Below the pieces are notes generated by a model. That model was given only the letters and a program-made list of their open reading frames with translations, was not told where the DNA came from and did not search any database. Below, piece by piece: positions 1 to 64,000 of a DNA stretch of 64,000 nucleotides (position 1 is the first letter of the stretch; each line of letters opens with the position of its first letter). The position numbers and the translations under genes were made by a program. This DNA comes from an uncultured Ruminococcus sp. (lineage in GTDB: Bacteria > Bacillota > Clostridia > Oscillospirales > Ruminococcaceae), in NCBI GenBank assembly GCA_947345935.1, contig CAMZZN010000008.1, positions 1-64,000 on the forward strand, given 5' to 3'.

Positions 1-238
1 GAGTCACAAGGGCTGTCCTTATGATAATGCTGTTGCCGAGGCAACCTACAAAATTTTTAAAACAGAATTTGTTATGAATAAAACTTTTGATTCTCTTGAT
101 CTGCTTAGATATGAGCTTGCTGATTATGTTCATTGGTTCAATAATTTTCGTATTCACGGCTCTCTCGGTTATCTTTCTCCGGTTCAGTTCAAAGCTTCTC
201 TCCCGGCTAAATAATTTCTGTCCTATTTTCGGTTGACA
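1..238 (+). mobile_element. Right end of an IS3-family insertion sequence
   Basis: The window opens inside an IS. After the transposase stop at 212-214 the DNA reads through TGTCCTATTTTCGGTTGACA (219-238), whose reverse complement begins TGTCAACCGAAAATAGGACA. This has the look of an IS150-subgroup terminal inverted repeat, and IS3-family elements end in CA. The element therefore most likely stops at 238. The left end is outside the window, so neither the pairing of the ends nor a target duplication can be checked. Confidence 0.75.
2..214 (+). CDS. IS3-family transposase OrfB, C-terminal fragment
   Basis: Reading from base 2 gives 70 codons in the frame of an IS3/IS150-type integrase: KGCPYDNAVAEATYKIFKTE near the start, then DYVHWFNNFRIHGSLGY and LSPVQF. 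The Glu in the first segment is the expected last residue of the DDE catalytic triad, and the N-x-x-R-x-H-x-x-L-G-Y block is the conserved C-terminal end of the rve domain. Family knowledge: this subunit cuts and joins the IS ends. Only the last part is present because the window begins inside the gene. Function is well supported; whether the complete element is intact is unknown. Confidence 0.85.
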   Translation, partial: SHKGCPYDNAVAEATYKIFKTEFVMNKTFDSLDLLRYELADYVHWFNNFRIHGSLGYLSPVQFKASLPAK

Positions 239-424
239 ATTCACGTTAATGTTACGGTAAACGGCAGAACATCTGCAATCAGCGGAAATAAGCGATATGC
301 GTGGGGCGGTCCGGAGGCGGATGTCGCTTATATGCAGAATGATTCTGGTACTCTTGATGTTTCGATCAATGTTGAAAATGCAGCTGAAGAATTTACTATT
401 TGGGGTATCGGCATAGTAGAATAA
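239..424 (+). pseudogene. 3' remnant of a gene cut by the IS element
   Basis: Directly after the predicted IS end an open frame runs from 239 to a TAA at 424 with no start codon or ribosome binding site of its own; the nearest start-like codon (TTG 233) lies inside the IS terminus. The 61 residues (VNVTVNGRTSAISGNKRYAW ... FTIWGIGIVE) are beta-rich with alternating hydrophobic and polar residues, as at the end of a carbohydrate-binding or other secreted beta-sandwich module. In R. albus-type genomes a CBM37-like C-terminal module would be a natural candidate, but I cannot confirm the family. I read it as the tail of a gene separated from its 5' part by the IS. A strong terminator follows at once, fitting a true gene end. 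Confidence 0.5.
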
Positions 425-462
425 TTTGTGCAGAAATCTGCTATAATATTCCTGACATACAG

Positions 463-503
463 AATCCCCGTTGATACGACGAATAATCGTATTAACGGGG
501 ATT
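463..503. terminator. Bidirectional terminator hairpin
   Basis: A 17-bp stem pairs 463-479 (AATCCCCGTTGATACGA) with 487-503, one G-T pair, 7-base loop. A T-rich tail (TTTTCTCATTTCTTTT) follows on the plus strand and an A/T-rich flank lies on the other side. It sits between the plus-strand remnant and the converging GH53 gene, so it probably serves both. Confidence 0.85.
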
Positions 504-506
504 TTC

Positions 507-1994
507 TCATTTCTTTTCAAGAAGCATATGTTTCATTATGCATAGGTCGAATACATCCAATTTGTCATCTTTACACAGATCTGCAGCTTTCCAGTCAACA
601 AGTGCAGTGTCCGGATTAACCAAGAGCCATTTCTGGAAAAGAACGACATCGGCTACAGTAAACTCACCATCCGCATTTATGTCCCCCTTTACTTTCGGCT
701 CATCAGGTTTTGGAGGCACCTTTTTCTGCGGATAAATATTTCGGAATACTTCGAGTGATTTCAAAGGTTTGCCGCTGAAATCAAATAAAGCCTGATTGTC
801 ATAGGCGGAACCGCCTGCACTGTTTACTGACTTATCATATTCCGCTGCATAGTCAGTCGCCCAGCCCGAGCCGTATTTATTCCACAATTCGTTCTGCTGT
901 TCCCACGAAATATTATTGACGCCCAACCATGCAGGCTCCCAGTAAAAAACGCCGATGCCCTTATTTTTTACATTTGCAACTGCCTGAAATACGTCGGCAA
1001 GGCACTGTGCTTGTCCGTCTACGGATATATCATATCTGAAAACAGCATTGTCAGAATCTGCCGAGACAGCATTTCCAAACGTATCGCCGTCCTGATTGGT
1101 ATATGGATAAGCCGTTTCAGCAACCATAACATATTTGTCGTATTTATTGGCAATCTCCTGGAGAACAGCCGTAAGATTTTCGGTAGTTCCGTGCCAGTAT
1201 GGATAGTATGAAGTGGCGAATACATCATAATCAAGGCCGTATTCATTCATGACCTGTGCATACCATGCGTAGTAGCCAGTAGATGGATTTGCAAAGTGAT
1301 GTGCGATCAGGATAGATCTATCAAAGTCACGGACAGCTTTATTTCCGCTGGAAAAAAGGTCGCAGATCTTATACATATCCTTTTCTCCGCAGAAAAAACA
1401 ATTGGTTTCGTTGCCGACCTGAACCATACCAATTTTTCCTCCCGATTCGGATATAGTTTCGAGAACCCATGAAGTGTATTTGTATATCTCGCCTTTCAGC
1501 GTTTCATGGTCATGCTGCTGCCAGTATTTAGGACGTGTCTGTTTTTCGGGATCCGCCCAGAAATCGGAATATTGTATATCTACAAGCAGCTTCATATCAT
1601 ATTTCGCCGCACGTTTTCCAATTTCCGCAGCCGTATACAGATCGCAGTTTCCTCCGCCATAGCTGTTTCCGTTTTTGTCATATGGTTCATTCCAGACACG
1701 TACTCTGATGTAATTCACGCCGTATTCAGAGAGCGTCTTAAAAATATCCTGCTTTCTGCCGTATTCATTATAAAATTCAACACCTGCTTTTTCTATTGCT
1801 AATATTGAAGATATATCAACTCCTCTTATTGGTTCTCCTCCATTTACCGACATATCAAAGCTTCCAAAATCAACCGATTTATCCGCTGCATAAGATATAT
1901 TTTGTTGATGTGTCCGAAACGGACAGTTATAAGCCGTTAACGTTATGAGAAGAACCGCTGAAGCTATGGCGGCTGTTAATTTTCTCAGTTTCAT
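507..1994 (-). CDS. Secreted GH53 endo-beta-1,4-galactanase with type I dockerin
   Basis: A 495-residue exported enzyme predicted to cut beta-1,4-galactan side chains of pectin. It starts with a Sec signal peptide (basic MKLRK, hydrophobic core about residues 6-22). The catalytic domain spans about 53-425: GVDISS start, the acid/base Glu in VQVGNETN (E196) and the nucleophile Glu in MVAETAYPY (E293), both in family-53 positions (clan GH-A). A Pro-rich linker (KKVPPKPDEPK) leads to a dockerin at about 436-495 with two calcium-loop repeats, DINADGEFTVADV and DLCKDDKLDVFDL. The dockerin implies docking to a cohesin-bearing scaffold or the cell surface. A good ribosome binding site (GGGGGA) and a sigma-A promoter precede it, so it is a single-gene unit ending at the shared terminator. 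No catalytic residue seems missing. Confidence 0.93.
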   Translation of the reverse strand: MKLRKLTAAIASAVLLITLTAYNCPFRTHQQNISYAADKSVDFGSFDMSVNGGEPIRGVDISSILAIEKAGVEFYNEYGRKQDIFKTLSEYGVNYIRVRVWNEPYDKNGNSYGGGNCDLYTAAEIGKRAAKYDMKLLVDIQYSDFWADPEKQTRPKYWQQHDHETLKGEIYKYTSWVLETISESGGKIGMVQVGNETNCFFCGEKDMYKICDLFSSGNKAVRDFDRSILIAHHFANPSTGYYAWYAQVMNEYGLDYDVFATSYYPYWHGTTENLTAVLQEIANKYDKYVMVAETAYPYTNQDGDTFGNAVSADSDNAVFRYDISVDGQAQCLADVFQAVANVKNKGIGVFYWEPAWLGVNNISWEQQNELWNKYGSGWATDYAAEYDKSVNSAGGSAYDNQALFDFSGKPLKSLEVFRNIYPQKKVPPKPDEPKVKGDINADGEFTVADVVLFQKWLLVNPDTALVDWKAADLCKDDKLDVFDLCIMKHMLLEKK

Positions 1995-2034
1995 AAATAA
2001 TTCCCCCTTTTGTATTTAAATTTTTGTTACATAT

Positions 2035-2063
2035 ATTATATCACCAATGTCGGAAAAAGTCAA
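2035..2063 (-). promoter_or_regulatory. Sigma-A promoter of the GH53 gene
   Basis: On the minus strand TTGACT (2058-2063) is separated by exactly 17 bases from TATAAT (2035-2040), about 40 bases before the GH53 start. Near-consensus boxes and ideal spacing make this a strong candidate. Confidence 0.75.
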
Positions 2064-2107
2064 AGGAATTACACACAGATGCCGGAGCTTATGAAAGCAT
2101 ATTGCTG

Positions 2108-2998
2108 CTAAGCATTTAGATTTCCATATTCCTTTCTGAAATCATTTAGAAAACGTTCTGCCGCCTTCGAGAACACCTGATATTTTTTCCATACAAGATA
2201 CATCTGCGCAGGTTTCAGCGGATAAAACGGACGAAAGCAAAGATTGCTCTCGCCTGTACAATTAATAAGCTTGTCAAGTGTAACGGCATATCCCATTCCT
2301 TCGTCTACGAGTAAAGAACCGTTAAATATAAGATTTGATGTTGCTGTTATTTTTACTTTCTTCTTCGGTATTTCAAGCCATTCAGAAAGATCGGTTGTAT
2401 TCATCATCTGTCTTGATACGATCAACGGACGATTCGCAAGCATATCAGAAGTGATGTATTCATTGACTGCTAAATCACTGTCCTTACGCATAAGTATTCC
2501 CCACTTGTCATAAACAGGAAATCTGATATGTTCAAAACTTGAAAAATCTGATGGTTCAAATAATACTCCAAAGTCAACAAGACCTTTGTTCAGCTTGTCT
2601 ATTACGTCTATTGAGTCGCAGCTTATATTGTGAAATATAATTCCCGGATGTTCATTCTGGATTTTTCGTACAATTTTTGCGATGATTCTGACAGCGTCCG
2701 TTTCGCCTGCGCCAACATAAACGTCACCCGTGATTTCTTCGTTTCCTGCAATCATTTCTGTTTCTGTTTTTTCGACAAGATCAATTATTTCTTCTGCTCG
2801 TTTTCTGAGAAGCATTCCGTCCTCGGTCAGCTGGATGCTATGATTGCTTCGTTTTAAAAGTTTTTTTCCAATCTCATTCTCAAGCTGATGAAGCTGCCTT
2901 GACAGTGTTGGCTGCGTTATGTGAAGCTTTTCAGCTGCTCTTGTAATATTTTCTTCTCTTGCTACGGTTAAAAAATAGCGCAATACTCTGATTTCCAT
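2108..2998 (-). CDS. LysR-type transcriptional regulator
   Basis: A 296-residue LysR-family activator/repressor. The N-terminal winged helix-turn-helix is plain: MEIRVLRYFLTVAREENITR, then AAEKLHITQPTLSRQLHQLE and a typical LLKRSNHSIQLTEDG wing. Residues from about 90 onward form the two-lobed inducer-binding domain (DVYVGAGETDAVRIIAKIVR at its start). I start at ATG 2998 because AGGAGGTGCTTT lies just upstream; a longer reading from 3085 has no ribosome binding site. It is divergent from a small gene, a dockerin-flavodoxin and a CMD-cupin protein, the layout in which LysR proteins usually control the opposite operon. Its own -35 region overlaps inverted repeats that look like its operator. 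The effector is unknown. Confidence 0.93.
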   Translation of the reverse strand: MEIRVLRYFLTVAREENITRAAEKLHITQPTLSRQLHQLENEIGKKLLKRSNHSIQLTEDGMLLRKRAEEIIDLVEKTETEMIAGNEEITGDVYVGAGETDAVRIIAKIVRKIQNEHPGIIFHNISCDSIDVIDKLNKGLVDFGVLFEPSDFSSFEHIRFPVYDKWGILMRKDSDLAVNEYITSDMLANRPLIVSRQMMNTTDLSEWLEIPKKKVKITATSNLIFNGSLLVDEGMGYAVTLDKLINCTGESNLCFRPFYPLKPAQMYLVWKKYQVFSKAAERFLNDFRKEYGNLNA

Positions 2999-3038
2999 AA
3001 AGCACCTCCTGCTAAGATACTGAACAGGCTCTAAAATT

Positions 3039-3067
3039 ATTATACCATATTTAGAAATGCTTTTCAA
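3039..3067 (-). promoter_or_regulatory. Promoter of the lysR gene
   Basis: On the minus strand TTGAAA (3062-3067), 17 bases, TATAAT (3039-3044), 41 bases before the start codon. The -35 box lies inside a palindrome (3055-3073), consistent with autoregulation. Confidence 0.7.
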
Positions 3068-3083
3068 GCATTTATTTAAATGC
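3055..3083. promoter_or_regulatory. Overlapping palindromes, probable LysR operator
   Basis: AAATGCTT-TTC-AAGCATTT (3055-3073) is a perfect 8-bp inverted repeat, and its right arm forms a second one, GCATTT-ATTT-AAATGC (3068-3083). The result is three evenly placed copies of an AAATGC half-site between the divergent promoters. LysR proteins commonly bind such tandem dyads. Assignment to this regulator is inference from position. Confidence 0.55.
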
Positions 3084-3093
3084 AAAATAAGTA

Positions 3094-3123
3094 TTGGACT
3101 TTTATATTCTGATAAAGTATAAT
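3094..3123 (+). promoter_or_regulatory. Promoter of the small gene and flavodoxin operon
   Basis: TTGGAC (3094-3099), 18 bases, TATAAT (3118-3123), just upstream of the ribosome binding site of the 3149 gene. The 18-base spacing and proximity to the LysR palindromes suit an activated promoter. Confidence 0.6.
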
Positions 3124-3148
3124 GAAGTTAGAGGAAGGACGTGATGAT

Positions 3149-3382
3149 ATGCCGATAATTGAATCTGAAAGTTTGGAAGAATATCTTAATGATGTAGGCT
3201 GTTCCCTAAAAGAAAAAGCTGAAATTATGGAATATGCCAAAAATCAAGATATAAAAAACATCGTTCGGCTGCTTCGCAGGCACAGGCAGTCAACACTCGA
3301 TATAATTCATAAGGAAGAAAAGCAAATCAGCTGTCTTGATTACCTTCTTTTTCAGCTTGAAAAAGTACAGTCCCGACAGTGA
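3149..3382 (+). CDS. Small uncharacterised protein (77 aa)
   Basis: A short cytoplasmic, mostly helical, charged protein beginning MPIIESESLEEYLNDVGCSL and ending LLFQLEKVQSRQ. I choose ATG 3149 because GGAAGG lies about 10 bases upstream; an ATG at 3122 falls on the -10 box of the promoter and is unlikely. The central segment EYAKNQDIKNIVRLLRRHRQ looks like an amphipathic helical pair. No family is recognised with certainty; similar small helical proteins occur beside regulators in Clostridia. It is the first gene downstream of the divergent LysR promoter and may be co-transcribed with the flavodoxin gene, although an inverted-repeat element lies between them. Confidence 0.6.
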   Translation: MPIIESESLEEYLNDVGCSLKEKAEIMEYAKNQDIKNIVRLLRRHRQSTLDIIHKEEKQISCLDYLLFQLEKVQSRQ

Positions 3383-3550
3383 AAGCAATGCCGTTAACTT
3401 AATGGGACTTTGTCTTCCTGTCAAAGGGGGAATCAACTCTTTGGAAATTCATTATTAAAGCAAGTGTCCATAGTGACATAGGAGATGACTGATAGACTAA
3501 AATCTGACTGTGCAATCTTCCGTACAATCTTTGTGCGGTGTTGCTTAAAA
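3382..3550. repeat. Non-coding inverted-repeat element, family B (degenerate copy)
   Basis: The right end (3522-3550: CAATCTTTGTGCGGTGTTGC then TTAAAA) matches the right end of the element at 15813-15992. The left end is degenerate (AAGCAATGCCG from 3383). The internal part at 3390-3450 also resembles 49105-49170 (shared TTAACTTAATG). It carries no plausible gene. It starts on the stop codon of the preceding gene and ends next to the ribosome binding site of the following one, so transcripts probably run through it. Confidence 0.6.
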
Positions 3551-3565
3551 CTAGGAGGTGCTATA

Positions 3566-3904
3566 ATGAAAAACAGAATAATCTCTTTATTCGTTATAAT
3601 TGCAGCAGTATTCTGCGGCCGTTCTGAGTTTTTAAACAAAACATCAACAGCGGAAGAAACCGGGCAGACAAACTATAGTTATACTATACAGGACGCTATA
3701 AATCTACAGGATTTTCTACTTAAAAGACCTACAGAAGAAAATCTTAAGGGCAAGCCGTATGATATGAATAATGACGGAGTATGGGATGTATTTGATCTTT
3801 GTCTGATGAAACATAAACTGCTGGTTCCGTCTGAAAGCGGTAATGATACAATTGTCGTGTATTTTTCAAGAACAAATAATACGGAAAAATTGCAGAACAC
3901 ATAA
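3566..3904 (+). CDS. Exported dockerin-flavodoxin protein, part 1 (before frameshift)
   Basis: Starts at ATG 3566 behind a strong AGGAGGT. The 112 residues comprise a hydrophobic export signal (MKNRIISLFVIIAAVFCG), a dockerin-like segment at about 41-87 whose second calcium loop is clear (DMNNDGVWDVFDLCLMKHKLL, resembling the GH53 dockerin of this window) and whose first repeat is degenerate, and then the first strand and FMN phosphate loop of a flavodoxin (TIVVYFSRTNNTEK). The frame ends at a TAA (3902-3904) just after a run of five A (3885-3889). Adding one A, or a -1 slip, continues as KIAEHIIDLMNADSYEIE into the next open frame. I read 3566-4686 as one gene with a frameshift: a mutation, a sequencing error, or programmed slippage. 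Confidence 0.75.
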   Translation: MKNRIISLFVIIAAVFCGRSEFLNKTSTAEETGQTNYSYTIQDAINLQDFLLKRPTEENLKGKPYDMNNDGVWDVFDLCLMKHKLLVPSESGNDTIVVYFSRTNNTEKLQNT

Positions 3905-3912
3905 TTGATCTG

Positions 3913-4686
3913 ATGAATGCAGACAGCTATGAAATCGAAGCTGCTGTGCCTTATACGGATGCAGATATTCGTTATCAGGATACCGGCTGCCGTGCCAACA
4001 GGGAACAGAATGATAAAACAGTACGTCCGGAAATTGCGGAGCCTATCGGCTCAATCGACAGCTATGACGTGATTTTTATAGGATATCCCATATGGTGGGG
4101 AGAAGAGCCACGCATTATTGATACGTTTCTTGAAAGCTTTGATTTTTCAGATAAAATAGTGATTCCGTTCTGCACATCGGGAAGCAGCGGAATTGCTGCA
4201 AGCGAAAAAAATATTGCAGATCTTGTACCTATCGGAAAACAGCTTGAAGGAAAGCACTTCTCAACAGGTGCGTCAGAATCAGAAGTTGAAGCATGGCTTA
4301 AGGATATTGATATTATGAAAGATAATGCAGAAGAAAAATTATACTTGACAATTAATGATATAAAAATACCTGCATCATTTGAGAATAACAGTTCTGCGGA
4401 TGCTCTGAAAGAAAAATTATCTGAGAGCAATATTGTTATTGAAGCACACGATTATGGAAACTTTGAAAAAGTTGGTTCGCTTGGCTTCACACTTCCACGT
4501 AATGACACACAAATAAAAACAGAACCGGGTGATCTGATTCTATATCAAGGAAATCAGTTTGTTGTTTATTATGATGAAAATTCGTGGAATTTTACAAAAC
4601 TCGGTCATTTGGATAACATGACGCAAGAAGATTTAAAATCGCTGCTTGGTGACGGAAATGTAACTATTACGCTGTCATTAAAATAA
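3913..4686 (+). CDS. Exported dockerin-flavodoxin protein, part 2 (flavodoxin + cyclophilin-like)
   Basis: Continuation of the preceding frame after a one-base shift; the ATG at 3913 has no ribosome binding site, so it is probably not an independent start. Residues to about 135 complete a flavodoxin domain: DVIFIGYPIWWGEEPRIID is the typical FMN-binding loop and VIPFCTSGSSGIAASEKNI the second one. From about 140 a cyclophilin-like beta-barrel domain follows (EKLYLTINDIKIPASFENNS, then GDLILYQGNQFVVYYDENSW). Flavodoxin plus cyclophilin-like domains are known from lipoproteins and secreted proteins of gut Firmicutes; an added dockerin is unusual. Its neighbour, a CMD-cupin protein, suggests a redox or detoxification role. 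No electron donor outside the cell is evident. Confidence 0.75.
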   Translation: MNADSYEIEAAVPYTDADIRYQDTGCRANREQNDKTVRPEIAEPIGSIDSYDVIFIGYPIWWGEEPRIIDTFLESFDFSDKIVIPFCTSGSSGIAASEKNIADLVPIGKQLEGKHFSTGASESEVEAWLKDIDIMKDNAEEKLYLTINDIKIPASFENNSSADALKEKLSESNIVIEAHDYGNFEKVGSLGFTLPRNDTQIKTEPGDLILYQGNQFVVYYDENSWNFTKLGHLDNMTQEDLKSLLGDGNVTITLSLK

Positions 4687-4767
4687 ATGAAACGTAGACG
4701 GTGATAGGCGAAAAAGCAGCAGTCATTTCAACAGTCTTAATTACATTTAAGAAAAGGAGAAGAATAT

Positions 4768-5526
4768 ATGAAAGATAAAATAATACAGACAGCCGGAAGA
4801 AGTCAGCTCGGAGAATTTGCTCCTGATTTTGCACATTTTAATGATGATATACTTTTCGGCGAGAACTGGAATAATCATGACATTGATCTGAAAACAAGAT
4901 GTATTGTCACTATAGTTGCTTTGATGTCATCCGGGATCACCGATTCCTCTCTTACATATCATTTGCAAAACGCAAAGTCAAATGGCGTTACAAAATCAGA
5001 AGCGGCAGCCATTATAACGCATACAGCGTTTTATATCAGCTGGCCAAAGGGATGGGCAGTTTTTAAACTTGCTATGGAAGTATGGAATGATAAAGAAATC
5101 GCTGACAACGCCAAATCAAGACACGAGTCAACAATGCTGTTTCCGATCGGAAAACCAAACGACGCATATGCAGAATATTTTATAGGTCAAAGTTATCTTG
5201 CACCTATATCCTTATCGCAAGTCGGAATTTTTAATGTTACGTTTGAACCAAAATGCCGAAACAATTGGCATATACATCATGCTGATAAAGGCGGCGGGCA
5301 AATACTAATATGCGTTGGCGGACGTGGATATTACCAGGAATGGGGAAAAGAACCGATCGAAATGCATCCGGGAGAGTGCATCAACATTCCAACTGGAGTC
5401 AAACACTGGCATGGTGCTGCTCCTGACGACTGGTTTTCACATCTTGCAATAGAAGTTCCGGGTGAAAACTGTTCAAATGAATGGATGGAAGCTGTGAATG
5501 ACGAGCAGTATAGAATATTGAAATAA
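4768..5526 (+). CDS. Carboxymuconolactone decarboxylase-cupin fusion protein
   Basis: A 252-residue cytoplasmic protein with two domains. Residues about 20-112 are a CMD/AhpD-like helical domain (CIVTIVALMSSGITDSSLTY, then HLQNAKSNGVTKSEAAAIIT and YISWPKGWAVFKLAMEVW). It has the His of the gamma-CMD type but no CxxC, so AhpD-like peroxidase chemistry is unlikely. Residues about 150-240 are a cupin with metal-ligand pattern NWHIHHADKGGGQI and GVKHWHGA. Such fusions occur throughout Firmicutes beside flavodoxins and LysR regulators; the reaction is not established. The ribosome binding site (AAAAGGAG) is good and the gene lies 81 bp after the flavodoxin in the same direction, so co-transcription is likely. 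The operon probably ends at the hairpin at 5736. Confidence 0.88.
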   Translation: MKDKIIQTAGRSQLGEFAPDFAHFNDDILFGENWNNHDIDLKTRCIVTIVALMSSGITDSSLTYHLQNAKSNGVTKSEAAAIITHTAFYISWPKGWAVFKLAMEVWNDKEIADNAKSRHESTMLFPIGKPNDAYAEYFIGQSYLAPISLSQVGIFNVTFEPKCRNNWHIHHADKGGGQILICVGGRGYYQEWGKEPIEMHPGECINIPTGVKHWHGAAPDDWFSHLAIEVPGENCSNEWMEAVNDEQYRILK

Positions 5527-5735
5527 CCAAAAATTGTTCTCTATGAGCACAGGTTCTCAACTTTAATCATATAAATAAAAAATGTGTAATCGTCAGGATT
5601 TACAAATCCCGATTATGACCCGGAATGTGCTGCCGGAAATAAAAACTTTTTCACTTTAAATAAATAACTCCCTGTCTGCACAATAAGAGAGTAAATAAGG
5701 GGTTTGTTCTAATTAAGGGACAATCAGAAATCGTT
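5527..5735. other. Intergenic stretch without recognisable gene
   Basis: About 210 bases after the CMD-cupin stop. It contains TTGTTCTCTATGAGCACAGG (5534-5553), which resembles the end of the inverted-repeat element at 62537-62615, and A/T-rich DNA. I see no open frame with a ribosome binding site and no RNA gene. It may be a worn copy of one of the repeat families in this window. Confidence 0.4.
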
Positions 5736-5773
5736 GCCGGCTGCAAGATAATTTTGCAGCCGGCGTTCTTTTG
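5736..5773 (+). terminator. Rho-independent terminator
   Basis: A perfect 11-bp stem, GCCGGCTGCAA (5736-5746) with TTGCAGCCGGC (5754-5764), followed by GTTCTTTTGTT. It separates the flavodoxin/cupin operon from the two-component system. Confidence 0.85.
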
Positions 5774-5850
5774 TTAAGATATGTTTAGTTTTTTATGTGT
5801 GCAGAATGATACCTCAGACAAAAATACCGTAACTGTTTTTTTAGAATATA

Positions 5851-5879
5851 TTGATTATTGTTTTTAGATATGATATAAT
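5851..5879 (+). promoter_or_regulatory. Promoter of the two-component/ABC operon
   Basis: TTGATT (5851-5856), 17 bases, TATAAT (5874-5879), about 70 bases before the histidine kinase start. No other promoter is evident before the end of the ABC permease gene. Confidence 0.65.
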
Positions 5880-5951
5880 AAAAAATAATATGTCGATTCT
5901 ATTTGCTGCTTCAGGGATAAATCCCGTTTCGATGCAGGGAAAGGAGAAATT

Positions 5952-7037
5952 TTGCGAAAAGTTACAGACAAGCTGCTTATTGTCATTTTTTGCTGTACTA
6001 TATGCGGAAGATCGCCTGCCGATATCGTTGTTTTGCTTACTGCGGTCACATTTTCTTCTGTCTGTCAGTACACAGGAAAATCAGCTGTATCGTATATCCT
6101 TGAGTTTATATATGCGCTTTTCTGTTGTGCAGACCCCATATTTATTCTTGCTTTTCCTGTTATAATGTACGACATTTCCGATGACAGAAGGGGAATTCCG
6201 GCGGTTATATCGGCAGGAGCTTTTTGCTTTGTGGCAATATCAGGCAGTATCCAAAATACAGTTTCGATTCTTATTTTCTGCGCTGCTGCCTGCATTCTGC
6301 AATACAGGACAAGCACATATGAACGACTTTACGAAAGCCATATAAAAACCGTCGATACTTCGGCGGAAGTAAACAGACTTCTTAAAGAAAATAATATCAG
6401 GCTTATTGAGAATCAGAATTATGAGATACGTCTTGCAACTCTTAATGAACGTAACAGGATAGCGAGAGAAATACACGATAACGTAGGACATCTTCTTTCA
6501 CGTTCGATTTTGCAGGTGCAGGCTATGAAGCTTATAAATGACGCTGAACTGTTCAGTAAAGGGCTTGATTCTTTCGGAGAATCTCTCGGTAACGCAATGA
6601 CGTCTATAAGACAAAGCGTTCATAATCTTCATAACGATTCAGTCGATCTGTATATATCTCTTAAAGAAGCCGTACGGCCGCTGATCGAAAAAGGAATAGA
6701 TACAGATTATGAATGCCAGTATGTCAGCGTTCCAAATGCAGTGAAAATGTGCGCTGTCGGTGTTGTAAAAGAGGCGGTTTCCAATATAATACGTCACAGC
6801 AATGCGGATCATGCAGAAATATTTTTCTGTGAACATCCGGCATTCTATCAGCTTATAATCAACGATAACGGAAAATGTCAGGATAAAACAGGCATCGGCG
6901 GAATAGGTCTGTCAAATATGCGTGCACGTGTGGAGGAACTCGGAGGAATAATCAATATTACTTCCGGAAAGAATGGTTTCAGGATATTTATTTCAGTTCG
7001 GAAGAAAGGAAAGACATATGAAGATAGCAGTGGTTGA
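5952..7037 (+). CDS. Membrane sensor histidine kinase (NarL/DesK class)
   Basis: A 361-residue kinase that should phosphorylate the response regulator encoded next. I start at TTG 5952 because AAGGAGAA precedes it by 4-5 bases. Residues about 7-120 are a run of four or five hydrophobic helices with almost no extracytoplasmic loop, so the signal is probably sensed within the membrane. A coiled linker (EVNRLLKENNIRLIENQNYE) leads to the HisKA_3 helix with the phosphoacceptor His in RIAREIHDNVGHLLS. The ATPase domain follows with N-box VKEAVSNIIRHSNAD and glycine box GIGGIGLSNMRARVEELGG. The short membrane sensor and the ABC exporter downstream resemble antimicrobial-peptide or envelope-stress sensors, but the ligand is unknown. 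Confidence 0.92.
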   Translation: MRKVTDKLLIVIFCCTICGRSPADIVVLLTAVTFSSVCQYTGKSAVSYILEFIYALFCCADPIFILAFPVIMYDISDDRRGIPAVISAGAFCFVAISGSIQNTVSILIFCAAACILQYRTSTYERLYESHIKTVDTSAEVNRLLKENNIRLIENQNYEIRLATLNERNRIAREIHDNVGHLLSRSILQVQAMKLINDAELFSKGLDSFGESLGNAMTSIRQSVHNLHNDSVDLYISLKEAVRPLIEKGIDTDYECQYVSVPNAVKMCAVGVVKEAVSNIIRHSNADHAEIFFCEHPAFYQLIINDNGKCQDKTGIGGIGLSNMRARVEELGGIINITSGKNGFRIFISVRKKGKTYEDSSG

Positions 7038-7644
7038 CGACGATAAGATAGTTGCGGTTTCTTTGAAAACCATTCTTGATGCATCAGGAGGGATCGAAGT
7101 CATTGCGCTGGGCAGCAGCGGAGAAGAAGCGGTGGAGCTTTATCGTTTGCATCGTCCCGACATTATGCTTATGGATATAAGAATGAACGGCATGACCGGT
7201 CTTGAAGCAGGTGAAAAAATACTTAAAGACGATCCGGATGCACGTATTTTGTATCTGACAACGTTCGTAGATGACGAATATATAGGAAAAGCTCTGGAGA
7301 TCGGAGCAAAAGGCTATATTCTGAAACAAGACTTTGAGGGAATAGCTCCTGCGCTGGAAACTGTTCTTGGAGGTCAGACTGTTTTTGGAAAAGCTGTCGT
7401 AAGCCGCATGAATCAGTATATGAACAGAAACAGCCGCAATTTTAATTATTCCGGTTATGATCTGAGTGAAAAGGAAACGCATATCATAAGCCTGGTGGCA
7501 GAGGGAATGAGCAATAAGGAGATAGCTTCCGTTCTTTATCTCAGCGAAGGCACTGTACGTAACTATCTGAGCACGATACTTGAAAAGCTTGATCTGCGGG
7601 ACAGAACTCAGCTTGCTGTTTTCTATTATAAGAATCTGTTGTAA
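7018..7644 (+). CDS. NarL/LuxR-family response regulator
   Basis: A 208-residue DNA-binding regulator. The receiver domain starts MKIAVVDDDKIVAVSLKTIL, with the phosphoacceptor Asp in PDIMLMDIRMNGM and the Thr/Lys switch residues in LYLTTFVDDEYI and GYILKQDF. The C-terminal LuxR-type helix-turn-helix is LSEKETHIISLVAEGMSNKE followed by IASVLYLSEGTVRNYLS. The start at ATG 7018 has GAAAGGAAAG upstream and overlaps the kinase gene by 20 bases, indicating translational coupling. The likely target is the operon's own promoter or the ABC genes that follow. Confidence 0.94.
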   Translation: MKIAVVDDDKIVAVSLKTILDASGGIEVIALGSSGEEAVELYRLHRPDIMLMDIRMNGMTGLEAGEKILKDDPDARILYLTTFVDDEYIGKALEIGAKGYILKQDFEGIAPALETVLGGQTVFGKAVVSRMNQYMNRNSRNFNYSGYDLSEKETHIISLVAEGMSNKEIASVLYLSEGTVRNYLSTILEKLDLRDRTQLAVFYYKNLL

Positions 7645-7655
7645 GGAGAATTAAT

Positions 7656-8174
7656 ATGAACAATTACGAAACGTTATCTTCTCTGACCAAGGATGAACTT
7701 ATCGATCTGATCGATATATATTCAAAAAACTGGCTCGCCATGGACGGCGTATGGTTTCAGTCTGTTGAAAAAAAGCTGGGCATGGATGAAGCTATGTATC
7801 ATGACGCCGAAGCATGGCGGAGGTTCACGGTTATTGAAGCAAGAAGGATAAAGGAATTTCTGAAACTTGGCGATAATTCTGGCATTGACGGACTTGCAAA
7901 GGCTCTTCGCCTTAGATTTTATGCAAATATCAACGAGGACAGTATCGTTATCAGTGATAACAGCCTGATCTACAGAGCTTTAGACTGCCGTGTACAGACT
8001 GCGAGAAAAAGAAAGGGAATGCCTCTGCATCCATGTAAATCTGTAGGAATTGTCGAGTACAGCGGATTTGCAAAGGTCATAGACAGCCGCTTTGAGTGTG
8101 AGTGCCTTAGCTGCTATCCTGATATTACAGACGATTCCTGCTGCTGCATCTGGAAATTTACACTGCATATATAA
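7656..8174 (+). CDS. Cys-rich protein, DUF6125-like
   Basis: A 172-residue soluble protein with a clear ribosome binding site (AAGGAG) 12 bases after the response regulator. Its N-terminal part is helical and charged (LTKDELIDLIDIYSKNWLAM). The last 30 residues are strikingly Cys-rich: FECECLSCYPDITDDSCCCI, which resembles a metal- or cluster-binding end. I associate it with the DUF6125 family, proteins of unknown function related in sequence to 2-aminothiazoline-4-carboxylate hydrolase-like and 4-vinyl-reductase-like domains; this is recollection, not a search. Its place between a two-component system and the ABC genes suggests a link to the same response. Confidence 0.6.
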   Translation: MNNYETLSSLTKDELIDLIDIYSKNWLAMDGVWFQSVEKKLGMDEAMYHDAEAWRRFTVIEARRIKEFLKLGDNSGIDGLAKALRLRFYANINEDSIVISDNSLIYRALDCRVQTARKRKGMPLHPCKSVGIVEYSGFAKVIDSRFECECLSCYPDITDDSCCCIWKFTLHI

Positions 8175-8199
8175 GGACAAAGATACGGAAAGGAATCAA

Positions 8200-8904
8200 A
8201 TGAGCGCATATATTGAATTTAAAAATGTCCGGAAAATATATAAGACAGGCGAAATCGAGATCGCTGCCCTCAGCGGCGCTGATTTCGAGGTTGGAAAGGG
8301 AGAATTCTGCGTAATAGTCGGTGCGTCCGGAGCAGGCAAGACTACAATACTTAATATTCTGGGAGGAATGGATACTCTTACATCAGGCAGCGTCTGTCTT
8401 GACGGAGTAACGATTTCCGGAATGAGCAAAAGGCAGCTTACGGCATATCGCCGTTATGATGTAGGTTTTGTTTTCCAGTTCTATAATCTTGTTCAGAATC
8501 TTACCGCTATTGAAAATGTTGAGCTTGCGGCTCAGATCTGCCGTAATCCTCTTAATGCGGCAGACGTACTTGAAAAGGTGGGTCTTGGTGACAGAATGAA
8601 GAATTTCCCAGCACAGCTTTCCGGCGGAGAGCAGCAGCGTGTTGCTATTGCCCGTGCTCTTGCCAAGAATCCAAAGCTGCTCCTCTGCGACGAACCTACA
8701 GGTGCGTTGGATTACAACACCGGAAAATCAATTCTGAAACTTCTTCAGGATACCTGCCGCAGTACGGGAATGACAGTAGTAGTTATTACTCACAACCAGG
8801 CTATTTCGGCTATGGCAGACAGGATAATTACTGTAAAAAACGGCGCTGTTGCAGATATGAAAATAAACGGCTGCATTAAAGACGTCGATGAGATCGAGTG
8901 GTGA
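8200..8904 (+). CDS. ABC transporter ATP-binding protein (MacB/LolD type)
   Basis: A 234-residue ATPase that powers the FtsX-type permease encoded next. Walker A is [11 protein letters not shown], the Q-loop [14 protein letters not shown], the signature [15 protein letters not shown], Walker [12 protein letters not shown] with the D-loop following, and the switch His lies in VVVITHNQ. I use ATG 8200 (GGAAAGGA upstream); a longer frame from 8092 lies inside the previous gene. Proteins of this class work as mechanotransmission or export ATPases for peptides, lipoproteins or antibiotics. The stop overlaps the start of the permease, so the two are made together. Confidence 0.94.
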
Positions 8905-11360
8905 CGGCTATGAGATCTGTTATGAAAAAAGCGGCAGTACGTGAAATAAAGAACAGTTTCGGACGATATTTTGCTATACTCGCTATTATAGCCCTGGGCG
9001 TCGGATTTTTTTCTGGAGTCCGCATCACAACTCCAGCAATGCTGAATACTATAAACAGTTTTATGGACGAGCACCAGTTTTACGATTATCGTTTGCTTTC
9101 ATCTACAGGCTGGAGTTCCGGGGATGCTGAAAAATTTTCAGAATTGGAAGATGTAAGAGCTGCCGAAGCGTCCTATAGTATTGATGCAATATACAATTAT
9201 AAAGGCGGCAGGGAAAATGTGCTGAAAACCTATTCTGTTACAAATGAAGTCAATACTCTTGAGGTCGTCAGCGGAAGATTGCCGCAGTCGCCGGACGAAT
9301 GCGTTATTGACGCAGAAATGAACAAGGTTCCGCCGCTTGGGAGCGATATCACACTTTCATTATTAAACGATGAAGAAACAATGAACTCCCTTGCGAATAA
9401 GTCCTTCAAAGTTGTCGGAACAGTGCGTTCGCCGCTCTTTATTAATATTGAACGTGGAACGACTTCTATCGGAAACGGAACAGTCTCCGGATTTGTTTAT
9501 ATGCTCCCGGAGGCGTTTCACATGAACCGTTATTCAGATATATATATACGATTTGACCACGATTACAGCATATATTCCGACGAGTATAAAGACTTTATGA
9601 AAAGCCGCAAAGACAGTTTGGAGAAATATACGGCAGAACAGGCACAGACAAGCAGTGACGCTCTGGCAGCTGAAATGGGACTTCCCGGTGCGGATGTTCC
9701 GACATCTTTTGTTCTTGACAGAAATTACAATATCGGATATTCATGCTTTGAGAGCGATTCAGAGATCGTTGAACAGGTAGCCAGGATCTTTCCGCTGTTT
9801 TTCATACTTGTAGCTGCGCTTGTCTGCATGACTACCATGAGCCGGATGATAGAAGAACAGCGCACACAGATAGGAGTTTTTAAGGCGATAGGCTATTCTG
9901 ACAGAGCTATAACCGGACGATATCTTTTCTATTCCGGAAGCGCTGCGCTTATAGGATGCGTTATCGGATATACAGCCGGTATTTTTCTGTTCCCCGGAGT
10001 TATATGGATGACGTATAAACTGCTGTATATATCCATACCGATGAAATTCGTCTTTGACCCCGTGCTTGCGGCCGGAGCAGTCGGAGCTTCTATGCTGTGT
10101 TCTATGGGAGTTACATGGCTTTCATGCCGCCGTGAGCTTACCGGCACAAGCGCTTCTCTCATGCGTCCCAGATCGCCTAAGGCGGGAAAAAGAGTTCTTC
10201 TGGAACGTATTCCGTTTATATGGAATCATATGAAATTCCTTCATAAAGTATCGGTAAGAAATATTTTTCGATATAAAAAGCGTTTCCTGATGATGATTCT
10301 CGGCATAAGCGGCTGTACCGCACTGCTCCTGACAGGTTTCGGTCTGAAAGATTCTGTTTCACGATTTGCCGATATGCAGTATGGCGACATTATTACTGCC
10401 GATGCACAGGCGGCATTTAATGCAAACGATGACGGAAGCGTTCCTGATAAGATAACAGACAAGCTTGACAGCAGTACAAGTGGATATGTATTTATCCACA
10501 GTTCAAACTGGGATCTTCTCTATGGTAACAGGGTAAAGAGCGTTTCTCTTATTGTTCCTGAAAGCTTTGAGAAAATGCAGCAGTTCATGAATTTCAAGAA
10601 TCTTGACGGCGGTTCGACGAAGATGCCGGGAATCAACGAAGCAATTGTCAGCAACAGTATTCAGGATCGTTACGGAGCGGAAATCGGCGATACAATAACC
10701 CTACGTGACGAATCTATGCACGAGATAAATGTGAAGATCGTCGGAGTTTTTGAAAATCATGTTTACAATTATGTTTTCGTTGCTCCCGAAACGATTGAGT
10801 CCCAGTTGTCATCTGCTGTTGTATATAACGGCGCATATCTCGATTTCATAGATGACGGCGAACAAAATTACTTCACCTCTCTGTCCAGGGCGCCGGGTAT
10901 AACATCGGTGCTGCTTTTTGAAGATCTGAAAACACGTATGGCAAATATGATGAGCAGTCTGAATTATATAGTATTGCTGATAATTATCAGCGCTGCCGGT
11001 CTTGCATTTATCGTCATATATAATCTTACGAATATCAATATCACCGAAAGACTTCGTGAAATAGCTACCATTAAAGTGCTCGGCTTCTTTCGTCGGGAAA
11101 CGTCGGCATATGTTCTGCGTGAGAATCTTACTCTTACGGCGCTTGGAACGGCTGTTGGTCTCGGACTGGGAGTTCTGCTTCACAAGTTCGTCATGGCGCA
11201 GATAGTTGTGGATCTTGTTTCATTCCGTACTGAGATCCGTCCGCTGAGCTTTGTACTCAGCGCATTGCTTACCTTCGTATTCAATTTTATTGTAAATCTT
11301 TTCATGGAGATAAAGCTTGAGAAAATAAATATGGCTGAATCTCTTAAATCGGTTGATTAA
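8898..11360 (+). CDS. FtsX-family ABC transporter permease
   Basis: An 820-residue permease with two FtsX modules. The first helix follows the start (YFAILAIIALGVGFFSGVRI); a large extracytoplasmic domain covers about 50-290. Helices near 295-315, 350-370 and 390-410 end the first half. The second half begins near FLMMILGISGCTALLLTGFG, has its own external domain (about 490-690) and ends with three helices. The motif LREIATIKVLGFFRRE is the usual cytoplasmic coupling region. The start is GTG 8898, overlapping the ATPase stop; ATG 8910 is a possible alternative. Large FtsX permeases next to a histidine kinase/response regulator pair often confer resistance to cell-envelope antimicrobials. That role is inference here. 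Confidence 0.9.
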   Translation: MVTAMRSVMKKAAVREIKNSFGRYFAILAIIALGVGFFSGVRITTPAMLNTINSFMDEHQFYDYRLLSSTGWSSGDAEKFSELEDVRAAEASYSIDAIYNYKGGRENVLKTYSVTNEVNTLEVVSGRLPQSPDECVIDAEMNKVPPLGSDITLSLLNDEETMNSLANKSFKVVGTVRSPLFINIERGTTSIGNGTVSGFVYMLPEAFHMNRYSDIYIRFDHDYSIYSDEYKDFMKSRKDSLEKYTAEQAQTSSDALAAEMGLPGADVPTSFVLDRNYNIGYSCFESDSEIVEQVARIFPLFFILVAALVCMTTMSRMIEEQRTQIGVFKAIGYSDRAITGRYLFYSGSAALIGCVIGYTAGIFLFPGVIWMTYKLLYISIPMKFVFDPVLAAGAVGASMLCSMGVTWLSCRRELTGTSASLMRPRSPKAGKRVLLERIPFIWNHMKFLHKVSVRNIFRYKKRFLMMILGISGCTALLLTGFGLKDSVSRFADMQYGDIITADAQAAFNANDDGSVPDKITDKLDSSTSGYVFIHSSNWDLLYGNRVKSVSLIVPESFEKMQQFMNFKNLDGGSTKMPGINEAIVSNSIQDRYGAEIGDTITLRDESMHEINVKIVGVFENHVYNYVFVAPETIESQLSSAVVYNGAYLDFIDDGEQNYFTSLSRAPGITSVLLFEDLKTRMANMMSSLNYIVLLIIISAAGLAFIVIYNLTNINITERLREIATIKVLGFFRRETSAYVLRENLTLTALGTAVGLGLGVLLHKFVMAQIVVDLVSFRTEIRPLSFVLSALLTFVFNFIVNLFMEIKLEKINMAESLKSVD

Positions 11361-11383
11361 AGAAGATCACGCACATAAATTAC

Positions 11384-11428
11384 AAATAAGGCAATGCCGC
11401 AAGATTTTTTGGCGGTGTTGCCTTATTT
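11384..11428 (+). terminator. Terminator hairpin resembling family B repeat ends
   Basis: AAATAAGGCAATGCCGC (11384-11400) pairs with GCGGTGTTGCCTTATTT (11412-11428) through 15 Watson-Crick and 2 G-U pairs; loop 11 bases. The arms are almost the same as the ends of the family B element (15813-15992). It follows the ABC operon, so it probably acts as a terminator. The tail (ACTTTG) is only weakly T-rich. Confidence 0.65.
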
Positions 11429-11518
11429 ACTTTGAACGACTTTGCATTGCAGGGTCTATTTTTTTGTCATAATGGATGAGTTGTATGAATATGATTAAGT
11501 GGAAAGGGGAGAACAGCC

Positions 11519-12439
11519 TTGAACGGACGTACAAGCTATGAGATAATATCATCATATGTAACGCCGGATATACGCAGCGCCATGCGCCTTGTGCAGGCAG
11601 AGCGGCGGCGTGATCTAAGCGAGATACGGATACGCAGCGGACGTGCCATATCGTTCGTGTATCCTGGACGAATAATGTTTCTGAAAAAAGACGGCAGACT
11701 GACGGCAGATCATCGTGACTCCGATTGTATCCGTGCCTCGGCAGCTGATATACGTACTATAACAGAAGCTCTTTGCCGATATTCCGTACACAGTTGTCCA
11801 AAAGAACTGCGTGAAGGATTTTTCGTCATAGGCGGAGGTATTCGTGTTGGATTATCCGGAACGGTTTCAGAAACGGATGGAAGGACTATACGTGATTACA
11901 GCGGACTTAATTTCAGAATAGCCAGAGAAGTTACAGGATGTGCAGAGGAACTTTTCAGGAGAACAGACGGAGGCAGCGTGCTTATATGCGGCGGTGTGAA
12001 TTCCGGAAAAACAACGCTTCTTCGTGATCTGTGCAGACTTCTTGGAGACAGCCGCAAGGTAGTGCTCATTGATGAAAGAAACGAGATATCTGCCAGTTCA
12101 GGAGGAACTCCGGGCAGAGACATAGGCGCAATGACTGACGTAATCGTCGGTTCCGGACGTGCGTCGGGGATTATTTCTGCTGTAAGAACTTTGTCTCCGG
12201 ATATGATAATCTGCGACGAGATATCCGATTCCGGTGATGCAGAGGCGATACTTGGAGGTTATGGATGCGGAGTTAATTTTACGGCATCCCTTCATGCTGA
12301 AAGTTATGACGAGATGCTCAGCAGGACAGCAGCCGTTCCTCTGATAGAGGCAGGGGTTTTCGATTATGCCGTCTTTCTTCTGGGCAGCGGATTCCCCTCA
12401 AAGATAAAAGAAATAAGGAGACTTGCAAAATGCTGCTGA
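11519..12439 (+). CDS. spoIIIAA: Stage III sporulation protein AA (SpoIIIAA)
   Basis: A 306-residue secretion-ATPase-like protein. In spore formers it energises the SpoIIIA-SpoIIQ channel between mother cell and forespore. The P-loop is CGGVNSGKTTLLRDL (about 160-175), Walker B-like LIDERNEIS follows, and PDMIICDEISDSGDAEAI matches the AAA-type second acidic motif. I start at TTG 11519, about 8 bases after AAAGGGGAGA. It is the first gene of a spoIIIA operon that keeps the standard order AA to AH. The first 120 residues are typical of the family. No defect is visible. Confidence 0.93.
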   Translation: MNGRTSYEIISSYVTPDIRSAMRLVQAERRRDLSEIRIRSGRAISFVYPGRIMFLKKDGRLTADHRDSDCIRASAADIRTITEALCRYSVHSCPKELREGFFVIGGGIRVGLSGTVSETDGRTIRDYSGLNFRIAREVTGCAEELFRRTDGGSVLICGGVNSGKTTLLRDLCRLLGDSRKVVLIDERNEISASSGGTPGRDIGAMTDVIVGSGRASGIISAVRTLSPDMIICDEISDSGDAEAILGGYGCGVNFTASLHAESYDEMLSRTAAVPLIEAGVFDYAVFLLGSGFPSKIKEIRRLAKCC

Positions 12440-12936
12440 GGTTGATTGCAGCGGTCATGTTCGCTGCTGCCGGAGCTGTTGTCGGATTCTCTAAAGCCGA
12501 GGGACTCAGAACCGATCTTGAACTTTGCCGTGAAACCGGGGAATTGCTGAGAATGTCCGCCATTCTTATACGCTTTCAGGGGCTCGATGTCTACCAGCTG
12601 TCTGCCAAGCTAAAAAATTCTTCAGACTTGCATAAACTTACGTTTCTGAATTCTCTGCCGGAAGACTTTTCAGAAGAGGAAAATTTTCACGATCTATGGA
12701 AAAAAGCCGTTTCAGATCAGGAAAACATTCCTGCGGAAGAGAGGAGCATCTTGTTGAATTTCGGGAAGATCGTTGGTACAAGCGATATTACCGGACAGCT
12801 GACGTCAATTGAGGCTATCGGAGCCGAGCTGTCAGGAGTTGAGAGCAGACGGAGAGAAAATTTTATACGAAAGAGCAGACTTTACCGCAGTACGTGTACG
12901 TTATTCGGTATCATGGCAGGAATCCTCATCATATAA
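12430..12936 (+). CDS. spoIIIAB: Stage III sporulation protein AB (SpoIIIAB)
   Basis: A 168-residue membrane-anchored protein overlapping spoIIIAA by 10 bases. An N-terminal hydrophobic helix (LLRLIAAVMFAAAGAVVGF) is followed by a helical cytoplasmic part resembling the GspF-like fold, and a second hydrophobic segment ends the protein (CTLFGIMAGILII). Positions and sizes match the SpoIIIAB family; sequence conservation in this family is weak, so the call depends partly on its place in the operon. It is the last gene before a 180-bp gap that contains an inverted-repeat element. Confidence 0.88.
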   Translation: MLLRLIAAVMFAAAGAVVGFSKAEGLRTDLELCRETGELLRMSAILIRFQGLDVYQLSAKLKNSSDLHKLTFLNSLPEDFSEEENFHDLWKKAVSDQENIPAEERSILLNFGKIVGTSDITGQLTSIEAIGAELSGVESRRRENFIRKSRLYRSTCTLFGIMAGILII

Positions 12937-12941
12937 GAGAG

Positions 12942-13095
12942 TTGTTCTAAAACCTCTGAAACACCGCTTGACTTGTCTTTTGGTGTCATACTTTGTCAAT
13001 TTATATTAAAATACATATAGTATCCCTGTGTAAAATTGACTTTGCCTGATACAAAAAATCCTGAGTCGTTCGGCGCTTCTGCAGTTTTAGAACAG
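12942..13095. repeat. Inverted-repeat element, family A, inside the spoIIIA operon
   Basis: The ends are TTGTTCTAAAAC (12942-12953) and GTTTTAGAACA (13084-13094), a perfect 10-bp core with imperfect extension inward over roughly 30 bases. The interior shares TTGACTTTGC and AAAAAATCCTG with the element at 45801-45917. There is no coding capacity. It begins 5 bases after the spoIIIAB stop and ends close to the ribosome binding site of spoIIIAC. Size, ends and location suggest a MITE-like element. Confidence 0.7.
12993..13021 (+). promoter_or_regulatory. Possible promoter within the repeat, facing spoIIIAC
   Basis: TTGTCA (12993-12998), 17 bases, TATAGT (13016-13021), inside the family A element. 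It could drive spoIIIAC-AG independently of sporulation control. Match to sigma-A boxes is moderate and the region is A/T-rich. Confidence 0.35.
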
Positions 13096-13116
13096 ATCTA
13101 AGGAAAGGACATAAAA

Positions 13117-13314
13117 ATGGACATTGATCTCATTTTCAAAATAGCGGGAACCGGAATAATCGTAGCAGTTCTTAATCTGGTGCTGAAAAGGGCAGAGCGT
13201 GAAGAACAGGCAATGATGACCACTCTTGCCGGACTTATAGTTGTTCTTGTCGTTATTGTGCAGGAAATAGGAAATCTTTTTGAAACAGTCAAAACGGTGT
13301 TCGGATTATGGTAG
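13117..13314 (+). CDS. spoIIIAC: Stage III sporulation protein AC (SpoIIIAC)
   Basis: A 65-residue membrane protein with two hydrophobic helices (IFKIAGTGIIVAVLNLVL and MTTLAGLIVVLVVIVQEI) joined by the charged turn KRAEREEQA, the normal SpoIIIAC pattern. AAGGAAAGG precedes the ATG. In spore formers it forms part of the membrane complex of the feeding-tube channel with AD. It overlaps spoIIIAD by 7 bases. The repeat upstream separates it from spoIIIAB. Confidence 0.92.
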   Translation: MDIDLIFKIAGTGIIVAVLNLVLKRAEREEQAMMTTLAGLIVVLVVIVQEIGNLFETVKTVFGLW

Positions 13315-13697
13315 GCAGCAGTCTTTCGGTATCGGTTTTCTGTATATGTGCGGCGATATTGGCTGTTCTGCTCCGCCAGTATTGCCGTGAGCAGTCAATG
13401 ATGATAGCTCTGGGAGTATGTTCCGCAGTAATTGCAGGATTTATGCTGTTTATCGAACCCGTGATAACAGAAGTGCAGGAGATCTTTGCCGGTGCAGGTA
13501 TACCGGATAGCTATATGTCTATTATTTTTAAAGCGGCTGCAATATGCTTTATAACTCAGATAACCTGTGAAATCTGTGCTGACAGCGGTGAAGGCGCTAT
13601 AGCGTCGGCAGCGGAACTATGGGGGAGAGGCGCTCTTGTTTTCATGAGTCTTCCCATAATCCGTTCGCTTCTGGAAAAAATAAATGAAATGATTTAG
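13308..13697 (+). CDS. spoIIIAD: Stage III sporulation protein AD (SpoIIIAD)
   Basis: A 129-residue membrane protein with four hydrophobic segments, beginning VGSSLSVSVFCICAAILAVL and including IIFKAAAICFITQITCEICA, the best-conserved part of the family. It is thought to work with AC and AE in the SpoIIIA membrane complex. It overlaps spoIIIAC by 7 bases and is followed 12 bases later by spoIIIAE, so the three are translated together. Confidence 0.92.
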   Translation: MVGSSLSVSVFCICAAILAVLLRQYCREQSMMIALGVCSAVIAGFMLFIEPVITEVQEIFAGAGIPDSYMSIIFKAAAICFITQITCEICADSGEGAIASAAELWGRGALVFMSLPIIRSLLEKINEMI

Positions 13698-13709
13698 GAT
13701 CAGGATAGT

Positions 13710-14804
13710 ATGAAACGTATTTTTGCAATAGCAGTTATCCCATTCATCCTCTTTTTTATGATTATTCCGCTGAACGCCGCCGCAGAGTATGAGACGGAAC
13801 AATCGGAAATAGCCGGCGAACTTGACGATATTCTTTCCGACTATGATATCGGCTGGGGATTCGGCGACATAAGCGGGCTTACATTCGGCGAGATCTGGGA
13901 GAGAATTGCAGATTCTCTTTCGGACAGGCTTCATGCCCCGATGAAGCTTCTCGGAACGCTATTGGCTGTTATCGTATTCACCGCTGTTGTAAAAGGACTT
14001 GGCGACGGCGTTTTCACTGGCGGCAGTAATTCCGGACTATATAATATGGTCTGCGTTCTGACGGCTGTAACGGCAATAACACCGTCATTGTTCATAGTTT
14101 ACGAAAATGCGTTGACGGCTGTTCAGCGAACGGGTGGATTCATGCTTGTTTTTGTTCCGGTGTTTGCAGGGATCACAATTGCCTGCGGAGGAACTCTTTC
14201 CGGCGGTGCGTACAGCATGATGATACTGGGGGCGTCCGAACTATTCACAGCTCTCACAGATAAATATCTTATGCCTGTGCTCGGAGTAACGGCTGTTCTT
14301 GCAGTTTCGGGCAGCGTTTTTCCGAATGTTTCCGTGGATGGAATAGTTAAACTCATAAAAAAGCTCATCACATGGGCAATGACCGTTTCCATGACGCTTT
14401 TCACCGGATTTGCCGCAATGAAGTGTACTCTTGCCGCAAATACTGACGGGGCAGCCGTAAAGACGGCAAAGTACTTAATATCTGGATTTGTTCCTATTGT
14501 CGGCGGAGCGGTTTCCGATGCTTACTCCACAGTAAGAGGCAGCTTTGACGTTATGCGGTCTACCATAGGAACGGCCGGAAATATAGCTGTTCTTCTTTTT
14601 ATTCTTCCGCCGTTTATAGAGATACTGGTTTTCCGGGGGGTGATGTGGATAGGAACGGCTGCTGCGGAACTTTTATCGGCAGATCCGCTTGTCAGACTTA
14701 TGAAAGCTATAGACAGCAGTCTTGCTATAGTTCAGAGCATTCTTATATGTTATTCGGTAATGCTTATCATATGTACCGGCATTCTTATACAGTCATTCGG
14801 ATAA
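13710..14804 (+). CDS. spoIIIAE: Stage III sporulation protein AE (SpoIIIAE)
   Basis: A 364-residue polytopic membrane protein with an N-terminal signal sequence (RIFAIAVIPFILFFMIIPLN, then AAAEY). A short external segment rich in acidic residues follows, then about seven membrane helices, with the family motif NTDGAAVKTAKYLISGFVPI and VGGAVSDAYSTV near the middle. It is the largest membrane part of the SpoIIIA complex. Length is close to the usual about 390 residues. The ribosome binding site is weak (AGGATCAGG), suggesting coupling to spoIIIAD. Confidence 0.93.
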   Translation: MKRIFAIAVIPFILFFMIIPLNAAAEYETEQSEIAGELDDILSDYDIGWGFGDISGLTFGEIWERIADSLSDRLHAPMKLLGTLLAVIVFTAVVKGLGDGVFTGGSNSGLYNMVCVLTAVTAITPSLFIVYENALTAVQRTGGFMLVFVPVFAGITIACGGTLSGGAYSMMILGASELFTALTDKYLMPVLGVTAVLAVSGSVFPNVSVDGIVKLIKKLITWAMTVSMTLFTGFAAMKCTLAANTDGAAVKTAKYLISGFVPIVGGAVSDAYSTVRGSFDVMRSTIGTAGNIAVLLFILPPFIEILVFRGVMWIGTAAAELLSADPLVRLMKAIDSSLAIVQSILICYSVMLIICTGILIQSFG

Positions 14805-14822
14805 AAGCCCGGAGGAGCAGAT

Positions 14823-15284
14823 ATGGAAAGTTTGAAAAATTCTGTCATAGCCGTATGCGCTGTTTCTGCGGCAATATGTATAATAGAAAGTCTTGTTTCC
14901 GGAACACGTCTGAAAAATCAAATGAAGCTCATCCTTAATCTTGTTCTCATAACTGCGGCTGCCGCACCTTTTTTTAAAGGAGGATTTCACATTGATCTGT
15001 CCGGGTCAGGCTCGTTTGGAAGTGCAGATTACGGATATTCGCAGGAGATATACAATGAGGAACTGCGCCGTCAAACTTCGTATAATATTTCAGCGGTGCT
15101 TCTTCAGCAGATACAGGCAGCAGGGATAAGCTGTGAAAAAATTGAAACAGAAGTTAATATTCCGGAGGACGGCAGCATATCTATTACTAAGGTCACCCTT
15201 AAAACGGACAATTTCAAAAAGGCGGCAGAGATCGTCAGGAGCAGTCTTGGCAGCGAAACGGAGGTCGTAAATGAAGATAGCTGA
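14823..15284 (+). CDS. spoIIIAF: Stage III sporulation protein AF (SpoIIIAF)
   Basis: A 153-residue protein with two N-terminal membrane helices (NSVIAVCAVSAAICIIESLV and LILNLVLITAAAAPFF) and a soluble ring-building-motif-like domain of alternating helices and strands (GISCEKIETEVNIPEDGSIS). CGGAGGAG precedes the ATG. In spore formers AF and AG form rings in the intermembrane space. It overlaps spoIIIAG by 14 bases. Confidence 0.9.
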   Translation: MESLKNSVIAVCAVSAAICIIESLVSGTRLKNQMKLILNLVLITAAAAPFFKGGFHIDLSGSGSFGSADYGYSQEIYNEELRRQTSYNISAVLLQQIQAAGISCEKIETEVNIPEDGSISITKVTLKTDNFKKAAEIVRSSLGSETEVVNEDS

Positions 15285-15804
15285 AAAGATAGGAAGCATT
15301 AAAAAGGATAAAAAAACAGTAACGGCAGTAACTATCCTTGGAATGGGAGGACTTCTTCTGATAATGCTTTCCTCATTTCTGCCGGAAAAAAAGCAGAGCG
15401 GCAGGATACAGGAACCTATCAGCAGTTCTGATCTGTCTGATTCCGCAGATTACTGTCATGAAACGGAACAGAAACTGGAAAGTTTTCTGGAGACTATAGA
15501 GGGAGCAGGAAAAGTAAGAGTATATCTTACTGTAGGCACGGATCAGCGGTACGTCTATGCACGTGAGGAAAAATTCAGCCGCTCTGAAAATAAAACGGAG
15601 GAGGAAGAGAAATATGTGATGATCGGAGGAGGAAACGGAAAAAGCGCATTGATTGAAACTGTAGAAGTCCCTGAAATCACGGGAGCTGTTATTGCCTGTA
15701 CAGGCTGTGACAGTCCGGTGGTGACTGAAAGAATCTATAAAGCAGTTTCTGCCGCACTGGGTATCCCTTCGGCAAAGATTTTTGTAACAAAACTGGAGGG
15801 ATAA
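15271..15804 (+). CDS. spoIIIAG: Stage III sporulation protein AG (SpoIIIAG)
   Basis: A 177-residue protein with one N-terminal membrane helix (VTAVTILGMGGLLLIMLSSF) and an external domain. The segment LESFLETIEGAGKVRVYLTV is the characteristic start of the SpoIIIAG ring-forming domain, and the last third (VVTERIYKAVSAALGIPSAK) completes the fold. In Bacillus subtilis it forms a large ring of the intercellular channel. Just after its stop lies a family B inverted-repeat element that separates it from spoIIIAH. Confidence 0.92.
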   Translation: MKIAEKIGSIKKDKKTVTAVTILGMGGLLLIMLSSFLPEKKQSGRIQEPISSSDLSDSADYCHETEQKLESFLETIEGAGKVRVYLTVGTDQRYVYAREEKFSRSENKTEEEEKYVMIGGGNGKSALIETVEVPEITGAVIACTGCDSPVVTERIYKAVSAALGIPSAKIFVTKLEG

Positions 15805-15812
15805 CAAGTTAC

Positions 15813-15992
15813 TTAAGGCAATACCGCACAAAGATTGTGCGGCAGATGTGTAGTAAGATTTTTCGTAAGATTGTACAGAAATTTCGCAGGCATACTGTCG
15901 TATGTCAAGAAATTTATGTGCAAGATGACGGAAAATATTCAAGCAGATGACGTGCAAAGCCGTCAGGCGTGCTTTGTGCGGTGTTGCCTTAA
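15813..15992. repeat. Inverted-repeat element, family B, best copy
   Basis: A 180-bp element with terminal inverted repeats of about 21 bp: TTAAGGCAATACCGCACAAAG at the left (given here as 15813-15833) and its near-complement at 15972-15992, two mismatches. It contains inner short inverted repeats and no gene with a ribosome binding site. It begins 8 bases after the spoIIIAG stop and ends 24 bases before spoIIIAH. Related ends occur at 3522-3550, 62717-62745 and as a mini-hairpin at 11384-11428, so this is a multicopy family, probably MITE-like. Confidence 0.8.
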
Positions 15993-16015
15993 AACATATT
16001 TAAAGGAGAATAATT

Positions 16016-16567
16016 ATGAAAAAACCCACATTAATCATCAGAAAGAAGCACATTATCATGACCTGCCTGACCCTTATGCTGGCTGTGGCAGTATACATAA
16101 ACTACGCAACTGCGCCTATCAGTCCTGATAAATCGACACGGAAGAAGGCTTCATCAGAAAAAGGCGATACCGTAAGTTACGGAGAGACGGAATTTGTAAA
16201 TGCCGAAGCGGACGGAACCGCAGATTATTTCGCCCAGGCAAGGATAGATAAAATGAATAATCGTGACGAAGCTGTCCAGACTCTCCAGATGATAATAGGC
16301 GGAGGCGATATAACAGAGGATGAAATGGTAATGAATGCCCTTGACGCCGTTGAAGTATCAAGACTTATTGAGTCGGAAGGAACTATCGAATCTCTTATAA
16401 AAGCACAAGGATTTGATGACTGCGTTGCTTATCTCGACGGAGAATCCGCTAAAATCGTTGTCAAAACCGAAGGTCTTGATAAGGCTCAGGCAGCTTCGAT
16501 AAAGGAGATAATTCTGGGTGAAACAGAAGTTTCTGCAGAAAATATCAGAATTTTTGAAGTAAAGTAG
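16016..16567 (+). CDS. spoIIIAH: Stage III sporulation protein AH (SpoIIIAH)
   Basis: A 183-residue membrane-anchored protein. One N-terminal helix (HIIMTCLTLMLAVAVYINYA) is followed by a low-complexity linker and the YscJ/FliF-like domain (EAVQTLQMIIGGGDITEDEM to the end). In spore formers AH binds SpoIIQ from the forespore side to close the channel. It has its own ribosome binding site (AAAGGAG). It keeps the usual final place in the operon, but a 180-bp repeat lies between it and spoIIIAG, so its transcription may differ from the rest. Confidence 0.92.
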   Translation: MKKPTLIIRKKHIIMTCLTLMLAVAVYINYATAPISPDKSTRKKASSEKGDTVSYGETEFVNAEADGTADYFAQARIDKMNNRDEAVQTLQMIIGGGDITEDEMVMNALDAVEVSRLIESEGTIESLIKAQGFDDCVAYLDGESAKIVVKTEGLDKAQAASIKEIILGETEVSAENIRIFEVK

Positions 16568-16596
16568 TTGTAAAAGCTGAAAAAATCTGGTATAAT
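16568..16596 (+). promoter_or_regulatory. Promoter of the asp23-nusB housekeeping operon
   Basis: TTGTAA (16568-16573), 17 bases, TATAAT (16591-16596), starting on the base after the spoIIIAH stop and about 85 bases before the asp23-like gene. Confidence 0.75.
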
Positions 16597-16679
16597 ATAA
16601 AGGACAGAGTGTTTATGATACATTGGTTAAAATACTTGTCCAATGATGGCACTCAAAAAATCGAACCGGAGGTCTGAAA

Positions 16680-17015
16680 ATGGAGGTTTCCAGAGAAGCG
16701 GTCAGGAGCCGTCTTAAAATATCAGACGACGTAATAATTACAGTTGCAAGACTTGCCGCCCTTGATGTCAGGGGCGTTGCAGGTCTGTGCGGAAACGTCG
16801 GCAGGATGAGCAGAATAAGGAAAAACGGACCGGTCAGAGTTTCAATGATCGGCGATGTTGCGGCAATTGATATTGCAGTTAAAGTGAAAAGCGGCGAAAA
16901 CGCCGGAGCTGTTGCTAAAGAGGTACAGTCTGCCGTTAAGGAGAATATCCAGAACATGACGGGAATTACCGCTGCAAGAGTGAATGTTTCCGTTTGCGGA
17001 GTAGTTTTTAATTAA
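16680..17015 (+). CDS. Asp23/Gls24-family envelope stress protein
   Basis: A 111-residue protein of the Asp23/Gls24 family (also called YqhY when beside nusB). Characteristic segments are SDDVIITVARLAALDVRGVA near the start and AIDIAVKVKSGENAGAVAKE, ending with the AARVNVSVCGVVF strand. CGGAGG lies 7 bases before the ATG. In Bacillus YqhY lies between accBC and nusB and affects acetyl-CoA carboxylase; here acc genes are absent and the gene directly precedes nusB. It has no membrane helix. Confidence 0.9.
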   Translation: MEVSREAVRSRLKISDDVIITVARLAALDVRGVAGLCGNVGRMSRIRKNGPVRVSMIGDVAAIDIAVKVKSGENAGAVAKEVQSAVKENIQNMTGITAARVNVSVCGVVFN

Positions 17016-17033
17016 TTAAAAAGGAGAGTTTAA

Positions 17034-17453
17034 ATGACAAGACGTGAAATAAGAGACAGTGCATTCAAGCTGATTTTTGAGCAGCTTTTGAGGGACGACG
17101 ATATTCGGGAGCTTTACGATATAGCAGAAGAAATCGACGAGATAAACGTAAATAATGAAGTTAAAAAAATCGTTGAAGGAACACTTGAGCACGCTGAAGA
17201 AATAGACGGGATAATAGCAGGATACAGCCGATCGAGAAGTATTTCCCGTATTTCTAAGCTTAATCTGGCAATTCTGAGGATAGCTTTGTATGAAGCTATC
17301 TATGATGAAAATACGCCTGTAAACGCAGCTATCAGCGAAGCGATAAATCTTTCTATGATCTATACCTATAAAGAGGACACATCGTTTATCAACGGTGTAC
17401 TCGGAGCGTTTTCCAGAGAGCATAAAACGGAAGAGGCAGCTGAAAATGCCTGA
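17034..17453 (+). CDS. nusB: Transcription antitermination factor NusB
   Basis: A 139-residue all-helical RNA-binding protein that joins NusE (S10) at boxA to prevent early termination in rRNA operons. The start TRREIRDSAFKLIFEQLLRD and the end SMIYTYKEDTSFINGVLGAF are diagnostic, the latter the highly conserved C-terminal helix. AAAGGAGAG precedes the ATG. The following gene starts inside its last codons. Confidence 0.95.
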   Translation: MTRREIRDSAFKLIFEQLLRDDDIRELYDIAEEIDEINVNNEVKKIVEGTLEHAEEIDGIIAGYSRSRSISRISKLNLAILRIALYEAIYDENTPVNAAISEAINLSMIYTYKEDTSFINGVLGAFSREHKTEEAAENA

Positions 17454-18393
17454 ATTTCTGGGAATCGACACAAGCAACTACACTACTTCGGCGGCAGTAT
17501 ACGTCAGCAGTGAAAACAGAATATATCAGGCAAAAAAGCTGCTTCCCGTCAAAAAGGGCGAACTTGGACTTCGTCAGAGCGACGCCGTATTTCATCATAC
17601 AAGACAGCTGCCAGAAGTAATAAATCAGCTGTTTGGAGGAGATCGCCGGGAAATTCCCTGTGCAGTGTCGGTCTCTGTACGTCCACGAAACGTAGAAGGC
17701 TCGTATATGCCGTGTTTTCTGTGCGGAGAGTCCTTTGCATGTTCTCTGGGTGCTATAGAGAATATTCCCGTTTATTCCGCCTCTCATCAGGTCGGTCATA
17801 TTATAGCGGCTCTTTACTCTGCGGACAGGCTCGATCTGGTCTCACAGCGATTTATAGCTTTTCATGTGAGCGGAGGAACTACCGACTGCCTTCTCTGCGA
17901 ACCGGACAGGGAAAATATCTTAAATATTTCCGGCATAGGAACTTCGCTTGATCTGAAAGCAGGTCAGGCGATCGACAGGGTAGGAGTTATGCTCGGACTT
18001 GATTTCCCATGCGGCAGAGAGCTGGAATCCTTGGCAGCCGGAGCTGATAAAAGATTCAGGGTAAAGCCAGTCATAAAGGGAAACGACTGCTGTCTGTCGG
18101 GGCTTGAGAATAAGTGCCGCTTCATGGCTGATAACGGGGAAAAACCGGAAAATATTACAGGATATTGCCTTGACTTCATTGCAGAGACGATAATTGGTAT
18201 GACAGACGCTGCGGCAGAGCTTTACGGTTCTCTTCCCCTTGTGTTTGCAGGCGGAGTGATGTCCGACAAGTATATTTGTGACCGTATTACCGGAAAATTT
18301 AAAAACGCTTATTTTGCGGCGCCGGAATTCTCCTGCGATAATGCGGCAGGAACGGCGATATTCGGTTACCTGAAAAGTATTGGAGAGAAATAA
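17446..18393 (+). CDS. TsaD/Kae1-like (peptidase M22 fold) protein
   Basis: A 315-residue ASKHA-fold protein related to TsaD, which makes the t6A modification of tRNA. The start FLGIDTSNYTTSAAVYV is the N-terminal phosphate loop, SASHQVGHIIAAL carries the HxxxH metal ligands, FHVSGGTTDCLL is the second phosphate loop and LVFAGGVMSDKYI the adenosine loop. Clostridia often have such a paralogue beside nusB and xseA in addition to true TsaD. The protein is shorter than usual TsaD (about 340), so I call it Kae1-like and do not assign the symbol. I start at ATG 17446, overlapping nusB by 8 bases; an earlier ATG at 17395 lies within nusB without a ribosome binding site. Confidence 0.85.
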   Translation: MPEFLGIDTSNYTTSAAVYVSSENRIYQAKKLLPVKKGELGLRQSDAVFHHTRQLPEVINQLFGGDRREIPCAVSVSVRPRNVEGSYMPCFLCGESFACSLGAIENIPVYSASHQVGHIIAALYSADRLDLVSQRFIAFHVSGGTTDCLLCEPDRENILNISGIGTSLDLKAGQAIDRVGVMLGLDFPCGRELESLAAGADKRFRVKPVIKGNDCCLSGLENKCRFMADNGEKPENITGYCLDFIAETIIGMTDAAAELYGSLPLVFAGGVMSDKYICDRITGKFKNAYFAAPEFSCDNAAGTAIFGYLKSIGEK

Positions 18394-19583
18394 TGCCTGT
18401 TGTTACAGTTACACAGATAAATAAATATTTAAGTTCTGTTATCAGAAGTGACAGAAATTTGCAGGGGATCATGGTAAAAGGAGAGATCTCAGATTTTAGG
18501 CATCAATATGTCAGCGGCCATATGTATTTTACGATTAAGGACAGTGAAAGCGTTTTAAGAGCAGTAATGTTTGCTTCGGCTGCTTCCCGTCTGAAATTTA
18601 TTCCGGAGGACGGAATGTCCGTAGTTGCCATTGGAAATATTGCTGTTTATGAGCGCAGCGGAGTTTATCAGATCAATGTCACCGATATTATTCCCGAGGG
18701 CAAGGGAAAGGACAATACTGCGCTGGAACAGCTCAAAAAAAGGCTTGCAAGGGAAGGCGTATTTGATACGGCGCATAAACGAAAATTGCCGGAATTTCCG
18801 AAAAAAATAGGAGTTGTGTCTTCTCTCAGCGGAGCAGCTGTCAGGGATATTATAAATATCCTGTCAAGACGCTGGCCCTTGTGCGAGATATATGCTGTAA
18901 ATGCGCTTGTGCAGGGAGAAGGCGCTCCCGAATCCGTTTGCAGTGGAATCCTGGCTGCTGAAAAGGCAGGATGCGATGTTATTATCGTTGGTCGTGGCGG
19001 AGGTTCGTCTGATGATCTCAGTGCTTTTAACACAGAAAAAACAGCGTATGCCGTATATAACTGTAAAGTTCCGGTAATATCTGCCGTCGGTCACGAAACG
19101 GATATAACTATAACCGATCTTGCCGCAGATATGAGAGCGCCTACGCCGTCGGCAGCGGCAGAATTGGTTGCAAAGTCGGCGGAAGGAATCTCTGACAGAA
19201 TCGGATTATTGGAAAAAAGAGCGGAAAAGGCATTTACCGCAATGTTATCATGCTATGAAGAAAGAATTGCTCTTTTCAGCGCCAGGCTTGCGGCTCAGTC
19301 TCCGTCGAATCGTCTTAGACTTACGGAGGAACGTTTTGAAAACCTGAAAAAAAGATGCGGACTTGCTTTTTATGCATATATTGACAGACTTGATTCTAAA
19401 ACAAATGAAAAAATCGGCTGCCTTGAAAGTCTCAGTCCGCTTAAAGTGCTTTCAAGGGGATATTCTCTTGTCTATAAAGGCGATAAACTTGTCGGAAGTT
19501 CGGATCTCCTTGAAACGGGGGACAGCGTCAGCATACGCTTTGGAAAAGGCGGCGCAACGGCGGAAGTAAAGGATAAATGGTGA
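18393..19583 (+). CDS. xseA: Exodeoxyribonuclease VII large subunit
   Basis: A 396-residue catalytic subunit of ExoVII, which degrades single-stranded DNA to short oligonucleotides. An OB-fold DNA-binding domain (about 5-95: VTQINKYLSSVIRSDRNLQG, GHMYFTIKDSESVLRAVMF) precedes the nuclease domain with IGVVSSLSGAAVRDI, VIIVGRGGGSSDDLSAFN and VISAVGHETDITITDLAAD. A coiled-coil region and the C-terminal SPLKVLSRGYSLVY segment complete it. The start overlaps the preceding stop (TAATG) and xseB follows, so the subunits are made together. Confidence 0.96.
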   Translation: MPVVTVTQINKYLSSVIRSDRNLQGIMVKGEISDFRHQYVSGHMYFTIKDSESVLRAVMFASAASRLKFIPEDGMSVVAIGNIAVYERSGVYQINVTDIIPEGKGKDNTALEQLKKRLAREGVFDTAHKRKLPEFPKKIGVVSSLSGAAVRDIINILSRRWPLCEIYAVNALVQGEGAPESVCSGILAAEKAGCDVIIVGRGGGSSDDLSAFNTEKTAYAVYNCKVPVISAVGHETDITITDLAADMRAPTPSAAAELVAKSAEGISDRIGLLEKRAEKAFTAMLSCYEERIALFSARLAAQSPSNRLRLTEERFENLKKRCGLAFYAYIDRLDSKTNEKIGCLESLSPLKVLSRGYSLVYKGDKLVGSSDLLETGDSVSIRFGKGGATAEVKDKW

Positions 19584-19587
19584 TATA

Positions 19588-19791
19588 ATGGAAGAAAAAC
19601 AAAGCTTTGAGGAAAATATGGCAAGTCTTGGTAAGGTGGTTTCAGAGCTTGAAAAAGGAGATATTCCTCTTGAAAAGGCAGTGGAACTTTACGGAGAGGG
19701 CGTCAGGCTTTCAGCCATATGTAAAAAACAGCTCAGCGAGGCAAAAATAAAAATAACGGAGGCAGACGGAGAGAATCCGCCGAGAAAATGA
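19588..19791 (+). CDS. xseB: Exodeoxyribonuclease VII small subunit
   Basis: A 67-residue helical hairpin protein with the family motif FEENMASLGKVVSELEKGDI, then PLEKAVELYGEGVRLSAICK. It coats the coiled coil of XseA and is needed for ExoVII activity. It follows xseA by 4 bases and ends 1 base before ispA. Confidence 0.95.
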   Translation: MEEKQSFEENMASLGKVVSELEKGDIPLEKAVELYGEGVRLSAICKKQLSEAKIKITEADGENPPRK

Positions 19792-19792
19792 T

Positions 19793-20683
19793 ATGAGTTT
19801 ATGCAATGACAAACTTTCGGAATATATAGAGTTTACCGAAGAAAATTTAAAAAAATACAGTTTATGCAACGGAGCGGTCAGCGCTCAGAAAAATCTTATA
19901 AAAGCAATGAATTATTCCCTTGAGGCTGGAGGAAAGCGTATCAGACCGGTTCTTGTATACGCCTTCTGCGAAGCCTGCGGCGAGAATTATAGAAAGGCGG
20001 CTGCGCCTGCTTGCGGTATCGAAATGATACATACGTTCTCACTGATTCATGACGACCTCCCCGCAATGGATAACGACGATTTTCGCAGGGGGAAGCCGTC
20101 CTGTCACAAGGCTTTTGACGAGGCGACTGCTATTCTCGCAGGAGATGCTCTCTCTGTTCTGCCATTTGAGATAATTGCTGATGATCCCTCCCTAACCTGT
20201 GACCAGAAAGTAAAAATTTGCTCTTGTCTTGCAAAAGCAGTAGGGCGTGACGGCATGATAGGCGGTCAGGTAATTGACATGGAAAATGAAAAGCGAAGCG
20301 ATGTGGATGAAGAAAATTTGCGTAATATGTATCGGCACAAAACAGGAGAACTTATTGCGGTTTCATGCATGATGGGTTGCATATGCGCCGGGGCTGACAG
20401 CGACGTCGTATCCGCTGCTGCCGAATACGGTTATCGTCTTGGTCTTGCATTCCAGATCATTGACGATATTCTTGATGTCACAAGCACTACCGAAGAACTC
20501 GGAAAGCCGGTAGGAAGTGATTCCAATGAAAACAAGACCACATTTACTACACTTTACGGAGTCGAAAGGGCACGTGAGATTGCCGCAAAAGTTACGGGAG
20601 AAGCTATGGCGCTGCTTGAGAAATTCAGTGATAATACCTTTCTCAGGGAACTGACTGAAACGCTTCTGGGCAGAAAAAATTAA
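19793..20683 (+). CDS. ispA: Farnesyl/geranyl diphosphate synthase
   Basis: A 296-residue trans-prenyltransferase that condenses isopentenyl and dimethylallyl diphosphate to farnesyl diphosphate for undecaprenyl and other isoprenoids. The first Asp-rich motif is LIHDDLPAMDNDDFRRGKP and the second FQIIDDILDVTSTTEELGKP, the latter with the GKPVGSD element and conserved KTT after it. EAGGKRIRPVLVYA is the substrate-binding strand. It sits with dxs, joining both ends of the MEP isoprenoid pathway in one operon. The ATG at 19793 follows the xseB stop directly; the Shine-Dalgarno lies inside xseB. Confidence 0.95.
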   Translation: MSLCNDKLSEYIEFTEENLKKYSLCNGAVSAQKNLIKAMNYSLEAGGKRIRPVLVYAFCEACGENYRKAAAPACGIEMIHTFSLIHDDLPAMDNDDFRRGKPSCHKAFDEATAILAGDALSVLPFEIIADDPSLTCDQKVKICSCLAKAVGRDGMIGGQVIDMENEKRSDVDEENLRNMYRHKTGELIAVSCMMGCICAGADSDVVSAAAEYGYRLGLAFQIIDDILDVTSTTEELGKPVGSDSNENKTTFTTLYGVERAREIAAKVTGEAMALLEKFSDNTFLRELTETLLGRKN

Positions 20684-20740
20684 CGTTATAAAGGAGCTGC
20701 GGAGTTAGCGTTTTGCTTTTTTTGCTCCGTTTTGTTACAA

Positions 20741-22657
20741 ATGAAGGAAAAAAATAATAATGAAAAAAATGCTGTTACAGAGAAAAAAGTTACTTTGTCC
20801 GAACTGGAACTGCCTGAAGATCTGAAAAATCTTTCCGTCAGACAGTGCGGCGCTCTTTGCAGCGAGATCAGAAATATTCTTATAACAACAGTTTCAAAAA
20901 ACGGGGGACATCTTGCCTCAAACCTTGGCGCTGTGGAATTGACAATGGCTATACATCGTGTTTTTAACTCGCCGGATGATAAAATAATCTGGGATGTGGG
21001 ACATCAGTCGTACACTCATAAAATTCTGACGGGCAGGCTTGCAGAATTTTCCACACTCCGCCGGAAAGATGGATTATCAGGATTTCCAAAGCCGGAAGAG
21101 AGCGTTCACGATACGTTTATAAGCGGTCACAGCAGCACTTCTGTTTCGATTGCCTGCGGTATTGCTGAAGCCATGAAGATACAGGGAAAAAATAATTATG
21201 CCGTGGCAGTTATCGGAGACGGAGCAATGACCGGCGGAATGTTTTATGAAGCTATGAACAACATAGGCAGAGGAAAGAATTCTCATCTCATAGTCATTCT
21301 TAACGATAACAATATGTCCATCTCCAAAAGCGTGGGTTCTGTTGCCAAATATCTTACTTCTCTGCGCAACAGCGAGGAGTATTTACAGACCAAGCGTGCC
21401 GTTGAACGTGGACTTAAAAAAATTCCTATTATGGGAAAATCAGTAGCCAGGGGGATCAAAAACGTAAAGGATTCCGTGAAATACCGTATTTTTGAAGACA
21501 GCAATCTCTTTGAAGATATGGGATTTATATATCTTGGTCCGGTAAACGGACATGATCTTGATGAACTTGAAGAAGTCATGCGAATGGCAAAGACATACGA
21601 AGAACCGGTATTCATTCATGTCAAGACAGTCAAGGGAAAAGGCTATATGCCGGCGGAAAGGAATCCTGGTGAGTATCATGGCATATCACGGTTCGATATA
21701 GAGACCGGAAATCCGGAAATTTCTGCGAATAAGTGTTTTTCTACCGTATTCGGCAGGGAACTTGTGCGGATGGCTTATAATGACAGCAGGATAACGGCAA
21801 TAACGGCTGCCATGAAATACGGTACAGGGCTTCAGTTCTTTTGCAGCTGTTTTCCGGATCGTTTTTTTGACGTGGGAATCGCCGAACAACACGCCGTGAC
21901 ATTTGCGGGAGGTCTTGCCGCAATGGGAATGATACCGGTTTTTGCGGTATATTCTTCATTTCTTCAGCGTGCATACGATCAGTTGATTCATGATATTTCC
22001 ATTGGAAATCTGCATATAGTTTTGGGTATTGACCGTGCAGGAATTGTCGGAGAGGACGGGGAGACTCATCAGGGACTGCTTGATGTTCCAATGCTGACGA
22101 CAATAAAAAATACGACCATTTATTCACCGTGCTGCTACGAGGAACTTACACTTTGCATGAAACGGGCAATTTTTGAGGACAAGGGACTTGCGGCAGTGCG
22201 TTATCCTCGTGGTGCAGAACCGTCGGCTTTTGAGAGCTGTTATCTGTCTGCTGACCATGTCTTTGTGAGCAATGGCAGAAGCAATATCCTCATAATCACC
22301 TATGGACGAATTTTTAACGAGGCTCTGAAAGCGCAGAATGTTCTGTTTTCAAAAGGGATAAAATGCGATATCCTTAAATTGACAAAGATCTGGCCTCTGT
22401 CAGAAAGTCTTGCCGGTGAAATAGAAAATTACAGTTGTATCGTATTTTTTGAGGAGAGCATGGACAGTGGAAGTATTTCCGAAAAGATTGCCGATATGCT
22501 TGCCGAATCGTCCTATCGTGGGGATTACTCAAGAGTGACTGCAACAGGGTATGTCAAGCAGGCTTCCGTAATGGAGTGCCTTGAACAGCTTGGTCTTACA
22601 AGCGGCAGAATGGAAGAATATATAATGAAAAGGAGCAATGAAAATGGCAAGGCTTGA
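20741..22657 (+). CDS. dxs: 1-deoxy-D-xylulose-5-phosphate synthase
   Basis: A thiamine-diphosphate enzyme of about 638 residues that makes DXP from pyruvate and glyceraldehyde 3-phosphate, the first step of the MEP pathway. Evidence includes GGHLASNLGAVELTMAIHRV, DVGHQSYTHKILTGR, the ThDP-binding GDGAMTGGMFYEAMNN and the transketolase-type FDVGIAEQHAVTFAGGLA. The exact start is uncertain: ATG 20741 and TTG 20732 both lack a good Shine-Dalgarno. AAGGAGCTGCGGAG (20691-20704) is too far upstream and can pair with CTCCG at 20725-20729, leaving a folded leader. It follows ispA by about 55 bases. Confidence 0.95.
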   Translation: MKEKNNNEKNAVTEKKVTLSELELPEDLKNLSVRQCGALCSEIRNILITTVSKNGGHLASNLGAVELTMAIHRVFNSPDDKIIWDVGHQSYTHKILTGRLAEFSTLRRKDGLSGFPKPEESVHDTFISGHSSTSVSIACGIAEAMKIQGKNNYAVAVIGDGAMTGGMFYEAMNNIGRGKNSHLIVILNDNNMSISKSVGSVAKYLTSLRNSEEYLQTKRAVERGLKKIPIMGKSVARGIKNVKDSVKYRIFEDSNLFEDMGFIYLGPVNGHDLDELEEVMRMAKTYEEPVFIHVKTVKGKGYMPAERNPGEYHGISRFDIETGNPEISANKCFSTVFGRELVRMAYNDSRITAITAAMKYGTGLQFFCSCFPDRFFDVGIAEQHAVTFAGGLAAMGMIPVFAVYSSFLQRAYDQLIHDISIGNLHIVLGIDRAGIVGEDGETHQGLLDVPMLTTIKNTTIYSPCCYEELTLCMKRAIFEDKGLAAVRYPRGAEPSAFESCYLSADHVFVSNGRSNILIITYGRIFNEALKAQNVLFSKGIKCDILKLTKIWPLSESLAGEIENYSCIVFFEESMDSGSISEKIADMLAESSYRGDYSRVTATGYVKQASVMECLEQLGLTSGRMEEYIMKRSNENGKA

Positions 22658-23429
22658 CAGTGTCCTTGTTGCAAGAGGAATTGCTTCCAGCCGGAAAAAG
22701 GCAAAGGAAATGATCGATGCCGGAGCCGTGACCGTAAACGGGAAAACGGTGACAAAAGCTTCAGCAGACATATCCGACAGTGATGTGACAGAATCGTCAG
22801 TCCGGCAGTTATATGTCGGCAGGGGAGCTTTTAAGCTTGAAAAGGCGGCAGAAATATTCGGTCTGGACTTTGACGGAAAGACTTGTCTTGATATAGGCGC
22901 TTCAACAGGCGGTTTCACTGATTTTATGCTGAAAAACGGAGCAAAAAAGGTTTTTGCGATTGATGTAGGCATCGGTCAGCTTGCTGATATTCTTAGAAGC
23001 GACGAGCGTGTGTTTAGTATGGAAAAGACGGATATACGCAGCGTTACAGTTGAAGATCTGGGAAAATGTGTGGATTTCATCTGCGCCGACGTTTCGTTTA
23101 TCTCGCTAAAAATGATACTTCCGAAAATATATGAACTCCTTGTAAACGGCGAAGCTGCCGTGGTGCTGATAAAGCCGCAGTTTGAAGCCGGAAAGGGAAA
23201 TATCGGAAAACATGGAATAGTCAGGGACAAAAAAATTCATGTAAACGTTCTTGCAGATATAGAGTCGTTCGCCGCCAGTCTCGGATTTGTTCCCGAGGGA
23301 TTCTGCGCATCGCCGATCAAAGGTGGCAGCGGAAATATAGAGTATCTTATGAAGATAAGAAAAAATGCCGGAAATCATGTTATATGCGATTTCAGAGAGC
23401 TGGCGGAAAATGCATTCAACACACTTTAA
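22644..23429 (+). CDS. TlyA-family rRNA 2'-O-methyltransferase/hemolysin-like
   Basis: A 261-residue protein with an N-terminal S4 RNA-binding domain (RLDSVLVARGIASSRKKAKE to VNGKTV) and an FtsJ-type methyltransferase domain (GKTCLDIGASTGGFTDFML as the SAM loop, DFICADVSFISLKMILP, VVLIKPQFEAGKGNIGKHGI). In Mycobacterium TlyA methylates 16S and 23S rRNA; in Firmicutes the gene regularly stands between dxs and nadK. I prefer ATG 22644, 8 bases from AAGGAG, over ATG 22638, which is too close. It overlaps dxs by 14 bases. Confidence 0.92.
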   Translation: MARLDSVLVARGIASSRKKAKEMIDAGAVTVNGKTVTKASADISDSDVTESSVRQLYVGRGAFKLEKAAEIFGLDFDGKTCLDIGASTGGFTDFMLKNGAKKVFAIDVGIGQLADILRSDERVFSMEKTDIRSVTVEDLGKCVDFICADVSFISLKMILPKIYELLVNGEAAVVLIKPQFEAGKGNIGKHGIVRDKKIHVNVLADIESFAASLGFVPEGFCASPIKGGSGNIEYLMKIRKNAGNHVICDFRELAENAFNTL

Positions 23430-23438
23430 GGAGTTATT

Positions 23439-24293
23439 ATGAAAGCAGCGTTATATCCTAATTTTCAGAAAAAAAATGCGCTTCCCTGTGCAAGGGAAGT
23501 CTGCGATATACTTTGCCGTGAGGATATTCAGGTTTGTGTAAGCGCAGATTTCAGAGAAGAATTTTCCGACAAACCGGGCATTTTATTTGAGGATATTGAA
23601 GAATCTGCAAAAACAGCTGATTTTGTTATCGCTATCGGCGGTGACGGAACGATACTGCGCTGTGCCCGGCTTCTTACCGGTACAGATACCAGACTGCTGG
23701 GAATAAATACCGGAACACTGGGTTTTATGGCTGGTCTGGAAGCCGATCAGCTTGACAAGCTGAGTCTCCTGAAAAAAGGCGTCTATGAGATCTCTGACCG
23801 TATGACCCTCGATGTTGTTTTTCATCATGAGGCTGGAGATGTTGTCTATACGGCGCTGAACGAGATCTCCGCACGTTCCGGAAGCTTTAGGATCTGCGAT
23901 TTTGAGGTGTACTCGGACAGTTATCTTGTCGGCAGATATCGTGCCGACGGGGTTTTGTTCAGTACGCCGTCAGGCTCTACTGCCTATGCGCTTTCTGCCG
24001 GCGGACCTGTTATTGAACCTGATCTCGAATGCATTGAAATGACGCTTATTTGTCCACATTCACTGTTTTCAAGAGCGACAATGTTTGCCGCAGGCAGAAA
24101 GCTCAGGCTCACAGATAAAACTCACGGTGACGAAAGTATGGTCGTATGTGTGGACGGAGAAATTTATTTTCAGCTTCATGAAAATGAATCGATCGAGATC
24201 AGCAGGGGACGAAATAATATTAAATTTGTTAATCTTATAGGCAATTCCTTTCATGAGTCCCTGTGCAGGAAGCTGTGTAAGCCTATAAAATAA
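23439..24293 (+). CDS. nadK: NAD kinase
   Basis: A 284-residue enzyme that phosphorylates NAD to NADP. The ATP/NAD-kinase motif FVIAIGGDGTILRCARLL (about 65-82) and the GINTGTLGFMAGLE segment are clear, and the C-terminal GDESMVVCVDGEIYFQLHEN region matches the family. AAGGAG lies 6 bases before the ATG. The tlyA-nadK-argR-recN order is the normal Firmicutes arrangement. Confidence 0.95.
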   Translation: MKAALYPNFQKKNALPCAREVCDILCREDIQVCVSADFREEFSDKPGILFEDIEESAKTADFVIAIGGDGTILRCARLLTGTDTRLLGINTGTLGFMAGLEADQLDKLSLLKKGVYEISDRMTLDVVFHHEAGDVVYTALNEISARSGSFRICDFEVYSDSYLVGRYRADGVLFSTPSGSTAYALSAGGPVIEPDLECIEMTLICPHSLFSRATMFAAGRKLRLTDKTHGDESMVVCVDGEIYFQLHENESIEISRGRNNIKFVNLIGNSFHESLCRKLCKPIK

Positions 24294-24302
24294 GGAGAAG
24301 AT

Positions 24303-24746
24303 ATGAAAAATCGCAGGCAGGAGACAATACTTGAGATCATTTCCATGCAGCCGGTCTCAACGCAGGAGGAGCTTATAATGCTTCTGGAAGAACGGGGCAT
24401 AAAAACTACCCAGGCAACCCTTTCACGTGATATTCAACAACTTTCATTGGTTAAGCTGCGGGATGAATCGGGGGCGGTACGATATACGATGCCGGTGTCC
24501 GCCGTAAAGGAAAAGACTCTTTTCCAGGAGGCTGTATTGTCGGTGGACTATGCCATGAATACCATAGTTCTTAAATGCCGTGCCGGAATGGCTGCCGGAA
24601 CCTGCGCTGCCATTGATTCGGTAAATCACGATGGCGTTGTCGGAACGATAGCCGGTGACGATACTATCTTCATTCTTGTAAGAAGCGAGACTGACGCCAA
24701 AAAGTTGTCGAAAAAATTTAGGAGCGATCTTTTTCCGGGGAGATGA
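24303..24746 (+). CDS. argR: Arginine repressor ArgR/AhrC
   Basis: A 147-residue regulator of arginine metabolism. The winged helix (RQETILEIISMQPVSTQEEL, then GIKTTQATLSRDIQQLSLVK) carries the typical SRD recognition helix. The C-terminal hexamerisation and arginine-binding domain has GTIAGDDTIFILV with the two Asp that contact the ligand. It begins 9 bases after nadK behind AAGGAG. Arginine genes are not in this window, so targets are elsewhere. Confidence 0.95.
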   Translation: MKNRRQETILEIISMQPVSTQEELIMLLEERGIKTTQATLSRDIQQLSLVKLRDESGAVRYTMPVSAVKEKTLFQEAVLSVDYAMNTIVLKCRAGMAAGTCAAIDSVNHDGVVGTIAGDDTIFILVRSETDAKKLSKKFRSDLFPGR

Positions 24747-24754
24747 CATTTTAA

Positions 24755-26419
24755 ATGCTTAAGGAAATCTATATACGAAACCTTGCGGTGATACGTGAAG
24801 CCGTCATACCGCTTGTTAACGGTTTGAATATATTTACAGGCGAGACCGGTGCCGGAAAGTCTATCCTTATTAACGGCATAAATGCCGTATTGGGTCAGCG
24901 ATGCACGAAAGATATTGTTCGTACAGGCTGCGACAAGGCGGTCATAACGGCTTTGTTCACCGATCTTTCTCCCGAAGCGGCAGCAAAACTTGACGAACTC
25001 GGAATCTCTCATGAAAACAATGAAATAACCGTTACACGAGAAATAAGTGCTGACGGGGGAAGTGTTTCAAGGGTCAATCACCGCACGGCTTCGGCATCTC
25101 TGCTAAAGGAGATAGGCAGTATGCTGATAAATATACACGGTCAGCATGATAATCAGATATTGCTCGACAGCGACAAGCATCTTCGCATTCTCGACGATTT
25201 CGGCGGCGACAATACTCTTCTTAACGCATATCGTGAAACTTTCCGGGAACTCCAGCAGACAGCAAGAAAACTTGGCGACCTGAAACGCCAGGAGCAGTTC
25301 CGCATTGAGCGGAGCAGATATCTCAATGAGATAATAAATGATATAGGCGAGCTTGATCTTGAAGAAAACGAGGACGCTATTCTGGAACAGGAATACCATA
25401 CGGCAAAAAATTCCGAAAAGACTATAATAGCCCTGAAAAATGCCGTACAGTCGATAATCGGAGACGAAGGAGCAAATGATATTATAGTTTCGGCGGAACG
25501 TGAGATAGCCGGTTATACTGACGGTATCCTGTCTCTTAACAATCTTTATGAGAGACTTTCGGCGGCGGAGATCGAACTTGCCGACATTGCTTCGGAGCTT
25601 GAATCTCTTTCAGAAAAGATCGAGCTTGACGGTCAGCGTCTGGAATATCTCGGTGAGCGTCTTGGAAATATCAATCGTCTGAAAAGAAAATATGCTCAGG
25701 ACTGTACCGGACTTATACAGCTTTATGATAATGCCTGTACGGAAATAATGCAGCTTGACAGTTCTCTTGATGAGATAGAAAAGCTAAGCTCCAGAAAAGA
25801 AGAACTTCTGCGTACAGTCACCAATCAGGCAAAGTCTCTGTATGATTACCGTGAGAAAACAGCAGAAAAATTTGCAGCTCAGGTTACGGCGGAACTGGAA
25901 TTCCTTAATATGTCAGGAGTTGTTATTAAAGTACGGCACGAAAAGGGAAAGCTGACATCAAACGGTATGGACAGCGTTGAATTTCTGATATCAGCGAATA
26001 GGGGAGAAGAACCTAAACCTATCTCAAAAATAGCTTCCGGAGGAGAACTCTCCAGAATAATGCTTGCACTGAAAAGCGTCATAGCTGATAAGGACAGCAT
26101 TCCTACAATGATATTTGATGAGATAGATACCGGAGTAAGCGGAAAAGCAGCTCAGAAAATAGGCATAAAACTCAGGGATATAAGCAGGGTGCGTCAGGTC
26201 ATTTGTGTTACGCATCTTTCGCAGATAGCAGTTATGGCAAAGAATCATCTTATGATCGAAAAAAAGATCATAGACAGCAGGACAGAAACGAGCGTGACAA
26301 GTCTTGATCTCGATGGAAGAATTGCCGAAATAGCCAGGATCATGGGCGGAGAAGATCCAAGCAGACTTATGCTCGACAACGCCCGGGCAGAGATTGAAAA
26401 GGCGGCTAATTTACAATAA
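24755..26419 (+). CDS. recN: DNA repair protein RecN
   Basis: A 554-residue SMC-like ATPase acting early in double-strand-break repair. Walker A is GLNIFTGETGAGKSILINGI near residue 30; a long coiled-coil region covers about 150-360; the signature is ISKIASGGELSRIMLALKSV and Walker B PTMIFDEIDTGVSG. VTHLSQIAVMA is the switch region. It ends the housekeeping operon and is followed closely by a phosphatase gene in the same direction. Confidence 0.96.
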   Translation: MLKEIYIRNLAVIREAVIPLVNGLNIFTGETGAGKSILINGINAVLGQRCTKDIVRTGCDKAVITALFTDLSPEAAAKLDELGISHENNEITVTREISADGGSVSRVNHRTASASLLKEIGSMLINIHGQHDNQILLDSDKHLRILDDFGGDNTLLNAYRETFRELQQTARKLGDLKRQEQFRIERSRYLNEIINDIGELDLEENEDAILEQEYHTAKNSEKTIIALKNAVQSIIGDEGANDIIVSAEREIAGYTDGILSLNNLYERLSAAEIELADIASELESLSEKIELDGQRLEYLGERLGNINRLKRKYAQDCTGLIQLYDNACTEIMQLDSSLDEIEKLSSRKEELLRTVTNQAKSLYDYREKTAEKFAAQVTAELEFLNMSGVVIKVRHEKGKLTSNGMDSVEFLISANRGEEPKPISKIASGGELSRIMLALKSVIADKDSIPTMIFDEIDTGVSGKAAQKIGIKLRDISRVRQVICVTHLSQIAVMAKNHLMIEKKIIDSRTETSVTSLDLDGRIAEIARIMGGEDPSRLMLDNARAEIEKAANLQ

Positions 26420-26433
26420 CAGGTGTGATAAAA

Positions 26434-26991
26434 TTGAATTTATACTCAACAAGACACGGTCAGACCGATTATAACAGGGATGAACTTATTCTCGGAACGA
26501 CGGATATCGAACTGAATGAAAAAGGTCTTGAACAGGCTCACGAACTTGCCGAAAGAATAGCGGAAATGGGATGCATTGACATTATAATTGCCTCACCGAT
26601 GAAAAGAGCCATGAAAACAGCCATGATAGTTTCGGAGAAAACAGGTCTTACTGTAATATCTGATAAAAGATTCCGTGAATGGGATTATGGAAGGTTTGAG
26701 GGAAAATCTCGTTTTACGCAGGGATTTGCAGAAAACAAGGTGAATTTCGGCGTGAAAATGGGCGTAACTGGTGAATCCCTTTTGCAGTTGTCGCACAGGG
26801 TCTATTCTGCTCTTGATGATATTATTCAGCGACATGACGGGGAAAATGTTTTGCTGGTCAGTCACGGCGGCGTTTGCAGAGTGATTGAAACATACTTTCA
26901 TGATATGACTGTCAAGGAATATTCCGACTGGTTTATGGGAAATTGTGAGATAATAAGTTATACAACAGATCATAGGGAGGCAGAAATATGA
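26434..26991 (+). CDS. Histidine phosphatase superfamily protein
   Basis: A protein of about 185 residues of the phosphoglycerate-mutase-like family. The catalytic motif is STRHGQTDYNRDELILGTTD with the phosphorylated His in RHG, the second Arg in ASPMKRAMKTAMIV, and the second catalytic His in VLLVSHGGVCRVIETY. Size and motifs suit a broad-specificity or sugar-phosphate phosphatase rather than glycolytic mutase. I favour TTG 26434 because AGGTG ends 8 bases upstream; GTG 26425 has no ribosome binding site. The stop overlaps the GH42 start (ATGA), so the two are translationally coupled. Confidence 0.88.
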   Translation: MNLYSTRHGQTDYNRDELILGTTDIELNEKGLEQAHELAERIAEMGCIDIIIASPMKRAMKTAMIVSEKTGLTVISDKRFREWDYGRFEGKSRFTQGFAENKVNFGVKMGVTGESLLQLSHRVYSALDDIIQRHDGENVLLVSHGGVCRVIETYFHDMTVKEYSDWFMGNCEIISYTTDHREAEI

Positions 26992-28943
26992 AGATAGGCG
27001 TTGATTACCATCCCGAACAGTGGAACAGTTCGTTCTGGGAAAGGGATATCGAAACAATGTCAAAAACAGGAATAAAGATTGTCCGGATAGGAGAATTGGC
27101 ATGGTCACGTCTTGAACCAAGAGAAGGTGAATTTGATTTCCAGTGGTTTGATGATATTATGAGGATGTTCAAGCGATATGGCATAGAGGTAGTTATTGGA
27201 ATTCCGGCGGGCAGACCTCCTCTGTGGCTTTACGAAGTTCATCCTGAGATAATACGGACAGGTTTTGACGGAAATAAGGGACATATTGGCGGCAGCGCAA
27301 GCAGATGTATAAATTCTCCTATATATATAGATTATGTAAAAAAAATTACTGAGCGTATGGTTCGTCGTTATGGTTCAGACTCAAATGTTGCAGCATGGCA
27401 GGCAGACAACGGATCGGATGCGTCTCCCTGCACTTGCGGAGTATGCAGAGAGAAGTTCAGGGAATGGCTTATTGATAAGTACGATTCCATTGAAAATATT
27501 AGTTTGGCTCTGGGAGTCAGATACAGCGATGTTTCGCAGATATCCCCTCCTGGATATTATCCCGAAACGAAGCATGACCCGGCACTGTCTCTGGAATATT
27601 CACGGTTCTGTTCTGACAGTATGGCGAAGTTCGTTAAAGAGATCGTTCTTATGATCAAGCGTGAATGTCCGAAAGCCAAGGTTACTGTGAATGCTGATTT
27701 TTCGAAGTATAATCCCGATTTCTACCGGCTTTTCGGTGAACTTGATTTTGTATCCTGCAATAATTATAACGTTCTTGATATTCCGGATGATCCTGATGTC
27801 AATTATTCCAGTTCTTTCTTTCTTGACCTCATGAGAGGAATAAAGGGGCGCAATTTCTGGGTAATGGAGCAATCAAGCGGCTCGGACGGACGGTGTTTGC
27901 CAATGTCTCAGACTACAAAGCCTGGACAGCTGGCAGGGAACGCTTTTCAGGCGATTGCTCACGGAGCGGACAATATTCTTTACTTCCGTTGGAGGAGCGC
28001 TGTTTCCGGTGAGGATATGTTCGCTCATGGTCTGATAGATCACAGCAATATACCGGGTCGCCGTTTCTATGAATTTTCAGAGTTCTGCAAAACTATACTG
28101 AAACTGGGCGTTCTTGATACGACCGAGATTGTTTCAAACGTTGCAATATTGTATTTCTCTGATAACGAATGGGCTTTCAAAATTCAGCCCCAGTCTGAAG
28201 GATTTGATTATCTGGAACAGTTGAGGTATTTCCACGCTGCATTTTCAAGATACGGCGCAAACGTTGACGTAGTATCTCCTGATGCTGATTTGTCGGGATA
28301 TAAGGCGGTAATAGCTCCTGCAATGTATATTTATAAAAAATCCGCAGCGGAAAATATTTATCGGTATGTAATAAACGGCGGAACTCTTGTAATGACCTGC
28401 CGCAGCGGCGTCAAGGATGCAAATAACAATTGCGTGATGGATACACTGCCGTCCGTTTACAAGGAACTCATAGGCGCCGAGGTAACCGAATACGACCCGA
28501 TAGGAAATCATGAGCAGACTATTGTTGATTTTGCCGGAAATAAATTTGCCTGCCGTCAGTGGTGCGATGTTCTTCGACTTACTACAGCCAGAGCTTATGC
28601 CGAGTATGGCGACAGCTTTTATAAGTGCTGTCCGGCGGTTACAATGAACAGATATTGCAGCGGCGTAGCCTATTATGTCGGTACGGTCTGTCATGCGGAT
28701 TTTTATGAGAATCTTGTGGGAAATATTATGCGCCAGACAGGAATACCACGTCTTATGGGACTTCCAAGAGGAGTGGAGGTAACGACACGCACCAATGGGC
28801 TGAATGATTTTATCTGTTTTTTCAATAATTCCGAGCAGGAAGCTGTTATTAATCTTCCGAAATCAATGTATAGCATCATTGAGTCGATAGGAAAAGAAAA
28901 AATCAATCTTAAGCCCTTCGGTTTTGATATTGTAAGAAAGTAG
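26988..28943 (+). CDS. GH42-family protein lacking its catalytic acid/base
   Basis: A 651-residue cytoplasmic protein with the complete GH42 beta-galactosidase layout: TIM barrel (about 1-370; MKIGVDYHPEQW start), trimerisation domain (about 380-590) and C-terminal beta domain. The zinc cysteine cluster of many GH42 enzymes is kept (C107 and CTCGVC at 148-153), and the nucleophile Glu is present in FWVMEQSSG (E294). The acid/base site, normally DNE, reads WQADNGSD: Gly142 (codon GGA, 27411-27413) replaces Glu. A single A-to-G change would explain it. Without this Glu the protein should be inactive or strongly impaired, or act as a binding protein. It is coupled to the phosphatase gene and has no signal peptide. 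Confidence 0.9.
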   Translation: MKIGVDYHPEQWNSSFWERDIETMSKTGIKIVRIGELAWSRLEPREGEFDFQWFDDIMRMFKRYGIEVVIGIPAGRPPLWLYEVHPEIIRTGFDGNKGHIGGSASRCINSPIYIDYVKKITERMVRRYGSDSNVAAWQADNGSDASPCTCGVCREKFREWLIDKYDSIENISLALGVRYSDVSQISPPGYYPETKHDPALSLEYSRFCSDSMAKFVKEIVLMIKRECPKAKVTVNADFSKYNPDFYRLFGELDFVSCNNYNVLDIPDDPDVNYSSSFFLDLMRGIKGRNFWVMEQSSGSDGRCLPMSQTTKPGQLAGNAFQAIAHGADNILYFRWRSAVSGEDMFAHGLIDHSNIPGRRFYEFSEFCKTILKLGVLDTTEIVSNVAILYFSDNEWAFKIQPQSEGFDYLEQLRYFHAAFSRYGANVDVVSPDADLSGYKAVIAPAMYIYKKSAAENIYRYVINGGTLVMTCRSGVKDANNNCVMDTLPSVYKELIGAEVTEYDPIGNHEQTIVDFAGNKFACRQWCDVLRLTTARAYAEYGDSFYKCCPAVTMNRYCSGVAYYVGTVCHADFYENLVGNIMRQTGIPRLMGLPRGVEVTTRTNGLNDFICFFNNSEQEAVINLPKSMYSIIESIGKEKINLKPFGFDIVRK

Positions 28944-28950
28944 GGATATT

Positions 28951-29385
28951 ATGAAAATAGTCCTTCAAAGGGTATCCTCGGCGTCTGTGAAAGTTGACGA
29001 GCAGATAACCGGAAGCATACGGACGGGATATCTTCTGCTGTTCGGAGTTGGCAGGGATGACACTGAGGATGACTGCCGCAGGCTTGCCGATAAGATCATA
29101 AATCTCCGTATTTTTTCAGATGAAAACGGAAAGATAAATTTGTCTCTTGGCGATGTCGGAGGTTCTCTGCTGGTCGTGCCGCAGTTTACCCTTTATGCCG
29201 ATTGCCGCAAGGGAAACCGTCCGAATTTTATTCAGGCAGCTAAGCCTGATGAAGCGGATAGTCTGTACAGATATTTTGTAGATTACTGCCGCAGTAAGGG
29301 ACAGCATACCGAAACAGGCGTGTTCGGAGCAGATATGAAAGTAGAACTCCTTAACGATGGTCCCTTTACTCTGATTCTGGAATAA
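28951..29385 (+). CDS. dtd: D-aminoacyl-tRNA deacylase
   Basis: A 144-residue homodimeric enzyme that removes D-amino acids and glycine mischarged on tRNA. It starts MKIVLQRVSSASVKVD and ends NDGPFTLILE, matching the NxGPxT cross-subunit motif. The other signature, usually SQxxL, reads VVPQFTLYADCRKGNRPNF, with Pro in place of Ser. That variation should be checked but does not exclude function. The ribosome binding site is moderate (AGGGA). Confidence 0.93.
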   Translation: MKIVLQRVSSASVKVDEQITGSIRTGYLLLFGVGRDDTEDDCRRLADKIINLRIFSDENGKINLSLGDVGGSLLVVPQFTLYADCRKGNRPNFIQAAKPDEADSLYRYFVDYCRSKGQHTETGVFGADMKVELLNDGPFTLILE

Positions 29386-29410
29386 TTTCACGTTTTTTGC
29401 AGATAATATC

Positions 29411-29443
29411 AAGGCAGCCCTGGAAATCAATCGGCGCTGCCTT
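29411..29443 (+). terminator. Possible terminator hairpin after dtd
   Basis: AAGGCAGC (29411-29418) pairs with GCTGCCTT (29436-29443), loop 17 bases, followed by AATAATAT. The tail is not T-rich, so termination may be partial; it lies 22 bases before the next start. Confidence 0.5.
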
Positions 29444-29464
29444 AATAATATCTGAGGTGATTTT

Positions 29465-31060
29465 TTGATACAGAAGCGTATTGAATCAGGAATAATTTCA
29501 TTGACGGTTGTTTTTTTGATTATGTTTTCGATAATAGTCCTGAAATACTATCAGATCACAGCCGAACAGAAGGATATTCCGGCAGCATTCCATAGATCTG
29601 TCGTAGAAATAAATGCCGGCAGGAGTCAGGGAACAATTTATGACAGAAATATGCAGCCTCTTGTGAATACTAAGAAATGCTGGTATGCCGCTGCGGTTCC
29701 GTCTGCTGTTGATAAAGAACAAATAATGGAGTATGCTGCTGATAAAAAAGAATTTGCAGAAAAATTTTCAGCCGGAGATCCATTTGTATTTGAGTGTACT
29801 GAGGGCACTCCGGAATCAGAGGGGATAACAGTATTTGAAGTGCCGGAAAGATATAACGGAAATCAGCTTGCACAACATACTATCGGCTATATTTCTGACG
29901 GAACAGGAGTATCCGGTCTGGAATACGCCTATGACAGGATTCTCAGAGATGATTTAGCCGAAAATAAAGTGACGTATTACGCTGACGGATTCGGCAGGGT
30001 TCTCATAGGCGACGGCAAAACAGTTCAGCGAAGTTCAACATATAAAAGCGGAATAGTTACAACGCTTGACAGCCGTATTCAGAAAATTTGTGAAAAGTAT
30101 GGAGCGTCTATTGAAAAGGGTGCGATAGTCTGTGCTGATGCTGAAACGGGTGATATTCTCGCAATGGCAAGTTTTCCCGGATATTCTTATGACGATCTTG
30201 ACGAGGCACTCAGCGACGAAAGAAGTCCGCTTATAAACAGGGTTCTTTATTCATACAGTGTGGGATCTATATTCAAGCTGGTAACAGCCTGTGAAGGAAT
30301 AAGCGAAGGGTGCGGCGGATATATTTATAGCTGCACCGGAGATACAGAAATAGACGGACAGCATTTCAACTGTCACAAACACGACGGTCATGGTCTCCAG
30401 GATATGACGCAGGCAATGACAGAATCCTGCAATACCTATTTTATAAGTCTCAGCAGAAGTTTTGATATCGTTGATTTTCGCAGTCTTGCTTCCAGTCTTG
30501 GTTTTGGAAAAGAAAACTTTTTGTGCTCCGGTATGGTAGGTTCGGCAGGAGTTCTTCCGACAGAGGACGAACTTGCCATTCCTGCAGAGCTTGCTAATTT
30601 TTCTTTTGGTCAGGGCAGGCTTACGGCAACTCCCCTGCAAGTAACGCAGCTTGCCTGCGCTGTAGCAAATGACGGAGAAATGCCCGTTCTGCGTCTTATA
30701 AAAGGTATTACTGTTGACGGATTGACTGTTGAAAATGAAAAGTCGTGTCAGTTGTCACGGGTTTTGGACGAGGAAACAGCTAAAGAGTTGAAGCTTATGA
30801 TGATATCGGCAGTTATTAATAATGAATCTTCGAACGCAAGAACTGAGAAAACTACTGCCGGCGCAAAAACTTCTACCGCTCAGACAGGACGATTTGATGA
30901 AGACGGAAACGAATATTGTCACGGGTGGATAACCGGATTTTTTCCGGCATACAAGCCAAGATACGTGCTTACGGTACTCGTTGAGGACGGTGGATACGGT
31001 AATGATGCAGCTGCTCCTGTTTTCAGGAAAATAGCGGATGAAATTGCCGGCTCATATTAG
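29465..31060 (+). CDS. Class B penicillin-binding protein (transpeptidase)
   Basis: A 531-residue FtsI/PBP2-like cell-wall transpeptidase. One N-terminal membrane helix (GIISLTVVFLIMFSIIVL) is followed by a dimerisation domain (GTIYDRNMQPLV) and the transpeptidase domain. The active-site Ser lies in SIFK (S268-K271), SCN at 321-323, and the third motif reads GAKTSTAQTG (K468-T-S) where KTG is standard. The TTG start at 29465 is preceded by GAGGTGA. No PASTA domains are present, unlike SpoVD. Its place next to dtd and a LysR gene gives no clear role; a sporulation or division PBP is possible. Confidence 0.92.
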   Translation: MIQKRIESGIISLTVVFLIMFSIIVLKYYQITAEQKDIPAAFHRSVVEINAGRSQGTIYDRNMQPLVNTKKCWYAAAVPSAVDKEQIMEYAADKKEFAEKFSAGDPFVFECTEGTPESEGITVFEVPERYNGNQLAQHTIGYISDGTGVSGLEYAYDRILRDDLAENKVTYYADGFGRVLIGDGKTVQRSSTYKSGIVTTLDSRIQKICEKYGASIEKGAIVCADAETGDILAMASFPGYSYDDLDEALSDERSPLINRVLYSYSVGSIFKLVTACEGISEGCGGYIYSCTGDTEIDGQHFNCHKHDGHGLQDMTQAMTESCNTYFISLSRSFDIVDFRSLASSLGFGKENFLCSGMVGSAGVLPTEDELAIPAELANFSFGQGRLTATPLQVTQLACAVANDGEMPVLRLIKGITVDGLTVENEKSCQLSRVLDEETAKELKLMMISAVINNESSNARTEKTTAGAKTSTAQTGRFDEDGNEYCHGWITGFFPAYKPRYVLTVLVEDGGYGNDAAAPVFRKIADEIAGSY

Positions 31061-31148
31061 AACGTGTTCACATAAAAATAGAATGCACGTCATTTCAGTA
31101 AAATTTGCCGAAATGACGTGTGAAAAATGTTGTGAAGACAGGTTCTAA
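31057..31148. repeat. Nested palindromic element between the PBP and lysR genes
   Basis: The outer arms are TTAGAACGTGTTCACA (from 31057) and TTGTGAAGACAGGTTCTAA (31130-31148), imperfect inverted repeats. An inner perfect 11-bp stem pairs CACGTCATTTC (31086-31096) with GAAATGACGTG (31110-31120). The outer arm includes the PBP stop codon (31058-31060). The element is about 92 bp without a T-tract, so it looks more like a mobile palindrome than a simple terminator. Confidence 0.6.
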
Positions 31149-31164
31149 AAGTCAGGGGGATTTT

Positions 31165-32097
31165 ATGAATATATTACATATTAAATATGCTATCGAAGTT
31201 GCCAGAGTCGGCTCGCTCAATAAAGCGGCTCAGAATCTTATTCTTGCTCAGCCTAATCTGAGCCGGTCCATTAAGGAACTGGAAGCAGAGATGGGCATAA
31301 AAATATTTGAACGTTCTGTAAAAGGTATGGTACTCACTCCGGAAGGGGAAGAATTTATAGAATATGCAAAAGGAATAATAGATCATATAAACCAGGTTGA
31401 TATGATCTATAAATCAGGTGCGGCAAAAAAGCAGAAATTTTCGGTATCCGTGCCAAGAGCCTGCTATATTTCAGAAGCGTTTGTAGAGTTTTCAAAATCG
31501 ATTCCTGATACAAATACGGAAATATTCTATAAAGAAACCGATTCAAAAAGTACGATAAACGATATACTCGATTCTGATTACAAGCTTGGAATAATCCGGT
31601 ATTCAAGCAACTATGACAAGTATTTCAAATCCATGCTTGAAGAAAAGGGACTTTCGTACGAGATGATCGCTGAATTCAGTTATAAGCTTATTATGAGCAT
31701 GGATAATCCGCTTTCACATAAGGAAACAATAACTTTTGATGATCTGGAGGATTATATAAGAATCTCTCATGCTGACCCTCATATTCCATCGCTCTCAATT
31801 GCAAAGGCTATGCGTGAAGAACTTCCTGATAACATCAGACGCTGTATTTATATTTTTGAACGTGCAAGTCAGTATGATCTTCTTTCTAAAAATTCTCAGA
31901 CGTATATGTGGGGATCTTCTGTGCCCGCCGGCGTACTTGAAAAGTATTGTCTTGTACAGCGTGATTGTAAAAGCAATAAAAAAATTTACAAGGATCTTCT
32001 GATATATCGCAGCGGATATAAGTTTACAGAACTTGACAATAATTTTATAACCGAGTTATGCCGGTCACGCCGGCGTAATCTTGGATATAATCTCTGA
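31165..32097 (+). CDS. LysR-type regulator upstream of adhE-hyd operon
   Basis: A 310-residue LysR-family regulator with N-terminal winged helix (MNILHIKYAIEVARVGSLNK, AAQNLILAQPNLSRSIKELE, ERSVKGMVLTPEGEEF) and an effector domain. I start at ATG 31165, 7 bases after GGGGGA. It lies 184 bases upstream of adhE in the same direction, an unusual orientation since LysR genes usually diverge from their targets. Two dyad sequences lie in the gap. Control of the ethanol/hydrogen operon is plausible but unproved. Confidence 0.92.
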   Translation: MNILHIKYAIEVARVGSLNKAAQNLILAQPNLSRSIKELEAEMGIKIFERSVKGMVLTPEGEEFIEYAKGIIDHINQVDMIYKSGAAKKQKFSVSVPRACYISEAFVEFSKSIPDTNTEIFYKETDSKSTINDILDSDYKLGIIRYSSNYDKYFKSMLEEKGLSYEMIAEFSYKLIMSMDNPLSHKETITFDDLEDYIRISHADPHIPSLSIAKAMREELPDNIRRCIYIFERASQYDLLSKNSQTYMWGSSVPAGVLEKYCLVQRDCKSNKKIYKDLLIYRSGYKFTELDNNFITELCRSRRRNLGYNL

Positions 32098-32158
32098 TGA
32101 TGCAGCAGAGATCTATGAAAACGAATTACGTTGCTTTGTGGATAATTCGATATATTCT

Positions 32159-32180
32159 GGTTATATCAATCGTGATAACC
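32159..32180. promoter_or_regulatory. Imperfect dyad upstream of the adhE promoter
   Basis: GGTTATATCAATCGTGATAACC: arms GGTTAT/ATAACC with inner TCA/TGA, about 20 bases upstream of the -35 box. Position and dyad form suit an activator site, for example of the LysR protein encoded just upstream. Confidence 0.4.
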
Positions 32181-32199
32181 TATTATAACATTCTTATAT

Positions 32200-32228
32200 T
32201 TTACAAATAATGAAAAGTTTGTTATAAT
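32200..32228 (+). promoter_or_regulatory. Sigma-A promoter of the adhE-hyd operon
   Basis: TTTACA (32200-32205), 17 bases, perfect TATAAT (32223-32228), leaving a leader of about 45 bases before the adhE start. No other promoter of this quality is seen until after hydA2. Confidence 0.75.
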
Positions 32229-32236
32229 AATAACGA
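32219..32236. promoter_or_regulatory. Rex-like operator overlapping the -10 box
   Basis: TTGTTATAATAATAACGA is an 18-base dyad matching 11 of the 14 fixed positions of the Rex operator consensus TTGTTAANNNNTTAACAA. It covers the -10 box of the adhE promoter, as expected for NADH-responsive repression by Rex in Clostridia. No rex gene lies in this window. A/T-richness makes chance resemblance possible. Confidence 0.4.
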
Positions 32237-32281
32237 AGTCGGAACTATCTGACGTACAGATAATTATACAGGAGGATTATT

Positions 32282-34993
32282 ATGGAGAATAAGGCTTATG
32301 AAATTGTGGACAGTGTTGAGAAACTTGAAGAAGCTATCAGCCGTACACGAAAGGCACAGAAAATTTTTTCAACCTTTACTCAGGCACAGGTAGATAAGAT
32401 ATTTTTTGCTGCTGCATCTGCCGCAAACAAGGCAAGAATTCCGCTTGCTAAGCTTGCTGTAGAAGAGACGGGAATGGGAATTGTCGAAGATAAGGTTATC
32501 AAAAATAACTATGCGTCCGAGTATATTTACAACGCATACAAAAATACAAAAACCTGCGGTGTTATTGAAGAGGATAAGGCGTATGGGATCAAGAAAATAG
32601 CTGAACCTATCGGCGTTATTGCTGCTGTAATACCTACTACCAATCCTACTTCAACTGCTATTTTCAAATGCCTTGCTGCATTGAAAACAAGAAATGCAAT
32701 TATAATTTCTCCGCACCCGAGAGCAAAAAAATCCACCATAGAGGCTGCAAAGATCGTTCTTGAAGCAGCCGTTGAAGCAGGCGCTCCGGAAAATATTATC
32801 GACTGGATAGATATTCCGTCCATTGAAATGACAAATATGGTTATGAAAGAAGCAGATATAATTCTTGCTACCGGAGGTCCGGGAATGGTCAAGGCAGCTT
32901 ATTCCAGCGGTAAACCGGCGCTTGGCGTAGGAGCCGGAAATACTCCTGCCATTATCGACGACAGCGCCGACATACTGCTTGCCGTGAATTCTATAATTCA
33001 TTCAAAAACCTTTGACAACGGCATGATCTGCGCTTCTGAACAGTCTGTGATCGTAATGGAAAAAATATACGATACCGTTAAAAATGAATTTACTGAAAGA
33101 GGATGCTATTTCCTCACTGATGCAGAAATCGAAAAAGTTCGCAAAACTATGATTATAAACGGCGCTCTTAATGCACGGATTGTAGGACAGTCTGCTGCTA
33201 AGATCGCTGATCTTGCCGGAATTGAAGTTCCTGCTGGTACAAAAATTCTTATAGGAGAAGTGGAAAGCGTCGAACTCAGCGAGGAGTTTGCTCACGAAAA
33301 GCTGTCTCCCGTTCTTGCAATGTATAAGGCTAAGAACTTTGACGACGCTCTCGATAAGGCGGAAAGACTTGTAGAGGACGGCGGCTACGGTCATACTTCG
33401 TCGGTTTATCTGAACGAGATTACTGAAACGGAAAAGTTGGACAAATTCAGCAAACGTATGAAAACTTGTCGTATCCTTGTCAATACGCCGTCGTCTCATG
33501 GAGGCATAGGAGACCTTTATAATTTCAAGCTGGCTCCGTCCCTTACCCTCGGCTGCGGCTCATGGGGAGGAAATTCTGTAAGTGAAAACGTAGGTGTAAA
33601 GCATCTTATCAATATAAAAACTGTTGCAGAAAGAAGGGAAAATATGCTGTGGTTCCGTGCGCCTGAGAAGATCTATATAAAGAAAGGCTGCCTGCCGGTT
33701 GCTCTTGATGAACTGAAAACAGTAATGGGCAAAAAGAGAGCGTTTATCGTGACCGATACTTTTCTTTATAAAAACGGCTATACCAAAGCTATTACCGACA
33801 AGCTTGACGAAATGGATATTGAGCATACAACGTTCTTTAATGTTGCTCCAGATCCGACGCTTGCTTCCGCAAAGGAAGGCGCAGCAATTATGACGGCGTT
33901 CCAGCCTGATACGATCATTGCTCTCGGCGGAGGCTCTGCAATGGATGCAGCTAAGATAATGTGGGTACTTTATGAACATCCAGAGGCTGATTTCATGGAT
34001 ATGGCAATGCGCTTTATCGACATCCGGAAGAGAGTTTACACATTCCCGAAAATGGGAGAAAAAGCATATTTTGTTGCAATTCCCACATCTGCCGGAACAG
34101 GCTCTGAAGTTACGCCGTTTGCTGTAATTACAGATGAAAAGACAGGTGTAAAATACCCTCTTGCCGATTATGAGCTGCTTCCTGATATGGCTGTTATAGA
34201 TACCGATTTCCATATGTCCGCTCCAAAGGGACTTACTGCAGCATCGGGTATCGACGCCGTAACTCATGCTCTTGAAGCTTATGCGTCAATGATGGCGACA
34301 GATTATACTGATGGTCTTGCCAAGCAGGCATTGCAGGTAATATTCAAGTATCTTCCCAGGGCTTACGAAAACGGACAGAATGATATCGAAGCTCGTGAGA
34401 AAATGGCAAATGCGGCAACAATGGCAGGTATGGCGTTTGCTAATGCATTTCTTGGAGTATGTCACTCAATGGCACATAAGCTCGGAGCTTTTCATCATTT
34501 GCCTCACGGCGTTGCCAACGCTCTTATGATAGAGGAAGTGCTTCGTTTCAATTCATCTGAAGCTCCGGCAAAAATGGGAACATTTTCACAGTATGGTCAT
34601 CCGCATACTCTTGCTCGTTATGCCGAGGTTGCTGAATCGCTCGGAATCAAAGGCGATACGGATGAAGAAAAGCTTGAGGGACTTATCAGTGCAGTCAATG
34701 AGCTTAAAGCGGAAGTCGGCATAAAGGAAACTATCAGAGACTACGGTATTGAAGAAAGTACTTTCCTTGAAACGCTTGATGAAATGACCGAACAGGCATT
34801 TGACGATCAGTGTACGGGAGCAAATCCGAGATATCCCCTTATGAGCGAGATTAAGCAGATGTATCTTAACGCTTATTACGGCGGCAGACATTTTGCCGAA
34901 GCAGAAATGCCTGTAAAATATACAGCGGAAAATGAAAAGCCGGATTCGGTTAAAGCCGTATACAATAGCGGCAGGAAAAGCAACAGAGGCTAA
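32282..34993 (+). CDS. adhE: Bifunctional acetaldehyde-CoA/alcohol dehydrogenase
   Basis: A 903-residue enzyme that reduces acetyl-CoA to acetaldehyde and then to ethanol with two NADH. The N-terminal aldehyde dehydrogenase half (about 1-440) has PIGVIAAVIPTTNPTSTAIF, the NAD loop GVGAGNTPAIID and the catalytic Cys in FDNGMICASEQSVIV. The C-terminal iron-dependent alcohol dehydrogenase (about 455-870) has IIALGGGSAMDAAK, IPTSAGTGSEVTPFAVI and the metal ligands in DAVTHALEAYAS and CHSMAHKLGAFHHLPHG. AGGAGGA precedes the ATG. It opens the operon that ends with hydA2: ethanol and H2 are the two ways to dispose of fermentation electrons. Confidence 0.97.
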   Translation: MENKAYEIVDSVEKLEEAISRTRKAQKIFSTFTQAQVDKIFFAAASAANKARIPLAKLAVEETGMGIVEDKVIKNNYASEYIYNAYKNTKTCGVIEEDKAYGIKKIAEPIGVIAAVIPTTNPTSTAIFKCLAALKTRNAIIISPHPRAKKSTIEAAKIVLEAAVEAGAPENIIDWIDIPSIEMTNMVMKEADIILATGGPGMVKAAYSSGKPALGVGAGNTPAIIDDSADILLAVNSIIHSKTFDNGMICASEQSVIVMEKIYDTVKNEFTERGCYFLTDAEIEKVRKTMIINGALNARIVGQSAAKIADLAGIEVPAGTKILIGEVESVELSEEFAHEKLSPVLAMYKAKNFDDALDKAERLVEDGGYGHTSSVYLNEITETEKLDKFSKRMKTCRILVNTPSSHGGIGDLYNFKLAPSLTLGCGSWGGNSVSENVGVKHLINIKTVAERRENMLWFRAPEKIYIKKGCLPVALDELKTVMGKKRAFIVTDTFLYKNGYTKAITDKLDEMDIEHTTFFNVAPDPTLASAKEGAAIMTAFQPDTIIALGGGSAMDAAKIMWVLYEHPEADFMDMAMRFIDIRKRVYTFPKMGEKAYFVAIPTSAGTGSEVTPFAVITDEKTGVKYPLADYELLPDMAVIDTDFHMSAPKGLTAASGIDAVTHALEAYASMMATDYTDGLAKQALQVIFKYLPRAYENGQNDIEAREKMANAATMAGMAFANAFLGVCHSMAHKLGAFHHLPHGVANALMIEEVLRFNSSEAPAKMGTFSQYGHPHTLARYAEVAESLGIKGDTDEEKLEGLISAVNELKAEVGIKETIRDYGIEESTFLETLDEMTEQAFDDQCTGANPRYPLMSEIKQMYLNAYYGGRHFAEAEMPVKYTAENEKPDSVKAVYNSGRKSNRG

Positions 34994-35008
34994 AGGAGGA
35001 ATGATGAT

Positions 35009-35758
35009 ATGAAACTTGACAGAGTGATTGCAGTCAGAAACAATAAAACTATATACCGTGACGGTGATACCTGTATAAAGGTGTTCAATGATGATTATTC
35101 AAAGGCAGACGTATTGAACGAAGCTCTTAATCAGTCCCGTGTTGAGGAAACCGGACTTAACATACCGAAGATACTTGAGGTTACCAGGATCGACGGCAAA
35201 TGGGCGATAATTTCTGAATTTATCAAGGGAAAAACGCTTGCTCAGCTTATGGAAGAAAATCCTGATAAAAAACAGACGTATATAGAACAGCTCGTTGATA
35301 TACAGCTCGAAATACAGTCTAAAACCTGTCCGCTTCTGAATAAGCTTAAAGACAAAATGAACTGCAAAATAAGCGCCTGTGAGCTTGACGCAACAACAAG
35401 ATATGATCTTCATACACGTCTTGACGGTATGCCAAAGCATAACAAAGTTTGTCATGGAGATTTAAATCCGTCAAATATTATCATAACCAACGACAATGTG
35501 CCGTATATTATAGACTGGGCTCACGTTACCCAGGGAAACGCTTCTGCCGATGCAGCCAGAACTTACCTTCTGTTCTGGCTTAACGGAGATATCGAAGGAG
35601 CCCGTGTTTATCTTGATCTTTTCTGTGCAAAGAGCAACACTGCAAAACAGTATGTCCAGAAGTGGATGCCTATAGTGGCGGCTTCACAGTCTGTTAAGGG
35701 AAATGAAAAGGAAAGAGAATTTCTGCTTTCATGGGTCGATGTTGTCGACTATGAATAA
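35009..35758 (+). CDS. APH-fold kinase of the hydrogenase operon
   Basis: A 249-residue kinase-like protein of the aminoglycoside/choline phosphotransferase fold. The catalytic loop is KVCHGDLNPSNIIITNDN (HGDxxxxN) and the metal-binding Asp lies in YIIDWAHV; the N-terminal lobe has WAIISEFIKGKTLAQLMEEN. It is small for this fold and has no drug-resistance context. The R. albus 7 hydrogenase unit was reported to encode a serine/threonine protein kinase; this gene holds the corresponding place, so it may phosphorylate a protein, but small-molecule substrates cannot be excluded. AAAGGAGGA precedes the ATG. Confidence 0.85.
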   Translation: MKLDRVIAVRNNKTIYRDGDTCIKVFNDDYSKADVLNEALNQSRVEETGLNIPKILEVTRIDGKWAIISEFIKGKTLAQLMEENPDKKQTYIEQLVDIQLEIQSKTCPLLNKLKDKMNCKISACELDATTRYDLHTRLDGMPKHNKVCHGDLNPSNIIITNDNVPYIIDWAHVTQGNASADAARTYLLFWLNGDIEGARVYLDLFCAKSNTAKQYVQKWMPIVAASQSVKGNEKEREFLLSWVDVVDYE

Positions 35759-35779
35759 TTTATCAGGAGGAATATGCAA

Positions 35780-36019
35780 ATGAAAGTAACAGTATGTATT
35801 GGCAGCTCATGCCATATAAAGGGTTCACGAAGCGTAGTTGAACAGCTTCAGTATCTTATTTCTGAAAATAATCTCGGCGATAAGGTGGAACTTGGCGGAA
35901 CTTTCTGTATGGGAAATTGTCAGAAAGGCGTATGTGTTAATGTTGACGATGAATTTTACTCTGTAACTCCTGATACAGTAAAGGAATTTTTTGAGACGGG
36001 CATCATGGCTAAACTTTAA
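35780..36019 (+). CDS. Stand-alone thioredoxin-like [2Fe-2S] ferredoxin
   Basis: A 79-residue protein resembling the C-terminal part of NuoE/HydC-type subunits. The four cluster cysteines are in VCIGSSCHIKG (Cx4C) and FCMGNCQKGVCV (Cx3C). I choose ATG 35780, 9 bases from AGGAGG; ATG 35774 is only 3 bases away. Such small proteins occur beside sensory and monomeric [FeFe]-hydrogenases in Clostridia and may carry electrons to or from HydS, but a partner is not proven. It lies between the kinase and hydS. Confidence 0.85.
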   Translation: MKVTVCIGSSCHIKGSRSVVEQLQYLISENNLGDKVELGGTFCMGNCQKGVCVNVDDEFYSVTPDTVKEFFETGIMAKL

Positions 36020-36047
36020 TGTGGATTGAAAGGAGAATAACTGACCC

Positions 36048-37724
36048 ATGACAAATTGGCTTACATTAAAAAAATCCAACTGTAAAAACTGTTATAAATG
36101 TATTCGTCATTGTCCTGTAAAGGCAATACGTTTTTCGGGGAATCAGGCGCATATTATAGGAAACGAATGTATTCTCTGCGGTCAGTGTTTCGTTGTTTGT
36201 CCGCAGAATGCAAAAGAAATAACCGACAGTGTTGAAAAATGCAAGGTTCTGCTTCAGGGCAGCGATCCTGTTGTAGTCAGTCTTGCACCGTCGTTTATTG
36301 CAAATTATGAGGGCGTCGGAATCGACTCAATGCGTGAAGCGCTCCGGAAGCTTGGATTCTATGACGCTGAAGAAACGGCGATAGGCGCAACTATAGTAAA
36401 AAATGAGTATGAACGCATCCTTCGTGAAGAAAACAGAGACATACTTATTTCGTCATGCTGCCATTCGCTTAATCTTCTTATACAGAAATATTTTCCGGCG
36501 GAGCTTGCATATCTTGCAGATGTGGCATCGCCAATGCACGCTCACTGCATTGATATAAGAAAGAGAATTCCAAATGCAAAGACGGTATTTATCGGTCCTT
36601 GTGTTGCAAAAAAGGATGAAGCTGAATATTATGAGGATGCAGCAGATGCCGTATTGACTTTTGAAGAACTTACAGAATGGCTTAAAAGCGAAAATATCGA
36701 ACTTAAAAAAGATATTGATGTAAGAAGGGACAGTCTTGCCAGGTTCTTTCCAACAACGGGGGGGATACTGAAAACAATGGAGCAAGGAATAAACGGCTAT
36801 ACATATATGGCAATTGACGGCGTTGAAAATTGCATAGCCGCTTTGAAAGATATTGAAAGCGGCAGAACGCATAAATGCTTTATTGAAATGTCGGTATGTT
36901 CCGGAAGCTGTATAGGCGGACCAGTAATGGAAAAATATCATCGTTCTCCTGTAAGAGATTTTGCTGCGGTAGCAGGCTATGCCGGATCGGATAATTTTGA
37001 CGTTGTTCAGCCTGATATGAACGAAATACATAAGGATTTTACGTTCATAGAACATAAGCTTCCTGTTCCGTCAGATATGGAAATAAATGAAGTTCTTAAA
37101 AAAATGGGAAAAACCAAGCCGTCAGATCATCTTAACTGCGGCTCATGCGGTTATAATACCTGCCGTGAAAAGGCTATAGCTATCTGTCAGGGAAAAGCTG
37201 AATACTCTATGTGTCTGCCGTTTCTGAAAGACAGAGCAGAAGGATTTTCTGATACTATTGTAAAGAATACGCCGAACGGTCTTATTGTTCTTAACGAAGA
37301 TCTTGAAGTGCAGCAGGTAAATGACGCTGCAAGATCAATTATGAACATCCGGAATGCTTCAGATGTATTGGGAGATCAGGTTATTCGTATTCTTGATCCG
37401 ACAGATTTTGTAAACGTTCTTGCAATGGGAAAAAATATCCGGAATAAACGGGTATATCTCGCAGAGTATAACCGATATGTTGAGCAGACTATCGTTCATG
37501 AGAAAAATCTGCATTTGCTTATCGGGATCATGCGTGATGTTACCGACGAGGAAGAAGCCAGGGAACGGAAAGAGAATTTCAGCCGGCAGACGGCTGAAGT
37601 TGCTGACAAGGTAGTGGAAAAGCAGATGCGCATAGTTCAGGAGATAGCGTCGCTGCTCGGTGAAACTGCCGCTGAAACAAAGATAGCGCTTTCAAAGTTA
37701 AAGGGGTCGATTTCTGATGAATAA
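36048..37724 (+). CDS. hydS: HydS, putative H2-sensing [FeFe]-hydrogenase with PAS domain
   Basis: A 558-residue protein. Two 4Fe-4S clusters: C12/15/18/22 and C41/44/47/51. The hydrogenase large domain follows with altered motifs: ISSCCHSLN (C137, C138; usually TSCCP), IGPCVAKKDEAE (C185) and IEMSVCSGSCIGGP (C284, C288), so all cysteines expected to hold the H-cluster remain. Next is a four-Cys Fe-S domain (NCGSCGYNTC ... C, about 378-405), then a PAS domain (about 410-520: NTPNGLIVLNEDLEVQQVND) and a C-terminal helix. There is no kinase or DNA-binding output domain. The hydS name and sensor role come from published work on R. albus 7. It overlaps the phosphatase gene by 8 bases, pointing to that protein as partner. 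Confidence 0.93.
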   Translation: MTNWLTLKKSNCKNCYKCIRHCPVKAIRFSGNQAHIIGNECILCGQCFVVCPQNAKEITDSVEKCKVLLQGSDPVVVSLAPSFIANYEGVGIDSMREALRKLGFYDAEETAIGATIVKNEYERILREENRDILISSCCHSLNLLIQKYFPAELAYLADVASPMHAHCIDIRKRIPNAKTVFIGPCVAKKDEAEYYEDAADAVLTFEELTEWLKSENIELKKDIDVRRDSLARFFPTTGGILKTMEQGINGYTYMAIDGVENCIAALKDIESGRTHKCFIEMSVCSGSCIGGPVMEKYHRSPVRDFAAVAGYAGSDNFDVVQPDMNEIHKDFTFIEHKLPVPSDMEINEVLKKMGKTKPSDHLNCGSCGYNTCREKAIAICQGKAEYSMCLPFLKDRAEGFSDTIVKNTPNGLIVLNEDLEVQQVNDAARSIMNIRNASDVLGDQVIRILDPTDFVNVLAMGKNIRNKRVYLAEYNRYVEQTIVHEKNLHLLIGIMRDVTDEEEARERKENFSRQTAEVADKVVEKQMRIVQEIASLLGETAAETKIALSKLKGSISDE

Positions 37725-38889
37725 TCTTTGTGCAGATATAGGCTATAAAAGTATTTATCACTATGGCGAGGAACTTTGTGGCGATCATGTTGACATCGTT
37801 GAACAGGATGAAAATTCAACAGTTGTAGTTCTTGCCGACGGATTAGGAAGCGGTGTTAAAGCGAGTATTCTTTCGACTCTTACGTCAAAAATAATTTCAA
37901 CCATGATGGCAGCCGGACTGTCTATAGAAGAATGCGTAAGCACTATCGCCGCTACTCTTCCAGTCTGCTCGGTAAGAGGCGTTGCATATTCGACGTTTAC
38001 AATAATACATATTAAAAACAATGATACAGCCGATATTATTCAATATGATAATCCCCACGTTATTCTTATCCGAAATAATGAAAATTACGTTTATCCGGAA
38101 ATGGAGATGAATATTGACGGAAAACGTATTTATAAATCTACGATAAAGCTTTGTGAAAATGATATTTTTATTGCAATGAGCGACGGATGTCCTCATGCGG
38201 GAATAGGTATCGGTTATAATTTCGGGTGGAAGCGTGAAGAAATCATTGAATTTATGGAAGCTCTTTCAAATTGCGGATATACTTCGAAAACACTTTCAAC
38301 TATTCTTATTGATGAATGCAATAAGCTTTACGGCGGAGAACCCGGGGACGACGCCACCGCTTGCGTAATAAAAATACGCAGAAGAGAACCTATGAATATT
38401 CTTTTCGGGCCTCCGTCCAACAGGAATGACTGCAACAGAATGATGTCCCTGTTTTTCTCAAAAGAAGGAAAGCACATCATATGCGGCGGAACGACTTCTT
38501 CAATTGCAGCGAAATTTCTTCGCAGGCCGCTCAGACCGAGTCTTAATTTTGAAAGTTCTGATATTCCGCCTATTGCCGAGCTTGAGGGAGTAGACCTTGT
38601 AACGGAGGGCGTTATAACTGTAAACAGGGTGCTTGAATATGCCCGTGATTACCTTGATAAAAACGAATGCTATGAAAAGTGGAACTTCAAGCGTGACGGA
38701 GCTGCCTTGATAAGCAGACTTCTGTTTGAAGAAGCTACTGATATAAATTTCTATGTCGGACGGGCAATTAATCCTGCCCATCAGAATCCCGATCTGCCTA
38801 TTAATTTCAGTATTAAGATGAATCTTGTAGAAGAACTCTCAGCCTGTCTGAAAAAAATGGGAAAACGTATTAAGGTTAGTTATTTTTAG
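37717..38889 (+). CDS. SpoIIE/PP2C-type serine phosphatase coupled to HydS
   Basis: A 390-residue protein. Residues about 1-220 are a PP2C (SpoIIE-type) phosphatase: metal ligands in VVLADGLGSGVKAS, IFIAMSDGCPHAGIG and EPGDDATACVIKI. Residues about 225-390 form a separate conserved-looking domain (ILFGPPSNRNDCNRMMSLFF, then GGTTSSIAAKFLRRPLRP) that I do not recognise; it may be regulatory or catalytic. The gene starts within the end of hydS, so the two proteins are made in fixed ratio. With the APH-fold kinase this gives a candidate kinase/phosphatase pair reading the state of HydS. The substrate is unknown. Confidence 0.9.
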   Translation: MNNLCADIGYKSIYHYGEELCGDHVDIVEQDENSTVVVLADGLGSGVKASILSTLTSKIISTMMAAGLSIEECVSTIAATLPVCSVRGVAYSTFTIIHIKNNDTADIIQYDNPHVILIRNNENYVYPEMEMNIDGKRIYKSTIKLCENDIFIAMSDGCPHAGIGIGYNFGWKREEIIEFMEALSNCGYTSKTLSTILIDECNKLYGGEPGDDATACVIKIRRREPMNILFGPPSNRNDCNRMMSLFFSKEGKHIICGGTTSSIAAKFLRRPLRPSLNFESSDIPPIAELEGVDLVTEGVITVNRVLEYARDYLDKNECYEKWNFKRDGAALISRLLFEEATDINFYVGRAINPAHQNPDLPINFSIKMNLVEELSACLKKMGKRIKVSYF

Positions 38890-38900
38890 GAGGTAGTCAG

Positions 38901-40322
38901 TTGAGAAAATTTGATACGAAAATACAGCATCTTAAATATAAGGTTCTGCGTGAAGTTGCAAAGCAGGCATGGAATGATACGCTGCTTGAAAACGTTCTTA
39001 ATATTCCTGAAATAATTGTGCCGGGAAAAGTACCTACCATGCGCTGCTGCGTTTACAAGGAGCGGGCTATCCTTTCAGAGCGTGTAAAAATGGCTATCGG
39101 CGGCGATAAGGATAATCCCAATGTTATACAGGTAATAGATATTGCCTGTGACGAATGTCCGGCTGCCGGCTATGAAGTGACTGATTCCTGCCGTGGATGT
39201 CTTGCTCACCGCTGCGAAGATGTATGTAAAAGGGGAGCGATATCCTTTGACCATAATCACGTTGCTCATATCGATAAAACGTTGTGCGTTGAATGCGGAC
39301 AATGCGCAAAGGTTTGTCCGTATTCGGCAATCATAAACAGAAAACGTCCATGTCAGATAGCCTGCAAGGTAAAAGCGATAAAGATCAACGAAGAAAATGC
39401 CGCTTACATTGATAACGATAAGTGTACAAACTGCGGAGCCTGCGTTTATCAGTGTCCGTTCGGAGCTATTACCGATAAATCTTACATACTTAACGTTATT
39501 GATCTTATCCGGAAAAGTGAAAATGAAAAAAGCTATAAGATATATGCGATTGTTGCTCCGTCAATTTCCAGCCAGTTTACTTATGCAAAGCTCGGTCAGG
39601 TGATAGCCGGTCTGAAAAAACTTGGATTTCATACCGTCGTGGAGGCGGCGCTCGGAGCGGATATGGTCGCACTGGAAGAATCAAAGGAGCTTGCAGAAAA
39701 AGGATTTCTTACAAGTTCCTGTTGTCCGGCATTCGTAAAATATGTAAAATCGGCATTTCCGGATATGCAGCAGTATGTCTCGCATAATCTTTCGCCAATG
39801 GCAACAATTGCAAAATATATCAAGGAAACGACAGAAAATGCAAAAACTGTCTTTATAGGTCCTTGTACTGCCAAAAAAGCCGAAGCTCAGCTTGATACGG
39901 TAAAGCCGTATATTGACGCTGTGCTTACCTTTGAGGAACTTCAGGCGCTTTTTGATAGCCGTGATATTGATATAACCGAACTTCCGGAGGATGTTCTTGA
40001 TAACGCATCATATTACGGACGTATTTTCGCACGTTCCGGAGGTCTTTCAGATGCAGCGGCTCAGGGACTCAAAGAACAGAATATAGATTTTGATCTTAAA
40101 GCGGTTTCGTGTAACGGAATAGAAGAATGTCGTACAGCGCTTATGAAGAAAAGCAGAAATGTTCTTGACGGCAACTTTATCGAGGGCATGGCGTGCATAG
40201 GCGGATGTATCGGCGGAGCGGGATGTCTTACTCACGGTATGAAAGATAAAGCCGAAGTCGATAAATACGGCAGGGAAGCGTATGAAAAAACTATTTCTGA
40301 CGCCGTTTCCGTTTTAAAATAA
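38901..40322 (+). CDS. hydA2: HydA2, monomeric ferredoxin-dependent [FeFe]-hydrogenase
   Basis: A 473-residue hydrogenase of the kind called group B. The N-terminal region has Cys-rich segments (MRCCVYKERAILSERVKMAI, IACDECPAAGYEVTDSCRGC) and two 4Fe-4S motifs (CVECGQCAKVCP and CTNCGACVYQCP). The H-cluster motifs are complete: LTSSCCPAFV (C274, C275), FIGPCTAKKAEAQ (C322) and EGMACIGGCIGGAGC (C432, C436). The published R. albus 7 homologue uses reduced ferredoxin to make H2. TTG start with AGGAGGT upstream. It ends the operon at a strong terminator. Confidence 0.94.
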   Translation: MRKFDTKIQHLKYKVLREVAKQAWNDTLLENVLNIPEIIVPGKVPTMRCCVYKERAILSERVKMAIGGDKDNPNVIQVIDIACDECPAAGYEVTDSCRGCLAHRCEDVCKRGAISFDHNHVAHIDKTLCVECGQCAKVCPYSAIINRKRPCQIACKVKAIKINEENAAYIDNDKCTNCGACVYQCPFGAITDKSYILNVIDLIRKSENEKSYKIYAIVAPSISSQFTYAKLGQVIAGLKKLGFHTVVEAALGADMVALEESKELAEKGFLTSSCCPAFVKYVKSAFPDMQQYVSHNLSPMATIAKYIKETTENAKTVFIGPCTAKKAEAQLDTVKPYIDAVLTFEELQALFDSRDIDITELPEDVLDNASYYGRIFARSGGLSDAAAQGLKEQNIDFDLKAVSCNGIEECRTALMKKSRNVLDGNFIEGMACIGGCIGGAGCLTHGMKDKAEVDKYGREAYEKTISDAVSVLK

Positions 40323-40344
40323 CTTAATAAAATTTGATATAAAT

Positions 40345-40379
40345 AAACAACGGCATCCCATTACGGAATGCCGTTGTTT
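40345..40379. terminator. Bidirectional terminator between hydA2 and DUF308 gene
   Basis: A perfect 12-bp stem, AAACAACGGCAT (40345-40356) with ATGCCGTTGTTT (40368-40379), followed by T-rich DNA on the plus side and A-rich DNA on the other. It lies between two convergent genes. Confidence 0.88.
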
Positions 40380-40916
40380 TTATTTATCGTCGATAGTAAA
40401 TCCGGTAACGTCAATAACTGAGGAGCTTTCATTTCTGGATGCGATCGTATGAGCAACGAAAAGATTAAACAAACCATTGAGAATCATTACTATTCCAACA
40501 AGAATACGTGCTATCTTTCCAGCGCCAAATGGATTGAAAATACATAAGCATCCCACAATGAGCATTACAGCTCCGATTATACAGCCGAATATGTTGTATT
40601 TTGCTTTTAATGCACGAACGCTCTCAGAAATCCCCATTATCGTGATAACGATACCGCCGATGAAGCCTATGCCAAAAGCTACGATATCCGGCAGAAAAAT
40701 AATTGCGGCGATAAGCAGAGCTGTCCCGATAACAGATGGAACGATAATTCCGAAATCACCGGAAGCAATTCCCTGTATGATCTCGATTACGCAGAACAGC
40801 GCTATGATGATACATATACCATACATCGTATAGGTGATTATTTTAGGTAGGAAAGCGACTATAAATCCGATTATTGTCAGTAAAAGTCCTTTTGTAATGA
40901 ATTTTTTATTACTCAT
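40380..40916 (-). CDS. DUF308 (HdeD-like) membrane protein
   Basis: A 178-residue integral membrane protein with six hydrophobic segments in three similar hairpins (LLLTIIGFIVAFLPKIITYT, IVPSVIGTALLIAAIIFLPD, IGAVMLIVGCLCIFNPFGAG), the DUF308/HdeD pattern. I start at ATG 40916, preceded by GGAGGT; the longer frame reading from 40982 overlaps the neighbouring gene without a ribosome binding site. It is the last gene of the moxR operon. Function unknown; HdeD-like proteins are linked to stress in enterobacteria. Confidence 0.85.
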   Translation of the reverse strand: MSNKKFITKGLLLTIIGFIVAFLPKIITYTMYGICIIIALFCVIEIIQGIASGDFGIIVPSVIGTALLIAAIIFLPDIVAFGIGFIGGIVITIMGISESVRALKAKYNIFGCIIGAVMLIVGCLCIFNPFGAGKIARILVGIVMILNGLFNLFVAHTIASRNESSSVIDVTGFTIDDK

Positions 40917-40930
40917 TTCAGTTTGACCTC

Positions 40931-43621
40931 CTATATCATTACACTGCCGATCCTGAGCCATATTCTGTGCGGCAGTCTGCATTTTTTATAGATATTTCCG
41001 GCAAGAATATCTACAAATTCGGCGCAGAATTTTATTTCATCTGTTCCTGGTTCTTCACGGCTGAATCCTGCTTTCATAGCAATATCTATGAACTTGCTGA
41101 AATCTCCGGATCGGAAGAGGTTGCCGTTTGTATTTTGTTCGACCCTTCCGGCAAATTCCGTATAATTTCCGGTTTCATTTTTCAGTTTAAGAACTGCAAG
41201 CAGCTGCTGGGAATAGCGATACATACTGTCGATCCTGTCAGAGGCTGAACCTTTGGTAAAGCGGCTGCGTCTCATTCTGAGAATAACAAGACGTCTGATA
41301 AATATAAATACAGCCAGTAAAACTATTGTAAGAATAGTACAGAGGACGCTTTTTATTGTTCCTGAAATATTCCTGTTTTGCGTTTTGGTCGATGATACCG
41401 CTTTTGCCTGTCCTGACCCGGCAGCTGTACCAGTGCTAGCCTGATTATTATTTGCTGCCGTAGAAGTAGTCTGTACGGAAGATGTCTGAGCCGGGGGGCT
41501 GTTTGCAGTTATAGAATCGGAGCGGGGAGTGTCAGAAGTATTTTCCTGTCCGGACGTATCAGGAATTTCTTCATCAGGATTGTTGCTTATGGTTCTCTCG
41601 GTATATCCGGCGGTAAATTCGTACGGCACCCAGCCTAATCCGTCAAGGTATATCTCTACCCAGGCATGACTGCGGTTATCTTTTACGTCGATCGTGTAGG
41701 AACCATCCGGATTTGCAGAATCTTTATTAAAATCATCGGCAACTATTACATATCCGGTGGCGTAGCGTGCAGGAATACCTGCCATTCGTGCAAGTAAAAC
41801 TCCGGAAGAAGCATAGTGTATGCAGTATCCTTTTTGGTTCTCAAGCAGAAAATAGTTGACGAAATCACGGTTTGACGGAGTCTTGCCTGGAGAGAGCGTA
41901 TATTTTGTATCTGACGCCATTTTTTCTCTCATTTTCTGAAGAGCGGCGATTTTATCAGCGGCTGTTTCCGCCTCGGATGCTTCCGCAATAAGGGTGTTAT
42001 ATTCCTTACGGACTTCTTTCATATTCTTATCGTCAGGCAGTTGGAGATAATTGTCATATACAAATTCTCTGTACTTGTTTTCAAGAAGAGCAGCCATGAT
42101 AAGCTGTCCATTGTTGTAGAAATTATCTGTAAGTGTACTATATTTTATATCTGCATTCAGGTTGTTTTCAGATATGTCGTTATCAGTGCAGAATTCCGTT
42201 ATGTATTTCTGCCATTCTTCGTTTACAATGAATGATGTGTTGATATCAAAAGTCCATCCGTTTGTCAGCATGGAAGCGAAAGTATCGGTATTGACCGGCA
42301 CAAAATTGTAGCTGAATTCTTTTTCCTCGCTGTCGATAGAAGATACGATAATATCCCTGTTATACGATAATCCGTTGATATTATCCGTACCGTACGGTGC
42401 GAATATCCTGTCTTTCTTGACCTTGGAATCTATTTTCACAGTATATTCATCAATCAGAGGATTTATAAGCTTTGAGAAAAGGCACGGAAAATCCTGAGGA
42501 AATATCTTGTATTTACTGAATTCATCAAAGACCTTGGTATTATACTTTTTGTTGCTGAACTGAAGCCACTCATTCTCCTTATATATGTTTCCGACTGAAT
42601 CTTTCAAATATACAGATCCGTTATAAGCATGGTCGAACGTCACTAAAAGATCAGTTTTATCCTTGTATGTTATATGATCTTTGTTTCCGAGCTTATTATT
42701 GTTGTATTTAAAGGATAATCCGAAAACACCGGTTATCCTGGAAAGACTTTCTGCCAGATTATCAATTGAAAACTGTTCAAAAGCGACGCTCAGTTCACGG
42801 CGTTTTTTGTTAAGCTCGTCACTTCTTTCGTAACCGAAAATATTTATTGCAAATGAAGCCGCAGACGAAACTATCATAACAGATAAGATAATAAAAATAC
42901 CGCACTTTTCTGTTACTTTAAGCTTCATCTGGCGTTTAGGGGAAAAAACGTTGTTTTTCCGGACAAATCCTCCCGAACCGCCTGAATATTCTCCCATGTC
43001 GGTAGAAGTCATGCAGAACATAGCTATCCAGTAGCCTGCGGTAAGGCTTCCCCAGAAAACAGGAATAGCTATTCCGTTATAAAGACCTATCTCGATAACA
43101 GGAAACGTGACAAGAAGCGGCAGTATCATATTGGGATGATAAATTGTGAAGAAATAGATAACAAAGGCGATAAGCCATATACCGAAGATAAATAGTATGG
43201 TCGTTGCACGTTCCTCATCCCTGAAATCTACATATTTATAATAATTTATATCGGATTTGAAAGACTGCTGGTAAATTACATTATATACGAATTTAAATCC
43301 TTCGGTGATATCGTTCAGCATCTTGAATGCAGCGCCGGCAAGAAGAACGAGCGAAGCGGCTATTATCCAGAGAGCCTTACGGTTTATCAGTATCAGCGTT
43401 ATATAGAAAACTGAGAAAATTAATACTGCGGCAGCTACTGCACCTTTGCTGTATTCAAAGCTGAACATTCCCAGAAAGGACATTACAACGGAAATAAGAC
43501 CGATGACCGCAATAATTACAGACTCAAAACGCCTCATATCTCGGCGTTTATTTTTTACCGACATTACTATACTGTCACAGACAGCAATGCCGTTTCTGTT
43601 TTTTACGTTGTTTTTTTTCAT
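40931..43621 (-). CDS. Membrane transglutaminase-like protein (TgpA type)
   Basis: An 896-residue protein: N-terminal block of six or seven membrane helices (about 30-240, including VIIAVIGLISVVMSFLGMFS), a large extracytoplasmic part with a transglutaminase-like cysteine-protease domain (catalytic Cys in LENQKGYCIHYASSGVLLA, His in DNRSHAWVEIYLDGLGWVP, Asp nearby), a Ser/Thr/Gln-rich linker and one more helix (CTILTIVLLAVFIFIRRLVI), then a cytoplasmic DUF4129-like tail. The start ATG overlaps the stop of the DUF58 gene (TAATG). The MoxR-DUF58-transglutaminase set is a widespread operon, thought to act in maturation or assembly of envelope proteins. Confidence 0.9.
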   Translation of the reverse strand: MKKNNVKNRNGIAVCDSIVMSVKNKRRDMRRFESVIIAVIGLISVVMSFLGMFSFEYSKGAVAAAVLIFSVFYITLILINRKALWIIAASLVLLAGAAFKMLNDITEGFKFVYNVIYQQSFKSDINYYKYVDFRDEERATTILFIFGIWLIAFVIYFFTIYHPNMILPLLVTFPVIEIGLYNGIAIPVFWGSLTAGYWIAMFCMTSTDMGEYSGGSGGFVRKNNVFSPKRQMKLKVTEKCGIFIILSVMIVSSAASFAINIFGYERSDELNKKRRELSVAFEQFSIDNLAESLSRITGVFGLSFKYNNNKLGNKDHITYKDKTDLLVTFDHAYNGSVYLKDSVGNIYKENEWLQFSNKKYNTKVFDEFSKYKIFPQDFPCLFSKLINPLIDEYTVKIDSKVKKDRIFAPYGTDNINGLSYNRDIIVSSIDSEEKEFSYNFVPVNTDTFASMLTNGWTFDINTSFIVNEEWQKYITEFCTDNDISENNLNADIKYSTLTDNFYNNGQLIMAALLENKYREFVYDNYLQLPDDKNMKEVRKEYNTLIAEASEAETAADKIAALQKMREKMASDTKYTLSPGKTPSNRDFVNYFLLENQKGYCIHYASSGVLLARMAGIPARYATGYVIVADDFNKDSANPDGSYTIDVKDNRSHAWVEIYLDGLGWVPYEFTAGYTERTISNNPDEEIPDTSGQENTSDTPRSDSITANSPPAQTSSVQTTSTAANNNQASTGTAAGSGQAKAVSSTKTQNRNISGTIKSVLCTILTIVLLAVFIFIRRLVILRMRRSRFTKGSASDRIDSMYRYSQQLLAVLKLKNETGNYTEFAGRVEQNTNGNLFRSGDFSKFIDIAMKAGFSREEPGTDEIKFCAEFVDILAGNIYKKCRLPHRIWLRIGSVMI

Positions 43622-44814
43622 TATAGTTCTATATCCTTTATTGATGAAGAAATTCTGCCAGCCGCCACCGGAATGACGTTTATTTCAGAGTAGGGGCAGA
43701 CAGCTTCTGCGGCTGATTCCTGCGATTTGACAATGACCAGCGCATTTTTGACGTCTGCGTCTACACATTCGTCTATGAGTCCGAAAACGTTTGGTTCAGG
43801 AACAGATGTGATAAATGTGAAAGACGACATTGATATCACGGAATTATCCGTCAGATAGACATCGGGCTTCAGGCAGTATAGGTTATCGCTGAAGGAATTT
43901 ATAATATCCCTTACAGCTTCTGCAAGATCGTCTGAAGAAGTGATGTTTTTTTCAACGAACTGCTTCTGACGTCCGCTGTAAAAGATGACGTTATGGCATC
44001 TTTCATTGTCGAGCATGAACTGCGAAACAGAAAGAAACGTTTCTATAATGGTATCAAATACAGGGAGGGTATATTCGGAGTCCTCATAACATTTTAAATT
44101 AAGGAATATTGCTGACGGTATGTCAACAGGCAGACTGTACTCCTTAACGATAAAACCGTCCTTTTTTGAACTAAGTTTCCAGTGGATGCGGTTAAGCCTG
44201 TCCCCTGGATTGTAATCACGAAGATCGAAGATCTCAGACGGATCGTCTCCGGGATTATTTTCTGAAAAAACTGTGCTTTCTTCATTTACACGGTCGGTAG
44301 TATTCACAATACCTGATATTTCGTTGTTTTCGGGCATGACTGCCGTTTCTGTCCTGATATTTTTTCCTGTTTTGAATCCGAATAGCCTCATAGGATCGTA
44401 GATCTTTATATTTACAGTCCTTATCTTGACAATGCCGCAGAATTTTGAACTGAGCTGAAATGTTACTCTCTGAGTATTTCTGGGCTGGATAGGCAAATCA
44501 AGATAAAATGATGATATCTGATTACTGAAAACATTGTAGTACTCGATATGAGCTTCGGCTTTTCCTACAGGTATAAAGCTTTTATTTGTGATACACAGCT
44601 GAACAGGAAAAGGATGATTTTTAGGCACTACAGTATCCTTTACCGTAATTTCCGCTTTTATGGAAAGTTTCAGGATCAGCGCCGTGATAAACATTATAAC
44701 CGGCAAAGCGATAAAAACCACCAGAAGCACAAGCGCAAAATCCGGCACATACAGGATATAAAAGAACGAGCATATGATGATAAGCAGCAAAAAAAGTATC
44801 TTTGTTACAAGCAT
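43621..44814 (-). CDS. DUF58 domain protein
   Basis: A 397-residue protein with two N-terminal membrane helices (ILFLLLIIICSFFYILYVPD and VLLVVFIALPVIMFITALIL), an Ig-like stretch and the DUF58 signature near the middle: DLRDYNPGDRLNRIHWKLSS, followed by a vWA-like domain. DUF58 proteins regularly pair with MoxR ATPases, which probably act on the vWA part. It lies 4 bases after moxR and overlaps the transglutaminase start by one base. Confidence 0.9.
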   Translation of the reverse strand: MLVTKILFLLLIIICSFFYILYVPDFALVLLVVFIALPVIMFITALILKLSIKAEITVKDTVVPKNHPFPVQLCITNKSFIPVGKAEAHIEYYNVFSNQISSFYLDLPIQPRNTQRVTFQLSSKFCGIVKIRTVNIKIYDPMRLFGFKTGKNIRTETAVMPENNEISGIVNTTDRVNEESTVFSENNPGDDPSEIFDLRDYNPGDRLNRIHWKLSSKKDGFIVKEYSLPVDIPSAIFLNLKCYEDSEYTLPVFDTIIETFLSVSQFMLDNERCHNVIFYSGRQKQFVEKNITSSDDLAEAVRDIINSFSDNLYCLKPDVYLTDNSVISMSSFTFITSVPEPNVFGLIDECVDADVKNALVIVKSQESAAEAVCPYSEINVIPVAAGRISSSIKDIEL

Positions 44815-44818
44815 CAGA

Positions 44819-45775
44819 TCACCTGCCGGATGAAGTTATTCCGGGGACAGGAACAGTCCTCAGGATATCAGCAATTACATTTTCAACTGTAATGTCCGAA
44901 AGCTTTGCTTTAGAATTAAGTATTATTCTGTGGGCGAAAACGTCGGAGCAGATATAGGAAATATCGTCGGGAATAACGTAATCACGTCCCATAGCAACAG
45001 CAATTCCCTTTGATATCTGCATAAGAGCGAGGGTTCCTCTCGGACTGATACCGAGCTTTACCATAGGATGATTTCTGGTAGCGGCAGACAGCGCCACAAC
45101 GTATTCGTATATTCTGTCGTCAACATAAATACCTGCGATATAGTCCTGGAGCGCAGTTATAAATGATGCGTCGGCAACTGTTCTTACGGTATCAAGCGGA
45201 TTTGAGTTGTATTTTGCCTTGAGAATATTGACTTCTCCTGTAAAGTCGGGATAGCCCATACTGAGTTTTATCATGAATCTGTCAAGCTGGGAGTCGGGAA
45301 GACTATGAGTTCCGGCAGAACCGATAGGATTCTGCGTAGCTATGACAGTATATGGTTCGGGAAGTTTGTATGTAGTTCCGTCAACCGTTATTCTTTTTTC
45401 TTCCATAAGTTCCAGAAGTGCAGACTGAGTTTTGCTGGATGTACGATTGATCTCATCTGCAAGGAAAAGATTGCAGAAAGCAGCTCCGCAGCGGAATTCA
45501 AAAGCTCCGGTTTTTTTGTTGTATATATTGAAGCCTGTCACGTCTGACGGGAGGACATCAGGGGTAAACTGCATACGGTTATGTTCAAGGGACAGAGCCT
45601 TGGAAAAAGAAAGGGCAAGCGTCGTTTTTCCAACGCCGGGAATATCTTCGATAAGGATATGTCCTTTGCAGAGTATAGCAAGGAGTACCTTAATGATTAT
45701 TGAATCTTTGCCTATAACAGCTTTTTTGATCTCGGTCACGATTGCATTGATCTGATTTGTATAATTATTATTCAT
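44819..45775 (-). CDS. MoxR-family AAA+ ATPase
   Basis: A 318-residue chaperone-like ATPase. Walker A is EDIPGVGKTTLALSFSKAL, Walker B FLADEINRTSSKTQSALLEL, sensor 1 VIATQNPIGSAGTHSLPDSQ followed by the arginine finger region LDRFMIKL. It is the first gene of its operon, with AGGAGA upstream of ATG 45775. MoxR proteins are believed to remodel vWA-containing partners, here the DUF58 protein. Its promoter lies upstream of a repeat element at 45801-45917, giving a long leader. Confidence 0.94.
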   Translation of the reverse strand: MNNNYTNQINAIVTEIKKAVIGKDSIIIKVLLAILCKGHILIEDIPGVGKTTLALSFSKALSLEHNRMQFTPDVLPSDVTGFNIYNKKTGAFEFRCGAAFCNLFLADEINRTSSKTQSALLELMEEKRITVDGTTYKLPEPYTVIATQNPIGSAGTHSLPDSQLDRFMIKLSMGYPDFTGEVNILKAKYNSNPLDTVRTVADASFITALQDYIAGIYVDDRIYEYVVALSAATRNHPMVKLGISPRGTLALMQISKGIAVAMGRDYVIPDDISYICSDVFAHRIILNSKAKLSDITVENVIADILRTVPVPGITSSGR

Positions 45776-45800
45776 ATTGAATCTCCTATATTAGACCTTC

Positions 45801-45917
45801 TCGGAACTAAAATGCACTGCCTGACTTATCTTTTTTGTTTTTTGCTTCGTCAGTTTTTCTTGACTTTGCAAAAACTCAAAAAATCCTGCGTCATTCATCA
45901 CTTTTTAGTTTCCTAGA
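45801..45917. repeat. Inverted-repeat element, family A, in the moxR leader
   Basis: The ends TCGGAACTAAAATGCACTGC (45801-45820) and the complement of AAAGTGATGAATGACGCAGG near 45890-45905 with TTTTTAGTTTCC after it are imperfect inverted repeats. The interior shares CTTGACTTTGC and AAAAAATCCTG with the spoIIIA element (12942-13095). It has no coding capacity. It lies between the moxR promoter and gene, so it is transcribed as part of the 5' leader. Confidence 0.6.
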
Positions 45918-45942
45918 ATGCCTATTTTATTTGTACTTTTTT

Positions 45943-45971
45943 ATTATAACATTTTTAAATAGAATTTGCAA
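45943..45971 (-). promoter_or_regulatory. Promoter of the moxR operon
   Basis: On the minus strand TTGCAA (45966-45971), 17 bases, TATAAT (45943-45948). It implies an untranslated leader of about 160 bases that carries the family A element. Confidence 0.65.
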
Positions 45972-46026
45972 GTGATAATGCAAAAAATATCGGTTGTTCT
46001 GTTCCTGAGAACATCCATTTAGTGTA

Positions 46027-46275
46027 TTATTCGCTTTTATCTTCAAAAAAACTGCTTATCGGTCTGTCGAGGATCTTTGAAAGTCCCCATAATTCAATAT
46101 CTGATACTGTTCTCGTTTGTTCTTCTATTCTGCATATAGAACCACGGCAGATATATACGGCGATCGTTTCAAGCCTGTCAGCAAGGAGCTGCTGGCTCAT
46201 TTTCTGTTCGATGCGGAATTTACGTACTTTTTTGCCGATCATATTCTTTTTTTCTCCGTCTATTATTCTTGCCAT
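46027..46275 (-). CDS. Small XRE-family DNA-binding regulator
   Basis: An 82-residue protein: MARIIDGEKKNMIGKKVRKF, then REF-type helix-turn-helix RIEQKMSQQLLADRLETIAV, and an end with DIELWGLSKILDRPISSFFE, the usual closing segment of XRE/Cro-CI domains. I start at ATG 46275 with GGAGTG upstream; the longer frame to 46554 runs through the divergent promoter and gene and is not real. Met at 46242 is a possible second start. It diverges from an ABC-2 exporter operon whose promoter is close by, so it probably regulates that operon and itself. Confidence 0.85.
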   Translation of the reverse strand: MARIIDGEKKNMIGKKVRKFRIEQKMSQQLLADRLETIAVYICRGSICRIEEQTRTVSDIELWGLSKILDRPISSFFEDKSE

Positions 46276-46298
46276 AATAATCACACTCCAAAAAAGTC

Positions 46299-46327
46299 TT
46301 GACATAGGACAATTAATATGATATACT
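46299..46327 (+). promoter_or_regulatory. Sigma-A promoter of the ABC-2 exporter operon
   Basis: Perfect TTGACA (46299-46304), 17 bases, TATACT (46322-46327). It is among the best matches in the window. The leader before the ATPase gene is about 140 bases. Confidence 0.8.
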
Positions 46328-46349
46328 AAAATTATCTTATTACTGTCCT
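46306..46349. promoter_or_regulatory. Possible XRE operator half-sites over the promoter
   Basis: AGGACA (46306-46311, inside the spacer) and its inverted copy TGTCCT (46344-46349) flank the -10 box, 32 bases apart centre to centre-side. A divergent small XRE gene is adjacent. The spacing is long, so this is only a suggestion. Confidence 0.3.
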
Positions 46350-46471
46350 GTAATGAGACATTTTCAAAAAACATGAGAAGAATGCTTTTTTCTGACAAAC
46401 AACAGCAGAAAAAGTCATGAGATATCGTACTGTATGTGATATAATAAGGGTGTTTTAAAGGAGGCAGAAAG

Positions 46472-47479
46472 ATGTCAGAAATAATCGAAATAAAAAATAT
46501 ATCAAAAGAATTTAAGGTGCTTAACCGACACGAGGGACTCAAGGGAAGTTTCAAAGATCTTTTTTCACGTGACTACAAGATCGTTCACGCTGTTGATAAT
46601 ATATCAATGAGCATTTCACAGGGGGAGATAGTGGGGTATCTTGGTCCAAACGGAACAGGAAAATCCACAACCATCAAGATGATGACAGGAGTTCTGGAGC
46701 CGACTTCGGGCGAAATATTGGTAAACGGCAATGTTCCGTACAGGGACAGGGCAAAAAATGCTCAGGATATAGGAGTAGTATTTGGTCAGCGTTCGCAGCT
46801 CTGGTGGGCACTGCCGCTGGTAGAATCTTTTAAGCTGTTAAAGGATATATATCAGATATCTGATGACAGTTACAACAGTATAATGAAGCTATATAAATCT
46901 CTTGTAGATATAGAACCGCTTTTGCACAAGCCTGTTCGTCAGATGTCCTTAGGGCAGAGGACGCTCAGCGATATACTGGCTGCTTTTCTGCATGATCCGA
47001 AGATAGTATTTCTGGACGAACCTACTATCGGACTTGACGTCTCAATGAAAAGCAGGATCAGAGCGCTTATTCATGCTCTCAATAAGGAAAAGAACACCAC
47101 AGTTATACTCACGACGCATGATATGGGAGATGTTGACGCTCTCTGCCGCCGTATAGTAATAATCGACAAAGGAAAGATGCTTTATGATAATGACATCGGT
47201 CATTTAAAGGGATTTTTCGGTTCATACCGTACTCTGAAAATACGTCCGTCGGGCGATATAAAAGAGCAATCGGAAAAGCTTAAAAACGAACTTGACAGAT
47301 TTTCTGCTGCTGTTTCCGTTGATAATGAGTGGATATCCGTTCTTATCAACGAAGAAAAGGCGAAAGTAATGGAGGTACTTGGAGAAATACAGAAGTTACA
47401 CGATGTTCGTGATATGAAGCTGGAAGAAATATCCACCGAGGATGTCATAAAGAAAATATACGAGGAGGGTGTGGAATGA
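46472..47479 (+). CDS. ABC-2 type exporter ATP-binding protein
   Basis: A 335-residue ATPase of the type paired with two ABC-2 permeases (COG4586-like). Walker A is GYLGPNGTGKSTTIKMMTGV, the Q-loop IGVVFGQRSQLWWALPLVES is the special form of this subfamily, the signature reads RQMSLGQRTLSDILAAFLHD (SLGQR in place of SGGQ), and Walker B is IVFLDEPTIGLDVSMKSR. The C-terminal 90 residues form an extra domain. GGAGGC precedes the ATG. Substrate unknown. Confidence 0.92.
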   Translation: MSEIIEIKNISKEFKVLNRHEGLKGSFKDLFSRDYKIVHAVDNISMSISQGEIVGYLGPNGTGKSTTIKMMTGVLEPTSGEILVNGNVPYRDRAKNAQDIGVVFGQRSQLWWALPLVESFKLLKDIYQISDDSYNSIMKLYKSLVDIEPLLHKPVRQMSLGQRTLSDILAAFLHDPKIVFLDEPTIGLDVSMKSRIRALIHALNKEKNTTVILTTHDMGDVDALCRRIVIIDKGKMLYDNDIGHLKGFFGSYRTLKIRPSGDIKEQSEKLKNELDRFSAAVSVDNEWISVLINEEKAKVMEVLGEIQKLHDVRDMKLEEISTEDVIKKIYEEGVE

Positions 47480-48279
47480 AAATAAAAAGATATTTTGCCC
47501 TCACCCGTGCCGGAATATTGGAGTCCTTTCAGTATCGTCTGGCAATGCTTGTAATGATAGCGGGAAATTTGCTCTACCTTACTGTTGTATACTTTTTCTG
47601 GAAAGCCGTGTATTCTTCGTCAGGCAGCGACGTCGTAAACGGAATGACATTTTCAGATACGCTGATATATCTCGTTCTTGCGACTGCTCTGTTCAACTTT
47701 ATGGAAATGTACACAGTCTGGGAGATCGGCAGAAATATTCAGTCCGGAAAAATAGTTCTTGATCTTTTGAAGCCAATGCGATACCGCAGTTATCTATTCT
47801 GGTCATATTCCGGAACTCTGGCAACTCAATTCGTATTTACGTTTCTTCCGACCTTTATTATCGTGTGCATTGCCACTAAAGGAGCAGTACCTCTTGGGAC
47901 AAATCTGTTTTATTTTGTAATTTCAGTTGTCATGGCAGTTATTATAAACTATGCCGTTGATTTTATGACAGGTACTATCTGTCTGTACACGGAGTCTATC
48001 TGGGGCATAAATATCATGAAGCAGGTCATAGTGCTGCTTCTTTCCGGAGCTACGATACCCGTTGCCTTTTTTCCGGAGGGAATGAAAAAGGCAGTCGGTT
48101 ATATGCCGTTTCAGTCAATATATAACACGCCGCTTACAATTCTTCTTAATGAAAAGCCTGATTTCACAGAAGTATTTAAAGCTCTTGGAACGCAGGCGTT
48201 CTGGTGTGCAGCTTTGCTTATACTCAGCAGCTTGTTCTGGAAAGTATCTCTGCGTAAGATCACAGTTAATGGAGGCTGA
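47476..48279 (+). CDS. ABC-2 permease, first subunit (COG4587-like)
   Basis: A 267-residue membrane protein with six helices, including AMLVMIAGNLLYLTVVYFFW and IMKQVIVLLLSGATIPVAFF. The latter, ending in the FPEGMKKAVGYMPFQSIYNT loop, is characteristic of this permease group. It overlaps the ATPase stop by 4 bases (ATGA) and is followed 3 bases later by the second permease. Confidence 0.9.
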   Translation: MKIKRYFALTRAGILESFQYRLAMLVMIAGNLLYLTVVYFFWKAVYSSSGSDVVNGMTFSDTLIYLVLATALFNFMEMYTVWEIGRNIQSGKIVLDLLKPMRYRSYLFWSYSGTLATQFVFTFLPTFIIVCIATKGAVPLGTNLFYFVISVVMAVIINYAVDFMTGTICLYTESIWGINIMKQVIVLLLSGATIPVAFFPEGMKKAVGYMPFQSIYNTPLTILLNEKPDFTEVFKALGTQAFWCAALLILSSLFWKVSLRKITVNGG

Positions 48280-48282
48280 AAC

Positions 48283-49086
48283 ATGAAAAGAAAAGGGTTT
48301 CGATTTTATTTCAGAATATACAGAAAGATTCTGGCACAGGATCTGAAAAGCAAAATGAGTTATCGTGCAGATTTCATAATATCCACTATCGGCATGATTT
48401 TTACAAACATTGCAGGCTTTGTAAGCTTCTGGATACTTTTCCGTAGTTTTCCGGAGGTAAACGGCTGGGGATATCATGAGATACTGTTTCTGTATGGATT
48501 TTCGCTTATTTCCCTGACGCCTGTTCAGTGTTTTTTCGACAATAACTGGAGTCTGAGAATATACGTCTATTCCGGAGATTTCATTAAATACTGCTTTCGC
48601 CCGATCAATTTGTTTTTCTATTATCAGTCGGAAGTGTTCGATGTCAAAGGATTAGGTCAGCTCGCTTTTGGTTTGGGAACGCTGATCTATTCGTGGAATC
48701 GGATAGGACTTCCGCTTACACCTGTAATGATATTGAAAACAGTGATTTTTCTGATTACGGCATCGCTCATTATGATTGCAGTAATGAATGCGGCGGCGGC
48801 TACTTGCTTCTGGATCACGAATTCATTTTACGTGATGGATCTTGCTCTTAAATTCAAAGATTATGCAAGATATCCGATAACAATTTTCAGTCCGTTTTTC
48901 AGATTTATCTTCACATTCCTTATGCCGATTGCATTTATTGCATACTATCCGAGTCTGGTTATACTGCGCCCTGACGAAGTACCGCTGCTGTCATGGCTGT
49001 CTCCGCTGTTTGGCTGCGCCTTTTTCTGGCTCAGCTATAAATTCTGGATGTATGGCGCAATGAAGTACAGCGGCACGGGATCATAA
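48283..49086 (+). CDS. ABC-2 permease, second subunit (COG3694-like)
   Basis: A 267-residue membrane protein with six helices (for example FIISTIGMIFTNIAGFVSFW and FIFTFLMPIAFIAYYPSLVI). The segment NWSLRIYVYSGDFIKYCFRP with the following INLFFYYQSE is typical of this family. It completes a heteromeric exporter with the two genes before it. No accessory or biosynthesis genes are present to reveal the substrate. A long hairpin terminator follows. Confidence 0.9.
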   Translation: MKRKGFRFYFRIYRKILAQDLKSKMSYRADFIISTIGMIFTNIAGFVSFWILFRSFPEVNGWGYHEILFLYGFSLISLTPVQCFFDNNWSLRIYVYSGDFIKYCFRPINLFFYYQSEVFDVKGLGQLAFGLGTLIYSWNRIGLPLTPVMILKTVIFLITASLIMIAVMNAAAATCFWITNSFYVMDLALKFKDYARYPITIFSPFFRFIFTFLMPIAFIAYYPSLVILRPDEVPLLSWLSPLFGCAFFWLSYKFWMYGAMKYSGTGS

Positions 49087-49104
49087 AAAATGTGGGATTG
49101 TATG

Positions 49105-49170
49105 AGCAGCTCCATTAACTTAATGATCTATGTTCCTCTCACTTTTGTCAAAAGGGTATTTGCTCTATGG
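49105..49170. repeat. Repeat-like segment (family C)
   Basis: The stretch starting near CCATTAACTTAATG and running to CTCTATGGACAATC resembles 3390-3450, which has CCGTTAACTTAATG, a TTTGTC..CCTGTCAAA stretch and CTCTTTGGAAATTC in the same order and spacing. Identity is about 60 percent by eye. No gene is visible. Confidence 0.45.
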
Positions 49171-49181
49171 ACAATCAACCT

Positions 49182-49222
49182 AAATAAATATAGCGCCTCT
49201 TTACGAGACGCTATATTTATTT
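49182..49222. terminator. Strong terminator after the ABC-2 operon
   Basis: An 18-bp stem pairs AAATAAATATAGCGCCTC (49182-49199) with GAGACGCTATATTTATTT (49205-49222), one mismatch, 5-base loop. The U-rich arm serves as tail. It may also act for hpf on the other strand. Confidence 0.8.
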
Positions 49223-49234
49223 AATATTGGGTTT

Positions 49235-49285
49235 CCAAAGGGAATTTACTTCCCTTTGGCAGGGGTGTGGGGACAGAGTCCCCAC
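49235..49285. repeat. Tandem hairpins (REP-like)
   Basis: Two perfect hairpins stand side by side: CCAAAGGGAA (49235-49244) with TTCCCTTTGG (49250-49259), and GTGGGGAC (49267-49274) with GTCCCCAC (49278-49285), joined by CAGGGGT. This pair is much more G/C-rich than the flanks and looks like a dispersed repeat I associate with Clostridia genomes; copy number cannot be tested here. Confidence 0.6.
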
Positions 49286-49329
49286 CTAAGCTAACGGAAT
49301 TGCTTATACAGTCCCGAATTGTTATCAGA

Positions 49330-49857
49330 TCAGTCGTTGTCGGGTTCAAGAACGGCGTAATTATCGTCGTCACGGCGGTAAACTACGTTTGTTTCGCCTG
49401 TTTCAGCATTAATAAACATGAAGAATTTATGACCGAGCATATTCATCTGAAGAATAGCTTCATTGATATCCATTGGTTTCATCTTGAATTTCTTGTGTCT
49501 GATTACTTCATAATCAGAAGTTTCGGGAACTGGTTCGGCGAATACTTCCTTGAAAGCTGTATCCTTGAGCTTCTTCTCAATTTTTGTCTTATTCTTGCGT
49601 ATCTGTCTTATGATCTTATCAATAGCATCGTCAAGAGCAACCATTTTATCTTCCGCTTTGCACTCGGCACGGAAGATTATACTGTTATATTTTACTGTAA
49701 GTTCAAGCTGGATAATATTTTTGTGTTCCGTCATGACAATTCTTGCGTCAGCTTCGTCGCCAAAAAATTTACTGAGTCTTGAGTCTATTCTCAAGGGCGC
49801 TTGTTCAGAAAAATTCTGCGGAATCTGCATTTTTTTTGCTGTGATAATTGTTTTCAT
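49330..49857 (-). CDS. hpf: Ribosome hibernation promoting factor, long form
   Basis: A 175-residue protein that pairs 70S ribosomes into inactive 100S dimers in stationary phase. The N-terminal S30AE domain (MKTIITAKKMQIPQNFSEQA to about 105) binds the decoding site, and the C-terminal domain (VIRHKKFKMKPMDINEAILQ, MNMLGHKFFMFINAETGETN, VVYRRDDDNYAVLEP) is the dimerising tail found in the long type. I start at ATG 49857, right after AGGAGGACG; the longer frame runs through the promoter. A single-gene unit with its own promoter. Confidence 0.94.
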   Translation of the reverse strand: MKTIITAKKMQIPQNFSEQAPLRIDSRLSKFFGDEADARIVMTEHKNIIQLELTVKYNSIIFRAECKAEDKMVALDDAIDKIIRQIRKNKTKIEKKLKDTAFKEVFAEPVPETSDYEVIRHKKFKMKPMDINEAILQMNMLGHKFFMFINAETGETNVVYRRDDDNYAVLEPDND

Positions 49858-49932
49858 AAATCGTCCTCCTTGTAAAGGGTAAAACCCATGATGACCGTCT
49901 GATATTTTGTCCGGTCTTACCTTTATGTATAT

Positions 49933-49961
49933 ATTATACCATATAACAAGTTGTTTTACAA
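49933..49961 (-). promoter_or_regulatory. Promoter of hpf
   Basis: On the minus strand TTGTAA (49956-49961), 17 bases, TATAAT (49933-49938), about 75 bases before the start codon. Confidence 0.75.
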
Positions 49962-50026
49962 GCATTTTTGTGAATTTTGTTTAAAATGTACAGTTTGAAC
50001 ATTTTTTTTAGTACGTTTTAACAAAT

Positions 50027-51397
50027 TTAGTTTTTAAGATAACTTTCACTGAGAGAATCAAGTATTACTTTTGCTATGTTTTCCGTTTTTACAGATGTGC
50101 TGTTCTTATCTTCAAGAAGAATACAGAAAGCAATAGGAAAGTTTTCATCATCAACAAAACCAACAAGAAGCGAGTTTTCAGTGTTTCCTTCATTTACTTG
50201 TGCAGTACCGCTTTTAACCCCAACTTTATATCCGCTTATCAGGCTTGAATAATGATTTTCGCCGTTTGTAAGAAGTATTTGTCTTGTCGTTTCAGCTGTA
50301 ACAGCGGAAAATATCTTATCGCTGAATTTTGTTTTGCCGGTGTAATTTTCTTTACCATAAACGTCGGTAGTGTAGCTGATAAGATATGGCATAGTCATTT
50401 TACCTGATTTGTTAGCAATTGCACTCTGCCACATCATAAGCTGAACCGGACTTATAAGGGTATCGCCCTGACCGATGCATCCCCACTGAGTCTTAAATTC
50501 ATAGGGATCATTGAGTGTAGTGGAAGCTTTCTCACATTTTATTCCGTCGATATCAATATAACCGCAGCCGTCGTCGTTAACGGTATATCCCATTTTCTTG
50601 AATATACTTTTTACTTTTTTAAGCGGGAGATCACTGTCCTCGACCAACTGAGCAAAGAAAGGATTACAGCTGTTTTCTACGGCTTGCTGAATATTTTGCG
50701 TTCCGTGACCGTAAGCATTATGGCAGTCGATGTTGTTTCCGCCCAGGTTCTTATAGGAACCGGAACACGAAAAGCTTTTTGCAAACAGCTTATCCGCCCC
50801 CATGATTTCCAGTGCAGCGATAACGGTGGAGACCTTTTGGGTAGAACCTGGAACAGTTCTGTACATCGCCTTTGACATAAGAGTTCCGGAGCGGAATTCC
50901 AGGATGTTGTCATAACCTTTGGTAACGTCAAAGGAGGGGAGACTGGTACATATGAGTATTTCGCCGGTTTTATAGTTGTATGCCACTGCGCAGCCGTCCT
51001 GTCCGACGAATGAATCATATACCTTGCGGTTGGCTTCATGGTCGATCGTGGTATGGATGGAAGCATCTCCTCCGCTCTCTACGAGTCCTGCCGTGAAACT
51101 GTAATTATTAAGACTTTCAATATTTCTTGCAACGAGGGTATTTGTCATTTGTCCCTTATCATCGCCGATGAGATTTCCTACGTCAATGAGATAGTTGTCC
51201 TCAAATTCTGTTTTTCCTGAACCGTCAAAGAGAACGTCGCCGTTTCTGTCGTAGACTTTTCCAAGCTGATGCTCTCCGGAATTCATCATATAAAACGACG
51301 CTTCACGCTGGATTTTTACGACGAGCGCCGCCATTCCGAGAATGAAAAGAATCAGAACAAGGCTCATTATTCCCTGACATCTTTTAATGCTTTTCAA
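50027..51397 (-). CDS. Penicillin-binding protein partnered with FtsW (PbpA-like)
   Basis: A 456-residue class B transpeptidase. One N-terminal helix (GIMSLVLILFILGMAALVVK), a short pedestal (GKVYDRNGDVLFDG) and the transpeptidase domain with GSTQK (S185-K188), SCN (243-245) and VKSGTAQ (K395). It is short for class B PBPs and lacks PASTA domains, like actinobacterial PbpA. It overlaps the FtsW-like gene by 4 bases, so this SEDS glycosyltransferase and transpeptidase most likely form one peptidoglycan-making unit. Confidence 0.92.
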   Translation of the reverse strand: MKSIKRCQGIMSLVLILFILGMAALVVKIQREASFYMMNSGEHQLGKVYDRNGDVLFDGSGKTEFEDNYLIDVGNLIGDDKGQMTNTLVARNIESLNNYSFTAGLVESGGDASIHTTIDHEANRKVYDSFVGQDGCAVAYNYKTGEILICTSLPSFDVTKGYDNILEFRSGTLMSKAMYRTVPGSTQKVSTVIAALEIMGADKLFAKSFSCSGSYKNLGGNNIDCHNAYGHGTQNIQQAVENSCNPFFAQLVEDSDLPLKKVKSIFKKMGYTVNDDGCGYIDIDGIKCEKASTTLNDPYEFKTQWGCIGQGDTLISPVQLMMWQSAIANKSGKMTMPYLISYTTDVYGKENYTGKTKFSDKIFSAVTAETTRQILLTNGENHYSSLISGYKVGVKSGTAQVNEGNTENSLLVGFVDDENFPIAFCILLEDKNSTSVKTENIAKVILDSLSESYLKN

Positions 51398-52707
51398 TAA
51401 GATTCCCTCCTGTATTGCGGCGGATAATTTACCTGAGATGCAGTTTTTTTGATTTTTTTAGGCGGCTTTGGCTGTTTGAATACAGGAGACTGGCAGGCGA
51501 TAAGCATTCCTGTCATGAAACCGCTTACCATAAGTGAACTTCCTCCGGATGAAATAAACGGTATGGTTACTCCTGTAAACGGAATCATGTTGCACGAGCC
51601 GAAAATGTTAAGTCCCATTTGTACTGCGAACGCTGCGCAAATTCCAGTGGCGACCGTGCCATGGAAATATGAACGGGGGGGATTTATCAGAGGTATCATG
51701 ATTATAATAAGAATTACAAAAATCATCATCAGCGAGTAGAGAAGTCCCCATTCCTCGGAAATCGTAGCGAAAACAATGTCGTTTTCATGTGCAAAGACAT
51801 TGTGGAGATCTCCATAGCCTGGTCCTTTTCCGAACCAACCGCCGTTAGCAATTCCGATAAGAGCACGTGACTGTTGATAGCCGTCACCGGAAGGATCGCT
51901 CCATATATCGACATGAAGTCTGTCCTGGACATATCCCGGGGCAAATTTAATTCCCACAATTGCGACTATTAGAAGTATCACTCCGGCGCCGACAAGCTTC
52001 TTCTTTGAAAATTTAGCTTTCGGGTAGCATATCCTTAGGAGGAAACCACAGGCATAGATCGCTACAAACGTCGGGAGACTTCCGAGGTCACGGCACCACC
52101 ACTGAAGCAGAAATATCATCGCCATAAGCCCAAAGAGTGCAAAATTTTCATATACTACGTGGAAAAACAGAATTTTATGTTTTTTCTGCTGTTCCGCAAT
52201 GGATGTGGCGCAAGCGAGGATAAACAGCGGTTTTATAAATTCCGATGGCTGTATGGTAATAGGTCCGAGAGATATCCACATATTTCTTGATCCGGTGAGA
52301 GTAACTATGACCACCATAAGTATGCCTATGCCGATGTAGAAATATTTTTTCTGCTGCTGAAGCCATTTATGATTGCGGCACAGTATATATCCGACACGGC
52401 AGGCAGCCAAAGCAACAATACACGTGATATAGTGTTTTACAGACAACCGGACTCCTCCGAAGCAGGACTGGAATATGATACTCATATTAAGGAGCAGTAT
52501 CATCAGGAAGTCAATGGCGTATGTAGTCTGTCTGAAAAAAAGCATAGCCGTAAAATAGGCTGCATCAAGAAGCAGGACGGCTGCCGAGAGTATGATAACA
52601 TTGTTTATGCTTGAATAATTTCCGTTGAAGAAAACGTTAAGCAGCATTCCTCCGTGAGCTATAATAACGAAAAGACATGAAAACACATATGCAATTTTAC
52701 TGCTCAT
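51394..52707 (-). CDS. FtsW/RodA/SpoVE-family peptidoglycan glycosyltransferase
   Basis: A 437-residue SEDS protein with about ten membrane helices. Family marks are TLTGSRNMWISLGPITIQPS (with the EFIKP that follows), GGWFGKGPGYGDLHNVFAHE, DIVFATISEEWGLLYSL and IPFTGVTIPFISSGGSSL. SEDS proteins polymerise glycan strands from lipid II. GGGGGA precedes ATG 52707. The N-terminal part has two or three additional helices relative to E. coli FtsW. Between FHA and PBP genes it is probably RodA/FtsW for growth or division; which one cannot be told. Confidence 0.93.
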   Translation of the reverse strand: MSSKIAYVFSCLFVIIAHGGMLLNVFFNGNYSSINNVIILSAAVLLLDAAYFTAMLFFRQTTYAIDFLMILLLNMSIIFQSCFGGVRLSVKHYITCIVALAACRVGYILCRNHKWLQQQKKYFYIGIGILMVVIVTLTGSRNMWISLGPITIQPSEFIKPLFILACATSIAEQQKKHKILFFHVVYENFALFGLMAMIFLLQWWCRDLGSLPTFVAIYACGFLLRICYPKAKFSKKKLVGAGVILLIVAIVGIKFAPGYVQDRLHVDIWSDPSGDGYQQSRALIGIANGGWFGKGPGYGDLHNVFAHENDIVFATISEEWGLLYSLMMIFVILIIIMIPLINPPRSYFHGTVATGICAAFAVQMGLNIFGSCNMIPFTGVTIPFISSGGSSLMVSGFMTGMLIACQSPVFKQPKPPKKIKKTASQVNYPPQYRRESY

Positions 52708-52708
52708 A

Positions 52709-53119
52709 TCAGCATCCCCCTTTCCGTCTGAAAATCAGACGTCTGTTACCGAGCTTTATGACGTCGTTTTCTCTGAGCTGAACCGATTTGACCAGATTTC
52801 CGTTGACAAATATTCCGGATTTTGACCCCATATCCGTTATCGTCCATATGCCGTTGGAAACAGTCATCAAAGCATGATACCGGGATACGGAAAGATCAGG
52901 AAGCCTTATATCTGCCGAAGCGTGGCGTCCGATAAGTATTTCGTCGCATCCAAGGGGATAGCTGACGTTATAGTCTGCAAGTTCCATAAAGCTTGTCATT
53001 CTGTCCCAGCGTTTTTTTCCGGCGGAGCGTTCATGATAGGCTGTAAGGAGAAGCACAAGAGCGCATATATCGAGGGATGCAGCCGCAACTGCGCATAAAA
53101 TCAGATTCAATGTACTCAA
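52709..53119 (-). CDS. Membrane-anchored FHA-domain protein
   Basis: A 136-residue protein with one N-terminal helix (STLNLILCAVAAASLDICAL) and a cytoplasmic FHA domain (about 55-133): EILIGRHASADIRLPDLSVS, RYHALMTVSNGIWTITDMGS and KSGIFVNGNLV keep the GR, SxxH-like and NG positions that bind phosphothreonine. The start is TTG 53119, 7 bases after GGAGGT. FHA proteins bind targets of Ser/Thr kinases; lying ahead of FtsW and PBP genes it probably links kinase signals to wall synthesis. Confidence 0.9.
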   Translation of the reverse strand: MSTLNLILCAVAAASLDICALVLLLTAYHERSAGKKRWDRMTSFMELADYNVSYPLGCDEILIGRHASADIRLPDLSVSRYHALMTVSNGIWTITDMGSKSGIFVNGNLVKSVQLRENDVIKLGNRRLIFRRKGGC

Positions 53120-53150
53120 TTGTAAACCTCCATAGATCAGATTTTATAAT

Positions 53151-53179
53151 ATAATAACCTCTAAAAATTCCTTATGCAA
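53151..53179 (-). promoter_or_regulatory. Promoter of the FHA-FtsW-PBP operon
   Basis: On the minus strand TTGCAT (53174-53179), 17 bases, TATTAT (53151-53156). An inverted repeat (CCTCTAAAAA at 53158 with TTTTTCAGAGG at 53187) covers the spacer and -35 region and could be a regulatory site or part of a hairpin. Confidence 0.6.
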
Positions 53180-53280
53180 AAAAGTGTTTTTCAGAGGATG
53201 CCTTAATTATATCACAATTCGGGAATTAATGCAACCTTTCAGATGTAAATTTAACCAATTGTTACATATGAGTAATAAAA

Positions 53281-53304
53281 TACCGGAGATGTTACTCTCC
53301 GGTA
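53281..53304 (-). terminator. Terminator of the ftsH operon
   Basis: A 9-bp stem TACCGGAGA/TCTCCGGTA (53281-53289 and 53296-53304), 6-base loop, followed on the minus strand by TTTTATT. It lies 17 bases after the ftsH stop. Confidence 0.85.
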
Positions 53305-53320
53305 AATTTTTCAGAACAAG

Positions 53321-55240
53321 TTATATCTGTGAGTCTTCAGGTTTCTCATTGTCGGTTTCCTGCTGCTGGTCAGTCAGGACGGATTCTGTTATTTCGCCTT
53401 TCATAAGCTTTTCAAAATCAGAACCGTCGATTTTTTCAAACTTAAGCAGATACTTCGCAAGAAGATGTAGTTTGTCAACGTTGTTTCTAAGGATTTCAGC
53501 ACAGTCGCTGTATGCCTTTTCAATGATGAACTTCACTTCTTCATCGATCTGAGCGGCAACAGCTTCACTGTAATTTCTTGTATGACCGTAGTCTTTGCCC
53601 AGAAATACCTCATCATTATCTGAACCATAGACTACAGTTCCGAGCTTCTTGGAGAAGCCGTACTTGGTAACCATATTGCGTGCAGTTGAAGTGGCTCTTT
53701 CAATATCGTTGGAAGCGCCTGTACAGATATCATCCAGAATAAGTTCTTCTGCTACACGACCGCCCAGAAGCATAATGATATTTTCCCTCATCTGGTTTCT
53801 TGAAACGTGCTGGTCGTCGGAATCAGGACGGGTAACAGTAAGTCCGGCAGCCATGCCTCTTTGTATTATCGTTACCTGATGCACCTTATCCTGCGTAGGA
53901 AGATTATATGCGGCGATAGCATGACCTGCTTCGTGATATGCGGTAACACGCCTGTCGTGCTCTGAAACGATTCTTGATTTCTTTTCCGGTCCTGCAATGA
54001 CTTTCATTGTGGCTTCTTCAATATCTTTTTCAGTAACAGCCATTCTGTTGTTTCTTGCAGCTAAAAGCGCAGCTTCATTGAGAAGATTTTCAAGGTCTGC
54101 ACCGGTAAATCCCTGCGTAGTCTGAGCGATTATCTTCAGATCAACATCGGGGGAGAGCGGCTTATTTTTTGCATGAACCCTGAGTATTTCCTCACGTCCC
54201 TTTACGTCCGGATATCCTACGACTATCTGTCTGTCAAAACGTCCCGGTCTGAGAAGAGCCGGATCGAGAATATCACGTCTGTTTGTTGCAGCAATGACTA
54301 TAACGCTTTCATTGCCGGTAAAACCGTCCATTTCAACGAGAAGCTGGTTAAGGGTCTGCTCACGTTCATCATGTCCGCCGCCAAGGCCTGCGCCTCTGTG
54401 ACGTCCGACAGCGTCAATTTCATCAATGAAAATGATAGCGGGTGCGTGTTTTTTTGCCTGTTCAAAGAGATCTCTTACACGGGAAGCTCCCACGCCAACG
54501 AACATTTCCACAAAGTCGGAACCCGAAATAGGGAAGAAAGGACATCCGGCTTCACCTGCGACAGCTCTTGCAAGGAGAGTTTTACCTGTTCCGGGAGGAC
54601 CGAGGAGCAGTACGCCCTTTGGAACCTTAGCGCCGATCTCTTTGTATTTATTAGGATTTTTCAGATAATCAACAATTTCTTCAAGTTCCTGTTTTTCCTC
54701 GTCGGCGCCTGCAACGTCTTTAAAGGTTGCTTTTCGTGCATTGGCCTGATTTTTAAGATTAGCTTTTCCGAAAGAGGAATATTTTCCGCCTCCTCCGCTC
54801 TGTCTCATCATAAAGTAGAGTATTGCGCAGCCAAGAAGAACCGTTACAATTACCGGAATCAGAGAGTAAAGCCATGAGCGGTCAGTTATTTTAATAAGAT
54901 TTTCCTTTACGGGCTCGTCAGGATGTATTCTGTTGTAGGTTGAGCGGTAGTGCTCGATATCGTCCATAAAGATACCCACATTAGGCACTTCATATTTATG
55001 TTCCTTTTCATCTCCTCTGAGCTTATAGGTGAGTTCTCCTGAACCGAGGTCAATCTCGTATTCTGAAACATTGTAGTTGTCAAACTCTACCATGATCTCA
55101 CTGTAATCTTTTTTAGCGGCATTTTTTGAAAGCTTGGTGCTTACAAAGTAAATGCACCCGATAGCAATAAAGATTATCAGGAGGTAGGTAAATATACCCT
55201 TATTCTTTTTTGGTGTCAATTCATCCACTCCATTCTGCAT
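53321..55240 (-). CDS. ftsH: ATP-dependent zinc metalloprotease FtsH
   Basis: A 639-residue membrane protease that degrades misassembled membrane and regulatory proteins. Two N-terminal helices ([20 protein letters not shown] and [20 protein letters not shown]) flank an external domain; the AAA+ module has Walker [20 protein letters not shown], Walker [15 protein letters not shown] and the second region of homology RPGRFDRQI; the zinc motif is [14 protein letters not shown]. The start is somewhat uncertain: ATG 55240 lacks a ribosome binding site, while a TTG at 55219 has GGAG 8 bases upstream. It is the last gene of the rnj-to-ftsH run. Confidence 0.96.
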
Positions 55241-55250
55241 CAGCGGCTGA

Positions 55251-56588
55251 TCAGATCCGCTTTATATTAATTTCCAGAAACCGCACCGTGTTTTCATCTG
55301 TCTTTACCCTATCGGCGATCCCTATCGCCTCGGCAAAGATCGTCCCCATTTCATCTTCTATAAAGTAGAGACTGCTGCGAAGATCTTCAGGTACTTTTTC
55401 GTTGATCAGTTTTTTTACCGACGAGGTAAAGTTTCTTCCGCAGAGCTGTATTTTGTCTCCAAACTTTCTGTTTCTGACAATAACTCTACCTGTTATTTTA
55501 TCATAATCAAGCACATAAAATGTTAAGTTTTTATGAACATTTTCAATTTTCCTCAAATTATCACAATTGACAATGCGGCAGGTCATAATTTTGCCAGGGA
55601 ATATCATATTTTCGCCAATAATAAGTTCAGACGAGATTTCAGTATGCGGCGGTTTATGATCAATTCTCGTAATTTTAGCCGTTTTTCCGTTAGAAATAAA
55701 GTAAAAATTACGACAAAGATTAAGCTTTCCGCCGCCGCAGAGGATACGGTCGCATTCTGTCAATCTTTCATTGGAATAGGGGAGACCGTTTTCACTGAGA
55801 AGCTCTGCGATGCACCGCCGTCTTATTACCTTATGGAAATTTTCCAGACCTGTAAAGGAATTTCCGATGCGGCACTTTTTGCAGGCGTCCCTTACGGCGT
55901 CCTCAATAAATTGATTTTCGTCCCTGAGCGTGCTGGAAGATCTCACCGCCGTTGCAACTGCCGAACTGTTAATTTCTTCAAGAACGGGTATGATTTTATG
56001 GCGGATTTTATTTCTTGTGTAATCTTCGGTCAGATTAGTGCTGTCTGTGACAAATTTTTGTCTGCGTAATTTCAGAAATTCTTCAATTTCACTTCGGTTT
56101 ATTTCAAGCAGAGGTCTTATTATATTTCCACGGACAGGCGGAATGCCTGTCAGTCCTTTCAGACCCGTTCCTCTTGCAAGATTGAGAATTATAGTTTCCA
56201 GATTATCATTGGCATTATGAGCTGTTGCGATCTTTTTTCCTTGTGAATGTGCTTCAAATATTCCATACCTGAGTTTTCGTGCAGCTTCTTCGCATGAAAA
56301 TGAGTATTCACGGGCGAATGCATTTACATCGCATCGTTCCGCCGAAAATGGAATAAAAAGTTTTTTGCATAGACAGCGGCAGAATTCCTCGTCGCTGTCG
56401 CTTTCAGCTCCTCTGAGGGAATGATTGACGTGAAGAGCTTCCAGGCTGATTCCCAACTGCTCTTTAAGTTCGCTGAGGACAAGAAGGAGACATACGCTGT
56501 CTGCTCCTCCGGAAAGTCCGCATACAACAGTGTCTCCGCTGTGAAGCATATTATTTTCTTCAATAAATTTGTATATTCTGTTCAGCAT
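55251..56588 (-). CDS. tilS: tRNA(Ile)-lysidine synthase
   Basis: A 445-residue ATP-dependent enzyme that converts C34 of the CAU anticodon of tRNA-Ile to lysidine. The PP-loop is [20 protein letters not shown] near residue 25, and [40 protein letters not shown] and [20 protein letters not shown] are typical. The C-terminal TilS-type domain follows. It precedes ftsH as in Bacillus and other Firmicutes, although hpt, usually between them, is absent. Confidence 0.95.
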
Positions 56589-56590
56589 GA

Positions 56591-57943
56591 TTATACACCC
56601 GGCGGAGCGTTATACTCCGGATTTGAGAATCTTGTATACTGACCATCCCATATCAGATTTACAGAGCCGGTTTCACCGTGACGGTTTTTTGCAACAATGC
56701 ACTCTGAAATATTCTGATTTGGACTTTCTTTATTATAGTAGGCGTCACGGTAGAGAAAGAGAACGATATCTGCGTCCTGCTCGATAGAACCAGATTCACG
56801 AAGATCGGACAGCATAGGTCTTTTATCGGTTCTTCCTTCAACCGCACGGGAGAGCTGCGAAAGAAGTATGACGGGAACATTGAGTTCCTTTGCCATAACT
56901 TTAAGCTCTCTTGTGATCTCGGAGATAACAAGAACTCTGTTGTCGGAACGTGAAGTAGTTCCCATAAGCTGGAGATAGTCGATTATGACAAGTCCCAGAT
57001 TTTTAACACGCCGCAGTTTAGCTTTCATCTGCTGAACGGTCATACTTGCGGTATCGTCGATATAGAGCGGCAGAGTACTGAGATATCCGGCGCTTGTGGC
57101 AAGTTTTACCCAGTCGTCTCCGGAAATACGTCCGTTTCGCAGCGAGTTTGAGTCAACGAGAGCTTCAGTGGATAGTATACGTGTGGCAAGCTGCTCCTTG
57201 GACATTTCAAGATTGAACGTAACAACTTCCTTGTCCGAATGGCGTGCAACGTTTGTAGCAATGTTCATGGCAAATGATGTTTTACCCATACCCGGACGTG
57301 CCGCAATTATTATCAGGTCGGATTTGTTAAGACCGGATGTAATGCTGTCCAGCAGAGTAAATCCGGTGCGTGCGCCAACATACTTATCCTTGTCCGGTCC
57401 GGAAATTTTTCCCAGTCTGTCGTAGGCTTCTGCGATCGCTTCGGAGATCGGCACAAGCCCCCGGACGTCACGTCCCTGGCGGATGTCGTATATCTTCTGC
57501 TCGGCTGCGTCCAGAAGAAGCTGGGCGTCGTGTTCGCCCGACTGTATATCTTCCAGGATCGTTCTTGCCGCATATCCGAGACTGCGTATGAAATATTTAT
57601 CTGCAACGATCTTGCAGTAGCTTTCAATATTTGATGTAGACGGCAGCGTTTCGCCGATCTCGGAAAGATAGCGTCTGCCTTCTGCAGCAGTCTCAAATAT
57701 ATGCAGTTTTTCAGCTTCGTTGAGAACGGTAATAATGTCGACCGGAGAACCGGTAGAAAACATCCTTACAATAATCGAAAAGATCGCCTTATGCTGTTCA
57801 CTGTAAAAATATTCTGCTTTGACTTGTTCAATAACTGTGGGCAGAATAGACGGATCTGAGATAACAGCTCCTATAACAGACTGCTCCGCCTCGATGCTGT
57901 GGGGCAGCTCACGGGCGGAGATGATAAAATTATTGTCGTCCAT
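56591..57943 (-). CDS. dnaB: Replicative DNA helicase DnaB
   Basis: A 450-residue hexameric helicase (called DnaC in Bacillus) that unwinds DNA at the fork. The N-terminal domain starts PHSIEAEQSVIGAVISDPS; Walker A is IIAARPGMGKTSFAMNIATN, Walker B LGLVIIDYLQLM, and DLRESGSIEQDADIVLFLYR plus the end KNRHGETGSVNLIWDGQYTR are the RecA-like core. It follows rplI by 6 bases, a conserved pairing in Firmicutes. Confidence 0.97.
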   Translation of the reverse strand: MDDNNFIISARELPHSIEAEQSVIGAVISDPSILPTVIEQVKAEYFYSEQHKAIFSIIVRMFSTGSPVDIITVLNEAEKLHIFETAAEGRRYLSEIGETLPSTSNIESYCKIVADKYFIRSLGYAARTILEDIQSGEHDAQLLLDAAEQKIYDIRQGRDVRGLVPISEAIAEAYDRLGKISGPDKDKYVGARTGFTLLDSITSGLNKSDLIIIAARPGMGKTSFAMNIATNVARHSDKEVVTFNLEMSKEQLATRILSTEALVDSNSLRNGRISGDDWVKLATSAGYLSTLPLYIDDTASMTVQQMKAKLRRVKNLGLVIIDYLQLMGTTSRSDNRVLVISEITRELKVMAKELNVPVILLSQLSRAVEGRTDKRPMLSDLRESGSIEQDADIVLFLYRDAYYNKESPNQNISECIVAKNRHGETGSVNLIWDGQYTRFSNPEYNAPPGV

Positions 57944-57949
57944 TTGCTA

Positions 57950-58396
57950 TCAGCCTTCGTTGACGTCAATGTCGATTTTTTCTGAAATGCCGTTATAAAG
58001 CTTGACAACAGCGTTGTATGAACCAAAATTTTTTATGTCGGCAGAAAGAACTACCTTTTTCTTATCGATCTTAACACCGATCTGTTCAGCAATAGCGTCG
58101 GCAACATTTCCGGCGGTAACGGAACCGAAAAGTCTGCCGTTAGAACCAGCTTTGGCGGTAATACTGATTCGCTTTCCTTTAAGTTTTGCAGCTGATTCTT
58201 TGGCTGCCTGGATCTCAAGGTCTATTTTGTGCTGGGCTGAGGATTGCTGACCCTGAAGTTTGCTCATATTTGCTGAATTTGCTTCAACGGCATATCCCTT
58301 GGGAATAAGCATATTGCGTGCGTATCCGTCGGCAACATTTTTTACTTCGCCCTTTTTTCCTGAGCCCTTGACGTCCTGTACAAAAATAACTTTCAT
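57950..58396 (-). CDS. rplI: 50S ribosomal protein L9
   Basis: A 148-residue ribosomal protein. The N-terminal domain [20 protein letters not shown] followed by [20 protein letters not shown] is diagnostic; a long connecting helix and the C-terminal domain ([20 protein letters not shown]) complete it. AAGGTTG lies before the ATG. The gdpP-rplI-dnaB order is standard. Confidence 0.97.
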
Positions 58397-58422
58397 GAAT
58401 TATCAACCTTTCTGTTTATGTA

Positions 58423-60393
58423 TTATGATTCGTCCGCCAGACGAATGTCTATGGCGTGAATCAAAGCTTTTACCGCTTCCTGAACTGTAGCGCCTTCGAT
58501 CTGAGTTGCCGCCATTGTCTGATGACCTCCGCCGCCCAGCTCCTCCATAATGACCTGAACGTTTACTGCGCCGAGAGATCTAGCGGAAATATTCAGCGTA
58601 CCACCTGTTTTATATATTACAAACGAAGCGTTTACGCCTGAGATCGAAAGAAGCTCGTCCGCCGCCTGAGGCGCTACAAGGCGTATATCGTCGGATTTGA
58701 AGTCGGCAGCTACGATAGCGCAGCTGCGGTGTATCTTGGCAGCAGAGATGATCTGCGATCTTCTTTTATATGATTCAATTGAATTTGAGAAAAGAAGTTT
58801 TACGGCTACCGTATCGGCGCCGAGTTTTTTCAGATAAGCTGCGGCTTCAAATGTACGGACGCCTGTCCGCATAACAAAATTTTTAGTATCGAGCATGATT
58901 CCGGCAAGCAGAGCGTCGGCATAACAAGTCGGAAATCTTTCATCCGTGTCAAAACGGAAATACTGAATAACTTCCGTTACCATTTCGGAAGCGGACGACG
59001 CATATGGTTCATGGTGAAAAATAACGGCATTGTCGATGAAATTTACCGTCTTGCGGTGATGATCTATAACGACGACCGATTTAGCGTTATCATAAAGACT
59101 GCGACTTTCGAGGAAATCCTTATTGTGGGTATCTACGATAATGAGAAGATCATTTTCTCCTATGCAGTTTTCCGCTTCGCCTGGAGTAATAAAAAGATTG
59201 TTATCCGTTTGTTCCTCAATCTGATTTATGAGATGTGAGGCAAGATTTTTAGATCTGTCAACAACGATATTAACTTCTTTTCCGAGAAGTCTTATTGCTC
59301 CCGCTATACCGCATGAGGCTCCTACGGAATCAAGATCTCCGAATCGATGTCCCATGACGAATACTCTGCCGGAGTTTGTGATGAGATCCTGAAGTGCGTT
59401 TGAAATAACACGTGTTTTGGCGTGGGAACGCTTTTCTATGCCTTTGGATACACCGCCGAAGAACCTGTAACCGTTTTCCGTCTTTACAACCGCCTGATCT
59501 CCTCCTCTGCCCAGGGCCATATCGATACATTGCTTGGCAATCGTTTCGCTTTCCGTCAGAGAATCAGCGCCCAGTCCCACTCCTATGGAGAAGGTAAGCG
59601 GATATTTGTCTGATATCTTTATGCTGCGTGCCTGGTCCAGTATCCTGAATTTATCATCGATCACCTGCTTCATATAGCGATTCTCGATAATTGCATAGAA
59701 TGTATTTGAGGATGTCTTTTTGACAAAACCCTTTGTACTCAGCATGAAATTTTCAATAATCTTTTCGGTTTCAAGGGATGTCTGCGATTTTACGCTTTCT
59801 TTGGCGTTCTGCATTATTTCGTCGTAATTGTCAATAGTAATGATAACGACGTTCTGATGCGAGTCCTCCGAATGCTTCTTAATAGCGTAATAATCTGTTT
59901 CGTCGTGAAAATACAGCACATAGAAGCTCATATTAAGCTTATCGTATTTTTCAGCGGAGATCTTATATATACATCCGTTTATAAGACAGACTGCGGAGCC
60001 TTCCGATATGAGATTATTTATATCAATGCTGACAAATCCTTCAAAATCAAGACCGTATACGTCCTGACCGAGACTGATCTTCTCAGTAAAGATCTGATTA
60101 TACCAGACGAAATTTTTATTCTTATCGATCACTGCCACCGGTGCAGGAAGAGTATTCATGTATTCGGCGGCAGAATTTTCAAGATGAGTGTTCATCTTTG
60201 AGATATGTCTGATAGAATTTCTTGTGAAAACTGCATAAACGATCAGGCTGAGTACGATAAGCAGTACAGCCGGAACAAGGCAGACCACCCCGAGCCAGTC
60301 GCTGTATTTATGAAGCAAAAGGGCTGAAACGGCAACATCAGCAAGCAGCAGAAGCTGCACCACAAACAATGATGCCGGAAATTTATTCTTCAC
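58423..60393 (-). CDS. gdpP: Cyclic-di-AMP phosphodiesterase GdpP
   Basis: A 656-residue membrane enzyme that degrades c-di-AMP. Two N-terminal helices (LFVVQLLLLADVAVSALLLH and VCLVPAVLLIVLSLIVYAVF), a PAS-like domain (PAPVAVIDKNKNFVWYNQIF), a degenerate GGDEF domain, and the DHH phosphoesterase with GHRFGDLDSVGASCG, LLIIVDTHN, VVIDHHRK and the DHHA1 end EELGGGGHQTMAATQIEG. I start at GTG 60393, 7 bases after AAGGAG; the longer frame to 60543 overlaps the RNase J gene without a ribosome binding site. The gap after rnj is then 23 bases. Confidence 0.94.
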   Translation of the reverse strand: MKNKFPASLFVVQLLLLADVAVSALLLHKYSDWLGVVCLVPAVLLIVLSLIVYAVFTRNSIRHISKMNTHLENSAAEYMNTLPAPVAVIDKNKNFVWYNQIFTEKISLGQDVYGLDFEGFVSIDINNLISEGSAVCLINGCIYKISAEKYDKLNMSFYVLYFHDETDYYAIKKHSEDSHQNVVIITIDNYDEIMQNAKESVKSQTSLETEKIIENFMLSTKGFVKKTSSNTFYAIIENRYMKQVIDDKFRILDQARSIKISDKYPLTFSIGVGLGADSLTESETIAKQCIDMALGRGGDQAVVKTENGYRFFGGVSKGIEKRSHAKTRVISNALQDLITNSGRVFVMGHRFGDLDSVGASCGIAGAIRLLGKEVNIVVDRSKNLASHLINQIEEQTDNNLFITPGEAENCIGENDLLIIVDTHNKDFLESRSLYDNAKSVVVIDHHRKTVNFIDNAVIFHHEPYASSASEMVTEVIQYFRFDTDERFPTCYADALLAGIMLDTKNFVMRTGVRTFEAAAYLKKLGADTVAVKLLFSNSIESYKRRSQIISAAKIHRSCAIVAADFKSDDIRLVAPQAADELLSISGVNASFVIYKTGGTLNISARSLGAVNVQVIMEELGGGGHQTMAATQIEGATVQEAVKALIHAIDIRLADES

Positions 60394-60416
60394 TTTTCCG
60401 CTCCTTCCGGAAACTG

Positions 60417-62237
60417 TCAGGTTTCCATAATAATTGGAAGAATCATTGGGCTTCTTTTGGTTTTCTGGTAGATATAATCGGAAAGCGCATCCCTCATTTT
60501 GCCTTTCAGGGCGTTCCATTCTCTCAGTTCCGCTGCGGAGCACGAATTAAGAGTATTGCTGAGGAGAAGCTTTGCTTCTACCATAAGCTCCTCGGATTCT
60601 CTTACGTAAACAAATCCACGGGAAATTATATCAGGTCCTGCTACGACCTCATTTGTGGCACGTTCAATGCCTATGACAATAATTATCAGTCCGTCCTGAG
60701 CCAGATGTTTTCTGTCACGAAGAACGATCGAGCCTACGTCTCCGACGCCGAGACCGTCTACAAGGACACGTCCGGACGGAACTTGTGAGACGACGCTCAT
60801 TTTGTTACCGTCGGTCTCAATAACGTTTCCAATCTCTGCGATAATAACATTTTCTCTTGGTATTCCCATCTGTACGGCAAGATCGGCGTGCTTTTTAAGA
60901 TGCTTGTATTCACCGTGGACGGGGATAAAGAATTTTGGCTTTGTAAGCGCCTGTATCAGTTTTAGTTCTTCCTGGCAGGCGTGTCCGGAAACGTGTACTT
61001 CATACATAGCTTCGTAAACCACTTCAGCTCCAGATTTCATCAGTTCGTTAACAACACGTGTAACGAATTTTTCATTTCCCGGAATAGGCGTGGCGGATAT
61101 GATGATAAAGTCAAGGGGAGTGATGTTGACTTTTTTATGATCGTTCATTGCCATTCTTGTCAGAGCTGACATAGGTTCTCCCTGGCTTCCGGTAGTTATA
61201 AGAACGATGCGTTCGCTTTCATAGCGGTTCATCATTTCGATATCTATTATCAGTCCGTCAGGAACTTTCAGGTAACCGAGTTCTATTGCCGTGTTGATAA
61301 CATTTATCATGCTTCGCCCGAATACGGCGACTTTTCTGCCGTATCTTTCAGCACAGTTTATTATCTGCTGTACACGGTGTATATTTGAGGAGAAGGTGGC
61401 TATAATGATACGCTTGCCTTCTCCTTTTTTAAAGAGCTTGTCAAATGATTCCCCGACAGTTCTTTCCGAATGCGTGAATCCGGGACGTTCGGCATTGGTG
61501 GAGTCCGCCATAAGGGCGAGAACACCTCTGTTTCCGAGTTCTCCGAATCGTGCAAGATCAATGATTTCTCCGTCAATAGGCGAATAATCCACCTTGAAAT
61601 CGCCGGTATGGACGATAATGCCTGCCGGTGTATGGATAGCCATTCCCACGGCGTCCGGTATTGAATGATTTACTTTGATGAATTCAACTGCCATACATCC
61701 CATTTTTACCGTTTTTCTTGGCTGAATGACGTTGAGAGAGACTTTTCCGTAAAGTCCGTGTTCTTTGAGCTTTCCTTCGATAAGACCGATAGTCAGTTTT
61801 GTTCCGTAAACCGGAACATTTACTTTTTTGAGGAGATATGCAAGACCGCCTATGTGATCTTCGTGACCGTGAGTGATAACTACTCCTCTGATTTTTTCCC
61901 TGTTGCGTTCAACAAATGTAAAGTCCGGGATAACAATGTCTACGCCAGGCATATCGGCGTCGGGAAAAGTAAGACCGCAGTCCAGGATGAAAATGTCGTT
62001 TGAGCACATGAAAAGCGTCATGTTCTTGCCGATTTCGTTAAGTCCGCCCAGAGGAATGATCTTCACGGGAGTTTTTCGTATTTCTCTTGGCTGTCTTGTA
62101 CGGGACTTCTGAACCGGAGCGTCTGCTTCCGCCGTTACAACGGATGGGGCAGACTGTTTTTTTCTGTAGGTTCTTTTTGGAGCCGTCTGAGCATCCGGCT
62201 TTTTTCTTGTTACTTTTTTTGTTTCTTTTTCGTTCAC
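60417..62237 (-). CDS. rnj: Ribonuclease J
   Basis: A 606-residue metallo-beta-lactamase-type nuclease with endo- and 5' exoribonuclease activity in mRNA decay and rRNA maturation. After a basic, disordered 50-residue extension (KKVTRKKPDAQTAPKRTYRK) comes KIIPLGGLNEIGKNMTLF, the metal motif VVITHGHEDHIGGLAYLLK, VNHSIPDAVGMAIHT, FKVDYSPI and the beta-CASP region with GSQGEPMSALTRMA and HVSGHACQEE. The start is GTG 62237 behind GAGAGGT. It is the only RNase J in the window; whether it is J1 or J2 cannot be said. Confidence 0.95.
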   Translation of the reverse strand: MNEKETKKVTRKKPDAQTAPKRTYRKKQSAPSVVTAEADAPVQKSRTRQPREIRKTPVKIIPLGGLNEIGKNMTLFMCSNDIFILDCGLTFPDADMPGVDIVIPDFTFVERNREKIRGVVITHGHEDHIGGLAYLLKKVNVPVYGTKLTIGLIEGKLKEHGLYGKVSLNVIQPRKTVKMGCMAVEFIKVNHSIPDAVGMAIHTPAGIIVHTGDFKVDYSPIDGEIIDLARFGELGNRGVLALMADSTNAERPGFTHSERTVGESFDKLFKKGEGKRIIIATFSSNIHRVQQIINCAERYGRKVAVFGRSMINVINTAIELGYLKVPDGLIIDIEMMNRYESERIVLITTGSQGEPMSALTRMAMNDHKKVNITPLDFIIISATPIPGNEKFVTRVVNELMKSGAEVVYEAMYEVHVSGHACQEELKLIQALTKPKFFIPVHGEYKHLKKHADLAVQMGIPRENVIIAEIGNVIETDGNKMSVVSQVPSGRVLVDGLGVGDVGSIVLRDRKHLAQDGLIIIVIGIERATNEVVAGPDIISRGFVYVRESEELMVEAKLLLSNTLNSCSAAELREWNALKGKMRDALSDYIYQKTKRSPMILPIIMET

Positions 62238-62536
62238 TTTTTGACCTCTCTTTCAAATAAATACAGAGTCTCCGTGCCTGAACGTACGTGGCGGAGGTAC
62301 TCGTTGGTACAGTAGATAGTATGTAGATTACAGATAATCCGGGCACAAGTATAACAATTATGATAAAGTAATGACAGGAACGCACATTGATTCAGCAGTG
62401 CAGTCCGTCGTATATTTTATCCCTTGCAGTGATGTAATAAAGCGGCAAATGCGTTCGTTACAGGATATATCCGTTTACATCTGACGGCATAATACTGTCT
62501 GAATATTTTATGACGGCAGATATTTTTATTATAAAA
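62238..62536. other. Leader/promoter region of rnj
   Basis: About 300 bases without a gene. It should contain the promoter and leader of the minus-strand rnj operon; I could not single out a convincing -35/-10 pair. Short inverted segments near 62263-62300 (GAGTCTCCGTGCC, GGCGGAGGTACTC) may form a leader structure. No tRNA or other RNA gene is recognised. Confidence 0.4.
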
Positions 62537-62615
62537 CTTGTTCTCATAGGAAAAACGTACGTATTTTCAATAAGAATCCGCCGGAAAATGTGCGGCGGCA
62601 TCCTATGAGAACAGG
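62537..62615. repeat. Long-armed inverted repeat with inner hairpin
   Basis: CTTGTTCTCATAGGA (62537-62551) and TCCTATGAGAACAGG (62601-62615) are inverted copies with one mismatch. An inner G/C stem pairs CCGCCG (62578-62583) with CGGCGG (62593-62598). The outer arms resemble a sequence at 5534-5553. It may be a small mobile palindrome and/or a terminator for the gene at 62752, although it has no clear T-tract. Confidence 0.6.
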
Positions 62616-62716
62616 TTATTAATCAAAGGAATAGTTTATACTATATAATTATACAGAAATTTTCAGTAAATGTCAATAGAAAAACGGGATCAATTTTTGT
62701 GGTTATGCATAATAAA

Positions 62717-62745
62717 TTTTAGGCAACACCGCACAAAGACTGCAC
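62717..62745. repeat. Solo end of a family B element
   Basis: TTTTAGGCAACACCGCACAAAG followed by ACTGCAC matches the terminal repeat of the 15813-15992 element; given at 62717-62738. No matching second end is found. It stops 7 bases from the stop codon of the following minus-strand gene. Confidence 0.6.
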
Positions 62746-62751
62746 TGTCGG

Positions 62752-63846
62752 TTATATGCCGTTTTTTCTTAGTTTTTCAGTCCACTGTCCGCACAGTTCA
62801 GCTGCAGTTTCAGAGCAGTGAGACTGTACTGTGAGGGTAACTCTGTTTTTTCCGCTTCTTGAAATGAGGATTTTTCCGTCTTTTTCAGTGATCCGCCGTT
62901 TGTCCGGAATATCGTCTTGTTCGCATACTACTACTTCACGTCTGGATGTTGCAAGTTCCGGAAGTGATATAACATTTTTTATGAAGGACTGCCTGTCTGC
63001 TGCAAGGTGTGTGCACATATACAGAGGATCGTACAGAAACCGCTGTTTTTCGGCTTCCGCAGGAATGTTGTCTTCCGGGTCAAACCTACGGATATCCATT
63101 TTGTCGTTTCCGCTTATGAGATCGGCTCCGTAGTGAAATGATTCCGGAAGCCAGATAGCCTGACCAGCTTTTGCAAGCGTAAAAGAAAAAGTGAGGATAA
63201 GCTTTTCGTACGAGATAAATCCGGCTTCAGACGAATAAGCGTTGACTTTTCTGCCGTCGTCGGAAATCTGAAATACCATTTCGTTATCTTCGCCTGTAAA
63301 GAATTCATGCCAAAGAGATCTTACGGAACGGTTTCCGCAGCTTACTCCTGCTGGAATGGCAGATGCGGTATTTTTCAGTGAATCCGCAATGTTATTGAGG
63401 TATATTTCCCGGAACGAACCGGCGGATATGAGCTTTCCGGAGCGTGCCGCCGGTTCTGACGGAGAGGCGTTCATGATAGCCGACATAGTTCTGGTGCTGA
63501 CCGGAAAACGATTGTTATTGAAAATATATATTTTTACGCTGCTTCCGCTTCCGCTGACGAATATGCCGCAGTCAGAAGAAAGCAGCGGAAATCCGAACAG
63601 AAAGGACGGCAGATCCGTATTTTCGCTGACATAAGCGTCTTTTCCGCATTCCGATATCCCGCAGCATATTGCATACAGTATGTGATTGTGGCCGAATCCG
63701 TCGCAGCCTGCGCTGAACCGGTCAAAAAAGCGTGACAATATCTGACCGAATTCAGATGCGGCCGACGAAGTAAGAATTGTGCCAGGCAGCGATTCGCATA
63801 TGCCCTCACGAAAGCTGAAATATTTGTTTTCTCCGCAGTAACTCAT
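62752..63846 (-). CDS. Degenerate phosphohexomutase-like protein
   Basis: A 364-residue protein behind a strong AGGAGGA. Its first 115 residues follow the order of the phosphoglucosamine/phosphoglucomutase N-terminal domain: FREGICESLPGTI where these enzymes have GTDGIRG, then HNHILYAICCGISECGKDAY, SENTDLPSFLFGFPLLSSDC and GIFVSGSGSSVKIYIFNN in place of the GxxISASHNPxxxNGIK phosphoserine loop. The catalytic Ser position is roughly S100, but HNP is lost and GRDTR is not kept. Domains after that are only loosely similar and the whole is shorter than the normal about 450. I infer a pseudoenzyme of this fold; it could be another alpha/beta protein. Confidence 0.55.
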   Translation of the reverse strand: MSYCGENKYFSFREGICESLPGTILTSSAASEFGQILSRFFDRFSAGCDGFGHNHILYAICCGISECGKDAYVSENTDLPSFLFGFPLLSSDCGIFVSGSGSSVKIYIFNNNRFPVSTRTMSAIMNASPSEPAARSGKLISAGSFREIYLNNIADSLKNTASAIPAGVSCGNRSVRSLWHEFFTGEDNEMVFQISDDGRKVNAYSSEAGFISYEKLILTFSFTLAKAGQAIWLPESFHYGADLISGNDKMDIRRFDPEDNIPAEAEKQRFLYDPLYMCTHLAADRQSFIKNVISLPELATSRREVVVCEQDDIPDKRRITEKDGKILISRSGKNRVTLTVQSHCSETAAELCGQWTEKLRKNGI

Positions 63847-63882
63847 TTTTTCCTCCTGTGCATTTCTCTCCTCTATTGCAAA

Positions 63883-63999
63883 CTATCCATTAATGCTGAC
63901 ATAAAATCCGTCTGTCTGCATCATCTTTTTCACCATATGACAGTATGCTTTCGTCGTCTTCCTTGATATAGGAATTTTTTGTTCAGCATTTTTTAGAAC
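63883..63999 (-). CDS. C-terminal end of an unidentified gene
   Basis: The minus strand is open from the window edge to TAG at 63883-63885: 38 residues including SRKTTKAYCHMVKKMMQTDG and ending FYVSING. The gap to the next start is 36 bases with a ribosome binding site, as inside an operon, so I take it as a real gene end upstream of the phosphohexomutase-like gene. The family is not recognisable from this piece. Confidence 0.45.
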   Translation of the reverse strand, partial: VLKNAEQKIPISRKTTKAYCHMVKKMMQTDGFYVSING

Positions 64000-64000
64000 A

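Follow-up and report, generated by a model that had tools for sequence, protein, structure and literature searches.

The closest described relative of the cluster reported here lies on plasmid pRUMAL01 of Ruminococcus albus 7 (NC_014824, RUMAL_RS17345-RS17385), which has been typed as mobilizable; in R. albus a 111-fold response has been measured (PMC6776011). In Thermoanaerobacterium, the hfsABCD operon encodes counterparts of HydS (HfsB), its phosphatase (HfsC, a serine-phosphatase homologue) and HydA2 (HfsD), according to the excerpts of PMC11837493 and PMC5707799 on which we draw. From gene order, HfsA would correspond to the small [2Fe-2S] protein Fd2. As far as those excerpts go, adhE (tsac_0416) lies outside this operon of four genes, which has no kinase either. 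Deletion of hfsB or hfsA in T. saccharolyticum raised adhE mRNA and ethanol, whereas deletion of hfsC or hfsD did not, and deletion of hfsB increased NADH-ADH activity and left NADH-ALDH activity unchanged (PMC5707799, in excerpt). Overexpression of hfsD in a strain lacking hfsABCD gave high ethanol (PMC11837493, in excerpt), so that much of the known phenotype may stem from HfsD. The sequence-only reading from which this work started had called the signal chain unsolved, which accords with the literature in the parts consulted.

Group C3 of HydDB, labelled 'phosphatase-linked (putative)', likewise combines a putative H2-sensing [FeFe]-hydrogenase with a linked Ser/Thr phosphatase (PMC5037454, in excerpt), and a similar sensor-phosphatase logic is seen in Bacillus subtilis RsbP, in which a PAS domain and a coiled coil precede a PPM/SpoIIE-type phosphatase (PMC3183031, in excerpt). 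Such systems bear on a long-standing problem of rumen biology and methane control: the balance that fermenting gut bacteria strike between ethanol on one side and acetate plus H2 on the other once H2 is drawn off by methanogens or other partners. The regulatory [NiFe]-hydrogenase of Ralstonia is of another hydrogenase class, and works with a kinase, HoxJ, rather than a phosphatase. It too is an H2 receptor acting via phospho-signalling (PMC5707799, in excerpt).

Gene content of the cluster and its relatives

The window (the whole stretch of 64,000 nucleotides that was analysed) comes from a gut bacterium, a relative of rumen Ruminococcus. The ORF list confirmed the six genes of positions 32282-40322, all on the + strand and at the coordinates originally assigned, in the order adhE, APH-fold kinase gene, Fd2, hydS, PP2C phosphatase gene and hydA2 (Table 1). 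The R. albus 7 unit had been recognized as an existing precedent, and the window cluster is indeed the pRUMAL01 cluster minus rex and the second [2Fe-2S] gene: gene order and the 8-base overlap between hydS and the phosphatase gene are alike and the HydS proteins are 69 % identical, whereas in R. albus rex precedes adhE and there are two [2Fe-2S] genes, and the window has no adjacent rex and a single Fd2, of which a second copy is present in many relatives. The same neighbourhood is found in other genomes, its gene order recurring in relatives beyond chance. The assignment of a group B-type hydrogenase to the end of the cluster was borne out by the NCBIfam model TIGR04105 (group B1); the R. 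albus counterpart of HydA2 is termed group A1 in PMC6776011.

A LysR gene upstream of adhE belongs to the unit too, as it often does in close relatives. Its ORF spans 31120-32097, the ATG at 31165 is the start in many relatives, and using Pfam we found no recognized domain beyond HTH_1 in the protein. Beyond hydA2 lies a terminator-like hairpin, from a scan that returned 4 such sites against 8.2 in shuffles.

Table 1. Features of the cluster and its flanks (positions in the window)
Feature	Position	Strand	Evidence
LysR-family regulator	31165..32097	+	HTH_1 61.7 bits; same place in relatives and R. albus
Promoter-like site TTTACA-17-TATAAT, TG before second hexamer, 5' of adhE	32200..32228	+	11/12 matches
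Rex-operator-like near-palindrome TTGTTATAATAATAACGA over the -10 hexamer	32219..32236	+	11/14 to Rex consensus
adhE, bifunctional acetaldehyde/alcohol dehydrogenase	32282..34993	+	NF010378 1394 bits (cut-off 951)
APHk, APH/choline-kinase-fold phosphotransferase, AdhE-associated	35009..35758	+	Family, fold, AdhE association
Fd2, 81-aa NuoE-like [2Fe-2S] protein	35774..36019	+	2Fe-2S_thioredx 34.9 bits
hydS	36048..37724	+	Fe_hyd_lg_C, FeS PF04060, PAS matches
hydS/phosphatase gene overlap, 8 bases	37717..37724	+	ORF coordinates and sequence
PP2C/SpoIIE-type phosphatase	37717..38889	+	SpoIIE PF07228
hydA2, monomeric group B1 [FeFe]-hydrogenase, TTG start	38901..40322	+	TIGR04105 567.7 bits (cut-off 450)
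Terminator-like hairpin between hydA2 and convergent DUF308 gene	40345..40379	.	- strand call, 16 pairs

HydS and its phosphatase

HydS contains two N-terminal [4Fe-4S] sites, an H-cluster domain (residues 74-292), a C-terminal FeS domain (362-391), a PAS domain (about 396-511) and a conserved tail (about 519-545), with Pfam matches to Fe_hyd_lg_C (155.8 bits) and FeS PF04060 (34.9 bits). The PAS domain already ascribed to this hydrogenase scored 21.4 bits with the whole protein, just under the cut-off of 22.6, and passed it at 22.8 bits with the C-terminal part alone. Across 176 sequences, cysteines 138, 185, 284 and 288, which we take to be the H-cluster ligand positions, had a conservation of 1.00, and cysteines 364, 367, 372 and 389 one of 0.99-1.00. 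The tail core (519-545) averaged 3.40 bits, against 1.97 for the PAS domain and 2.33 for the H-cluster domain, and the windows from 522 and 525 were the two most conserved of the whole protein. The tail motif occurred in 166 of the loci compared, each time in a frame whose length fits HydS, and in none of 20 loci for longer HydS proteins with fused outputs (sigma-54 activator in 11, histidine kinase in 8, GGDEF-HD in 1). HydS has the group C3 features of an H-cluster domain with its putative ligand cysteines, a C-terminal [4Fe-4S]-PAS arrangement and a linked phosphatase gene, and in domains, cysteines and phosphatase linkage no difference from that group was seen. By these sequence features the cluster, one for ethanol and hydrogen formation, fits the group C3 phosphatase-linked hydrogenases, a known kind (PMC5037454, in excerpt); a C-terminal [4Fe-4S] domain followed by PAS is described for group C (PMC13104023, in excerpt).

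The phosphatase consists of a catalytic domain (about 1-225), matching SpoIIE PF07228 over residues 32-220 (51.5 bits; cut-off 25), and a C-terminal domain (226-390) whose 165 residues gave no Pfam match and belong to no recognized family. Residues D41, D156, D211 and D212, presumably metal-binding, were invariant in 67 sequences, and the fold matches SpoIIE and RsbU-type domains; the family match and the aspartates place the protein among the SpoIIE/RsbU-type PPM phosphatases. No sensor is fused to its N-terminus as in RsbP, the receptor being a separate gene, and the system further differs from RsbP in comprising two chains, with a hydrogenase domain in the receptor and an extra C-terminal domain on the phosphatase.

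Comparison across genomes makes HydS and its phosphatase near-obligate genomic partners. Of 179 non-fused HydS loci with enough flanking sequence for a judgement, 8 of which had been located via the phosphatase, 177 have the phosphatase gene adjoining HydS, and in both exceptions PP2C-matching sequence lies on another contig (a 197-residue piece for locus L011, a full copy for L082). Within 159 genomes of the phylum, all 47 full-length HydS genes are followed by the phosphatase gene, and 55/56 such phosphatase genes come after a HydS. The pairs overlap in 146/177 cases, by the identical 8 bases in 105; no HydS-PP2C fusion was found among the loci examined. On a HydS tree of 162 loci the phosphatase link changes 3 times and the links to kinase, adhE, LysR and Rex 13 to 20 times, these latter links being assessable in 82 to 150 loci. 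Fused-output and PP2C forms part once on this tree, so that their mutual exclusion counts as a single event, and the tests on independent pairs did not reach significance. Covariation between the HydS tail and the phosphatase C-terminal domain accounted for 21 of the top 200 pairs (5.6 expected), and was weak overall, the strongest pairs being scattered across other domains at about 80 effective sequences.

We regard it as fairly probable that the cluster is a merger of two modules. One would be the widespread Fd2-HydS-PP2C cassette, here with HydA2, in which HydS would act as an H2/redox receptor through its H-cluster, C-terminal FeS and PAS domains, with the phosphatase of the overlapping next gene as its likely output; the pair would amount to a receptor phosphatase split in two chains. 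The state of the H-cluster would pass via PAS to the conserved C-terminal tail which, assumed to be helical, would dock on the phosphatase (residues 519-545 are the likely contact) and so alter Ser/Thr dephosphorylation of some protein. The direction of this control is conjectural, as is the substrate, for which no result of this analysis pointed to a candidate. The other module would be adhE plus an APH-fold kinase of its own; HydS is mostly absent where this pair occurs. Such a scheme can be tested more sharply than talk between HydS, kinase and phosphatase; each candidate part is separately removable.

The original proposal that H2 read by HydS is passed to the phosphatase holds as an association, given the adjacency, the frequent overlap and the conserved cysteines, PAS and tail; gene linkage does not amount to interaction, and a simple chain from H2 through the phosphatase to adhE is at odds with the T. 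saccharolyticum hfs deletions (PMC5707799, in excerpt). That loss of the phosphatase gene in Thermoanaerobacterium was, according to the same excerpts, unlike loss of HydS is a counterpoint to the HydS-PP2C model itself, as is the possible HfsD origin of much of the phenotype.

The kinase and AdhE

The kinase matches APH PF01636 (49 bits; cut-off 23.2), carries the HGDxNxxN and DW sequences that we take to be APH/choline-kinase motifs, and shares that fold, which together make it an APH/choline-kinase-like protein. Assignment to the Ser/Thr protein kinases (Pkinase family) was not supported, PF00069 reaching 22.5 bits, below its gathering score of 31.7. Among 247 genomes of the family, kinase and AdhE were both present in 74, one only in 10 and 6, and neither in 157; kinase and HydS were found together in 34, which is chance level (odds ratio 1.1). 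The kinase gene lies within 1.5 kb of 72 of the 83 adhE genes, in three relative arrangements. Of 95 kinase genes, 58 had adhE but no HydS nearby, and 3, all near contig starts, had HydS but no adhE. Among 155 distinct HydS loci with enough sequence upstream, 67 had the kinase there. The linkage with AdhE emerges directly from this comparison of sequences, and the kinase seems to belong with AdhE and not with the HydS-phosphatase pair.

These counts speak against the sequence-only reading, in which HydS drives the phosphatase to oppose the adjacent kinase on a shared protein substrate. The three genes are co-directional in the window, an adjacent Ser/Thr kinase was proposed as target by Zheng et al. 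(as reported in the excerpts of PMC5707799), and among 39 distinct HydS loci that have the kinase and at least 4.5 kb upstream, 7 lack adhE, so HydS can keep the kinase in the absence of adhE. Nevertheless, across genomes the kinase is associated very strongly with AdhE and not with HydS, its Pkinase score is below cut-off and its nearest structures are small-molecule kinases, which makes an opposition of phosphatase and neighbouring kinase quite improbable. A nearly even prospect is that the enzyme works in metabolism, phosphorylating a small molecule in the service of the AdhE pathway, for example a by-product or cofactor-like compound, and has no signalling role: the 50 structural matches listed are all known or putative kinases of small molecules (APH, LicA choline kinase, homoserine kinase), profile matches include LicA and hygromycin kinase, and no serine or threonine specific to kinase-linked AdhE was found in AdhE. 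Against this, the profile weakly touches Bud32-type and bacterial Ser/Thr kinases, and we know of no metabolite of the AdhE reaction that needs such a kinase. It is unlikely that AdhE of this bacterial family would have a dedicated kinase modifying it or its filament to set ethanol flux, a circuit that an H2-gated phosphatase would have captured in HydS-bearing lineages, with the AdhE phosphorylation state then set directly by dissolved H2. Partner switching, in which the phosphatase and an RsbW-type kinase would act in opposition on an anti-anti-sigma protein of STAS type, would suit the SpoIIE/RsbU-like catalytic domain. We consider it very improbable, as STAS and RsbW-type genes are absent from the operon (Pfam), none was evident on reading ten distant loci, and the two STAS matches of the genome lie on other contigs, one a 112-aa frame beside genes read as SpoIIAB- and SigF-like, the other inside a 566-aa protein read as a SulP transporter. 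The genome also has a separate 770-aa SpoIIE-family frame.

The adhE promoter and Rex

The promoter-like site before adhE ranked first among the 34 that the scan returned, where shuffles would give 24.0. The Rex-like site over its -10 hexamer, scored on the 14 positions of what we take to be the Rex consensus, is imperfect, 8 % of shuffles of the region reaching its score; the whole window holds 11 matches with up to 3 mismatches, against 6.5 expected. Among relatives, 13 of 19 adhE-first loci have matches of at least 12/14 (mean best 11.53; shuffles 9.53).

Rex is a candidate in its own right for the transcriptional response. In this rival account, Rex and not HydS would give the H2 response, rising H2 raising NADH so that Rex leaves the adhE operator and the unit is transcribed, and HydS-PP2C would have some other job; we rate this as possible, at somewhat less than an even chance. 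In its favour, besides the operator-like palindrome, several lineages, and likewise the R. albus cluster, encode Rex alongside HydS, and a single match to the Rex N-terminal family occurs elsewhere in the genome, on a different contig. However, the relatives have a common ancestry, no more than 6 of the 17 rex-first loci come up to 12/14, and R. albus, the source of the 111-fold response (PMC6776011), has no good Rex site in the 250 bases before rex (9/14, a score that 98 % of shuffles reach). In T. saccharolyticum, moreover, rex expression rose with ethanol yield, contrary to its authors' expectation for a repressor (PMC5707799, in excerpt).

Under the two-module reading, the adhE promoter is the probable control point for transcription of the whole unit, through Rex and/or the linked LysR, whose role we infer, so that HydS-PP2C would act mainly on protein activity. 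Such post-translational action would fit, by analogy, the divergent NADH-ADH and NADH-ALDH activities after hfsB deletion (PMC5707799, in excerpt).

The cluster in the window and its known counterparts

Gene reading and profile matches recovered the six genes from adhE to hydA2 at exactly the positions that the sequence-only reading had assigned to them, and with a LysR gene they form a run of seven co-directional genes (see table below). The 8-base overlap was also as described, with the start of the phosphatase gene lying within the end of hydS, stop codon included. A promoter-like site upstream of adhE and a terminator-like hairpin downstream of hydA2 were predicted from the sequence, and no RNA family matched in the window at gathering scores. 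A profile search of the genome for the [FeFe]-hydrogenase domain returned three matches: a 592-aa open frame, HydA2 (group B1) and HydS, the PAS-bearing putative H2-sensing hydrogenase.

Positions of the cluster and of loci and protein segments referred to in the text
Feature	Sequence	Position	Remarks
Seven-gene cluster	Window	31165–40322	LysR, adhE, APH-fold kinase, NuoE-like [2Fe-2S] protein (Fd2), HydS, PP2C phosphatase, HydA2
LysR protein	Window	31165–32097	Pfam at E 0.001: HTH domain only, effector domain unrecognised
HydS tail	HydS protein	519–545	Past PAS, near protein end
L201, stand-alone phosphatase	G251:C1	44500–54500	Without HydS; beside a 377-aa membrane-protein-like frame
L213, adhE–kinase–Fd2	G240:C4	70000–84000	Without HydS; see text
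L217, adhE–kinase–Fd2	G050:C5	48000–62500	Without HydS there; HydS–PP2C on a different contig of G050
L236, kinase directly upstream of HydA2 relative	G235:C5	75500–90000	Five genes each side without adhE or HydS

The window cluster is a member of the already known R. albus/C3 kind, C3 being the HydDB name for the phosphatase-linked class (PMC5037454, available portion). On plasmid pRUMAL01 of R. albus 7 the order is LysR–rex–adhE–phosphotransferase–[2Fe-2S]–[2Fe-2S]–HydS–SpoIIE phosphatase–HydA2, whereas the window has neither an adjacent rex nor the second [2Fe-2S] gene. The available portion of PMC6776011 reports a 111-fold drop of the eight-gene R. albus cluster on growth alongside an H2-consuming partner, and already proposes that, when H2 is high, the unit is induced through the sensory hydrogenase together with its phosphatase. 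The closest HydS proteins in named records came from Ruminococcus flavefaciens and Ruminococcus sp. MAGs (87–88 %), and a full-length HydS was found in none of three other members of the genus that were sampled. The cassette is plasmid-borne both in R. albus 7, on a plasmid typed as mobilizable (MOBP), and in a Monoglobus record (loci L207 and L208); together with its absence from these congeners this suggests horizontal movement. One record titled Methanocorpusculum, an archaeon (L100, JAGARL010000248.1), carries a bacterial-type LysR–Rex–kinase–Fd2–Fd2–HydS–PP2C–HydA2 order without adhE, and is probably a wrongly binned contig.

Pairing of HydS with the phosphatase

In the sequence-only reading, H2 sensed by HydS was passed to the phosphatase through the PAS domain and coupled translation, and a search for the same neighbourhood elsewhere was suggested. 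We tabulated the HydS neighbourhood in 200 loci (191 with distinct HydS), where HydS followed by the phosphatase recurred: the latter lay directly after 177 of the 179 non-fused HydS genes whose contig extends far enough to judge, a count that excludes L070, whose contig ends after hydS, and that includes eight loci (L197–L200, L202–L205) entered via a phosphatase search and so biased towards the pairing. Counting distinct non-fused HydS only, the figure was 168 of 170. The genes overlapped in 146 of the 177 pairs, by exactly 8 bases in 105. Both exceptions, L011 and L082, retain the HydS tail, and a different contig of each genome holds sequence that matches the phosphatase, over 197 residues in G034 and as a complete copy in G405. 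Across 159 phylum genomes drawn evenly, the phosphatase adjoined all 47 full-length HydS places; conversely, 47 of 56 genes of the phosphatase subfamily followed a full-length HydS, eight followed a divergent or cut HydS (assigned by hand on closer look) and one stood alone (L201), a broken gene in two pieces being counted once. On a quick tree of 162 of the 199 rows, near-duplicates having been removed, the link between HydS and phosphatase changed three times, compared with 13 changes for the kinase (150 loci), 15 for adhE (105), 14 for LysR (82) and 20 for Rex (88). Fd2 lay upstream of HydS in 157 of 171 loci.

A functional pairing of HydS and the phosphatase is, on this genomic evidence, well supported. 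No natural HydS–PP2C fusion was seen, the two being separate frames in every tabulated locus that has both; full-length PP2C open frames in the phylum search measured 379–504 aa. No RsbW-type kinase was evident beside the pair on reading ten distant loci, and a search of viral contigs yielded no relatives.

Output domains, the HydS tail and the phosphatase

The 159 phylum genomes gave 86 HydS places, of which 47 matched up to the query end and the other 39 over only the first 400–466 residues of the query. Twenty of these 39, chosen by hand, were examined and all proved to be fused types, that is, longer relatives (732–1068 aa) with a signalling output domain of their own behind the hydrogenase module, which Pfam identified as a sigma-54 activator in 11, a histidine kinase in eight and GGDEF-HD in one. 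None of the 20 had a phosphatase next to it. The fused and phosphatase types separate once on the tree, making their divergence a single evolutionary event, and three more output changes fall within the fused types. Such architectures do show a hydrogenase module serving as receptor for several kinds of signalling output. Examples are L166, a 1068-aa protein with GAF-GAF-histidine kinase behind the module, and L167, with GGDEF-HD (810 aa). Among the other 19 places are three shorter relatives of 554–581 aa, in G397:C40, G365:C14 and G364:C245, that match only the first 400–421 residues of HydS.

Conservation of the HydS tail averaged 3.40 bits over 176 sequences, against 2.33 for the H-cluster domain and 1.97 for PAS, and was equalled by the most conserved part of the FeS domain. 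The tail motif was present in 166 of the loci collected at that stage; the 20 fused loci all lacked it. High conservation and confinement to non-fused loci suggest that the tail is a docking element for the phosphatase, in which the pair would resemble RsbP and other PAS–coiled coil–phosphatase proteins, here split between two chains. Covariation between HydS and phosphatase gave a weak signal (167 pairs). A recent study of TamHydS, a related enzyme of group D that has no PAS domain, found that H2 did not reduce its C-terminal cluster (PMC13104023, available portion), a result that favours a conformational signal over an electron relay in that enzyme. Residue 137 of the window HydS, a proton-relay position, is a cysteine, shared by 0.71 of weighted relatives; by motif reading, alanine occupies this position in TmHydS and TamHydS, two characterised sensory enzymes. 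With this cysteine, low turnover is not to be assumed for the window HydS.

The phosphatase matches the SpoIIE/RsbU fold and carries invariant aspartates (model of 67 sequences). Its C-terminal domain is mostly well predicted and carries the motifs GPP, GGTT, TEG and NPAHQNP; no Pfam or NCBIfam family matched it in more than one of 24 members, the best Pfam match being PrpR_N in one member (E 0.0037). The best match of this domain to a solved structure had E 0.16; structural comparison of the phosphatase gave good coverage of residues 1–223 only. A DeoR-like sensor domain, an idea raised by the GGTT motif, was supported by no search. At L213, a 187-aa open frame matching the C-terminal domain alone (query 218–390) follows Fd2, and is either a relic or the domain retained on its own.

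The kinase, Rex and the response to hydrogen

The kinase was supposed to be opposed by HydS and its phosphatase, a link that went unsupported. Among 247 family genomes, kinase and AdhE were both found in 74, only one of them in 10 and 6, and neither in 157, whereas kinase and HydS gave a table of 34, 50, 62 and 101 (odds ratio 1.1, P 0.78); these Fisher tests ignore kinship and depend on the chosen cut-offs (E 1e-25 for the kinase; E 1e-300 for AdhE, scoring no more than three candidates per genome; 96 long matches for HydS). The 95 kinase genes of usable length lay by adhE without HydS in 58 cases, by both in 13, by HydS alone in three (near contig starts) and by neither in 21. The adhE gene preceded the kinase on the same strand in 54 cases, was divergent from it in 13 and followed it in four, and in 30 of 36 kinase loci examined no more than one gene lay between the two; adhE was missing from seven of 39 distinct HydS loci with a kinase and enough flank. 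As the kinase tracks AdhE and not HydS, the gene distribution marks it as the companion of AdhE, at times retained by the HydS cassette. Because it shares its fold with APH and choline kinases and its Pkinase score falls below the cut-off, a protein-kinase role stays putative, and no AdhE serine or threonine marked the kinase-linked sequences (63 linked versus 12 unlinked). A limited literature search found no published description in Ruminococcus of adhE with an aminoglycoside phosphotransferase, or of adhE with Rex, hydrogenase and phosphotransferase.

A transcriptional response to H2 might instead be driven by Rex, the NADH-responsive repressor. A Rex-like palindrome (11 of 14 matches) covers the −10 element of the predicted adhE promoter in the window, and sites with at least 12 of 14 matches recur in 13 of 19 adhE-first loci, which makes Rex a live rival; among rex-first loci such sites occur in six of 17, R. 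albus not being one of the six. Genetic data on signalling through HydS come from Thermoanaerobacterium, where hfsB corresponds to HydS. The available portion of PMC5707799 reports that loss of hfsA or hfsB in T. saccharolyticum increased the yield of ethanol by a factor of about 1.8, brought adhE mRNA up two- and threefold and raised the activity of NADH-ADH but not of NADH-ALDH, and that loss of hfsC or hfsD moved flux to lactate. HfsC is serine-phosphatase-like and HfsD HydA2-like, and T. thermosaccharolyticum without hfsABCD produced high ethanol on hfsD overexpression (PMC11837493, available portion). These reported phenotypes indicate that in T. saccharolyticum HydS restrains ethanol formation and that the phosphatase gene does not act as its simple effector; the sign of the HydS effect there differs from that proposed for R. 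albus.
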